Origin: a virus
Virus record (IMG/VR): IMGVR_UViG_3300028829_002225
Span: 1-34,983 of that record
DNA length: 34,983 nt
Direction: 5' to 3' (one strand)
The notes below the pieces were generated by a model. It made no database searches. It was given only the letters and a program-made list of their open reading frames with translations, and was not told the DNA's origin. Positions 1 through 34,983 of the stretch are shown here, in pieces. Each line of letters opens with the position of its first letter. The first letter of the stretch is position 1. The translations under genes were made by a program, and so were the position numbers.

Positions 1-777
1 AAAGCTGATCAATGGCACGTGGTCGAATTTCCAGCAATCATGGACCACGGATCAAGTAAAGCTAAACCTGTTTGGCCGGAGTATTGGAAACTAGATGAAT
101 TAGAGAAGGTCCAAGCAACACTGCCCACGGGTAAATGGAATGCACAGTGGATGCAGAATCCAACAGCAGAAGAAGGAGCTATTTTAAAACGTGAGTGGTG
201 GCGAACTTATAAGGGAGAACATATTCCACAACTAGAGCATGTTATACAATCATATGACACTGCATTTTTAAAAAAGGAGACAGCTGATTATAGTGCAATT
301 ACTACTTGGGGTATTTTTCATCCTGACGAAGATAGTGGTGCTAATTTAATTTTATTAGATGCTATAAAAGGTAGGTACGAGTTTCCTGAACTACGGCGTT
401 TGGCTCTTGAACAATATGACTATTGGAAACCAGAGTCAGTTATAATTGAAGCAAAAGCATCAGGTCTACCTCTAACTTACGAGCTTAGGCAAATGGATAT
501 ACCCGTTGTGAACTTCACACCTTCGCGTGGAAATGATAAGCATGCACGTGTAAATGCGGTTGCACCTTTGTTCGAATCTGGTATGATATGGGCGCCTGAG
601 CAGAAATTCGCAGACGACGTCATTGAAGAATGTGCTGCGTTTCCTTATGGTGATCATGACGATCTTGTGGACTCAACAACACAAGCAATCATGCGATTCA
701 GACAGGGCGGTCTGATCGGACACCCTGAAGATTATGTGGACGAACCACAAAACGAACGTAAAAGGAATTACTACTGA
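1..777 (+). CDS. terL: Terminase large subunit, C-terminal nuclease part (5' truncated)
   Basis: This is the C-terminal part of the DNA-packaging terminase, whose RNase H-like nuclease domain cuts concatemeric DNA during head filling. The frame is open to the first base of the window (reading K-A-D-Q-W-H), so the GTG at 19 is internal and the ATPase domain lies upstream. Counting from that GTG, the nuclease core shows acidic residues in the expected order: D80 in QSYDTAF, E144 in VIIEAKASG, and D214/D215/D218 in the GDHDDLVDS segment. The WMQNPTAEEG stretch before the nuclease is typical of phage large terminases. The stop shares one base with the next start (TGATG). The family call is firm; subfamily and packaging type cannot be read from this fragment. 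Confidence 0.93.
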   Translation, partial: KADQWHVVEFPAIMDHGSSKAKPVWPEYWKLDELEKVQATLPTGKWNAQWMQNPTAEEGAILKREWWRTYKGEHIPQLEHVIQSYDTAFLKKETADYSAITTWGIFHPDEDSGANLILLDAIKGRYEFPELRRLALEQYDYWKPESVIIEAKASGLPLTYELRQMDIPVVNFTPSRGNDKHARVNAVAPLFESGMIWAPEQKFADDVIEECAAFPYGDHDDLVDSTTQAIMRFRQGGLIGHPEDYVDEPQNERKRNYY

Positions 778-2663
778 TGCTAGCAGCAATTAGACAATGG
801 GTTATTAGAACAATGATGAAGGGTCAAACCGGAGTTGTTCAGACTTTACCTAAAAACGACTTAATAGAACTTAATACACAAATTACAGCACAACGTTTAA
901 TGCAAAACGGTGTTGATCCAGAGACATTAAAAAACGCTGATCAAGTCGAGAATATTGTTAATCAAATAGAGAAACCTAAAGTTATCCCAGCAGACAGTGC
1001 AGCAGGTAAAGGTATTACAGAACAATTATTGGGTAAGAAAAAAGCAGAGGTGTTTGATCTTGAAGGAAATAAAATTTCTGAAGGTTCAAAAATTATAGGT
1101 GGTAAACAAATCAAACCCATAGACGAACTTGAAAATTTTAATGTAGACAAAGAACCTATTAGTGAAAAATTTATAAATTTTACAATTCAAGACATAAATA
1201 AAAAAGAACCTCTTGAAGGTATGAAAATTGCAAATAAAATTATTAAAAGAGAAGGTGAGTTTAAAGATTTAACAGAAGCACAATCACAAAGAATATTAAA
1301 AGAAACTAATGATCATCTTACAGGTAGAGATGTAGATTATGATCCAGAAGATTTTTATAACAAAGGTGGGCGTGTTGGTTTAAATAAAGGTGGTGGATTA
1401 TTAAAGTTATTAAACTTCTTTAATAAAAAAAGTCCAGTACAAGCGGGTAAAGATTATTTACAAAATATTAAAGCTAAAACATTAAAAGCAAATGAGACAG
1501 GTAAGTTTATGGACCTACCACTTGCAGAAGTTGGTATCCCTGCAGCAAGTGGTGCTCTTGTAAATAATCAAATAAGAAAAAAATTAAAGAGTATGAACGA
1601 AGAGCAAAAAGAACAAAACTTAAAAGAATTTATAGAAGAACTAGAAAACGATGAGTTCTATCAAAAGTATCCAGAAATTAAAGATGAGACAATAGCAAAC
1701 TATACTGAAAAACTATTCGGTGAAAAAAGAGCAGCGGGTGGACGTATCGGTTACAAGGATGGACCAGAACTAAAATTATATCCAAGAGCTAGTGGTTTGC
1801 AAAAGGAACAAGAGGTAGGTCCTGGTATAAAAATTTCTGAAAGAGATGTGAATTATGGAATTACTGGTTTACTTGAAGGAGATAAATTTTTTGGTGGTGC
1901 CGAAATAGATAAAGGTAAAGTTAAAATAGATGTTGTTACCCCAGAAGGTGATACTCTTTTTAAAGATAGTATAGGAAAAGAAGATGCTGTTAATTTTATC
2001 TTAGGTATGGGAGACCCTCAAGGTGAAAAGTTTCAAATTAAAACAGATAAAGATTTTGAAAATATTCAAGTTGTTCTTAGAAAAACTTTTGCTGACGGCG
2101 GACGTATTGGTTTAGCTAGCGGTATGACAAAGCGTGCATTCTTAAAACTTATGGGTATGACAGGTGCAGGAGTCGCGGCACTTAAATCTGGTATAATTGG
2201 ACTTGGTGGTAAACAAGCTGGTAAAGAAGTTGCAAAAGAAGTTGTAAAATCAACAACTAGCCCTCCAGCATATTTCTTTAAACTTGCAGAAAAAATTAAA
2301 TTTATGGGTGATGAAACTTTAGCAACTAAAGACAAAGCCATAGCTAAAAAATATAAAGATTACACAATGGAAGAAGACTTTGCTGGTAATATAGAAATTA
2401 TAAAAAAAGGTGAAGACCTTCAAGGAAATAAACTTGAAGATGTTTACATGAGTTACAAAGTAGATGAAGTTCCTGTAAAAGGTAAAAAAGGTTCTACAAA
2501 AGTTGAAGAGTATGAAGAGTTTACTGCAAGACCTGATGGTGAGGGTAAGATGAAAGATATTGAACAAGGTGTACCGGATGAAGTTATAGATGAAGCTGGT
2601 GATGTTGATTCTATGACACTTAAAAGAGCAGGCGGTGGTATAGCTAGAATGTTAGGGGAATAA
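777..2663 (+). CDS. Large phage protein with three GGRIG motifs and an internal Tat-like segment; function unknown
   Basis: A 628-aa lysine- and glutamate-rich protein lying between terminase and portal. I do not recognise an enzymatic domain. Three copies of a short motif divide it into blocks: GGRVG at residue 197, GGRIGYKDG at 321 and GGRIG at 441. The last copy is followed by KRAFLK (452-457) and a Gly/Ala-rich hydrophobic stretch to about 478, resembling a twin-arginine-type signal but placed mid-protein. The C-terminus is glycine-rich (AGGGIARMLGE). It starts on the terminase stop (TGATG) and ends in a TAATG overlap, so it is probably translated with its neighbours. Similar proteins are, from memory, common in uncultured marine phage genomes. 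A virion-associated role is a guess from position only. Confidence 0.8.
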   Translation: MLAAIRQWVIRTMMKGQTGVVQTLPKNDLIELNTQITAQRLMQNGVDPETLKNADQVENIVNQIEKPKVIPADSAAGKGITEQLLGKKKAEVFDLEGNKISEGSKIIGGKQIKPIDELENFNVDKEPISEKFINFTIQDINKKEPLEGMKIANKIIKREGEFKDLTEAQSQRILKETNDHLTGRDVDYDPEDFYNKGGRVGLNKGGGLLKLLNFFNKKSPVQAGKDYLQNIKAKTLKANETGKFMDLPLAEVGIPAASGALVNNQIRKKLKSMNEEQKEQNLKEFIEELENDEFYQKYPEIKDETIANYTEKLFGEKRAAGGRIGYKDGPELKLYPRASGLQKEQEVGPGIKISERDVNYGITGLLEGDKFFGGAEIDKGKVKIDVVTPEGDTLFKDSIGKEDAVNFILGMGDPQGEKFQIKTDKDFENIQVVLRKTFADGGRIGLASGMTKRAFLKLMGMTGAGVAALKSGIIGLGGKQAGKEVAKEVVKSTTSPPAYFFKLAEKIKFMGDETLATKDKAIAKKYKDYTMEEDFAGNIEIIKKGEDLQGNKLEDVYMSYKVDEVPVKGKKGSTKVEEYEEFTARPDGEGKMKDIEQGVPDEVIDEAGDVDSMTLKRAGGGIARMLGE

Positions 2664-4927
2664 TGCGTCCGGATAAACAAAAACAAATGATGTCGTATCT
2701 TACGCGACCGGCTAAAGAACTTATTGAAACAGGTCAAGTAAAATTTGCATCTGATATGGTTAATCCAGATCCTAGAAAAGATGTTATAGAAATAGATGCA
2801 ATCAATTCATTTATAAAACGTAATCCAAGAGCTGAGGGTGGACGAATTGGATTTAAAGATGGACCTGCTGTAAAGTTTGACGAGACAAGAGACAAAATTC
2901 CAACAGGAGAATTTATTGGAGAAGGAAGAGACAAAAGTCAAATATTTAAAATAAAAAATAATAAAACAGGATCGGTTAAGTACACAACTTCTGGCGCCGG
3001 AGGCGGAAAGAAAAAACTTTATAACTCTATAGAAGAAGTTAAAAAAGCTAAAATTGATTTTACACCAGATGTACTTGTTAAAACAGATTCAAAAAGAATA
3101 AAAGAAAATATTCAAGAAGTTACTTATAAAAATAAAAAAACAGGTGAGATAGTAATTAAATATAAACCTTTTATAGGATCAAATAGAGTTACTATTGAAG
3201 GCCAAGGTGCTAATACATTAAAAGAAGCTGAAAAATTTGTTGCAGATTATTTTGAAAAAAATCCAAAAAAAATTAGAGTTAGAGATCCTCAAAAAAATTA
3301 TGCTACAAAAGATAGAAGAAAAAAAGTTTTAGATGAAACTGATCGAACTAAAGCAGAAGGAACAAAAAAATTTAATTACCATCACATAAGACAAATTGCA
3401 GGTGGTGTGCCACTAACAACAGATGATGTTATGATTATTAATCAGCGAATAAACTCTGCGTTAGGAACTAAATATAATCAACCTTTAAATGCAATATCAG
3501 CTGCTATTCAAAAAAATAACAAATTAGCTTTAGAAGCAATGAATAACAAACAAGAGGGACTTGCTTTAGATTACATGAAACGTGTTGATGATCTTAATGC
3601 TCAAGCAGAAAAAATTGTAAACAGTGCTATTGATACACTACCAGAAAAATATAAAGGTTATGTTGGGTTTAATCAATCTGAATTACCAAGAGATGAGTAC
3701 GGGTTACCAATTCAAAAGGAACCTATGATAATTAAAAAAGTTGGTGGAATGCCAGTATCAAAAGATGCAATAGATTTAACAACTTTAAATTTAAAACAAG
3801 AAAAAGAATTTAGAAAAATAGTTAAAGAACAAGCAGAAGCGGGTAAGGTTGGACCAATAAATAAAACAAAACTTTCTAATCTTTTAAAAGTAATGGAAAA
3901 GGCAGAGCCACAAACTGCAAAACAAGTTGGTATGGTTTTAAATTCTGGACTTAATATTGACGACATGGCAAAAGAGATTGCAAAAATTCCAGGAGCTAAA
4001 AAATTTGCAAGTGGTTTTATGAAAATAGGTGGACCTTTTGAAGTTGCTTTTCTAGGATTAGATGTTGCAAATGAAGTTTCTAAAGGAGCGCCACTAGATA
4101 CTTCTGTTCAAACAGCTTTTTCGAATATTAGTTTTGGCACGGTAGGAAACCCTGAGAAATATCAAATGCGAGATCTTAAAAATGCAGCAGACGAGTTAGG
4201 AGTTAACACTCAAGGGTTTCAAGAATTAAAAAACTTGTTAGATCTTGAAAAACAAATTGCTGCTGAAAATAAAAAATATTCAAAAGTTGAACAAGATAAT
4301 TTATTAGATGCAGGAAATCTTAACAAATACAAAGAGTATATAGTTAATTTAGAAAATCAATTAAATGATAAAACTAATGATTTAAATAAACTTGATAATA
4401 TAGATACTTTGTTCGACGATTATGTAAATTCAGTTCAATATCTTGGAAGAAAAGAATACAATAAAACTATAGATACTAAAAAAGAACAGGTTTATCCAGA
4501 GATGGGTAGCATGGGTAGCGATTTTATGACAACTGTTTTAAATCCAATACAAAGTTTCTTGCCGCAAAATTTAATGGAGACAGGATTAGGACCCTTTAAT
4601 AAAGCAACACAACCAGTTGTTAGAAATTTAAGAAAAATTCCTTTGATAGGAAGTATATTTGATCCAACATCAGACCAAGCAAAATTATCGGCAATGAGCC
4701 AAGAAGAAAAAAATCAACGTGCAACTAATATGAATATTGTAAAACAAAACTATCATCCTGTTATGGGTCAAACAATGACTGGAGAACAGTTAGCACCTTA
4801 TTATGGTAAGTTTTTTGCAGGTGGTGGTATAGCTAAATTAGCTGGCGTATCATCTGGTACAGCACCAGTAAGAGGACCAAATCCACAAGGGTTGCTATCC
4901 CTTAAAAACCGTGTTAGAAACTACTAG
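2663..4927 (+). CDS. Large phage protein with GGRIG motif and GGGIA C-terminal tail; function unknown
   Basis: A 754-aa protein translated from a TAATG overlap. GGRIGFKDGP is at residue 59. The N-terminal third holds two Lys-rich, beta-looking repeats each containing a K-T-G turn (KNNKTGS and KNKKTGE). A YHHIRQIAGG segment near residue 240 is followed by regularly spaced Asn residues; it loosely recalls His-containing nuclease motifs but is too weak to call. The middle has amphipathic helices and a hydrophobic stretch (GGPFEVAFLGLDVA). The C-terminus, AGGGIAKLAG followed by RGPNPQGLL, echoes the GGGIA end of the preceding protein, suggesting the two share a terminal signal. Position between terminase and portal suggests a virion or head-associated role, but no activity is assigned. 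Confidence 0.78.
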   Translation: MRPDKQKQMMSYLTRPAKELIETGQVKFASDMVNPDPRKDVIEIDAINSFIKRNPRAEGGRIGFKDGPAVKFDETRDKIPTGEFIGEGRDKSQIFKIKNNKTGSVKYTTSGAGGGKKKLYNSIEEVKKAKIDFTPDVLVKTDSKRIKENIQEVTYKNKKTGEIVIKYKPFIGSNRVTIEGQGANTLKEAEKFVADYFEKNPKKIRVRDPQKNYATKDRRKKVLDETDRTKAEGTKKFNYHHIRQIAGGVPLTTDDVMIINQRINSALGTKYNQPLNAISAAIQKNNKLALEAMNNKQEGLALDYMKRVDDLNAQAEKIVNSAIDTLPEKYKGYVGFNQSELPRDEYGLPIQKEPMIIKKVGGMPVSKDAIDLTTLNLKQEKEFRKIVKEQAEAGKVGPINKTKLSNLLKVMEKAEPQTAKQVGMVLNSGLNIDDMAKEIAKIPGAKKFASGFMKIGGPFEVAFLGLDVANEVSKGAPLDTSVQTAFSNISFGTVGNPEKYQMRDLKNAADELGVNTQGFQELKNLLDLEKQIAAENKKYSKVEQDNLLDAGNLNKYKEYIVNLENQLNDKTNDLNKLDNIDTLFDDYVNSVQYLGRKEYNKTIDTKKEQVYPEMGSMGSDFMTTVLNPIQSFLPQNLMETGLGPFNKATQPVVRNLRKIPLIGSIFDPTSDQAKLSAMSQEEKNQRATNMNIVKQNYHPVMGQTMTGEQLAPYYGKFFAGGGIAKLAGVSSGTAPVRGPNPQGLLSLKNRVRNY

Positions 4928-4936
4928 GAGTAATAT

Positions 4937-7390
4937 ATGGCAGAAATAGACAAAGGGCTCCCGAACACTAGAAACAAACTTGAGATTCCTTCAGAAGAAG
5001 AAATACAAGATGTTGCCGTTCAGGAACCAGTAGAAGAAAAAGGACCAATCGAAGTTATCCCAGAAGAAGACGGTGGCGTAACTTTAGATTACGAACCAGG
5101 ATCAATCAATGTACCTGGAACAGAATCACACTTTGATAACTTAGCAGAACTTTTACCTGATGATGTTTTAGAGCCAATCGGAAACGAGATGGCACAAAAC
5201 TATATGGATTACAAATCTTCCAGAAAAGAATGGGAGCAAGCGTACATTACAGGATTAGATCTTTTAGGTTTTAAATACGAAAATAGAACAGAACCGTTTC
5301 AAGGAGCTAGTGGTGCAACTCACCCAGTTCTTGCAGAAGCAGTTACACAGTTTCAAGCGCAAGCTTACAAAGAATTATTACCATCAGATGGACCTGTAAG
5401 AACACAGGTTGTTGGTGTTAAAAATCCTGCAACAGAACAGCAGGCAAATCGTGTTAAAGATTTCATGAATTATTTAGTTATGGATCAGATGAAAGAATAC
5501 GAATCAGAATTTGATTCAATGTTATTTCATTTACCTTTAGCTGGATCAACTTTTAAAAAAATATATTACGATGTCCCAATGGGCAGAGCAGTATCAAAGT
5601 TTGTACCAGCCGATGAATTAATTGTCCCGTATACGGCTACCTCATTAGACGATGCGGAGGCAGTAATTCACACTGTTAAAATTTCTGAAAACGAATTAAG
5701 AAAACAACAAGTTAATGGTTTCTATAGAGATATAGAACTAGGTGCACCAGGCACAGACACAAATAATGAACTTGATAAAAAAGAACGTGAGCTAGATGGC
5801 ACAAAGAAAACAGGTAAGAATGAACCAATGTATACTTTGTTAGAGTGTCATGTAAATTTAGACTTAGAAGGTTTTGAAGAAGTTGGACCTGAAGGTGAGC
5901 CAACTGGAATAAAATTGCCCTACATAGTAACTGTAGAAGAAGGCAATAGGAAAGTTTTGTCTATCAGACGAAACTATGCGCCCGATGATCTAAAGAAAAA
6001 TAAAATCCAATATTTTGTCCATTTTAAATTTCTGCCAGGACTAGGATTTTATGGCTTTGGACTCATTCACATGATTGGCGGATTGAGTCGTACGGCAACG
6101 GCGGCTCTCCGTCAATTATTAGATGCAGGTACATTATCAAACCTGCCAGCAGGATTTAAACAAAGAGGTGTTAGAGTTAGAGATGAAGCAGCTCCAATAC
6201 AACCAGGTGAATTTAAAGATGTAGATGCACCAGGAGGTAATTTAAGAGATGCGTTCTTCCCACTACCTTACAAAGAACCATCACAGACTTTATTAAACTT
6301 ACTTGGTATTGTAGTACAAGCTGGTCAAAGATTCGCGAGTATTGCTGATATGCAAGTGGGTGACGGTAATCAAGCAGCGGCTGTTGGTACAACAGTTGCA
6401 CTTCTTGAAAGAGGTTCACGTGTAATGTCTGCAATTCACAAAAGATGTTATGCAGCAATGAAGAATGAATTTAGATTATTATCTAAAATTGTTTCACAAT
6501 ATTTACCACCAGAATATCCATACGATGTTGTAGGTGGTGCAAGAAATATTAAACAAGCTGACTTTGATAATAGAGTTGATGTAATTCCTGTAGCTGACCC
6601 TAATATATTCTCAATGAGTCAGAGAATAACTTTAGCACAAACACAATTACAAATCGCAACATCTAATCCACAATTACATAACATGTATCAAATCTATAGA
6701 AATATGTATAATGCAATAGGTGTAAAAGATGTTGATGCAGTTTTACCACCGCCGGCGCCAACAGCACCGATGGACCCAAGTTTAGAACACATTAATGCTT
6801 TGGGTGGCAAACCTTTTCAAGCGTTTCCTGGTCAAGATCACAGAGCACACATGACAGCTCACTTAAACTTTATGTCAACTAACATTGTTAGAAACAATCC
6901 TGCAGTAATGGGTGCAATACAAAAAAATATTTTAGAACATATTAGTTTGATGGCACAAGAACAGGTACAATTAGAGTTCAGAGAGCAAATGCAACAGATG
7001 ATGATGATGCAACAACAAGCAGCAACTAATCCACAACTGCAAGCACAGCTTCAAGCAATGACAAATCAGGTAGAATCTAGAAAAGCTATCTTAATTGCAG
7101 AGATGACTGAAGAATATATGAAGGAAGAAAAGGAAATTACGTCACAATTTGACAATGATCCTCTTTTAAAACTAAAATCACGTGAAGTTGACCTACGTGC
7201 AATGGAAAATGAGCGTAAAAAGAACGCTGATAAGGTTGATGAAGACCTTGCGAGAGCAAAATTAATGCAAGCGCAAGAAATTTCAGAAGATAAACTAGAT
7301 CAAAACGAAGATTTAGCAAAATTACGAGCTGGAGTCAGTCTTGCAAAGTCAGGAATTGATCAAGCAGCTGTTGTAATGGACGATAATTAA
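4937..7390 (+). CDS. Portal protein (head-tail connector)
   Basis: Portal of 817 aa, forming the dodecameric channel at the capsid vertex through which terminase packages DNA. The recognisable block is GASGATHPVLAEAVTQFQ at residues 123-140, followed by AYKELLPSDGPVRTQ, a pattern I associate with large portals of marine short-tailed phages. The N-terminal 50 residues are acidic and probably disordered. Near residues 680-710 lies a Gln/Met-rich coiled-coil-like stretch (QMQQMMMMQQQ), and the last 100 residues are charged helices, fitting the long C-terminal barrel of P22-like portals. An AGGAG ribosome-binding site lies 6 nt before the ATG. Its place after the terminase supports the call. Confidence 0.88.
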   Translation: MAEIDKGLPNTRNKLEIPSEEEIQDVAVQEPVEEKGPIEVIPEEDGGVTLDYEPGSINVPGTESHFDNLAELLPDDVLEPIGNEMAQNYMDYKSSRKEWEQAYITGLDLLGFKYENRTEPFQGASGATHPVLAEAVTQFQAQAYKELLPSDGPVRTQVVGVKNPATEQQANRVKDFMNYLVMDQMKEYESEFDSMLFHLPLAGSTFKKIYYDVPMGRAVSKFVPADELIVPYTATSLDDAEAVIHTVKISENELRKQQVNGFYRDIELGAPGTDTNNELDKKERELDGTKKTGKNEPMYTLLECHVNLDLEGFEEVGPEGEPTGIKLPYIVTVEEGNRKVLSIRRNYAPDDLKKNKIQYFVHFKFLPGLGFYGFGLIHMIGGLSRTATAALRQLLDAGTLSNLPAGFKQRGVRVRDEAAPIQPGEFKDVDAPGGNLRDAFFPLPYKEPSQTLLNLLGIVVQAGQRFASIADMQVGDGNQAAAVGTTVALLERGSRVMSAIHKRCYAAMKNEFRLLSKIVSQYLPPEYPYDVVGGARNIKQADFDNRVDVIPVADPNIFSMSQRITLAQTQLQIATSNPQLHNMYQIYRNMYNAIGVKDVDAVLPPPAPTAPMDPSLEHINALGGKPFQAFPGQDHRAHMTAHLNFMSTNIVRNNPAVMGAIQKNILEHISLMAQEQVQLEFREQMQQMMMMQQQAATNPQLQAQLQAMTNQVESRKAILIAEMTEEYMKEEKEITSQFDNDPLLKLKSREVDLRAMENERKKNADKVDEDLARAKLMQAQEISEDKLDQNEDLAKLRAGVSLAKSGIDQAAVVMDDN

Positions 7391-7408
7391 TGTTAAGGAG
7401 ATAATATT

Positions 7409-7588
7409 ATGATGAACTATAAAAAATCAAAACAAATGGCAGTTCCAAGTCAGAATGTAGAGATAGATCCAAGATCTAAGACTACAGCTGATGGTGCTTT
7501 CAACTATATTCCTACTGGAGACAAGGAAAAAGTTAGAGGTACTAAAAGAATGCTAGCTGAAAAGAAAAAAACTGCTACTTGGTATTAA
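7409..7588 (+). CDS. Small hypothetical protein (59 aa)
   Basis: A short ORF with an AAGGAG site at 7395-7400, 8 nt before tandem ATG codons, and a stop just before the holin-like gene. The product is basic and hydrophilic: it begins MMNYKKSKQMAVPS, has a central TADGAFNYIPTGDKEK and ends ATWY. No membrane segment or known motif is visible. The good ribosome-binding site and tight fit between the portal and the next start make it a likely real gene; its function is unknown. Confidence 0.6.
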   Translation: MMNYKKSKQMAVPSQNVEIDPRSKTTADGAFNYIPTGDKEKVRGTKRMLAEKKKTATWY

Positions 7589-7591
7589 ATT

Positions 7592-7978
7592 ATGTGGTTA
7601 TCGGCAATTAAACTAGCCGTCTCTGCTGGAAGTAAGATTTATGCTAACAAGCAGAAGACTAAAATAGCTATGTCAGATGCACAGCTTATGCATGCATCTC
7701 GTATGGCCGAAGGAAAAGAAGCTTACCAAGGTAAACTCCTTGAGGCTAGACAATCAGATTGGAAGGACGAGGCAGTTTTGATAATTTTGTCGGCGCCAAT
7801 AGCAATTTTGGCCTGGGCAGTTGTAAGTGACGATCCGTCAGCTATGGAGAAGGTGAACGTGTTCTTCGAACACTTCGCGGCGCTTCCGGGATGGTTCACA
7901 AATTTATGGATCCTTGTGGTCGCGAGTATTTATGGTATAAAGGGTACACAGATTTTTAGAAACGGAGGAAAAAAATAA
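7592..7978 (+). CDS. Putative holin (GTA_holin_3TM-like small membrane protein)
   Basis: A 128-aa protein with an amphipathic N-terminal helix (about 1-25), a charged linker, and the motif SDWKDE at 55-60 directly before a membrane segment at about 61-79. A second membrane segment lies at about 101-118, and the C-terminal tail is basic. The W-K-D-E motif before the first clear transmembrane helix is what I remember of the holin family first described from gene transfer agents (GTA_holin_3TM). Holins form inner-membrane pores that release endolysin at lysis. No endolysin is recognised in this window, so the lysis partner may lie elsewhere. Another small membrane protein role is possible. Confidence 0.6.
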   Translation: MWLSAIKLAVSAGSKIYANKQKTKIAMSDAQLMHASRMAEGKEAYQGKLLEARQSDWKDEAVLIILSAPIAILAWAVVSDDPSAMEKVNVFFEHFAALPGWFTNLWILVVASIYGIKGTQIFRNGGKK

Positions 7979-8439
7979 TGGCTAATAAATATTTTAGAGG
8001 ATTTAATAATTTATTTAAATTTGGAAAATCAACAGGAGAAGATACTGGAAAAGTAATCAATACAATTGTTGGAGTTAAACCTGCAAAAAATTTAAAGAAA
8101 AGATTTGATACAAAACAAGATATAAATAAATCTATTGATAAACAAGCAGGACCAAATGTATCTAATGAAGCAAAATCTAAAATTAAAAGAGATGCTGGTA
8201 AAAAAGTATCAAAAATTTATGATAAGTACGAAAAATCTTTAGAGAAAAAAGCTAATGGTGGCAGAATTGGTAGAAGATTCGGTAGCCCTAATCCTAAAAA
8301 AACAAACGTGCAAAAAATAAAAGAAACTTTTGCACCAAAAAAGAAAAACTTATCACCAAAACAAATGAAGATAGCAAAATTAGCGGGTAATCCAAATAAG
8401 ATTGACGGTGCTGATTTTAAAAAATTAAGGAATAGATAA
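7978..8439 (+). CDS. Small basic protein with GGRIG motif; function unknown
   Basis: A 153-aa, strongly lysine-rich protein that begins on the previous stop (TAATG). The N-terminal part (YFRGFNNLFKFGKSTGEDTG) is followed by helical Lys/Asp-rich sequence. A GGRIGRRFGSPNPKK segment starts at residue 94, and the C-terminus is also very basic. It is the first of five consecutive small basic proteins. The charge suggests nucleic-acid binding or packaging inside the head, but no domain supports a specific job. The GGRIG motif links it to the large proteins at 777 and 2663 and to small proteins downstream. Confidence 0.7.
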   Translation: MANKYFRGFNNLFKFGKSTGEDTGKVINTIVGVKPAKNLKKRFDTKQDINKSIDKQAGPNVSNEAKSKIKRDAGKKVSKIYDKYEKSLEKKANGGRIGRRFGSPNPKKTNVQKIKETFAPKKKNLSPKQMKIAKLAGNPNKIDGADFKKLRNR

Positions 8440-8630
8440 TGGCTAAACTTTGTCCTAAAGGTAAAGCCGCAGCGAAGCGAAAATTTAAAGTGTATCCATC
8501 AGCATATGCTAATATGTATGCATCAGGAGTATGTTCAGGAAAAATCAAACCAGGCGGAAGAAAAAAAGCTATGGGTGGTGGAATGATGGATATGACTAGA
8601 ATGAAATACCTTAAAGGAGGACAAGTATAA
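8439..8630 (+). CDS. Small basic Cys-containing phage protein; function unknown
   Basis: A 63-aa protein starting in a TAATG overlap, with an AAGGA site about 8 nt upstream. The core reads LCPKGKAAAKRKFKVYPSAY and then ANMYASGVCSGKI, with two cysteines (in LCPKG and GVCSG) that could pair or bind metal. The C-terminus is Gly/Met-rich (GGGMMDMTRM). The KRKFKVYPSAYAN core is one I recall from many marine phage small proteins. Its own 3' end encodes KGGQV through an AGGAGG sequence that forms a strong ribosome-binding site for the next gene, so translation is coupled. Confidence 0.7.
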   Translation: MAKLCPKGKAAAKRKFKVYPSAYANMYASGVCSGKIKPGGRKKAMGGGMMDMTRMKYLKGGQV

Positions 8631-8998
8631 TGTCAAAATTTAAAGTTTTAAAAGAATTTGGAAAAAAAATATTTGGTAAGAAAAAACCTGGAAAAAAAGA
8701 AATTAAAACAGATTTATCTAGTTACCCAACATCAAAAAATATTGATGATTTAATTGCAAAAGAACAAGACCCTTTTGTAAGAAATAAACTTATAAGTAAG
8801 AAAAAATCTAAAGCAAAAGGTGATGTTAAAGACAAAGGTGGAAATATTATGGGAACACCTAATAAAGAAAGATCCGCTGAATCAATTAGAAACTATGTTC
8901 AAGGAGCCAAAGATGGTGGACGAATGGGATATAAAATGGGTAGTAAATGTAAGTTAGCTATTAAAGGCAAAGGAAGAGCTTACGGAAAGAATTCGTAA
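8630..8998 (+). CDS. Small basic protein with GGRMGY plus CKLAIKGKGRAYGKNS tail
   Basis: A 122-aa lysine-rich protein. The last 28 residues (95-122) are DGGRMGYKMG followed by SKCKLAIKGKGRAYGKNS, almost identical to the tail of the next protein, while the N-terminal parts share no clear similarity. A strong AGGAGG site sits 10 nt upstream, and the start is in a TAATG overlap. The shared tail on unrelated bodies looks like a conserved sorting, binding or processing tag, or a tail spread by recombination. No enzymatic function is visible. Confidence 0.7.
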   Translation: MSKFKVLKEFGKKIFGKKKPGKKEIKTDLSSYPTSKNIDDLIAKEQDPFVRNKLISKKKSKAKGDVKDKGGNIMGTPNKERSAESIRNYVQGAKDGGRMGYKMGSKCKLAIKGKGRAYGKNS

Positions 8999-9000
8999 TG
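8909..9000 (+). repeat. Direct repeat copy 1: GGRMGY/CKLAIKGKGRAYGKNS coding block plus start codon
   Basis: Bases 8909-9000 match 9271-9362 in the same frame and order. The final 38 (8963-9000) are identical and run through the TAA/ATG junction into the next gene. The repeat covers the shared 28-residue C-terminal tail and the purine-rich GGAAAG site before the following start. It looks like duplication of a coding tail together with its translation-coupling signal. Confidence 0.85.
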
Positions 9001-9360
9001 AAAACAAGACAATCAGGTTTATCAAAAAAAGAACAAGTAAAAAGTATAGTTTCAAGAGCTAAACAAAGACAAAATAGATTTTTTGATGATGATCATCCTT
9101 TACATCCAACTAAAATAGCTGTTTCGGGAGATATATTTTATCCGGATAATTTAAACAAAGCTGCCAATAAATATAAAAGAGAATTTCCAGAAATGGTTGA
9201 CAATATTAGAAATGATAAAAAGAAAGATTTTAAAAAAATTGATCCAAAACCTCAAAAAAGAGGTCAATCTAAAGACGGTGGACGAATGGGTTACAAGAAT
9301 GGTTCTAAATGTAAGTTAGCCATAAAAGGCAAAGGAAGAGCTTACGGAAAGAATTCGTAA
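8998..9360 (+). CDS. Small basic protein with GGRMGY plus CKLAIKGKGRAYGKNS tail (second copy of tail)
   Basis: A 120-aa basic protein whose final 28 residues (93-120) differ from the previous protein's tail at one position (N for M in GYKNG). The body is distinct: a basic N-terminus (MKTRQSGLSKKEQVKSIVSR), an acidic/His patch FFDDDHPLHP near residues 28-38, and a Lys-rich segment before the tail. It starts on the previous stop and ends TAATG. The last 38 bases, including the next start codon, are identical to the end of the previous gene. Function unknown. Confidence 0.7.
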   Translation: MKTRQSGLSKKEQVKSIVSRAKQRQNRFFDDDHPLHPTKIAVSGDIFYPDNLNKAANKYKREFPEMVDNIRNDKKKDFKKIDPKPQKRGQSKDGGRMGYKNGSKCKLAIKGKGRAYGKNS

Positions 9361-9362
9361 TG
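9271..9362 (+). repeat. Direct repeat copy 2 of the same block
   Basis: This is the second copy of the block at 8909-9000, offset by 362 bases. Differences are confined to third positions and a short segment around GYK(M/N)G; the last 38 bases, to the ATG of the next gene, are the same. The bodies of the two host genes upstream are different. Confidence 0.85.
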
Positions 9363-9614
9363 CGTACGCACTTTTCTAAAGGAGGATTACGTCAATGGGT
9401 AGCAGACAAATGGGTAGACATAGGAGCACCGAAGAAAGACGGAAAATATCAACCATGCGGAAGAAGCAAAGGCTCAAAGAGGAAGTATCCGAAATGCGTC
9501 CCACTTGCAAAAGCCACACGGATGTCAAGTTCGCAGAAGGCGAGTGCTGTCAAACGAAAGCGAGCTGCAGGTAACCCTGGCGGTAAACCAACTAACGTAA
9601 AGACATTTGCATAA
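9360..9614 (+). CDS. Small basic protein, DUF5872-like
   Basis: An 84-aa basic protein with the ordered pattern LRQWVADKWVDIGAPKKDGK, then YQPCGRSKGSKRKYPKCVP, then KATRMSSSQKASAVKRKR. Two cysteines lie in PCGRS and PKCVP. This matches what I remember of DUF5872, a family of small basic proteins in phages and some cellular genomes; the number should be checked. The function of that family is not known to me. It begins on the previous stop within a TAATG junction, preceded by a weak GGAAAG purine site. Its place in the run of small basic proteins suggests shared expression. Confidence 0.68.
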   Translation: MRTHFSKGGLRQWVADKWVDIGAPKKDGKYQPCGRSKGSKRKYPKCVPLAKATRMSSSQKASAVKRKRAAGNPGGKPTNVKTFA

Positions 9615-9895
9615 TGAGAAAACAAGATAATATGCCAGCAAGAAATAAAAAGAATTTCAGATCTACAAAGTCTGGAGCAGGTATGACACGAGCCGGTGTC
9701 GCTGCCTATAGAAGAAAAAATCCCGGTTCTAAATTAAAAACAGCTGTGACCGGTAAAGTTAAAAAAGGGTCCGCTGCCGCTAACAGGCGAAAATCTTACT
9801 GCGCAAGAAGTGCAGGACAAATGAAACAATTTCCTAAAGCTGCGGCTAATCCAAATTCAAGACTAAGACAGGCACGGAGAAGATGGAAATGTTAA
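9614..9895 (+). CDS. Small very basic protein, DUF6321-like
   Basis: A 93-aa Lys/Arg-rich protein. The core reads GAGMTRAGVAAYRRKNPGSK and then LKTAVTGKVKKGS, NRRKSYCARSAGQ, ending ARRRWKC. The pattern GxGxTxAGVxxYRRxNPGSKLKTAVT with a terminal WxC is one I recall as DUF6321 in marine phages; the family number is from memory. The start at 9614 overlaps the previous stop; a second in-frame ATG at 9632 is an alternative and has no better ribosome-binding site. The charge suggests binding to DNA or RNA, but this is not shown. Confidence 0.68.
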   Translation: MRKQDNMPARNKKNFRSTKSGAGMTRAGVAAYRRKNPGSKLKTAVTGKVKKGSAAANRRKSYCARSAGQMKQFPKAAANPNSRLRQARRRWKC

Positions 9896-10123
9896 ATGCA
9901 ATTAGAAAACACAATCAATAAATTACTTAGATTTTTAAGAGTCAGAATAGATTCTTTATCCATGTCAGTTACATCCGGTGGGGTTGACAGTATGGAAAAT
10001 TACAAGTATATTATAGGACAAATAAACGCCTACGAGGCAACACTACAGGAACTCTCTAACCTGCTAGAAGACAAGGAGCAAAATGAAAAAGGAACAGTCA
10101 TCGATATTAACACCAAACAATGA
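9896..10123 (+). CDS. Small coiled-coil protein; function unknown
   Basis: A 75-aa, mostly helical protein. The pattern of hydrophobic residues (INKLLRFLRVRIDSL, then a SGGVDSMENYKYIIGQINAY turn-helix, then LQELSNLLED) suggests a helical hairpin. Such small SGGV-containing helical hairpins are, from memory, frequent before capsid genes in marine phages. It starts immediately after the previous stop. Its 3' 41 bases overlap the GroES-like gene in another frame and carry that gene's AAGGAG ribosome-binding site, so the two are likely coupled. Confidence 0.65.
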   Translation: MQLENTINKLLRFLRVRIDSLSMSVTSGGVDSMENYKYIIGQINAYEATLQELSNLLEDKEQNEKGTVIDINTKQ

Positions 10124-10499
10124 TATTATTGGTGTAAAAAAATCAGAGAAAAAAGAAGAGAAAGAACCTAAATTACCAAAACCTACTGGGTGGAGGATGA
10201 TAGTTTTACCTTTCAAGATGAAAGAAAAAACTAAAGGTGGATTAGTATTAGCTGAAACAACTATAGAGAGACAACAAGTTGCATCTCAAGTTGGATTAGT
10301 ATTAGCTATGGGCCCACAATGTTATAAGGATAAAGAGAGATATCCTGAAGGTCCATGGTGCAAGGAGAAAGATTGGGTTATGTTTGCAAGATATGCAGGT
10401 AGCCGAATCAAAATAGATGGTGGGGAAATGCGTCTGCTAAACGACGATGAAGTGTTAGCAACAATTGATAGTCCAGAGGACATCTTGCATGAGTTCTAA
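10083..10499 (+). CDS. GroES-like co-chaperonin (phage Cpn10)
   Basis: A 138-aa protein matching the chaperonin-10 fold: GWRMIVLPFKMKEKTKGGLV from residue 36 and LAMGP at 74-78. The middle reads KDWVMFARYAGSRIKIDGG, and the closing strand is MRLLNDDEVLATI. The LVL tripeptide at residues 54-56 sits where GroES carries the IVL that docks on GroEL, so this protein probably caps host GroEL, as T4 gp31 does for capsid folding. It differs from bacterial GroES by a charged N-terminal extension of about 35 residues and an insert YKDKERYPEGPWCKEKD. The start has an AAGGAG site 4 nt upstream, inside the previous gene. Its place just before scaffold and capsid supports a capsid-folding role. No GroEL gene is in the window. 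Confidence 0.87.
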   Translation: MKKEQSSILTPNNDIIGVKKSEKKEEKEPKLPKPTGWRMIVLPFKMKEKTKGGLVLAETTIERQQVASQVGLVLAMGPQCYKDKERYPEGPWCKEKDWVMFARYAGSRIKIDGGEMRLLNDDEVLATIDSPEDILHEF

Positions 10500-10517
10500 A
10501 CATAGGAAGGAGTAACT

Positions 10518-11444
10518 ATGCCAGAAGAAAATAAAAAAACAGTACCTATTGATACATCAGGACCTGATGCTACAATAGACATTGAAGAAACAAAAGATGA
10601 GGCTGTAATTGAACAGCCGGAAACAAATGACGAAGGAACAGATAAAACATTTGAAAACGAACGAGAAACAAAGTTAGAAGAAAAAAAAGACGATAGTGAG
10701 TTAGAAGATTACAGCAAAGGTGTACAATCTCGTATTGCGAAATTAACTCGTAAAATGAGAGAAGCAGAGAGAAGAGAACAAGCTGCTGTTGAGTATGCAA
10801 AAGCTGTAGAAGAGAAAAGACAAGTATTAGAAAAACGTTTTGAAAAAACGGATTCTGATTACATTAAAAAATTTGAGACAACTATATCATCAGGTTTAGA
10901 GTCTGCACAAAAAGAATTAGCTGCAGCTATTGAATCAGGTAATGCAGAAGCTCAGGTTGCAGCCAATAAGAGAATTGCGACACTCGCGTTTGAGAATGCA
11001 AAACTTGAATCGGCAAAAGAGGGTAGACAAAAAACACAGGAAGAGAAGCCTGTACAACAACTATCTCAAGCAAATAATGTAAACATTCCTCAAAGAGATG
11101 ATCCGATTAATCCGGATCCAAGAGCTGAAGCATGGGCTGCAAAAAACTCATGGTTTGGGTCTGATAGAGCAATGACTTACACTGCGTTTGAGATTCATAA
11201 GGATCTTACTGAAAAAGAAGGGTACGATCCAAGTTCTGACGAGTATTATGCGGAAGTTGACAAGAGAATTAAGATTGACTTTCCACATAAATTTGGTAAT
11301 ACTGAAACTAAGCAAACGGCCGCCCCTGTTCAGACAGTGGCTTCTGCTACAAGAAGCGTAAAGCCTGGTCGCAAAACTGTGAGACTCACATCTTCACAGG
11401 TAGCAATAGCTAAAAAATTAGGTGTGCCAAGGAGCGTAACATGA
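10518..11444 (+). CDS. Probable capsid scaffolding protein
   Basis: A 308-aa protein of composition and position typical for a scaffold, the internal chaperone that shapes the procapsid and then leaves. Residues 1-60 are acidic and disordered-looking. About 60-165 is a charged helical coiled coil (SRIAKLTRKMREAERREQAA). A short conserved-looking block (DPRAEAWAAKNSWFGSDRAM) follows near 200. The C-terminus is basic (KPGRKTVRLTSSQVAIAKKL), as in scaffolds whose basic helix-turn-helix contacts the coat. It lies between GroES and the coat genes, with a GGAAGGAG site upstream. No protease domain is visible. The call rests on pattern and order rather than family recognition. Confidence 0.75.
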   Translation: MPEENKKTVPIDTSGPDATIDIEETKDEAVIEQPETNDEGTDKTFENERETKLEEKKDDSELEDYSKGVQSRIAKLTRKMREAERREQAAVEYAKAVEEKRQVLEKRFEKTDSDYIKKFETTISSGLESAQKELAAAIESGNAEAQVAANKRIATLAFENAKLESAKEGRQKTQEEKPVQQLSQANNVNIPQRDDPINPDPRAEAWAAKNSWFGSDRAMTYTAFEIHKDLTEKEGYDPSSDEYYAEVDKRIKIDFPHKFGNTETKQTAAPVQTVASATRSVKPGRKTVRLTSSQVAIAKKLGVPRSVT

Positions 11445-11902
11445 CAAAAGACGAAAAAAATACTTCTCGTGCGAGCCAAACACGGTCAAAATCTGAGAGA
11501 CCTAAAGTGTGGGTTCCACCATCTTCTCTAGATGCACCCCCTGCGCCTGATGGATTCAGGTATAGATGGATAAGAGCTGAAGTCGTAGGATTTCAAGATA
11601 CGAAAAACATAACTGGAAAATTAAGAGAAGGTTATGAATTAGTTCGTGCCGAAGAAGTCGAAAACGCAAGTGATTATCCAGTCCTTGAAGAAGGAAAATA
11701 CAAAGGGGTAATTGGGGTAGGTGGCCTTCTCCTTGCGAAGGTACCCGAAGAGATAATTGAGCAACGAAACGACTACATGTTGAATAGACATCAAGAACGT
11801 AGCGATGCTGTAAACAATGATCTTATGAGGGAGCAGGATAAGAGGATGCCGATCAATGTTGAAAGGCAGTCTCGTGTAACCTTCGGTGGTACTAAAAAGT
11901 AA
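11441..11902 (+). CDS. Conserved small protein between scaffold and decoration genes; function unknown
   Basis: A 153-aa protein overlapping the scaffold stop by four bases (ATGA). The N-terminus is basic and flexible; then comes VWVPPSSLDAPPAPDGFRYR with WIRAEVVGFQDTKNI, a Pro-rich lead into a small beta domain. The middle has VIGVGGLLLAKVPEEIIEQR and the C-terminal third is a charged helix. I recall similar proteins directly before the capsid genes of marine phages, but no function. It could be a head-assembly accessory or minor capsid component. A 70-nt gap with a UUCG hairpin separates it from the next gene. Confidence 0.7.
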   Translation: MTKDEKNTSRASQTRSKSERPKVWVPPSSLDAPPAPDGFRYRWIRAEVVGFQDTKNITGKLREGYELVRAEEVENASDYPVLEEGKYKGVIGVGGLLLAKVPEEIIEQRNDYMLNRHQERSDAVNNDLMREQDKRMPINVERQSRVTFGGTKK

Positions 11903-11929
11903 TTTTTAAATCACTGAATTATATAAACC

Positions 11930-11956
11930 GTACTGGAGGCCCTTCGGGGCAGGTAC
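11930..11956 (+). promoter_or_regulatory. UUCG-tetraloop hairpin upstream of decoration/capsid genes
   Basis: GCCC-TTCG-GGGC (11939-11950) forms a four-pair stem closed by a stable cUUCGg tetraloop. Flanking GTAC (11930-11933) and GTAC (11953-11956) can extend it through an internal loop. No T-run follows; instead an AAGGAG ribosome-binding site lies at 11959-11964 before the ATG at 11973. It is therefore more likely an mRNA processing or stability element, or a 5'-UTR hairpin, than a rho-independent terminator. Confidence 0.45.
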
Positions 11957-11972
11957 ATAAGGAGAAACAACT

Positions 11973-12539
11973 ATGGCAAATAGAAACACACAAGGTTTTG
12001 GTTTAGTTGCTGCAGGAACGCTTGGATCAACTCCAGCGACTTCTGGGCAAGGTAAATACAAAATCGATGCTGGTTATGGAACTACTATATACAATGGTGG
12101 TGCCGTTGCTTCTGCTGCTGGTTACATTGTCGAAGGTCAGGGAACTGATACTCCGATTCTTGGCGTATTGAATGGAATATTCTACAACGCGGCTACAACT
12201 TTAAAGCCGACGTTTGCGAATGCTTACATTGCAACAATCACGCCTGCTAACAGTGAAGACACGGATGCTTTTGTATTCGATAACCCTCAACAACAATATG
12301 TAGTAGCAACAGACGCAACTGTAGCACAAGCTGGTTTCCTAGAAACTTATGACATGAATACTACTGCTGGTAGCGATACCACTGGTAAGTCTTCAGCGAC
12401 ATTAGATATAGGTGACACAAGTGCAGATGGAGCTTCATGGAGATTATTAAGATCTGCTGAAGATCCTGAAAATGAAGATATTGGTGCAGCTTTCGCATCA
12501 GTAGTAGTAGTTGCTAATCTAATAGAGCTACAATCGTAA
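11973..12539 (+). CDS. Probable head decoration/minor capsid protein
   Basis: A 188-aa protein rich in Ala, Thr and Gly with few charged residues, beginning MANRNTQGFGLVAAGTLGST. The composition (small polar residues, beta-prone) and the location directly before the major capsid gene suggest a capsid decoration protein that binds the mature shell. An AAGGAG site lies 8 nt upstream. Inside, an NPQQQYVVATDATVAQAGF strand region and an acidic end (ENEDIGAAFASVVVVANLI) look like a compact beta domain. I do not know a named family; the function is inferred from position and composition. Confidence 0.65.
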   Translation: MANRNTQGFGLVAAGTLGSTPATSGQGKYKIDAGYGTTIYNGGAVASAAGYIVEGQGTDTPILGVLNGIFYNAATTLKPTFANAYIATITPANSEDTDAFVFDNPQQQYVVATDATVAQAGFLETYDMNTTAGSDTTGKSSATLDIGDTSADGASWRLLRSAEDPENEDIGAAFASVVVVANLIELQS

Positions 12540-12560
12540 AGCTAGAATAGGAGAACAAAA

Positions 12561-13469
12561 ATGGCAATATCACGATCACAACTAGTTAAAGAACTAGAGC
12601 CAGGTTTGAACGCACTGTTCGGCTTGGAATATAAAAGGTATGAAAATCAGCATGCTGAGATTTATACTAACGAAAACAGCGACAGAGCTTTTGAAGAAGA
12701 AGTTATGTTATCTGGATTCGGAAACGCACAAGTAAAAGGTGAAGGTTCTGGAGTTTCATTTGATGAAGCACAGGAAACTTTCACTGCTCGTTACACTCAC
12801 GAGACAGTAGCTTTAGCGTTCGCAATCACTGAAGAAGCGATTGAGGACAATTTGTATGACAGACTTGCGTCTAGATATACAAAAGCTTTAGCAAGATCTA
12901 TGTCGAATGCGAAACAAGTTAAAGCTGTTGAACCATTAATTAATGGTTTCGGTGGTGGTTTCACTTCTGGTGACGGTGCTAATTTATTTAGTACATCACA
13001 CTCGACTGTATCAGGGTCTTTCCAAAATACTCTGACTACACAAGCAGATCTTAACGAAACTTCGTTAGAGCAATCTTTGATCGACATCGGTCAAATGACT
13101 GACGAAAGAGGTCTAAGAGTTGCAGCAAGAGGAGTAAAAATGATTATTCCTTCTGAGCTTCAGTTTACAGCTGAGAGATTGATGAAATCTCAAGGTAGAA
13201 CTGGAACAGCTGATAACGATATCAATGCAATCGTATCTATGGGTATGGTTCCTCAAGGTTATAGAGTGAACAATTACCTAACTGATACAGATGCATTCTT
13301 TATCTTAACAGACGTACCAAATGGTATGAAAATGTTCACAAGAGCTCCATTGACAACTGCAATGGAAGGTGACTTCGATACTGGAAACGTTAGATACAAA
13401 GCTAGAGAAAGATACTCGTTTGGAGTATCAGACCCTAGAGGTATCTTCGGAGTATCTGGAGCAGCGTAA
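12561..13469 (+). CDS. Major capsid protein
   Basis: A 302-aa coat protein with features of an HK97-type fold. The N-terminal arm (SQLVKELEPGLNALFGLEYK) leads to an E-loop-like region (EGSGVSFDEAQETFTARYTH). A spine helix follows (ETVALAFAITEEAIEDNLYD, then RLASRYTKALARSM), and the C-terminal half is beta-rich, ending RERYSFGVSDPRGIFGVSG. The FFILTDVPNGMKMFTRAPL block is typical of coat proteins I remember from uncultured marine phages. A GGAG site lies 10 nt upstream. No delta domain or protease site is obvious, and scaffolding appears to be the separate gene at 10518. The 3' side is followed by a 9-bp hairpin. Confidence 0.88.
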   Translation: MAISRSQLVKELEPGLNALFGLEYKRYENQHAEIYTNENSDRAFEEEVMLSGFGNAQVKGEGSGVSFDEAQETFTARYTHETVALAFAITEEAIEDNLYDRLASRYTKALARSMSNAKQVKAVEPLINGFGGGFTSGDGANLFSTSHSTVSGSFQNTLTTQADLNETSLEQSLIDIGQMTDERGLRVAARGVKMIIPSELQFTAERLMKSQGRTGTADNDINAIVSMGMVPQGYRVNNYLTDTDAFFILTDVPNGMKMFTRAPLTTAMEGDFDTGNVRYKARERYSFGVSDPRGIFGVSGAA

Positions 13470-13481
13470 TAAGTAAATTTT

Positions 13482-13505
13482 TGTGGCGGACATTGTTCCG
13501 CCACA
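13482..13505 (+). promoter_or_regulatory. 9-bp perfect stem hairpin directly after the major capsid gene
   Basis: TGTGGCGGA (13482-13490) and TCCGCCACA (13497-13505) pair perfectly around a six-base loop. The next bases are ACTAGAAAG, so the U-run of a classical terminator is missing on the plus strand. It may protect the 3' end of capsid mRNA or give partial termination. It also overlaps an apparent GTG start at 13483, arguing that the next gene begins at the ATG at 13519. Confidence 0.55.
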
Positions 13506-13518
13506 ACTAGAAAGAGAA

Positions 13519-14019
13519 ATGTACACAACAATAGTAAAAGAAAACTTTTTTGATAATGTTGAAGATATAATTAATATATCTAAAAAATTAAAATATTATC
13601 CACCAAAGAAAAAAGATAACTGGCCTGGTTTAAGAACTAAATCATTACATGAAACTAACTACGATTTATTTTGTACAATAGTTAATAAAGTTATTAGAAA
13701 TTATTACACAACGAATGAATGTAGATTTAATAATACATCGGTTTATTTTAGTAAGATAAAAAAAGGACAAAAAGGTAAAACACATTTTCATTATGACCAA
13801 AATATGGCAATAGCTGGTGTGGTTTATTTATCAGAAGGTGATATAAAATCAGGTACAACTTTATTTAATAAAGATAAAAAAAAACATATCATTGTTGGTA
13901 ATGAGTTTAATTCTATGGTATCTTACGATGGTAAAAAATACCATGGTATTACAAATTTAAATTCTTTTAAAGAAAGGTTGACATTAAACATATTTATTGG
14001 AGATATAGAAGTATTATGA
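13519..14019 (+). CDS. Fe(II)/2-oxoglutarate-type oxygenase (DUF6445-like) next to the capsid gene
   Basis: A 166-aa protein, from the ATG at 13519, with a double-stranded beta-helix pattern. Metal ligands are predicted at H91 and D93 (HYD in HFHYDQN) and H142 (YHGITN), with R153 (ERLTLNIF) in place to bind 2OG. The order HxD, then GVVYLSEG, GTTLF, H and R recalls DUF6445. A GTG at 13483 is in frame but sits inside the hairpin stem after the capsid gene, so the ATG is preferred. Products of this fold hydroxylate proteins, nucleic acids or small molecules; the substrate here is unknown. It overlaps the next gene by ATGA and stands apart from the oxygenase cassette at 22139. Confidence 0.72.
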   Translation: MYTTIVKENFFDNVEDIINISKKLKYYPPKKKDNWPGLRTKSLHETNYDLFCTIVNKVIRNYYTTNECRFNNTSVYFSKIKKGQKGKTHFHYDQNMAIAGVVYLSEGDIKSGTTLFNKDKKKHIIVGNEFNSMVSYDGKKYHGITNLNSFKERLTLNIFIGDIEVL

Positions 14020-14366
14020 AAAAATTCACAATTACAATCTGGGCATACGATCATTACGCAAAATTTAACGTTTTAGCGGAAGATAATGCTGTTTCTCTTG
14101 AAGAATCGATCCTTGACAAGTTGGGAGAAAAGAGTATAAATTGGGAATATCTCGGAAATTCATATGATGACCGAGTAAACAGGATAACCTATGAGGAGGT
14201 TGTTGATGATACAAGACCTATACAAACAAAAAAGGTCCTTGGAGTTGAAGTGGGAACAGGAGCATCTACAAAGTTAAAAAAGTCATTACTGACATTAAGC
14301 TGGAAGAAGCAGCTATTGCCCACAGACAGAATACTGTCGAAGGTGCAGCTCCGCAAGTTTCTGTAG
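14016..14366 (+). CDS. Small conserved-looking protein; C-terminal part may be out of frame
   Basis: A 116-aa ORF starting in an ATGA overlap. Residues 1-65 (MKKFTITIWAYDHYAKFNVL, then NWEYLGNSYDDRVNRITYEE) look like a genuine small alpha/beta domain. Past about residue 65 the frame overlaps a second ORF with its own GAGGAGG site (ATG at 14206), and the composition becomes less natural. The real protein may be this whole ORF, or a shorter version whose stop has been lost. No function is recognised. Confidence 0.5.
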   Translation: MKKFTITIWAYDHYAKFNVLAEDNAVSLEESILDKLGEKSINWEYLGNSYDDRVNRITYEEVVDDTRPIQTKKVLGVEVGTGASTKLKKSLLTLSWKKQLLPTDRILSKVQLRKFL

Positions 14367-14374
14367 CTACTTAG
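14206..14374 (+). pseudogene. Small coiled-coil ORF broken by a one-base frameshift
   Basis: An ATG at 14206 follows a strong GAGGAGG site (14193-14199). It reads MIQDLYKQKRSLELKWEQEH and then L-Q-S before a TAA at 14275-14277. The frame one base later continues KKVITDIKLEEAAIAHRQNT followed by VEGAAPQVSVAT and TAG at 14372-14374. Removing one base near the AAAGTTAAAAAAG run joins the halves into a 55-aa charged helical protein. The good ribosome-binding site and protein-like sequence on both sides suggest a real gene hit by an indel or sequencing error. Function unknown. Confidence 0.5.
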
Positions 14375-14421
14375 TAAAAAGCTACATCGTTGAATAAATC
14401 ACATTCACATTACAGGCTCTC

Positions 14422-14450
14422 TTGCACTCTACTAAAAACTAGTATATAGT
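14422..14450 (+). promoter_or_regulatory. Sigma70-like promoter upstream of decoration/tail genes
   Basis: TTGCAC (14422-14427) and TATAGT (14445-14450) are separated by exactly 17 bases, close to the TTGACA-17-TATAAT consensus, in a 168-base gap without a convincing gene. Transcription would begin near 14457 and read the gene at 14535. AT-rich sequence makes chance matches common, so this is a candidate. Confidence 0.4.
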
Positions 14451-14472
14451 TTTATTACTATACAATTAATTA

Positions 14473-14513
14473 GAACATAGACGCGTATAGTCGACGGCCT
14501 AGAGACTATGTTC
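14473..14513 (+). promoter_or_regulatory. Stem-loop in the 5' leader of the gene at 14535
   Basis: GAACATAG (14473-14480) and CTATGTTC (14506-14513) form an eight-pair stem around a 25-base loop, between the candidate promoter and an AGGAGG site at 14521-14526. It would lie in the untranslated leader of the mRNA and could control stability or translation. The remaining bases of this gap (14375-14534) show no ORF. Confidence 0.4.
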
Positions 14514-14534
14514 GATAACTAGGAGGATATAATT

Positions 14535-15089
14535 ATGGCATCAACTACGTTTAACGGACCGGTACGTTCGGAAAAAGGCTTTCAAGTAGCGACTAAAAAT
14601 ACGTCTACTGGAGCAGTAACAACTAGAATGAGTTCAGGTATGCCTGACTTAACTGGTTTATCAGTATCAGATGTAGCAACAGCTACTGCTATTACACTAG
14701 CAGCAGACACTATTTCTATAATCAACTATACAGGTGCAGCAGCTGCAACTTGTACATTACCTGCAGCAACAGCAGGAACAGTTGTAGTTTACGCGCAAGC
14801 GGTTGACACAACTGGTGGAACAGCAACATTAGTTTTTGATGCAGCTGGTACAGATGTTTGGGCAACTGGTTCAGTTATTGAATCAAGAGCAGCGAATGAA
14901 GTAGCTTTTGATACTTCAGCAGCAAGTGAAACTAAATTGACTTTCACTCCAGCTAACGCAACAACAAACTTGTTGACTGTTGGTGGACAGATTGCTTTCA
15001 TTTGTTATGAAACAGGTACGTGGCACATCGCGTCATCATTAGCTAGAGAAACAACTCAAGTTACTGGTGCATTTGCATTTGCATCGTAA
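14535..15089 (+). CDS. Probable decoration or head-fibre structural protein
   Basis: A 184-aa Ala/Thr-rich protein of low charge beginning MASTTFNGPVRSEKGFQVAT. The FNGPVRSEKGF opening is one I recall in structural genes of marine phages. Repeated beta strands with TAT/TAG turns, and WHIASSLARETTQV near the end, suggest a jelly-roll or beta-barrel domain exposed on the particle. It has a consensus AGGAGG site 8 nt upstream, its own candidate promoter and leader hairpin, and a strong UUCG hairpin terminator after its stop. This arrangement suggests high, separately controlled expression. The exact particle location is inferred. Confidence 0.62.
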   Translation: MASTTFNGPVRSEKGFQVATKNTSTGAVTTRMSSGMPDLTGLSVSDVATATAITLAADTISIINYTGAAAATCTLPAATAGTVVVYAQAVDTTGGTATLVFDAAGTDVWATGSVIESRAANEVAFDTSAASETKLTFTPANATTNLLTVGGQIAFICYETGTWHIASSLARETTQVTGAFAFAS

Positions 15090-15100
15090 TAAATAATTAG

Positions 15101-15120
15101 TGTGGGGCTTCGGCCCCACA
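15101..15120 (+). terminator. Rho-independent-type terminator with UUCG tetraloop
   Basis: TGTGGGGC (15101-15108) and GCCCCACA (15113-15120) pair perfectly around TTCG, giving an eight-pair GC-rich stem closed by a cUUCGg tetraloop. It is followed by TATTAATTTT. The T-rich tail is interrupted, so termination may be partial and allow some reading into 15145. This is the clearest terminator in the window. Confidence 0.7.
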
Positions 15121-15144
15121 TATTAATTTTAAGGAGAAACAAAT

Positions 15145-15447
15145 ATGGCAACATCAGATCAACAGTTTTCTACAAGAACTTCTGACGGTAGATTTGGTAA
15201 AGCAACAGACGCTTCAGGTTCATTTATTGGACCAGCTAGAATAACTTATATTCAAGTTGAAGGCGTAGCTAATAGTAACATCAAACTTTATGATGGAACT
15301 AGTGCTTCTGGGGCTTTAGTATTCGAAGGTAATTGTGGAACTGAAGGGTTAGACATTTACGTACCAGGAAGTGGTATTAGATGTAGAACTGGAATATATT
15401 TAGATTTAACCAATACAACATCAGTTACTATTGGATATACTGGCTAG
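15145..15447 (+). CDS. Small virion structural protein
   Basis: A 100-aa protein, low in charge, beta-rich and Gly/Ser/Thr-rich: ARITYIQVEGVANSNIKLYD, then GALVFEGNCGTEGLDIYVPG. The pattern (strand, NIKLYDG turn, IYVPGSGIR turn, LDLTN strand) resembles small beta-sandwich head or tail proteins. The gene follows the strong terminator and has an AAGGAG site 8 nt before its ATG. It resembles the later small protein at 30076 in general type only. Its virion role is inferred from composition and location. Confidence 0.58.
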   Translation: MATSDQQFSTRTSDGRFGKATDASGSFIGPARITYIQVEGVANSNIKLYDGTSASGALVFEGNCGTEGLDIYVPGSGIRCRTGIYLDLTNTTSVTIGYTG

Positions 15448-15455
15448 GAGGTTAA

Positions 15456-16205
15456 ATGGCTAATACTACCTCGGGCACTACAACGTTTGATAAAACATTT
15501 TCTATTGAAGAAATAATAGAAGATGCTTTTGAACGTATTGGATTAAATTCTGTAGCAGGTTATCAACTTAAATCTGCAAGACGATCTCTTAACATCTTAT
15601 TTCAAGAGTGGGGTAATAGAGGTATTCACTATTGGGAAATAGATGAACTTGATCTTGATTTAATTGAAGGACAATCTGAATATAAATTCTTTAGAGCTAG
15701 TTCAGATGGCACAAGTGCTACATCAAATCCAAACGGTGTATACGGAATGTCCGATGTCCTTGAAGCACAATTAAGATCTAATAGAACTCAAACAACTCAA
15801 TCAGATAGTCCGATGACAAAAGTAGATAGATCTTCTTATGCAGGTTTCTCTAATAAGTTATCTAAAGGAACACCTAATCAATATTGGGTCCAAAGATTTA
15901 TTGATCATGTTAGTATTAATATTTATCCAACACCAGATTCAACAAATGCATCTAAGGATATGCATTTTTATTATATTAAAAGAATTCAAGACGTTGGAGA
16001 TTATACAAATGCAGGAGACATACCATTTAGATTTGTTCCTTGTATGACTTCAGGTTTAGCTTTTTATCTTGCACAAAAATATGCACCACAACTAGTTCAA
16101 CAAATGAAATTATATTATGAAGATGAATTAGCAAGAGCACTTGCAGAAGATGGTTCAGCTTCTAGTACGTATATTACACCCAAAGCTTATTACCCAGGAA
16201 CATAA
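15456..16205 (+). CDS. Head-tail adaptor/tail accessory protein (P22 gp4-like)
   Basis: A 249-aa protein whose N-terminal helices read FSIEEIIEDAFERIGLNSVA, then YQLKSARRSLNILFQEWGNR and YWEIDELDLDLIEGQSEYKF. This pattern (two helices, short linker, then a beta region with an E-G-Q-x-x-Y motif) is the one I associate with P22 gp4-type tail accessory factors. Those proteins form the ring below the portal. The C-terminal part has an amphipathic helix (LAFYLAQKYAPQLVQQMKLY). An AGGAGG site overlaps the previous stop. The order after the capsid genes fits. Confidence 0.72.
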   Translation: MANTTSGTTTFDKTFSIEEIIEDAFERIGLNSVAGYQLKSARRSLNILFQEWGNRGIHYWEIDELDLDLIEGQSEYKFFRASSDGTSATSNPNGVYGMSDVLEAQLRSNRTQTTQSDSPMTKVDRSSYAGFSNKLSKGTPNQYWVQRFIDHVSINIYPTPDSTNASKDMHFYYIKRIQDVGDYTNAGDIPFRFVPCMTSGLAFYLAQKYAPQLVQQMKLYYEDELARALAEDGSASSTYITPKAYYPGT

Positions 16206-16207
16206 TA

Positions 16208-16852
16208 ATGGCAAACTATGCAACAGGAAAACGTTCAAAAGCAATTTCAGACAGGTCTGGTATGGAGTTTCCATATAGAGAAATGGTTAGAGAATGGAAT
16301 GGTGCGTTTGTACATATTTCTGAATTTGAACCAAAGCAGCCACAACTAGAACCAAAACCTCTTTCTGCAGATGGTATTGCATTAAGAAATGTTAGAAGTG
16401 ATAGAACTGAACCAGTAACAACTGTTATGATTACAGAAAATGGTTTTGAAACTTATGCTGCAGGTTCTGGAATTATAAATGTATTTTCACCTGGACATGG
16501 TTTAACAAATGGTACAACGTATTTATTTAGAGGACCTCCTACACTATCACCTGGAACAGGTACACCCTATAATCCAAATGGTGGTGCTGCGGGTAGTCCT
16601 GTTTTTGCTTATGCAACAATTCCTAACTTTGATGGAATAACAGGTGCACAAATAGGACAAGGTTCAGGATATGCTGTTACAACAGGAAAATATATTCCTG
16701 ATACAGGAGACGGAACTCCAGGAAGAGGTACAACTGATTATTTAGTTTCAAATTTCTTCTTCTTTACAGTTAATTCAGATACTGCTACAACTGGGAGTAT
16801 AAAAGGAGGAGGTTATGGTTGTTCTGTTGGACCCATAACAATTGAAGGATGA
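16208..16852 (+). CDS. Conserved marine-phage structural protein
   Basis: A 214-aa protein beginning MANYATGKRSKAISDRSGME, then FPYREMVREWNGAFVHISEF and EPKQPQLEPKP. This opening is one I recall from virion-associated proteins in marine podoviruses and myoviruses. The remainder is Gly/Thr/Pro-rich, with a conserved-looking PGHGLTNGTTYLFRG stretch that resembles a domain repeated in fibre-related proteins (compare AHNLIAGDILLMSGF in the gene at 27726). Its role is probably in the connector or tail; the function is unproven. Confidence 0.65.
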   Translation: MANYATGKRSKAISDRSGMEFPYREMVREWNGAFVHISEFEPKQPQLEPKPLSADGIALRNVRSDRTEPVTTVMITENGFETYAAGSGIINVFSPGHGLTNGTTYLFRGPPTLSPGTGTPYNPNGGAAGSPVFAYATIPNFDGITGAQIGQGSGYAVTTGKYIPDTGDGTPGRGTTDYLVSNFFFFTVNSDTATTGSIKGGGYGCSVGPITIEG

Positions 16853-16974
16853 TTAAAAAAATTTTAAATTGGATTAAAAGTGTATTTAAACCTACAAGAC
16901 AAGAAGAAGAAAAAGAAGTTGTTGAGCTAACAGCTAAACAACAAAAAATTTTAAGGAAACATAAGGAACAATAA
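16849..16974 (+). CDS. 41-aa basic/acidic helical ORF
   Basis: A short ORF beginning in an ATGA overlap and ending in a TAATG overlap. It reads MIKKILNWIKSVFKPTRQEE, then a Lys/Glu helix ending LRKHKEQ. The first 14 residues could be an amphipathic membrane-binding helix, and the rest a charged helix. Precise overlaps on both sides and the absence of any other use for this 125-base stretch make it a likely gene. The upstream AAAAGGAGGAGG sequence could help initiation, though it is far from the ATG. Function unknown. Confidence 0.55.
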   Translation: MIKKILNWIKSVFKPTRQEEEKEVVELTAKQQKILRKHKEQ

Positions 16975-17681
16975 TGGCTGGTATAAGTTATTCAGATTTA
17001 GTTACAAATATTAGAAACTACACAGAAACAGATTCTAACGTGTTAACGACTGCAGTATTAGAAAATATAATTTTAAATGCTCAATATAGAATCATGAGAG
17101 ATGTTCCGATTGATTCTGATAGAAAACAAGAAGAAGGTAATTTAATTACTGGACAAGAAACTATTAATGCTCCAGCGGGAGCTTTATTTATTAGAGGAAT
17201 CCAGGTCTATGATTCAACTTCTGATATAACAGGAAATAATGTTTGGTTAGAAAAAAAAGATATTTCTTATCTTCAAGAATATGTCCCATCAACAGAAACT
17301 GCAAAAAGAGGACAACCTAAATATTATGCTATGTTTGGTGGCGCAACTGGAAACACAGATACCACATCAGGAAGAATGATGTTTGCTCCAGTTCCTGATA
17401 CTACTTATAAATTTAGAGTTCATTTTAATGTCATGCCAGCTACTTTGGAATCGAGTAATCAGACTAATTATATTAGTTTGAATTTTCCTAATGGCCTGTT
17501 ATACTGCTGTTTGTCAGAGACTTATGGCTTCTTAAAAGGCCCAATTGATATGTTGACATTATATGAAAATAAATATAAACAAGAGGTACAGAAGTTTGCT
17601 AATGAGCAAGTTGGTAGAAGACGAAGAGACGACTACACAGACGGAGCAGTTAGAATACCAGTTACCTCAGCAAACCCGTAG
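16974..17681 (+). CDS. Phage adaptor/tail tubular-type protein
   Basis: A 235-aa protein with the pattern MAGISYSDLVTNIRNYTETD, then NAQYRIMRDVPIDSDRKQ, a beta core with NAPAGALFIRGIQVY, and KFANEQVGRRRRDDYTDG at the end. The N-terminal helix, LNAQYRI.RD segment and later MMFAPVPDTTYKFRVHF strands match what I know as phage adaptor or tail tubular protein A-like proteins, which sit between portal and tail nozzle. It overlaps the preceding small ORF in a TAATG. Together with 15456 and 27726 it would complete a short-tail connector. Confidence 0.7.
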   Translation: MAGISYSDLVTNIRNYTETDSNVLTTAVLENIILNAQYRIMRDVPIDSDRKQEEGNLITGQETINAPAGALFIRGIQVYDSTSDITGNNVWLEKKDISYLQEYVPSTETAKRGQPKYYAMFGGATGNTDTTSGRMMFAPVPDTTYKFRVHFNVMPATLESSNQTNYISLNFPNGLLYCCLSETYGFLKGPIDMLTLYENKYKQEVQKFANEQVGRRRRDDYTDGAVRIPVTSANP

Positions 17682-17693
17682 GAGAATAAAATT

Positions 17694-18134
17694 ATGGCAA
17701 TAACATCGGCAGTATGCACAAGTTTTAAAGTTGAAGTCCTAAAAGGAGTTCACAATTTTACAGCTACAACTGGAAACACTTTCAAAATAGCATTGTACAC
17801 AAGTTCAGCATCTTTAGGTGCAGGTACAACAGCTTATGGCACATCAAACGAAATTACAAATTCATCAGGAACTGCTTACACAGCCGGTGGCGCAACTTTA
17901 ACAAGTGTGACTCCTGTTGCATCAAGCACAACAGCAGTCTGTGACTTTAACGATGTAAGTTATTCAAGCGCAACTTTTACAGCTAATGGTGCATTAATTT
18001 ATAATGATTCAGCTTCAGGAGACCCTGCTTGTGCAGTAATTGCATTCGGTGGAGATAAAACTGTAACAAGTGGAACTTTTACAATTCAATTCCCAACAGC
18101 AGACGCAACTAACGCAATCATAAGAATAGCATAG
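17694..18134 (+). CDS. Small virion structural protein (beta-rich)
   Basis: A 146-aa protein with few charges, rich in Thr, Ser and Ala: FKVEVLKGVHNFTATTGNTF, FKIALYTSSASLGAGTTAY and VAGG/FGGDKTVTSGTFTIQF-like strands. This is a beta-sandwich pattern I recall in small proteins near the tail genes of marine phages, sometimes annotated only as structural. A GGAG site lies 10 nt upstream. The role in the particle is not known; a tail or fibre accessory function is inferred from position. Confidence 0.6.
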   Translation: MAITSAVCTSFKVEVLKGVHNFTATTGNTFKIALYTSSASLGAGTTAYGTSNEITNSSGTAYTAGGATLTSVTPVASSTTAVCDFNDVSYSSATFTANGALIYNDSASGDPACAVIAFGGDKTVTSGTFTIQFPTADATNAIIRIA

Positions 18135-18147
18135 GAGGTAAACTCTT

Positions 18148-19344
18148 ATGTCTACTACGACATTTACAGTTACCGTCGTAAGTACAGATGATGGTAATAA
18201 ATATTTTATTGATGGTGTAAGACAAGACACTCTTTTCTTTTCAAAAACTGGAGTATATAAATTTGATCAATCTGATTCTTCAAACGAATATCATCCTTTA
18301 AGACTTTCAACTACATTCAACGGAACTCATTCTGGAGGAAGCGAATATACTACGGGAGTTACAACCAATGGAACTCCAGGAAATTCCGGGGCTTATACTC
18401 AAATAACTGTAGCGTCAGACGCTCCTGATAGTTTATATTACTATTGTTCAAATCACTCTTTAATGGGCGGTTCTGCTTTTATAGGCACAAGTACATGGGG
18501 TAATAATACTTGGAATGCAAACTCATGGCAGTCTGGTGTAGCTTTAGCTTCTTTAACTGGAGTATCTGCAACAGCAAGTGTTGGAACAGTAGACGCTTTT
18601 CCTGAACAAGGTTGGGGATCCGATAGTTGGGGTGATGAAAACTGGGGAGAAAGTTCTCTAGATGTAACATTAAGTAGTGCTGGTGTTGGAACAACAGCAG
18701 TAGGATCAGTTACAGTAACAGCGGAAATAAATACTGGATGGGGTAGAGCAGCTTGGAATGATGATGCTTGGGGCATTCAAGGAGATATTTTATTAGAAGG
18801 TGTACAAGCAACTGCAAGTGTTGGTTCACTAACAGTTGGAGACATAATAGGATTAACCGGAGTATCTGCAACAGTAAGTGTTGGAGCTCCAGACATTATT
18901 GGAGATATAACACAAACGTTAACTGGAGTATCTGCAACAGCAAGTGTCGGTTCTATTGCACCAGATGATGTAATGGGATTAACTGGAGTATCTGCAACAG
19001 CAAGTGTTGGTTCTATTTTACCGGCAGATGTAATAGGTGTAACAGGTGTTTCAGCAACAACAGCTGTAGGATCAATAACAACATCTGCAAGTCCTGTTGT
19101 ACAACCTACTGGTTTTGGATTAACTTCAGCAGTGGGTTCTATTGCACCAGCGGATGTAATAGGATTAACAGGTGTCTCAGCAACAGCTTCTGTGGGTTCT
19201 ATTGCACCAGCGGATGTAATAGGATTAACTGGAGTATCTGCAACAGCTTCTATAGCGGAATTAGGCACTTCAAATAGATTTGGAATTCAAGCATATCAAG
19301 CAGTTGACACAGGTTCTAATACAAGTTATAGTGATGTTGCATAG
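18148..19344 (+). CDS. Tail/fibre protein with cupredoxin-like N-domain, Trp triads and tandem repeats
   Basis: A 398-aa protein. Residues 1-113 look like a cupredoxin beta-sandwich: EYHPLRL (H49) and a YYYCSNHSLMGG loop giving C100, H103 and M106, the ligand types of a type-1 copper site, though the Cys-His-Met spacing is tighter than in plastocyanin. Three tryptophan triads follow with exact spacing of five: W117/W122/W127, W156/W161/W166 and W198/W203/W208. From about residue 135 onward a roughly 20-residue unit (core TGVSATASVGS, then APADVIG) recurs about ten times. It lies upstream of fibre genes, with an AGGAGG site. A particle-surface fibre is likely; copper binding is inferred, and the domain may be purely structural. 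Confidence 0.68.
   Translation: MSTTTFTVTVVSTDDGNKYFIDGVRQDTLFFSKTGVYKFDQSDSSNEYHPLRLSTTFNGTHSGGSEYTTGVTTNGTPGNSGAYTQITVASDAPDSLYYYCSNHSLMGGSAFIGTSTWGNNTWNANSWQSGVALASLTGVSATASVGTVDAFPEQGWGSDSWGDENWGESSLDVTLSSAGVGTTAVGSVTVTAEINTGWGRAAWNDDAWGIQGDILLEGVQATASVGSLTVGDIIGLTGVSATVSVGAPDIIGDITQTLTGVSATASVGSIAPDDVMGLTGVSATASVGSILPADVIGVTGVSATTAVGSITTSASPVVQPTGFGLTSAVGSIAPADVIGLTGVSATASVGSIAPADVIGLTGVSATASIAELGTSNRFGIQAYQAVDTGSNTSYSDVA
18555..19260 (+). repeat. Tandem ~60-bp coding repeats (GVSATASVG units)
   Basis: About ten related units encode variants of TGVSATASVGS followed by a variable linker. The last two (19141-19200 and 19201-19260) have an exact 60-base period and both begin ATTGCACCAGCGGATGTAAT. 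Copy-number change by recombination is expected here, and short-read assembly could mis-count the units. Confidence 0.8.
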
Positions 19345-19378
19345 AAGATGAATTTTTCTAATTAGGAGATAAAAGATT

Positions 19379-20743
19379 ATGGCATCAACGTACACAGGAC
19401 TAGGTGTTGAACTTCAAGCAACCGGTGAAAACGCTGGAACTTGGGGGACAAAAACTAATACAAATTTACAAATTATAGAACAAATATCAGGCGGTTTCAT
19501 ACAACAAGCTGTTTCCGATTCAGGGGATACTACACTATCAGTTTCAGACGGTTCAACTGGTGCAGCTCTTGCACACAGAATGATTGAGTTTACAGGAACT
19601 ATTTCTGCTGGAAGAAATGTAACAATACCACTTGATGTTCAAACTTTTTATTTTTTAAAAAATTCAACAGGTGGATCACAAATAGTAACTTTTAAATATG
19701 CTTCTGGATCAGGATCAAGTGTAGCTGTTGGTAGTGGAGAAACAAAAGTTGTATTCGCTACAGCAAATGATGGCACAAACCCAGACATACTTGAACTACC
19801 ATCTGGTGACGTAACACTTACAGGAACACAAACTTTAACAAACAAAACTTTAACAGCTCCAAAAATTGTAGATGGAGGTTTTATTGCAGATGCAAATGGA
19901 GCGGAACAAATTATATTTCAAACAACAGGTTCAGCAGTAAATGAATTAGAAGTAACTAATGCTGCAACAGGTAATCCACCAATCATAGGTGCAAGTGGAG
20001 AAACAAATGTTGATATTCATATTAAACCAAAAGGTTCTGGAGAAACAAGAATTGGAACAGGAGCAGCTGCAGCTACGCTTACAACAAGTGGCACGCATGA
20101 TCTTGTATTAGATACAAACTCAGGAACTAACTCAGGTACAATAACAATTACTGATGGAGCAGATGGTAACATTAATATTGCACCTAACGGAACTGGCGTT
20201 GTTCAAGCGGGCGGTTCTGCAGTAAAAGTTGCAGGTAAAGAAACTATATGGATTCCTGCAGTTGCTATGTACCCTAACTCTACAAATGGAGCAGAAGCGG
20301 CACAAGTAGAATTATCTAATGGACCTGAAATAAAAGTTTTAGATTTTGATAAAGATTCAGATGAGTTTGCACAGTTTGCTGTAGCATTTCCTAAATCATG
20401 GAATGCAGGCACAGTAACTTTTCAAGCTTTCTTTACAGCAACTTCAACAGACACTGGAACTACAGCATGGGGACTATCTGGAGTAGCTTTAGCTGACAGT
20501 GGAGATTTAAACACAGCGTTTGGAACACAAGTTGTTGCAACAGCAAAAGCTCACAGTGGAACATCTAATGATTTAGATGTTGCAGCTGAAAGTGGAGCAG
20601 TAACAATTGCAGGATCACCTGGTGATAATGAGTATGTTTTTTTCCAAGTGTCAAGAGATGTATCTGCAGATGATTTAAATGCTGATGCAAGATTACTAGG
20701 AATTAAATTATTTTTCACTACTGACCTGGCTAACGACGCATAA
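19379..20743 (+). CDS. Tail fibre protein
   Basis: A 454-aa protein beginning MASTYTGLGVELQATGENAG with TWGTKTNTNLQIIEQ, an N-terminal opening I associate with marine phage tail fibres. The middle includes LTGTQTLTNKTLTAPKI, the short-repeat motif common in trimeric phage fibres, and NIDIHIKPKGSGETRIGTG-type beta turns. The C-terminal domain (about 295-454, from WIPAVAMYPNSTNGAE) is a separate globular beta domain, the probable receptor-binding or chaperone-like end. It has an AGGAG site and is followed by the poly-Gly gene. Receptor specificity cannot be read from sequence. Confidence 0.78.
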   Translation: MASTYTGLGVELQATGENAGTWGTKTNTNLQIIEQISGGFIQQAVSDSGDTTLSVSDGSTGAALAHRMIEFTGTISAGRNVTIPLDVQTFYFLKNSTGGSQIVTFKYASGSGSSVAVGSGETKVVFATANDGTNPDILELPSGDVTLTGTQTLTNKTLTAPKIVDGGFIADANGAEQIIFQTTGSAVNELEVTNAATGNPPIIGASGETNVDIHIKPKGSGETRIGTGAAAATLTTSGTHDLVLDTNSGTNSGTITITDGADGNINIAPNGTGVVQAGGSAVKVAGKETIWIPAVAMYPNSTNGAEAAQVELSNGPEIKVLDFDKDSDEFAQFAVAFPKSWNAGTVTFQAFFTATSTDTGTTAWGLSGVALADSGDLNTAFGTQVVATAKAHSGTSNDLDVAAESGAVTIAGSPGDNEYVFFQVSRDVSADDLNADARLLGIKLFFTTDLANDA

Positions 20744-20755
20744 TAGGAGTAAAAG

Positions 20756-21688
20756 TTGAAAGATTACAAACTAGACAACCTAGAAAACCAACACGGTCAA
20801 AATAAAAAACGTGAAGTAAAACCTAAAACTAGAGGTTTCGGATATCAAGTATTGGGATTCGGCTCTGGTGGAGCAGGCCAAGGTCCTTACGCAATCGATT
20901 ATTTAGTAGTCGCTGGTGGCGGTGGAGGTGGCGGCCCAGCTTCATTTGCTTTTGCAGATGGCGGCGGAGGTGGTGGCGCCGGAGGATATAGAACATCTTT
21001 TAATACCGGGTCTTACGATGAACCCTCAGTATCAGAAATATTAGTAGATCCAGGTGAAGATTACAGTATTACAGTAGGCGGAGGAGGCGGCGGTTCAGGC
21101 GGCGGTTCTTCTTCAGTTTTTTCATCTATCACATCTGCTGGTGGTGGAAAAGGTGGCCGAGGAAATTCTAACGAAGCCGGAGGAGCCGGCGGATCAGGTG
21201 GCGGAGGCGCATGGTCAGGAGGCGCGGGAGGAGCAGGAAACACACCTTCAACAACTCCATCACAAGGAAATAATGGCGGAGCCGGAGAAGCTGGTGGACC
21301 ACATAGATCTGGAGGTGGCGGAGGAGCATCTGGTGGAGGATCACCTGCGGACGCTGGAAATGGAAATGGCGGAGCTGGAAGAACTTCTACTATTAATGGA
21401 TCACCTGTGGCTAGAGCCGGAGGCGGCGGAAAAGGAAGCGGAGGAGCTTCGGGCGCTGGATCAGGAGGTTCAGGAGGCGGAGCGAGCGGAAATAGTGCAG
21501 CATCTGCAAACACCGGAGGCGGTGGTGGCGGAGGCCAAGGAAACGGACAAGCAGGAAACTCTGGCGGATCTGGAATTGTAATTTTAAGACATGCAGCAGG
21601 ACCTGCAGACTCATCAGGCGGAACTAAAACAACAAGTGGAACAGATACAATCCACACCTTCACAGGAGATGGGACATACACGGCATAA
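20756..21688 (+). CDS. Poly-glycine adhesin/tail fibre tip protein
   Basis: A 310-aa protein with a TTG start 6 nt after AGGAG (20745-20749). Residues 1-50 are charged and flexible (KDYKLDNLENQHGQ). From YAIDYLVVAGGGGGGG on, glycine dominates, in many GGGGG, GGAGG and GGGSP runs, broken by short strands such as EILVDPGEDYSITVGG, and it ends GIVILRHAAG with GTDTIHTFTGDGTYTA. This arrangement resembles poly-glycine type II helix bundles known from the phage S16 gp38 adhesin, where Gly helices hold variable receptor-contacting loops. GC content rises here because of Gly codons. The long minus-strand ORF opposite is its shadow. It probably binds the host receptor. Confidence 0.75.
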   Translation: MKDYKLDNLENQHGQNKKREVKPKTRGFGYQVLGFGSGGAGQGPYAIDYLVVAGGGGGGGPASFAFADGGGGGGAGGYRTSFNTGSYDEPSVSEILVDPGEDYSITVGGGGGGSGGGSSSVFSSITSAGGGKGGRGNSNEAGGAGGSGGGGAWSGGAGGAGNTPSTTPSQGNNGGAGEAGGPHRSGGGGGASGGGSPADAGNGNGGAGRTSTINGSPVARAGGGGKGSGGASGAGSGGSGGGASGNSAASANTGGGGGGGQGNGQAGNSGGSGIVILRHAAGPADSSGGTKTTSGTDTIHTFTGDGTYTA

Positions 21689-21690
21689 TT

Positions 21691-22146
21691 ATGGCACACT
21701 ACGCAAAATTAAATAGCAGTAACGAAGTATTAGCAGTTCATGTTGTAGACAATGCTAACAGTGAAACTGAAGCAAAAGGAATTGAATATCTTACAGGAAT
21801 TACTGGTTATACAAATTGGAAACAGACTTCTTATAACACACAATACAATGTTCATTTATTAGGAGGAACACCATTTAGAGGAAACTTCGCTACAATAGGC
21901 GGAACATATGATCCAACAAATGATATTTTCTTACCTCAAAAACCATACAGTTCTTGGACTTTAGATACAACAAACGCTAAATGGGTAGGTTCTGTATCTT
22001 ATCCAACAGTTTTAAAAGACCCTGCTGATAGTACAGATCCATCAGCAATTATTCTATTCGAATGGAGCGAAAGTGAAAACACTTACGTTACAAATGATGG
22101 AACTAAAAAGTGGAATGCTTCTACTTCTGCTTGGGACACTATATAA
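21691..22146 (+). CDS. Conserved phage protein after fibre genes, possible fibre-tip or chaperone protein
   Basis: A 151-aa protein opening MAHYAKLNSSNEVLAVHVVD and containing WKQTSYNTQYNVHLLGGTPF with NFATIGGTYDPTNDIFLPQK and PYSSWTLDTTNAKWVG. This pattern is one I recall from many cyanophage and pelagic phage genomes downstream of tail fibres. It is Trp/Tyr/Thr-rich and probably an all-beta domain on the fibre or tail surface. Its 3' end overlaps the oppositely oriented first cassette gene by eight bases. The function is not established. Confidence 0.68.
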   Translation: MAHYAKLNSSNEVLAVHVVDNANSETEAKGIEYLTGITGYTNWKQTSYNTQYNVHLLGGTPFRGNFATIGGTYDPTNDIFLPQKPYSSWTLDTTNAKWVGSVSYPTVLKDPADSTDPSAIILFEWSESENTYVTNDGTKKWNASTSAWDTI

Positions 22147-22747
22147 TTAATTTATTTAATTTATAATCTTCACCAACAACTCCTTTAAAATAGCTATTGA
22201 AAGCTAAACTTATTCTAGTGCTGTTGTGTTTTCTAAAAGGTACATCATGTTGAAGGTGAGATGGAAACAATACTAAGTCACCGTTTTGAATATTTATCTT
22301 CCATATATTACTATTGTATTGACTTGTTTCTTTTGTATTAAAAGAAAAATTTAAATACTCTGATTTATGAAAAACTATCTGATCTATATCCTCAACTACA
22401 TTTAAATACAAAACACCAGAAACATAACTGTTGGCATGATTGTGTTGGTGATGCCATTCATTTTTTGTTGTAAAATTAATCCATGAATTTGTTATAAAAG
22501 GTTTGCAGTTTGTTACTTTTAATACATCTTTGTAATATTTTTTTAAACCAGAGATTACAAACTTTTTTAAACTACTAAAGTTTTTTTCTTCCAAAACATA
22601 TGTGTTCTTAGAAGTTCTATTTCCAAAATTATTATTTAGTTCAAGATGATTATCATCAACTATTTTCTTTTCCTTGTTTGTAAGACGTCTGTTCATATTT
22701 GTTTTAAATATGGCAGTCGGGAATATCTCGTATATTGTATCTTTCAT
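22139..22747 (-). CDS. Fe(II)/2OG oxygenase-like protein (TIGR02466-like), only clear minus-strand gene
   Basis: A 202-aa protein with a double-stranded beta-helix pattern: WHHQHNHANSYVSGVLYLNV with candidate ligands H102 and H104, NGDLVLFPSHLQHDVP with H164 and H167, and R178 in TRISLAF. The H-x-H, S-G-x-Y-Y-L-like strand and final NSYFKG(x)VGE block are what I remember of TIGR02466, annotated as putative 2OG-Fe(II) oxygenases. It is transcribed against the operon and converges with the preceding fibre gene (8-nt overlap). It shares a 39-base divergent promoter region with the next gene. The substrate is unknown. H102 and H104 replace the usual HxD, so activity needs checking. Confidence 0.75.
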   Translation of the reverse strand: MKDTIYEIFPTAIFKTNMNRRLTNKEKKIVDDNHLELNNNFGNRTSKNTYVLEEKNFSSLKKFVISGLKKYYKDVLKVTNCKPFITNSWINFTTKNEWHHQHNHANSYVSGVLYLNVVEDIDQIVFHKSEYLNFSFNTKETSQYNSNIWKINIQNGDLVLFPSHLQHDVPFRKHNSTRISLAFNSYFKGVVGEDYKLNKLII

Positions 22748-22786
22748 GAGGTTGACTTATATACTAAAATATAATAAATATCAACT
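22748..22786. promoter_or_regulatory. Divergent promoter region with imperfect inverted repeat
   Basis: On the minus strand, TTGATA (plus 22779-22784) and TATAAG (plus 22756-22761) are separated by 17 bases, with the start codon at 22747 immediately downstream, so the transcript would be almost leaderless. On the plus strand TTGACT (22752-22757) and a perfect TATAAT (22770-22775) occur, but their 12-base spacing is too short, so plus-strand use is unsure. GTTGA (22751-22755) and TCAAC (22781-22785) form inverted ends that could be an operator. Confidence 0.45.
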
Positions 22787-23356
22787 ATGAAAGAAATGGC
22801 AAAGATAGACTTATTTAAGACTCCTGTAACTGTTACAGAGTTAGATGTTTCAACATCTAAATTAAAATCTTTTTGTAAAATTTATAAAAACAAAAACATA
22901 ACAAAAAGTAATTCGGGAGGGTACCACAGTGAATTTTTAGATATTACAGTAGAACCTTTAAAATCTTTATTTAAATTGATAGATGCAGAAGTATATAAGT
23001 ATTCAACTAATCTTTTAAATCTAAAAGAAGTTTTTTTTGATAATGCTTGGTATATTGTAAATCCACCAAAAGCTTATAATAAAATTCACAGTCATCCACA
23101 CTCAACAATATCAGGAGCTTTTTATATAGATGTACCAAAAAATTCTGGAGATATTGTTTTTTACAATCCAAACGATGTAGAACCTTATTTATACAGAGAA
23201 AGTATTAACAAGTTTAACGATTACAACGCTAGTAAATACATGTTACCCTGCAAAGAAAAAAACTTGATTATTTTTCCTGCTTGGTTAAAACATGAAGTAT
23301 TACAGAACATGTCAAAGAAAAATAGAAAGGTACTGTCATTTAATTACAAATGCTAA
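22787..23356 (+). CDS. Fe(II)/2OG oxygenase-like protein (TIGR02466-like)
   Basis: A 189-aa protein, a second TIGR02466-like fold: HSHPHSTISGAFYIDVPKNS with H101/H103/H105, SGDIVFYNPNDVEP, IIFPAWLKHEVLQN with H169, and R180 before VLSFN. This gives the order H-x-H, distal His, Arg expected for the fold. An ATG at 22796 is an alternative start, and no ribosome-binding site is visible. It has divergent orientation with the preceding gene and overlaps the next by 7 nt. Sequence between this and its minus-strand neighbour has diverged beyond the motifs, so they are paralogues at most. The substrate is unknown. Confidence 0.74.
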   Translation: MKEMAKIDLFKTPVTVTELDVSTSKLKSFCKIYKNKNITKSNSGGYHSEFLDITVEPLKSLFKLIDAEVYKYSTNLLNLKEVFFDNAWYIVNPPKAYNKIHSHPHSTISGAFYIDVPKNSGDIVFYNPNDVEPYLYRESINKFNDYNASKYMLPCKEKNLIIFPAWLKHEVLQNMSKKNRKVLSFNYKC

Positions 23357-23871
23357 AAGAATATAAATTTTCTGAAACATTTATAGCTTATGATAAGCTT
23401 GAAAAAGATTCATTAGTTAATGATGATCTATTGAAAGAAGTAATTTTAGATGATTACAAAAATAGAAAAGACGACAATCCAGATATAAAAATTACACACA
23501 ATAAACATATAGGTTGGGTAACTAATTTAGTCATGGAACAGTTTAAATTAATTAAACCAGATTATCAGGGTCTAAGTTCACATAGTATTTTTGCAAATGT
23601 TGAAATGCCTGGAGAGTCTTCTCAAAGAAGAAATCATTATTATAGAAGTGATTTATCAAAATCTCCTGTAATGGTTGCTACATATTTTATAAATGGATCT
23701 GGTTTTTTAATGATCGAAAACGATGATCCTCCTATGTTAGATAGAACATATGATCATATTATAAAACCTAGAACATGGGCAGCTTACAATAGTCATTTAG
23801 AATCTTACAGGACTACTAACAAAGAAAAAGAACCTAGATGTTCTATTACGGCATTAATGTATTACATATAA
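23350..23871 (+). CDS. Divergent jelly-roll-like protein of the oxygenase cassette
   Basis: A 173-aa protein that overlaps the previous gene by 7 nt. The C-terminal half has the strand order of a beta-helix oxygenase: RRNHYYRSDLSKSPVMVATY, FINGSGFLMIENDD, IIKPRTWAAYNSHLESYR and PRCSITALMYY. Candidate equivalents are H96, D101, H149 and R163, but a proper HxD/E pair is missing. It could be a degenerate or metal-variant 2OG oxygenase, a non-catalytic partner subunit, or an unrelated cupin. I place it in the cassette by position and fold pattern only. Confidence 0.55.
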   Translation: MLKEYKFSETFIAYDKLEKDSLVNDDLLKEVILDDYKNRKDDNPDIKITHNKHIGWVTNLVMEQFKLIKPDYQGLSSHSIFANVEMPGESSQRRNHYYRSDLSKSPVMVATYFINGSGFLMIENDDPPMLDRTYDHIIKPRTWAAYNSHLESYRTTNKEKEPRCSITALMYYI

Positions 23872-24474
23872 ATGAATCTTAAATTTGCTTACTGGTATTT
23901 TAACAATGCTTTAGATAAAAAGTTTTGTAAAAAAATAATTAATCACGCTTTGAAAAAACAAAAACTATTAGGTCTAGTTGGTGAAGATAAACCTAAAAAA
24001 GTAAATAAAGAGTATGTGGATAATTTAAAAAAATTAAGAAACTCACAAGTAGTTTGGTTAACCGATAGTTGGATATATGAAGCCTTACACCCTTTAATTG
24101 ATACAGCTAATAGAAATTCTGGTTGGAATTTTAATTGGAAGTTTTCTGAAAAAATACAATTTACAATATATAAAAAAGGCCAACACTATAATTGGCATAG
24201 AGATTCTTTTCCTAATCCAGATAAAGCAGGAATGATAAGAAAATTATCTGTGACTGTACAACTAAATGATAGTAAAGATTTTGAAGACGGTAAGTTACAA
24301 TTTTGTATGGACGACACCAGACCTGATTATGAAAGAAAAATAATAACCTGTAACGAATCAGACAGAGGTTCTGTTATTGTCTTTCCTTCTCACCTTTGGC
24401 ACAGAGTAACCCCGGTTACAAAAGGCACAAGGTATTCATTAGTATTGTGGAATAGAGGAAGTACGTTTGTATGA
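23872..24474 (+). CDS. Fe(II)/2OG dioxygenase, prolyl-4-hydroxylase/PKHD type
   Basis: A 200-aa enzyme with the clearest motif set in the cassette: QHYNWHRDSF (H109, D111), RKLSVTVQLNDSKDFEDGKL, RGSVIVFPSHLWHRVTP (H177) and GTRYSLVLWNRG (R187). This is the complete HxD...H...R set of 2OG-FeII_Oxy_3/PiuC-like hydroxylases, so a functional oxygenase is likely. Members hydroxylate proteins, amino acids or small molecules. The N-terminal helix (NNALDKKFCKKIINHALK) is the usual lead-in. It starts one base after the previous stop and overlaps the next gene by ATGA. The substrate is unknown. Confidence 0.88.
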   Translation: MNLKFAYWYFNNALDKKFCKKIINHALKKQKLLGLVGEDKPKKVNKEYVDNLKKLRNSQVVWLTDSWIYEALHPLIDTANRNSGWNFNWKFSEKIQFTIYKKGQHYNWHRDSFPNPDKAGMIRKLSVTVQLNDSKDFEDGKLQFCMDDTRPDYERKIITCNESDRGSVIVFPSHLWHRVTPVTKGTRYSLVLWNRGSTFV

Positions 24475-25091
24475 GTTATTTAGTTAAAGATTATGAATTA
24501 ATAAAAGGAGCTTTGCACTCTTCCTTTGCAGAGACTATTTATGACTATCTTCTTTTAAAAAGAAAAGTGCAAGATACTTTGATAAAAAAGAAATACTATA
24601 AAAAAAGTGAATCTATATTTGGTCACTACGGCGACAACATATGCGATGATACCTGGTGTATTTATGGAGATCCATTATGTGATGTAATACTACACAAATT
24701 TATACCATCTATGTCGGAGCTTTGTGGACAAGAGGTTATACCAACTTATTCTTATGCAAGGCTGTATCAAAAAGGAGACAAGTTACCAAAACATACAGAT
24801 AGAGTATCTTGTAAAGTTTCTTGTACCATATTTATTGGAGGAGATACTTGGCCAATATATTTAAAAGAAAATAATAAAAATGTAAAAATAGATTTTGAAC
24901 AAGGCGACATGCTTGTTTATGATGGAAGAAAATTACCACATTGGAGAAATAAATTTAAAGATAAAACATGTGCTCAATTGTTTTTACATTATGGTTTTGC
25001 TGATAATCCAGCTGATGTAAAAAATGCTTTTGATAAAAGAGAACATTATGGATTACCTGTGCATTATTATAGTGAGGTAAAGGACGGTTAA
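24471..25091 (+). CDS. Fe(II)/2OG oxygenase-like protein
   Basis: A 206-aa protein with YARLYQKGDKLPKHTDRVSC (H108, D110), CTIFIGGDTWPIYL, FEQGDMLVYDGRKLPHWRNK (H157) and AQLFLHYGF. The HxD pair and distal His fit the 2OG fold, as does the acidic/Gly-rich strand pair between them; the usual Arg for 2OG is not clear and may be K163 or K165. The N-terminal half (DYELIKGALHSSFAETIYDY) is helical. It begins in an ATGA overlap and ends one base before the next start. Cysteines are unusually frequent. The product is probably an oxygenase with an unidentified substrate. Confidence 0.77.
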   Translation: MSYLVKDYELIKGALHSSFAETIYDYLLLKRKVQDTLIKKKYYKKSESIFGHYGDNICDDTWCIYGDPLCDVILHKFIPSMSELCGQEVIPTYSYARLYQKGDKLPKHTDRVSCKVSCTIFIGGDTWPIYLKENNKNVKIDFEQGDMLVYDGRKLPHWRNKFKDKTCAQLFLHYGFADNPADVKNAFDKREHYGLPVHYYSEVKDG

Positions 25092-25690
25092 TGCAGCATA
25101 AAGTTTATTCATTATTTGCTACAAACATTGGAGTCTTTCAAATAGATATTGATTGTAATAAATATTTAAAAATTATTGAGAAAGAGGACTATAATTTATC
25201 AGACCCAAACAAGTCTAATCTAGCTGATATTTCTAAAAACAATAAATTGTTTAATAATAAAAAATATAAACCTTTAGAAAATAAATTTAAAGAAGCCTTA
25301 GATATGTATGCCTATAAATATCTAGAGTATAAATGTGATTTAAATATATCTAACTCCTGGTCTACAAGAACAAAAAGTAAAAAAGAATCTAGTTTACATA
25401 ACCATTCTAATTCTTTTTTAAGTGGTGTGTTTTATTTACAAGAAGAAACCAGTCCAATATACTTTGAAAACTTTAACAAACCACACTTTAACGTGCCTCT
25501 GCAAAATCCTAACATTCGAAATAGTCAGTTCTATACTTTAGATACAAGACCAGGTTTGCTTTTAATTTTTCCAAGTGGTACTTATCATAAAATTTTAGAA
25601 AATAAATCTAACAAAACAAGATACTCAATAGCTTTTAATGTTTTACCAAAAGGTAAAATAGGAAGTTGTGATAATGAATTAATATTATGA
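25091..25690 (+). CDS. Fe(II)/2OG oxygenase-like protein (TIGR02466-like)
   Basis: A 199-aa protein with SLHNHSNSFLSGVFYLQEET (H103, H105), PIYFENF, RPGLLLIFPSGTYHKILENK (H166) and NKTRYSIAFNVLPKGKIG (R177), matching the TIGR02466-type order. It ends with a SCDNELIL tail of the kind also seen in its minus-strand relative (a final LNKLII). It starts on the last base of the previous stop and overlaps the halogenase start by ATGA, so it is probably translated together with it. The second metal ligand is His rather than Asp, as in the other two TIGR02466-like cassette proteins. The substrate is unknown. Confidence 0.77.
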   Translation: MQHKVYSLFATNIGVFQIDIDCNKYLKIIEKEDYNLSDPNKSNLADISKNNKLFNNKKYKPLENKFKEALDMYAYKYLEYKCDLNISNSWSTRTKSKKESSLHNHSNSFLSGVFYLQEETSPIYFENFNKPHFNVPLQNPNIRNSQFYTLDTRPGLLLIFPSGTYHKILENKSNKTRYSIAFNVLPKGKIGSCDNELIL

Positions 25691-27270
25691 ACAAGATAGT
25701 TGTATTAGGTGGAGGCACCGCAGGTTTTATGACAGGTTATACTTTAAAAAAAGTATATCCAGATAAACATGTTACGATAATAAAAAGTGACAACATACCA
25801 ACAGTTGGTGTAGGAGAAAGCACATTAGGACATATCAATCAATGGCTCTCTATGGTTGGACTCGAAGATAGCGAGTTTATGAAAGAATGTAATGCTTCTT
25901 ATAAATTAAGTATTAGATTTGAAAACTTTAATAAACTAGGTGACGGTGGTTTTCATTATCCCTTTGGTGTTGCTAATCTAGAAAATACAATAGCTGGATT
26001 AAATGATTGGCATTTTAAAAAAATACTACACCCTGAAACTCATGTAAGTAATTTTGCAGAAACATATTTTCCAAACATGTCTTTAGTAAACCACAATACA
26101 ATTGTAAATCCTAAAATAGAAAAGGATCTGGGTTTAGGTAATTTTTGTTTTAAAGAAGATACGGCGTATCATTTTGATGCTGCTTTATTTGGTCAGTTTT
26201 TAGAAAAGAAATTTAAAGAAATAGGTGGCGAAGTTGTCATTGATGATGTTGTGCGTGTTGCTACAAATGAAGATGGTATTGAAAAATTAATTTTAAGTTC
26301 AAATGAAATAACAGCAGACTTGTACATAGACTGTACTGGTTTTAAATCTATGTTGTTAGGAGAAGCTTTGAAAGAACCTTTTGAAAGCTACGAAGATATA
26401 TTACCTAATAATTCTGCATGGGCTACGCAGCTACCTTACACAGATAAAAAGAAAGAGTTAGTTGGATATACTAATTGCACTGCTATACAAAATGGTTGGG
26501 TATGGAACATACCTTTATGGAATAGAATGGGAACAGGTTACGTATACTCTGATAAATATATATCTGACGAAGATGCATTAGAACAATTTAAATCATATTT
26601 AAAAAGAGATGATCTTAATTTTAGAAATTTAAAAATGAGAGTAGGTATACATAAAAGAATATTTGTAAAGAATGTGTGTGCTATAGGTTTGGCAGCAGGG
26701 TTTATAGAACCTTTAGAAAGTAATGGTCTATTATCTGTACATGAATTTTTAACAAGATTAGTTAGAGTATTAAATAGAGATTCTATATCGGCGTTTGTAA
26801 AAGAACAATTCAATGTAACTTGTAATACGTTTTTTAAAAACTTTGCTGAGTTTGTAGCTTTGCACTATGCTTTATCAGAAAGAACAGATACACAATATTG
26901 GCGAGATATACAGAAAAGAAATTATTCAATAGAGAGAGATTATGTAAAATATAATAGCTTCTTTCAAGATATAAATAGGTGGAAGTTTAATGATTTTTTC
27001 TATCCTAAAGATGGTGGTTGGGCATGTATAGCAACAGGAATGAATTGGGGTGCTACAGATGAACCTACACTTAAATATGGTTTATATTCTCATGACTTTA
27101 AAAACGTTAAAGATAATTGGAAACGATCTATTGATGTGTTAGAAAAAAGAAAAAAGGATTGGGATTTAAAAGCTAGTTTTTGTCATCCCTTGGAGGAATA
27201 TCTAAGATTAAATATTTACAATGATACAGACAAAGATAAAAATAAAAAACAAAAAACCACTTTTAGATAA
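25687..27270 (+). CDS. Flavin-dependent halogenase (tryptophan-halogenase family)
   Basis: A 527-aa FADH2-dependent halogenase. Signatures in order: a GGGTAGFM dinucleotide-binding loop (8-15), VGVGESTLGHINQWL (40-54), and K73 in ASYKLSIRF, at the place of the catalytic Lys79 of PrnA. The WVWNIP motif (271-276) is the family WxWxIP signature, and FIEPLESNGLL (339-349) carries E344/S345, matching the EPLES region of PrnA. The family turns Cl-, Br- or I- into a Lys-bound hypohalous species and halogenates aromatic rings. A marine cyanophage relative (VirX1 of Syn10) has been reported to iodinate diverse substrates. Here a flavin reductase is not seen, so FADH2 would come from the host. The substrate is unknown. 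Confidence 0.92.
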   Translation: MNKIVVLGGGTAGFMTGYTLKKVYPDKHVTIIKSDNIPTVGVGESTLGHINQWLSMVGLEDSEFMKECNASYKLSIRFENFNKLGDGGFHYPFGVANLENTIAGLNDWHFKKILHPETHVSNFAETYFPNMSLVNHNTIVNPKIEKDLGLGNFCFKEDTAYHFDAALFGQFLEKKFKEIGGEVVIDDVVRVATNEDGIEKLILSSNEITADLYIDCTGFKSMLLGEALKEPFESYEDILPNNSAWATQLPYTDKKKELVGYTNCTAIQNGWVWNIPLWNRMGTGYVYSDKYISDEDALEQFKSYLKRDDLNFRNLKMRVGIHKRIFVKNVCAIGLAAGFIEPLESNGLLSVHEFLTRLVRVLNRDSISAFVKEQFNVTCNTFFKNFAEFVALHYALSERTDTQYWRDIQKRNYSIERDYVKYNSFFQDINRWKFNDFFYPKDGGWACIATGMNWGATDEPTLKYGLYSHDFKNVKDNWKRSIDVLEKRKKDWDLKASFCHPLEEYLRLNIYNDTDKDKNKKQKTTFR

Positions 27271-27724
27271 GATAAAAAGTATAAACTCTTCTATATATTC
27301 TCATGTAGCTTTTGGGGTATCTTCTTATGATACTGTGTATAACTATGGTAAGCATAAAGAGTTTCATCCTATATTGGACGCATTCTTATTACATGCTGGA
27401 AAAGGTTTTGAGATACTAGACTTTTGGTTTAATATTTATGGTCCAAATGGTTATGTAAAACCACACGCTCATCATAAGAGTAGTGATAATGGAAACTTAA
27501 AATCCGGTGTATATTATCTACAAAAACCAATCAATTCCGGTGATCTAATCTTAAACAATCAATTGATAAAGGTGGAAGAAGATGATATTATAATCTTTGA
27601 CTCTGACGTAGTTCACTACAGTCAGCCTAATCGATCAAATCAAGATAGGATAATATTATCTTGCAACCTAGGTAAAGGGTATAAAAAAGTTTTACAAAAC
27701 AATAAATGGGTATTAAAACAATAA
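27221..27724 (+). CDS. Fe(II)/2OG oxygenase-like protein, end of cassette
   Basis: A 167-aa protein overlapping the halogenase end by 50 nt in another frame. It has WFNIYGPNGYVKPHAHHKSS (H82, H84), SGVYYLQKPINSGDLIL, EEDDIIIFDSDVVHYSQPNR (H132) and DRIILSCNL (R143). This is the 2OG-type order, with HAH in place of HxD. The long overlap makes the start the least certain point, but no later in-frame ATG precedes the conserved core. It ends just before the tail gene at 27726, marking the right edge of the cassette. The substrate is unknown. Confidence 0.74.
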   Translation: MIQTKIKIKNKKPLLDKIKSINSSIYSHVAFGVSSYDTVYNYGKHKEFHPILDAFLLHAGKGFEILDFWFNIYGPNGYVKPHAHHKSSDNGNLKSGVYYLQKPINSGDLILNNQLIKVEEDDIIIFDSDVVHYSQPNRSNQDRIILSCNLGKGYKKVLQNNKWVLKQ

Positions 27725-27725
27725 A

Positions 27726-29912
27726 ATGTTACAAAAATTAGGCTTTCTTCCAGGTATTAATAAACAGATGACACCTACCGGTGCAGAGGGTCAGTGGATA
27801 GATTGTGATAATGTACGATTTAGATACGGATCTCCTGAAAAAATAGGTGGCTGGAATCAGTTAGGAAACATTAATGAAAATGAGCTTACAGGAGCAGGAC
27901 GTGGGTTACATCATTTTGTTAATAGTTTAGGTAGAAAATACGCAATCATCGGTACAAACAGAATCTTATATGCATACTCAGGTGGCGTATTTTATGACAT
28001 ACACCCTATCCAATCTACAACCGATCTTACAAGTGCATTTACCACGACCAATGGATCACCTACAGTAACAATAACATATCCTAGTGCACACAATTTAATT
28101 GCAGGAGATATTTTATTAATGAGTGGTTTTTCTACAGCAACAAATTCAAACTATAGCGCTTCTGATTTTGATGGTAAAAAATATATGGTTACATCAACAC
28201 CTACCAATACAACTATAACAATCACTATGTTATCTAATGAGTCAGGTTCTGGTGCAGCAACATCAGGTGGAATTACTATTAAAAAATATTATAGTGTAGG
28301 TCCAGCTGTTCAAGCAAAAGGATTTGGTTGGGGATTAGGTTCTTGGGGTGGAGAAGATTCATCTGCTGTATCAACAACTTTAGATGGGGCTATCAACTCT
28401 TCAGTAACAAGTATTACTTTAACTGATGCATCACTATTCTCTAGTGCTGGAACAAATTTTATAATTATAGATGACGAAGAAATTTCTTACACAGGAATTA
28501 GTAGTAACACTTTAACAGGATGTACACGAGGTGTAGCTGGAACAACAGCAGCATCTCATAGTGATAACGCAACAGTTACTGCGTCAACAGACTATGTTGC
28601 ATGGGGAGAAGCAGCATCAGGAGATTTAGTAATCGATCCGGGAATGTGGTCACTAGATAACTTTGGAGATAAGGCAATTTGTTTAATTCACGATGGTGCA
28701 TGTTTTGAATGGGATTCATCTTTATCAAATGCTACATCTACAAGAGCAACAATTATATCTGGTGCACCTACTGCATCAAGACACATGTTAGTATCTACAC
28801 CCGATCGTCACTTAGTATTTTTTGGAACAGAAACAACTATCGGAGATACTACAACACAAGATGATATGTTTATCCGATTCTCGGACCAAGAAGATATAAA
28901 CACATACACACCAACAGCAACCAATACAGCTGGTACACAGAGACTAGCCGACGGATCAGAAATTCGAGGAGCGATCAGAGGTAGAGATGCAATCTATGTT
29001 TGGACAGACACAGCTTTATTTACACAACGTTTTGTTGGTCAACCATTCACTTTTGCCTTTGCACAAGTTGGAACTCACTGTGGACTTGCAGGGCAGAACG
29101 CATGTGTAGAAGTTGATGGTGCTGCATACTGGATGTCAGAAAATGGTTTTTTTAGATACGCAGGTAAATTAGAATCATTACCTTGTTTAGTAGAGGATCA
29201 TGTTTATAATGACATCAATATTGAATCCGGTAACCAAATGATATCTGCTGGATTAAATAATTTGTATGGTGAAGTAATGTGGTTTTATCCAAGTGCAACA
29301 TCTTCTGTTGTAAATAAAATGGTTTGTTATAATTATTTTGATTCATCAACACAAAGACCTGTCTGGACTATTGGTTCTTTAGCTAGAACGATGTGGAGAG
29401 ATTCTGCGATATTTGGTTTACCACATGCATTATCATACGATGCTGAAACAGATACATCTTTTGATGTTATAGGAAATACGGAAGGTAGAACAAGCTACTA
29501 TGAACACGAAACAGGGACAGATCAAAATAGAAATTCAACTATAACTGCAATCATAGCAAACATAACTTCTGGAGATTACGATATTACTCAACAAAGATCG
29601 GCTCAAGGACAGCAAACAGGTGTTGCAACATTTAAAGGCGATGGAGAATATCTAATGAAGATAAGAAGGTTTGTACCTGATTTTATATCTCAAACTGGTA
29701 ACACACAAATTACATTAAATTTAAGAAATTATCCAAGTGATACGTCTGCAAGTTCATCGCTTGGACCATTTACCGTTTCATCATCAACTCAAAAAGTAGA
29801 CACACGTGCAAGAGCTAGAGCTGTTGCATTAAAAATAGCAAACACAGGTGCCTCTCAAAGTTGGAAGTTAGGAACTTTTAAATTGGACACACAACCAGAT
29901 GGACGTAGATAA
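27726..29912 (+). CDS. Tail hub/stabilisation protein of a short tail (P22 gp10/tail tubular B-like)
   Basis: A 728-aa protein opening MLQKLGFLPGINKQMTPTGA, then WIDCDNVRFRYGSPEKIGGW, a pattern I recall at the start of tail stabilisation or tail tubular B-like proteins in marine short-tailed phages. The middle is a beta-rich Thr/Ser region with a GFGWGLGSWGGE Trp pair (spacing five, like the triads at 18148). The second half contains HMLVSTPDRHLVFFG, a propeller-like strand set, and FAFAQVGTHCGLAGQ. The C-terminus is basic. It follows the cassette directly and resumes tail assembly genes, supporting insertion of the cassette between adhesin and tail modules. Confidence 0.75.
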   Translation: MLQKLGFLPGINKQMTPTGAEGQWIDCDNVRFRYGSPEKIGGWNQLGNINENELTGAGRGLHHFVNSLGRKYAIIGTNRILYAYSGGVFYDIHPIQSTTDLTSAFTTTNGSPTVTITYPSAHNLIAGDILLMSGFSTATNSNYSASDFDGKKYMVTSTPTNTTITITMLSNESGSGAATSGGITIKKYYSVGPAVQAKGFGWGLGSWGGEDSSAVSTTLDGAINSSVTSITLTDASLFSSAGTNFIIIDDEEISYTGISSNTLTGCTRGVAGTTAASHSDNATVTASTDYVAWGEAASGDLVIDPGMWSLDNFGDKAICLIHDGACFEWDSSLSNATSTRATIISGAPTASRHMLVSTPDRHLVFFGTETTIGDTTTQDDMFIRFSDQEDINTYTPTATNTAGTQRLADGSEIRGAIRGRDAIYVWTDTALFTQRFVGQPFTFAFAQVGTHCGLAGQNACVEVDGAAYWMSENGFFRYAGKLESLPCLVEDHVYNDINIESGNQMISAGLNNLYGEVMWFYPSATSSVVNKMVCYNYFDSSTQRPVWTIGSLARTMWRDSAIFGLPHALSYDAETDTSFDVIGNTEGRTSYYEHETGTDQNRNSTITAIIANITSGDYDITQQRSAQGQQTGVATFKGDGEYLMKIRRFVPDFISQTGNTQITLNLRNYPSDTSASSSLGPFTVSSSTQKVDTRARARAVALKIANTGASQSWKLGTFKLDTQPDGRR

Positions 29913-30076
29913 TGGCTAAGATAGCACAAGTTATAACTAGACCTGCACGAGAATATGATTACACAATAGCAGAAGCTCAAACAAGAGATTTAGATGCTAT
30001 TGTACAGAAATTAAATTCAACATATCAAGAAGACTTAAAAGAGGAGATAGAAGCATTTAACTTCTTTTTAAACTAA
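29912..30076 (+). CDS. 54-aa helical ORF
   Basis: A short ORF with TAATG overlaps at both ends. It reads MAKIAQVITRPAREYDYTIA, then EAQTRDLDAIVQKLNSTYQE and ends FNFFLN. It is predicted helical and amphipathic. The precise start-stop junctions, normal codon use and filling of the whole gap support a real gene, probably translated by coupling with the preceding tail gene. No known motif is visible; a tail-assembly accessory role is a guess from position. Confidence 0.6.
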   Translation: MAKIAQVITRPAREYDYTIAEAQTRDLDAIVQKLNSTYQEDLKEEIEAFNFFLN

Positions 30077-30405
30077 TGGCTAATCAATATAAATTTGTAG
30101 GTACAGATAACAGCACATCAGGAAGTGCCATAAATCCTTTTGGAACTGGTAACCCTTTGGTAAGTGAAACATATGTAATTAAATCTATACTAGTTACATC
30201 AGAAGGAACGCCTACAGTTACTGTTACAAATAATAGTATTACAGCTATAAAATCAGCAGCTTTAACTGCTAATACTACAACAGAATTACTTACTCAACCT
30301 TTGATAGTTGAAGGCGGTAATACCCTAACTATACAATCAAGTAATACAAGTTCATTTGATGTAGCGGTTAGCTATCTAAATATTAAGAAGGAGATAACAA
30401 CATAA
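30076..30405 (+). CDS. Small virion structural protein
   Basis: A 109-aa Thr/Ser/Asn-rich protein: MANQYKFVGTDNSTSGSAIN, then YVIKSILVTSEGTPTVTVTN and QPLIVEGGNTLTIQSSNTSS. The alternating hydrophobic pattern suggests a small beta-sandwich, generally like 15145. The IV(E)GGNTLTIQ phrase is typical of small phage surface proteins, from memory. It starts and ends in TAATG overlaps, so it is coupled to both neighbours. Likely a tail or decoration component; the function is inferred. Confidence 0.6.
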   Translation: MANQYKFVGTDNSTSGSAINPFGTGNPLVSETYVIKSILVTSEGTPTVTVTNNSITAIKSAALTANTTTELLTQPLIVEGGNTLTIQSSNTSSFDVAVSYLNIKKEITT

Positions 30406-30575
30406 TGGAAGAACTAAAGCCAGAAAAAATAATAGAAGTAATTACTAACAAAAAAACAGGCGAAAAATACATGTCTGATGAAGAATGGAAAGCAAAAGGA
30501 ATATCACCGGATGATATACAAAGAGACATAACTGTGATAATGCCAAGCCTTGATTTATTAGGAAAAACAAAATAG
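30405..30575 (+). CDS. 56-aa small ORF
   Basis: A small protein reading MEELKPEKIIEVITNKKTGE, KYMSDEEWKAKGISPDDIQR and DITVIMPSLDLLGKTK. It has the pattern of a short alpha/beta domain with an acidic DEEWKAKG helix. A GAAGGAGA site lies 8 nt upstream, inside the previous gene, and the start is in a TAATG overlap. It is 9 nt from the next start. The minus-strand ORF over the same bases has no ribosome-binding site. Function unknown. Confidence 0.6.
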   Translation: MEELKPEKIIEVITNKKTGEKYMSDEEWKAKGISPDDIQRDITVIMPSLDLLGKTK

Positions 30576-30584
30576 AATAGATAA

Positions 30585-31973
30585 ATGGCCATAACTAGAA
30601 CTCAAATAGCAAAACAATTACTAGAACAAGGGGGACGTGTAGGACTCAAAGGTGGCGGTGCTGATATGGGAACAGTTGGCACACCTGATTCACCAGCTAG
30701 AGATAATAGAGAAATTGGTCAAAGACAAGCAAGAACAGAAGCTGCGGCTAGAGCTAGAACAAAAAGCATGGCTCAGTTTGGTGATCCGGATCCAGAAGTA
30801 GATGTTCCTACAAACCAAAGAGCAGACACAGCAACTAGTTTTTTAAGAAATTTAGACGCTGAAAGAAGATCTAATAAAACCTTATCGGCACTGTCTTTAA
30901 TTAATCCTATATTTGGCATTCCTACTCTATTAAATATTGCTAGAAAAACTGGTAAAGTAAGAGATGAATTGGGACTTACTTATAACAATGATGAGGATGA
31001 TGATACAGGTGGAGATAATGGTACTAGAGCAGATCCATTTCTACCTATGTCACAACCAGCATCAACACCGGTCGTAGACGATTACTATGCAAACGTTGGT
31101 GGCAATCCATTTGCAGATAGAGAAGCGTATAGATTTTTTAATGAAGGTGGTATGGCAGATAAGACTGTAGGTGGGATCATGGACCTTGAATCATCAAGAC
31201 AAATGTATGGTCTAGGTAAACTTGTTAAGAAAGTTACAAGATCAGTTAAGAAGATAGCTAAGTCAGATTTAGGTAAAGCTGCATTAATAGCAGCGGGTGG
31301 ATATTATTTAGGTGGAGGTAGTTTTTTAGGAGCACAAAGAGCTGGTATGTCTGGATTTAAATTTGCAAATTTACCTGGATTTACAGGAGCTAAAAATTTT
31401 TTAATGGGTAGCGCATTACCTCCATCTCAAGGTTTAGGTAAAAGTAAAGGATTTTTAGACATGATAGGTGGTAAAGCAGGTTTAGGTATATTAGGAGCAT
31501 CAACATTAGCAGGTTTAATGACACCAAAACAAGACGAGGATGATGATGAAGAATTCGAAAGAGGAGAAGGTATAGATATAGCAAAAATTAGATCTAATCC
31601 TTTTGAATATACTGCACCTAGATTTATGGCTGAAGGTGGATCTACAGATAAAGAACCTGTAGCTAAAAAGGTTATGCCATTACTAGATATGGATGGTCAA
31701 GAAAAAGATTACAGAGAAACAGGTGGTTTTGTAGATATGGGTAGAATGGAAAAAGCAGACGATGTCCCTGCAAGATTATCTAAGAATGAGTTTGTATTTA
31801 CAGCTGATGCTGTTAGAAATGCAGGTGACGGAAGTGTGGACAAAGGCGCAGAAGTTATGTATAACATGATGAAGAACCTAGAATCCGGAGGTGACGTATC
31901 AGAAGAATCGCAAGGATTAGAAGGCGCTAGAGACATGTTTAAAACATCACAAAGATTAGAGGAAGTATTATAA
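30585..31973 (+). CDS. Probable virion-internal protein with GGRVG motif
   Basis: A 462-aa protein with GGRVGLKGGG at residue 16. A helical segment, then Gly-rich hydrophobic stretches (GKAALIAAGGYYLGGGSF and AGLGILGASTLAGLMTP), resemble membrane-active parts of ejection proteins. FNEGGMADKTVGG and FMAEGGSTDKEP are looser relatives of the motif. Near the C-terminus DVPARLSKNEFVFTADAVRN, then AGDGSVDKGAEVMYNMMKNL, is a conserved-looking block I recall from proteins next to internal virion genes of marine phages. It ends TAATG with the next gene. A role in DNA injection or particle interior is inferred from location. Confidence 0.65.
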   Translation: MAITRTQIAKQLLEQGGRVGLKGGGADMGTVGTPDSPARDNREIGQRQARTEAAARARTKSMAQFGDPDPEVDVPTNQRADTATSFLRNLDAERRSNKTLSALSLINPIFGIPTLLNIARKTGKVRDELGLTYNNDEDDDTGGDNGTRADPFLPMSQPASTPVVDDYYANVGGNPFADREAYRFFNEGGMADKTVGGIMDLESSRQMYGLGKLVKKVTRSVKKIAKSDLGKAALIAAGGYYLGGGSFLGAQRAGMSGFKFANLPGFTGAKNFLMGSALPPSQGLGKSKGFLDMIGGKAGLGILGASTLAGLMTPKQDEDDDEEFERGEGIDIAKIRSNPFEYTAPRFMAEGGSTDKEPVAKKVMPLLDMDGQEKDYRETGGFVDMGRMEKADDVPARLSKNEFVFTADAVRNAGDGSVDKGAEVMYNMMKNLESGGDVSEESQGLEGARDMFKTSQRLEEVL

Positions 31974-32995
31974 TGGCTGTTACAACACAAAGAAATTTAC
32001 CTGCACAATTTGTCGAAGATCTAGGAAAAGATTTAGCAACACAGGTAGTATCACAATCAGGTGTACCGGTTGTATCAACAGGTATAGCTGGCATATCACA
32101 ACAAGCAGGCGAGACAGCAGAAGCATTTAAAGCAAGACAAGATGCAGCTCAAGCCTTTACAACAAGACAACAAAGTTTATCAGGACTTGCACCACAAATA
32201 GCAAGTCAAGATGCATTACAAACACAAGCACAAAATTTAGCAACCCAAGGTGTAGGTTCTTTTGCACCTTTCTTACAACAAGCACAAACTGCAGGCACAG
32301 CAGCTGGAACAGCATTAGGTGGAGTAGGTTTGGGAGCAACAGCTTTCCAACAAGACGTACAAGACTTTATGTCACCGTATCAATCACAAGTTATTGATGC
32401 AACACTTTCAGAATTTGATCGTAATACAGCTATACAACAGCAAGGTATACGAGATCAGCAAGCAGCTTTGGGTGCGCTCGGCAGTGGTCGAGCGGGAGTG
32501 CAACTCGCAGAGTTTGGCACAGGGGCTGCGAGAGAACGAGCTTTATTACAAGCCGGTCTCTTGCAACAAGGATTCGGTCAGGCAGCAGGAGCCAGACAAC
32601 AAGACATCGCTAACAGAGGAGCGTTAGCATCACAACAACAAGGCTTAGGTGCATTTCAATCAGGTTTAGGAATGCAACAACAAGCTGCAACAGGTACAGA
32701 TATTTCACGTTTAGGTCAGTTGGGCGCACTGAACCAAGCACAAACACAAGCAGGTCTTGATGCACAAAGAGAAGCAACAAGACAAGCAACATTCTTACCA
32801 CAAGAACAATTAGATAGATACGCTGCACAAGTAACAGGAATTATGGGTGGATACCCTGCACAATTCCAATCAACAAATGTACCTAACCCTACACCATTAC
32901 AAACTGCATTAGGTGTTGGTACAACACTTGCTGGTATCTATGGTGCAATAAATAATCCAAAAAGTTTAAGTTTAAATTTAGGTCAAGGTAATTAA
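31973..32995 (+). CDS. Ala/Gln-rich probable internal virion (ejection) protein
   Basis: A 340-aa protein with exceptional Gln and Ala content (QAGETAEAFKARQDAAQAF, then LGALGSGRAGVQLAEFGTGA). It is predicted to be mostly long amphipathic helices. FMSPYQSQVIDATLSEFDRN, then TAIQQQGIRDQQAALGALGS, is a stretch I recall from internal or injection proteins of alphaproteobacterial and marine phages. The C-terminus is Gly-rich (LQTALGVGTTLAGIYGAINN). Such proteins are ejected with DNA and form a conduit through the envelope; that role is inferred. It starts and ends in TAATG overlaps. GC is somewhat higher than in neighbours because of Gln/Ala/Gly codons. Confidence 0.68.
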   Translation: MAVTTQRNLPAQFVEDLGKDLATQVVSQSGVPVVSTGIAGISQQAGETAEAFKARQDAAQAFTTRQQSLSGLAPQIASQDALQTQAQNLATQGVGSFAPFLQQAQTAGTAAGTALGGVGLGATAFQQDVQDFMSPYQSQVIDATLSEFDRNTAIQQQGIRDQQAALGALGSGRAGVQLAEFGTGAARERALLQAGLLQQGFGQAAGARQQDIANRGALASQQQGLGAFQSGLGMQQQAATGTDISRLGQLGALNQAQTQAGLDAQREATRQATFLPQEQLDRYAAQVTGIMGGYPAQFQSTNVPNPTPLQTALGVGTTLAGIYGAINNPKSLSLNLGQGN

Positions 32996-33815
32996 TGAAC
33001 AGAACTTTAAAAAGACCGATGTTTAGAATAGGTGGATCAGCAGGAACTGGTATCACATCAGGATTAGATCAACCACAAAAAATGGCTAACGGTGGTAGAA
33101 CAGGTTATAAACAAGGATCAATGCCAACGTTTCAAACAAGTGGACTACCAGGTTTCTTAACTAACTTTGGTTTAAATCTTTTAGCGACACCTCCACAAGG
33201 TAATATATTTCAAACAGCTGCAACAGCTGCAAGAGATCCATTTAATCAATTACAAGTAAGTCAAGCAAGAGCTAATGAACTTAGAGGTGAAAGAGAATTT
33301 ATAAGAGGTGAGACTGATAGAAAATTAACAGCTGCAGAGGAAAGACTAAACAAAGAAATAACATCTAGAGAAAAAATTGCAGGCATGAAAGATAGCGATC
33401 AAAACGTTATGGCATACGCAGAAGTATTTAAAGATAACAACGGTTCACCAAATTTAATTAAAGGACAAAACGCAGTAGATTTTTTTGATACTAAATATAA
33501 TGAGTTAACAGGTGAGTATGGAGTAGAATCTGTATCAGTAATATTAAAAAATTTAGAAAAGCAAATCCAGGTGCAGAAGGTAAAGTATACTTTGATGTAG
33601 CATCAGGTAAAGGTGTTAAATTAGTTCAAGATTTAGAAACAGGTGATCTTAAATTTATACCAGTAGATTCTAGTGACATAGATGATGAAGCTGAATTTAT
33701 TCCTGAAGAAAAAACAACTCCAGGATTATTTGGTCAAAAAGTAGATAAGGAAAAAGCAGAAAAATTTAGAGAGAGTATAGATAAACCTGATTTTGGAATA
33801 GGTTTCTACGACTAG
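32995..33815 (+). pseudogene. Probable virion-internal protein with GGRTG motif, broken by a one-base frameshift
   Basis: The frame from 32995 stops at 33600 (201 aa, ending KQIQVQKVKYTLM), but from GCA at 33561 the neighbouring frame reads ANPGAEGKVYFDVASGKGVK and continues open to TAG at 33813-33815 (ending DFGIGFYD). Adding one base near the AAAA run at 33557-33560 (GAA AAA GCA) joins them into about 273 aa. The N-terminal part has GGRTGYKQG at residue 33 and a helical charged middle. The joined product looks like one gene. An indel in the sequence or a true mutation is more likely than two genes. Function unknown; a virion-internal protein by position. Confidence 0.6.
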
Positions 33816-33824
33816 GAGTAGAAA

Positions 33825-34983
33825 ATGGCAAAATACGCACCACTATAGGTGCAGGTCTTGCATCAGGTTTAATTAAAACTGTAGAAGGTGTTGTATCACT
33901 TGGAGCAGAACTTATAGACTACGGCGCAGATAGTAATACAGCAGGTGATGTAGAAAAGTTTTTTGATGATATAAATATATTTGAAGATACTGCACAAGAT
34001 AGAGTGGCAGGTAAACTTGTAGAAGTATTCACACAAATAGGTATACCAGGTAGCATTGGATTTAAAGCTGCAACTAAACTAGCAGACAAAGCATTGAAAG
34101 CAAAAAAAGCTGGCACGTATGCAAACTTAAAATCTAAAAACGTTACACTAGCAGCAGCAAAAGCTGATGAATTAAACAAAGCATCTAAAACAAAAAGATT
34201 TGCAGCGGGTGTATTTGGTGGTGCAACAGGCGAAACCTTTGTTGCAGATGTAGAAGAGATAGGTACCTTTGGTGATTTCTTTGATGGACCCACAGCAATA
34301 GATGATTCTGAATTAGAAGGTAGAGACGAAGCCGGTAGAAGATTATTAAATAGAATTAAATTTGGATCTGAATCTTTATTATTAACACCGTTTGTTTACG
34401 GTGTAGGTAAAGGAGGCAAGGCTCTTGCAACACGGGGCAAGGAACTTGCATACAGTGATAGTGCATTTGAAAGATGGGTAGATAAATATATTGGTTCACC
34501 ATTTAGACCAAGAGGTGATTTACCTGAACAAGTATTTGAAGCTGAGATGGCAAAGCAAGGTTTAAAAGCAAGAGATACATTTAGAGCAAAAGAACTTGTT
34601 ACAAATATTACAAAAGAAGTAGATAAGATATATCCTTCATCAGGTAAATTTTTTGACAGCTCAACTAATGCAGAACAAAAAAACTTTTATAAACAATTAA
34701 ACGATGTATTGTTTGAAGGCGATCTTAGTAAACCAATTAATGCAGGTGCAAAAGATACATTAATTAGAACATTAAAAGATAAAAAAGTTGGTGAAGAAGC
34801 TATTGGCAAAATAACTTCAAACTTAGATTCAGCTAGAAATGAATTTACAAATTTAATAAATATATTACAAAACAATTCAAAAGGTAAAATAGCTGCAGGT
34901 GCAAAAGACTTACAGAAGATTATGAAAGAAAGAATCGAAGGTTGGCTAGGTGGTACGTATAGAATATTTCAAAAACCAAAAGG
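33825..34983 (+). CDS. Large virion-internal protein, 3' truncated, with a frameshift near its start
   Basis: AGGAG (33814-33818) precedes ATG at 33825, which reads MAKYAPL and stops at 33846-33848. The next frame, starting ACT at 33842, reads TIGAGLASGLIKTVEGVVSL and GAELIDYGADSNTAGDVEKF and then stays open for over 1.1 kb to the window edge. One base added after CC at 33840-33841 joins the start to this frame (MAKYAP-TIGAGLAS...). Visible parts: a hydrophobic helix, an acidic FFDDINIFEDTAQDRV segment, Ala/Lys-rich helices, and a GVFGGATGETFVADVEEIGT block. I recall similar openings in giant ejection proteins. It is cut by the window end. Confidence 0.65.

Follow-up and report, generated by a model that had tools for sequence, protein, structure and literature searches.

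Why would a marine phage carry a block of oxygenase and halogenase genes within its tail module, and on what would the encoded enzymes act? The purpose of the 2OG-Fe(II) oxygenases and halogenases of marine phages has been guessed at for more than 10 years, with nitrogen control, DNA repair and antibiotics as suggestions. Marine phages are rich in 2OG oxygenases, 24 being encoded in one genome (PMC9602691). We analysed a stretch of viral DNA of 34,983 nucleotides (IMG/VR record IMGVR_UViG_3300028829_002225, positions 1 to 34,983; the window), whose portal protein is 66% identical to that of HTVC027P, placing it among the HTVC023P-type phages. Comparative evidence makes it probable that the enzymes of this islet hydroxylate and halogenate the phage's own glycine-rich adhesin.

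Organization of the locus

The islet consists of eight genes, each found where the initial annotation had located it. Their open reading frames overlap or abut throughout, up to the downstream tail gene (TAIL, 27726..29912, + strand), which starts 1 bp past the end of the last islet gene and encodes a tail/virion structural protein (phrog_3287, 1e-91; 80 relatives were retrieved). Upstream lie the genes for a tail-fibre-like protein (FIB, 19379..20743, + strand), which precedes the islet in 101 spanning loci, for a glycine-rich tail protein (GLY, 20756..21688, + strand; PF21722 Gly_rich_2, Pfam 2.2e-11), the proposed substrate, and for a small conserved tail-region protein (ADH, 21691..22146, + strand; phrog_7759, E 4e-31). 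The tail position and the co-operation of the genes proposed by the initial annotation are supported, but the gene at 21691 that it took for a fibre or adhesin is ADH; the glycine-rich, adhesin-like protein is encoded at 20756.

The first islet gene, g1 (22139..22747, − strand), is indeed the only minus-strand gene with support. The divergent promoter suggested at its start was not borne out: the 39-bp gap at 22748–22786 contains no promoter-like site, and such sites occur across the g1/g2 region at chance level (52 found vs. 50.5 expected). Purifying selection acts on every islet gene, with a total pN/pS of 0.10 against the near-identical contig L001. The islet is presumably expressed late, together with the tail genes.

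Folds and active sites of the oxygenases

Four genes, g1, g2 (22787..23356, + strand), g6 (25091..25690, + strand) and g8 (27221..27724, + strand), are predicted from Pfam and PHROGs to encode PF13759 2OG-Fe(II) oxygenases (Pfam E 2e-21, 5e-21, 2e-17 and 5e-9 respectively). An HxH...H motif, the predicted iron site, and an arginine predicted to bind 2OG are invariant across the four copies, and among 169 members of the family HxH is found in 99% and the distal histidine in 98%. The motif is unlike the classical HxD; 3bvc carries the same HxH...H. The product of g4 (23872..24474, + strand) is a PKHD/prolyl-hydroxylase-like oxygenase (PF13640, E 1e-16) with an HxD...H...R site; it also matches PiuC, and HxD/E...H occurs in 149 family members.

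The adjacent gene g5 (24471..25091, + strand) gave no Pfam family and was matched only via phrog_2954 (E 1e-42), which is called 'ferrochelatase' in databases. No Pfam ferrochelatase match was obtained at E<=1, and the best 50 fold matches listed contain 2OG-oxygenase-fold entries and no ferrochelatase. Its AlphaFold model (pLDDT 94.8) shows a prolyl-hydroxylase/2OG-oxygenase fold (Foldseek 4j25, 1.5e-8), and H108, D110, H157 and R159 are invariant in the family. Judged by this model, phrog_2954 is an oxygenase with a prolyl-hydroxylase fold, g5 is a predicted prolyl hydroxylase and the database label is mistaken.

For g3 (23350..23871, + strand) no Pfam or PHROGs family was found. The AlphaFold model (pLDDT 89.7) matches 3bvc (3e-6), P4H and PHD2 in Foldseek; neither a conserved histidine nor a conserved His/Asp pair was present among 30 relatives, and we regard g3 as a likely pseudo-enzyme, if it is functional at all. 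Where present, it is usually the first gene after ADH, and the composition of ADH covaries with its presence. Both g5 and g3 resemble Pseudomonas putida prolyl-4-hydroxylase and human PHD2 in fold, and g5 shares their HxD...H site, whereas sequence identity is 10–17%, the substrates differ and g3 lacks the metal ligands. With the folds at 24471 and 23350 supplied by AlphaFold and Foldseek, seven islet proteins have the 2OG-oxygenase fold and six a metal site, in agreement with the six clear oxygenases and one divergent relative originally counted.

An AlkB-like function in DNA or RNA repair or modification, as suggested for the syn9 oxygenases, is hardly credible for such proteins. Some cyanophage 2OG genes outside tail blocks adjoin UvsY/UvsX (e.g. 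in S-B64), but those of the tail blocks are placed among structural genes, and the families they match are PF13759 and prolyl hydroxylases rather than AlkB.

The halogenase

The flavin halogenase named in the initial annotation was recognized: hal (25687..27270, + strand; phrog_2928) matches PF04820 Trp_halogenase with E 6e-103. Most islet proteins retain a metal or flavin site. Its closest PDB match and nearest solved relative is VirX1 of cyanophage Syn10 (6qgm), with which it shares the FAD, lysine and WxWxIP motifs; GxGxxG, K73, WxWxIP and FIEPLES are invariant among 24 relatives. On these motifs hal is predicted to be a VirX1-like flavin-dependent halogenase. CPUG_00131 of Syn10 is VirX1 itself; its gene, like hal, lies within an enzyme block adjoining glycine-rich tail proteins. 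The hal protein is about 39% identical to its best Syn10 match.

VirX1 accepts many small aromatics, its published substrates being small synthetic ones with no pathway given (PMC8407142), which could favour a small-molecule or capsule-decoration pathway whose product would be a secondary metabolite carrying halogen and hydroxyl groups. Indeed, a metabolite pathway was proposed for a 10-gene cluster of the jumbo cyanophage S-SSM6a that, like the islet, unites a halogenase, 2OG oxygenases and DSBH (cupin-like) proteins (Iyer et al., 2021; PMC7824862). That cluster, for which a metabolite product is predicted, also holds carbamoyl transferases, a methylase and HAD phosphatases (PMC7824862), whereas scaffold-building enzymes are absent from the eight islet genes, among which there is neither a carbamoyl transferase nor an NRPS, a PKS or any sugar enzyme. 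In addition, gene content is free to vary among relatives and yet the location beside tail proteins is constant, and the composition of the adhesin tracks the cassette (see below). We therefore consider such a pathway improbable.

Distribution among related phages

Our sample comprised 101 distinct HTVC023P-type contigs with loci spanning FIB to TAIL. Oxygenases were found at this spot in 98 (1–11 per locus, median 5), with six or more in 32 loci; a halogenase was present in 38, GLY in 80 and ADH in 77. The gene content of the islet varies freely, and the families do co-occur in relatives. ADH homologues adjoin oxygenases in HTVC023P, HTVC033P, HTVC008M, S-RSM4 and S-SM1, and the same layout is seen in T4-like phages of Synechococcus, Prochlorococcus and Pelagibacter, including Syn10. 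Exceptions to the tail linkage are few: in S-B64 and S-P4, halogenase or g5-family genes are located elsewhere than beside tail genes. The tail region of HTVC027P yielded neither a halogenase nor a g5-family gene.

A linked set of this size had been thought unusual, a view that 98 of 101 relatives with oxygenases at the same place contradict; clustered 2OG-Fe(II) oxygenases with 'ferrochelatases' were, moreover, already known in HTVC023P-type pelagiphages (Wittmers et al., 2022; PMC9599517). The adjacent g4 and g5 reproduce that pairing of co-located oxygenases with a phrog_2954 protein. In its main text, that study mentions no halogenase, draws no connection between the cluster and either an adhesin or the tail genes, and accepts at face value the ferrochelatase label of a family that we predict to be an oxygenase.

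According to published proposals, such enzymes would adjust the 2-oxoglutarate, nitrogen or iron/haem metabolism of the host (Sullivan, 2010; Wittmers et al., 2022, PMC9599517; PMC12753301). We think this very unlikely for the islet, since the 'ferrochelatase' appears to be an oxygenase, consumption of 2OG needs no set of up to 11 divergent oxygenases, and the tail position and the covariation with proline and histidine described below would be left unexplained.

Covariation of GLY with the enzymes

GLY of the window has 310 residues, among them 4 His, 8 Tyr, 1 Trp and 11 Pro, with no Pro-Pro; H183 is the only one of the four histidines inside the glycine-rich part. The scarcity of proline and this placement of the histidines speak against GLY of the window as a substrate. 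Its relatives show variable loops between glycine runs, and with its glycine-rich domain GLY is a putative polyglycine (gp38-like) adhesin. In the T-even gp38-type adhesins (PP01, T2, S16) variable segments are flanked by glycine-rich motifs (PMC12892980). The likeness, drawn by description, is that of a tail-fibre protein with glycine-flanked variable segments. We know of no modifying enzymes beside gp38.

Presence of a g5-family gene was accompanied by more proline in GLY in 18 of 19 matched pairs (p=8e-6, all data); the first matched set gave 14/14 pairs and new loci p=2e-4. Pro-Pro was found in 68 of 76 GLY proteins with g5 vs. 2 of 19 without. In the first set the restriction of Pro-Pro to loci with g5 was complete (0/14 without g5), whereas in new loci it was not strict, 2/5 of those lacking g5 having Pro-Pro. 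The prolyl-hydroxylase fold modelled for g5 provides an independent line beside this covariation. As g4 is nearly universal among relatives, it offers no presence/absence contrast for proline.

Presence of the halogenase went with more histidine in GLY in 34 of 36 phylogenetically matched pairs (p=3e-8, all data). The first matched set gave 23/24 pairs, a value reached by none of 1000 label permutations, and pairs matched on the adjacent ADH gene gave 22/22 (p=5e-7); in new loci p=0.014 was obtained, and p=0.051 in a second replication (n=4 vs. 15). Among 16 annotated myoviruses histidine content was 2.3–3.4% beside a halogenase vs. 0.2–1.1% without, with no overlap (p=9e-4), and myoviruses added after the prediction was fixed agreed (4 vs. 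5 phages, p=0.008), a comparison weakened because the glycine-rich proteins that accompany a halogenase seem to belong to other families than those that do not. Tryptophan, the classical substrate of the PF04820 family, showed no link in GLY. Tyrosine was linked in the first data (p=0.0003) and not in new loci (p=0.24, p=0.47), and we therefore treat this link as weak. Joint regression ranked proline with g5 (t=9.3) and histidine with halogenase (t=7.3) as the top two of 100 tests.

Genes neighbouring GLY showed no comparable proline or histidine effect, and in an earlier pairing histidine in FIB, ADH and TAIL was unaffected by the halogenase. These three were rejected as halogenase substrates, having no His/Tyr/Trp/Phe composition signal. 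We also looked in GLY for one target site shared by its relatives and found none; for a conserved site of halogenation in the QGN..GG loop the difference was not significant (13/35 vs. 4/20, p=0.23).

The covariation could be indirect: adhesin types and enzyme sets may be linked modules or co-selected by the host receptor while the enzymes act elsewhere, for example on a molecule of the host surface to which the adhesin subsequently attaches. The genes for GLY and ADH adjoin those of the enzymes and are swapped together with them, and the composition of ADH, too, varies with g3. Nevertheless, the effect survives matching on ADH (22/22 and 11/11 pairs) and dereplication of GLY, the residues are those expected from the chemistry predicted for each enzyme, and the histidine link is seen again in unrelated myoviruses, so that we judge an indirect origin unlikely.

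A model for adhesin modification

What is new here is the clue to the substrate: covariation of the composition of the glycine-rich protein with the enzymes suggests that this protein is their target. The initial annotation had offered a host-surface glycan, a small molecule or the phage's virion proteins, and the last is favoured by this comparative evidence because GLY composition tracks enzyme content. We propose that the islet is an exchangeable enzyme set that would modify GLY before the tail is completed. The g5 enzyme would hydroxylate its prolines, hal would halogenate electron-rich side-chains in the glycine-rich loops, mainly histidine and perhaps tyrosine, and the PF13759 enzymes would add more hydroxyl groups; g3, which lacks the metal site, may serve to bring in the substrate or keep it in place. 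As the set varies between phages together with the adhesin loops, receptor binding could be tuned. Whether this amounts to a modular modification line for a phage receptor-binding protein, combining prolyl hydroxylation with His/Tyr halogenation (perhaps iodination) in polyglycine loops, is to us a finely balanced judgement.

Implications

The residue-specific link to the adjacent adhesin gives both g5 and the halogenase a named candidate substrate, and a widely copied phage annotation, 'ferrochelatase', appears to denote an oxygenase. For VirX1, an enzyme of interest to synthetic chemistry, GLY-type proteins offer a candidate natural substrate. If the model is true, GLY would, to our knowledge, be the first halogenated virion protein, and VirX1-type viral halogenases, along with many of the 2OG oxygenases of marine phages that lack an explanation, would have adhesin modification as their natural role.

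Cassette genes and predicted activities

The interval from the small tail-region gene at 21691 to the structural gene at 27726 holds eight ORFs. They comprise four PF13759 oxygenases (g1, 22139-22747, minus strand; g2, 22787; g6, 25091; g8, 27221), one PF13640 oxygenase (g4, 23872), one phrog_2954 protein (g5, 24471-25091), one flavin halogenase (25687-27270) and one protein without a family (g3, 23350-23871). The plus-strand ORFs, g2 to g8, overlap or abut, with a 1 bp gap from g8 to the tail gene. Against the near-identical contig L001, pN/pS was 0.10 across the cassette (0.00-0.24 gene by gene). Essentially all 149 PF13640 relatives compared contain HxD/E...H, 98-99% of 169 PF13759 members contain HxH...H, and HxD...H and R are present in 99-100% of 98 phrog_2954 members; the solved PF13759 relative 3bvc also has HxH, not HxD. 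The halogenase retains GxGxxG, Lys73 and WxWxIP. Given these retained motifs, most cassette proteins are predicted to be active.

The label of g5 in phage genomes, ferrochelatase, was rejected: its AlphaFold model (pLDDT 94.8) groups by Foldseek with prolyl hydroxylases, including a Pseudomonas P4H (4j25, E 1.5e-8) and PHD2, and no ferrochelatase was among the 50 matches listed. g3 shares this fold (AlphaFold pLDDT 89.7; Foldseek); no conserved metal ligands were found in it, and its relatives occur in 26 of the 101 loci described below. 'Ferrochelatase' and 'DNA endonuclease V' labels (phrog_2954, phrog_3531, phrog_274) seem to include 2OG-oxygenase-like proteins in marine phages, and several genes so labelled in syn9, S-RSM4 and 023Pt_psg01 score against oxygenase models. 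A further oxygenase-like ORF (13483-14019, plus strand; DUF6445, weak PF13640, 48 bits against a PF13759-type model) sits outside the islet, immediately past the major head protein.

A fixed site with variable content

The window, an IMG/VR virus record, belongs to the HTVC023P-type pelagiphage group, its portal being 66% identical to that of Pelagibacter phage HTVC027P. At 35 kb, compared with 57-61 kb in cultured relatives, the record is probably incomplete. The order fibre, glycine-rich protein, phrog_7759, oxygenase, tail also occurs on phage contigs inside bacterial assemblies, namely Pelagibacteraceae AG-422-I02 and AG-404-L13 (contigs L478 and L479), which support a SAR11 host, and Maricaulis MAG IN14 (L477/L487/L488).

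The halogenase, the downstream tail gene (27726-29912) and the upstream fibre gene (19379-20743) served as queries against viral contigs, which yielded 101 distinct loci covering the whole interval. The initial annotation had described a linked oxygenase-halogenase set within the tail module; in relatives its position and order recur (fibre, glycine-rich protein, phrog_7759, sometimes g3, PF13640 gene, remaining genes, tail gene), with 1-11 oxygenases in 98 loci (median 5 across all 101), but its content varies. PF13640 is present in 96 loci, phrog_2954 in 80, PF13759 in 79 and the halogenase in 38, a share inflated by halogenase queries in two scans (the tail-gene scan alone gave 7/56). HTVC027P and several contigs (L080, L108, L118, L135) carry the block in inverted orientation, and the S-B64 halogenase and S-P4 phrog_2954 gene lie in replication regions. 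Other phage contigs (L017, L025, L029, L059, L208) have blocks of three to four halogenases, exceeding the window's set, with several oxygenases. T4-like phages share this neighbourhood (HTVC008M, Mosig, syn9, Syn10, S-RIM44, P-TIM40, S-SM1, S-RSM4, Sf-CH11); the halogenase VirX1 is itself Syn10 CPUG_00131.

Composition of the glycine-rich protein

Were the glycine-rich protein GLY (20756-21688) the substrate, one would expect its amino-acid make-up to track enzyme content. Exploratory comparison linked its His and Tyr with the halogenase. When each halogenase-positive locus was paired with its nearest negative by downstream tail protein, His in GLY was higher with halogenase in 22/25 pairs; in the same test, neither the fibre protein nor the phrog_7759 or tail protein showed a His effect. 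Stricter dereplication gave 23/24 pairs for His (p=2e-7) and, for Pro with phrog_2954, 14/14 (+3.7 points); none of 1000 label permutations matched the His effect size for any residue. Both predictions were fixed before new loci were examined. There, Pro was 6.3% with phrog_2954 and 2.5% without (14 vs 5 loci, p=2e-4), and His 1.36% with halogenase and 0.68% without (4 vs 15, p=0.051).

Across all 95 dereplicated loci, which even after matching are incompletely independent, Pro was higher in 18/19 pairs (p=8e-6) and His in 34/36 (p=3e-8). The main rival is that adhesin type and enzyme set are co-selected, indirectly; when the neighbouring phrog_7759 gene (21691-22146) served for matching, the pairs gave 11/11 for Pro and 22/22 for His. 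The two associations ranked top among 100 terms of a joint regression, and Pro-Pro occurs in GLY of 68/76 loci with phrog_2954 vs 2/19 without. The window's own GLY has modest Pro (11/310) and four His, one (H183) within the glycine-rich part. Glycine-rich tail proteins lying upstream of the block in 16 annotated T4-like phages contain 2.3-3.4% His with a halogenase in the block and 0.2-1.1% without, non-overlapping ranges (p=9e-4); the nine phages added once the prediction had been fixed gave p=0.008 (4 vs 5). Since the proteins of the two sets are unlike in length and probably in family, this result is supporting rather than decisive.

Over the 95 loci, Arg in GLY rises with PF13759 gene number (regression, t=5.2), and where g3 is present the phrog_7759 protein is richer in His (t=6.1). 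These are possible further enzyme-substrate links, the former an unconfirmed lead. A short conserved motif near the GLY N-terminus, FGYQ(V/I)LGFGSGG (window 20756-20875; 31 hits, all in GLY among scanned ORFs), could serve as a tag for assembly or for recruiting enzymes.

Proposed role

Oxygenase clusters with 'ferrochelatases' were described in this phage group in 2022 (PMC9599517), and proposed functions include 2OG and nitrogen control (PMC3037559), DNA repair and antibiotic protection (PMC2984593), iron demand (PMC12753301) and a halogenated metabolite (PMC7824862). Neither virion modification by these enzymes nor the link to GLY composition was proposed in the searchable literature, outside which lie many subscription papers. 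For bacteria, a link between oxygenases of this type and glycine-rich, collagen-like proteins was reportedly drawn by Iyer et al. in Nucleic Acids Research in 2010.

The comparative evidence suggests instead that the enzymes modify GLY. Embedded among tail genes, they would be made late, together with tail proteins. Proline hydroxylation in GLY would fall to g5 and hydroxylation of other residues presumably to the PF13759 enzymes, and the halogenase would act on His, perhaps Tyr, with FADH2 probably host-supplied, as the cassette has no reductase gene. Electrophilic halogenation of proteins occurs chiefly at Tyr and His. VirX1 favours iodide ahead of bromide and chloride, and its active site is unusually open (PMC8407142), which would suit a protein loop. 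From its domain (PF21722) and position, we infer that GLY is the receptor-binding protein. In T-even gp38 adhesins, variable segments between glycine-rich motifs determine receptor specificity (PMC12892980), so modified side chains in GLY could tune binding.
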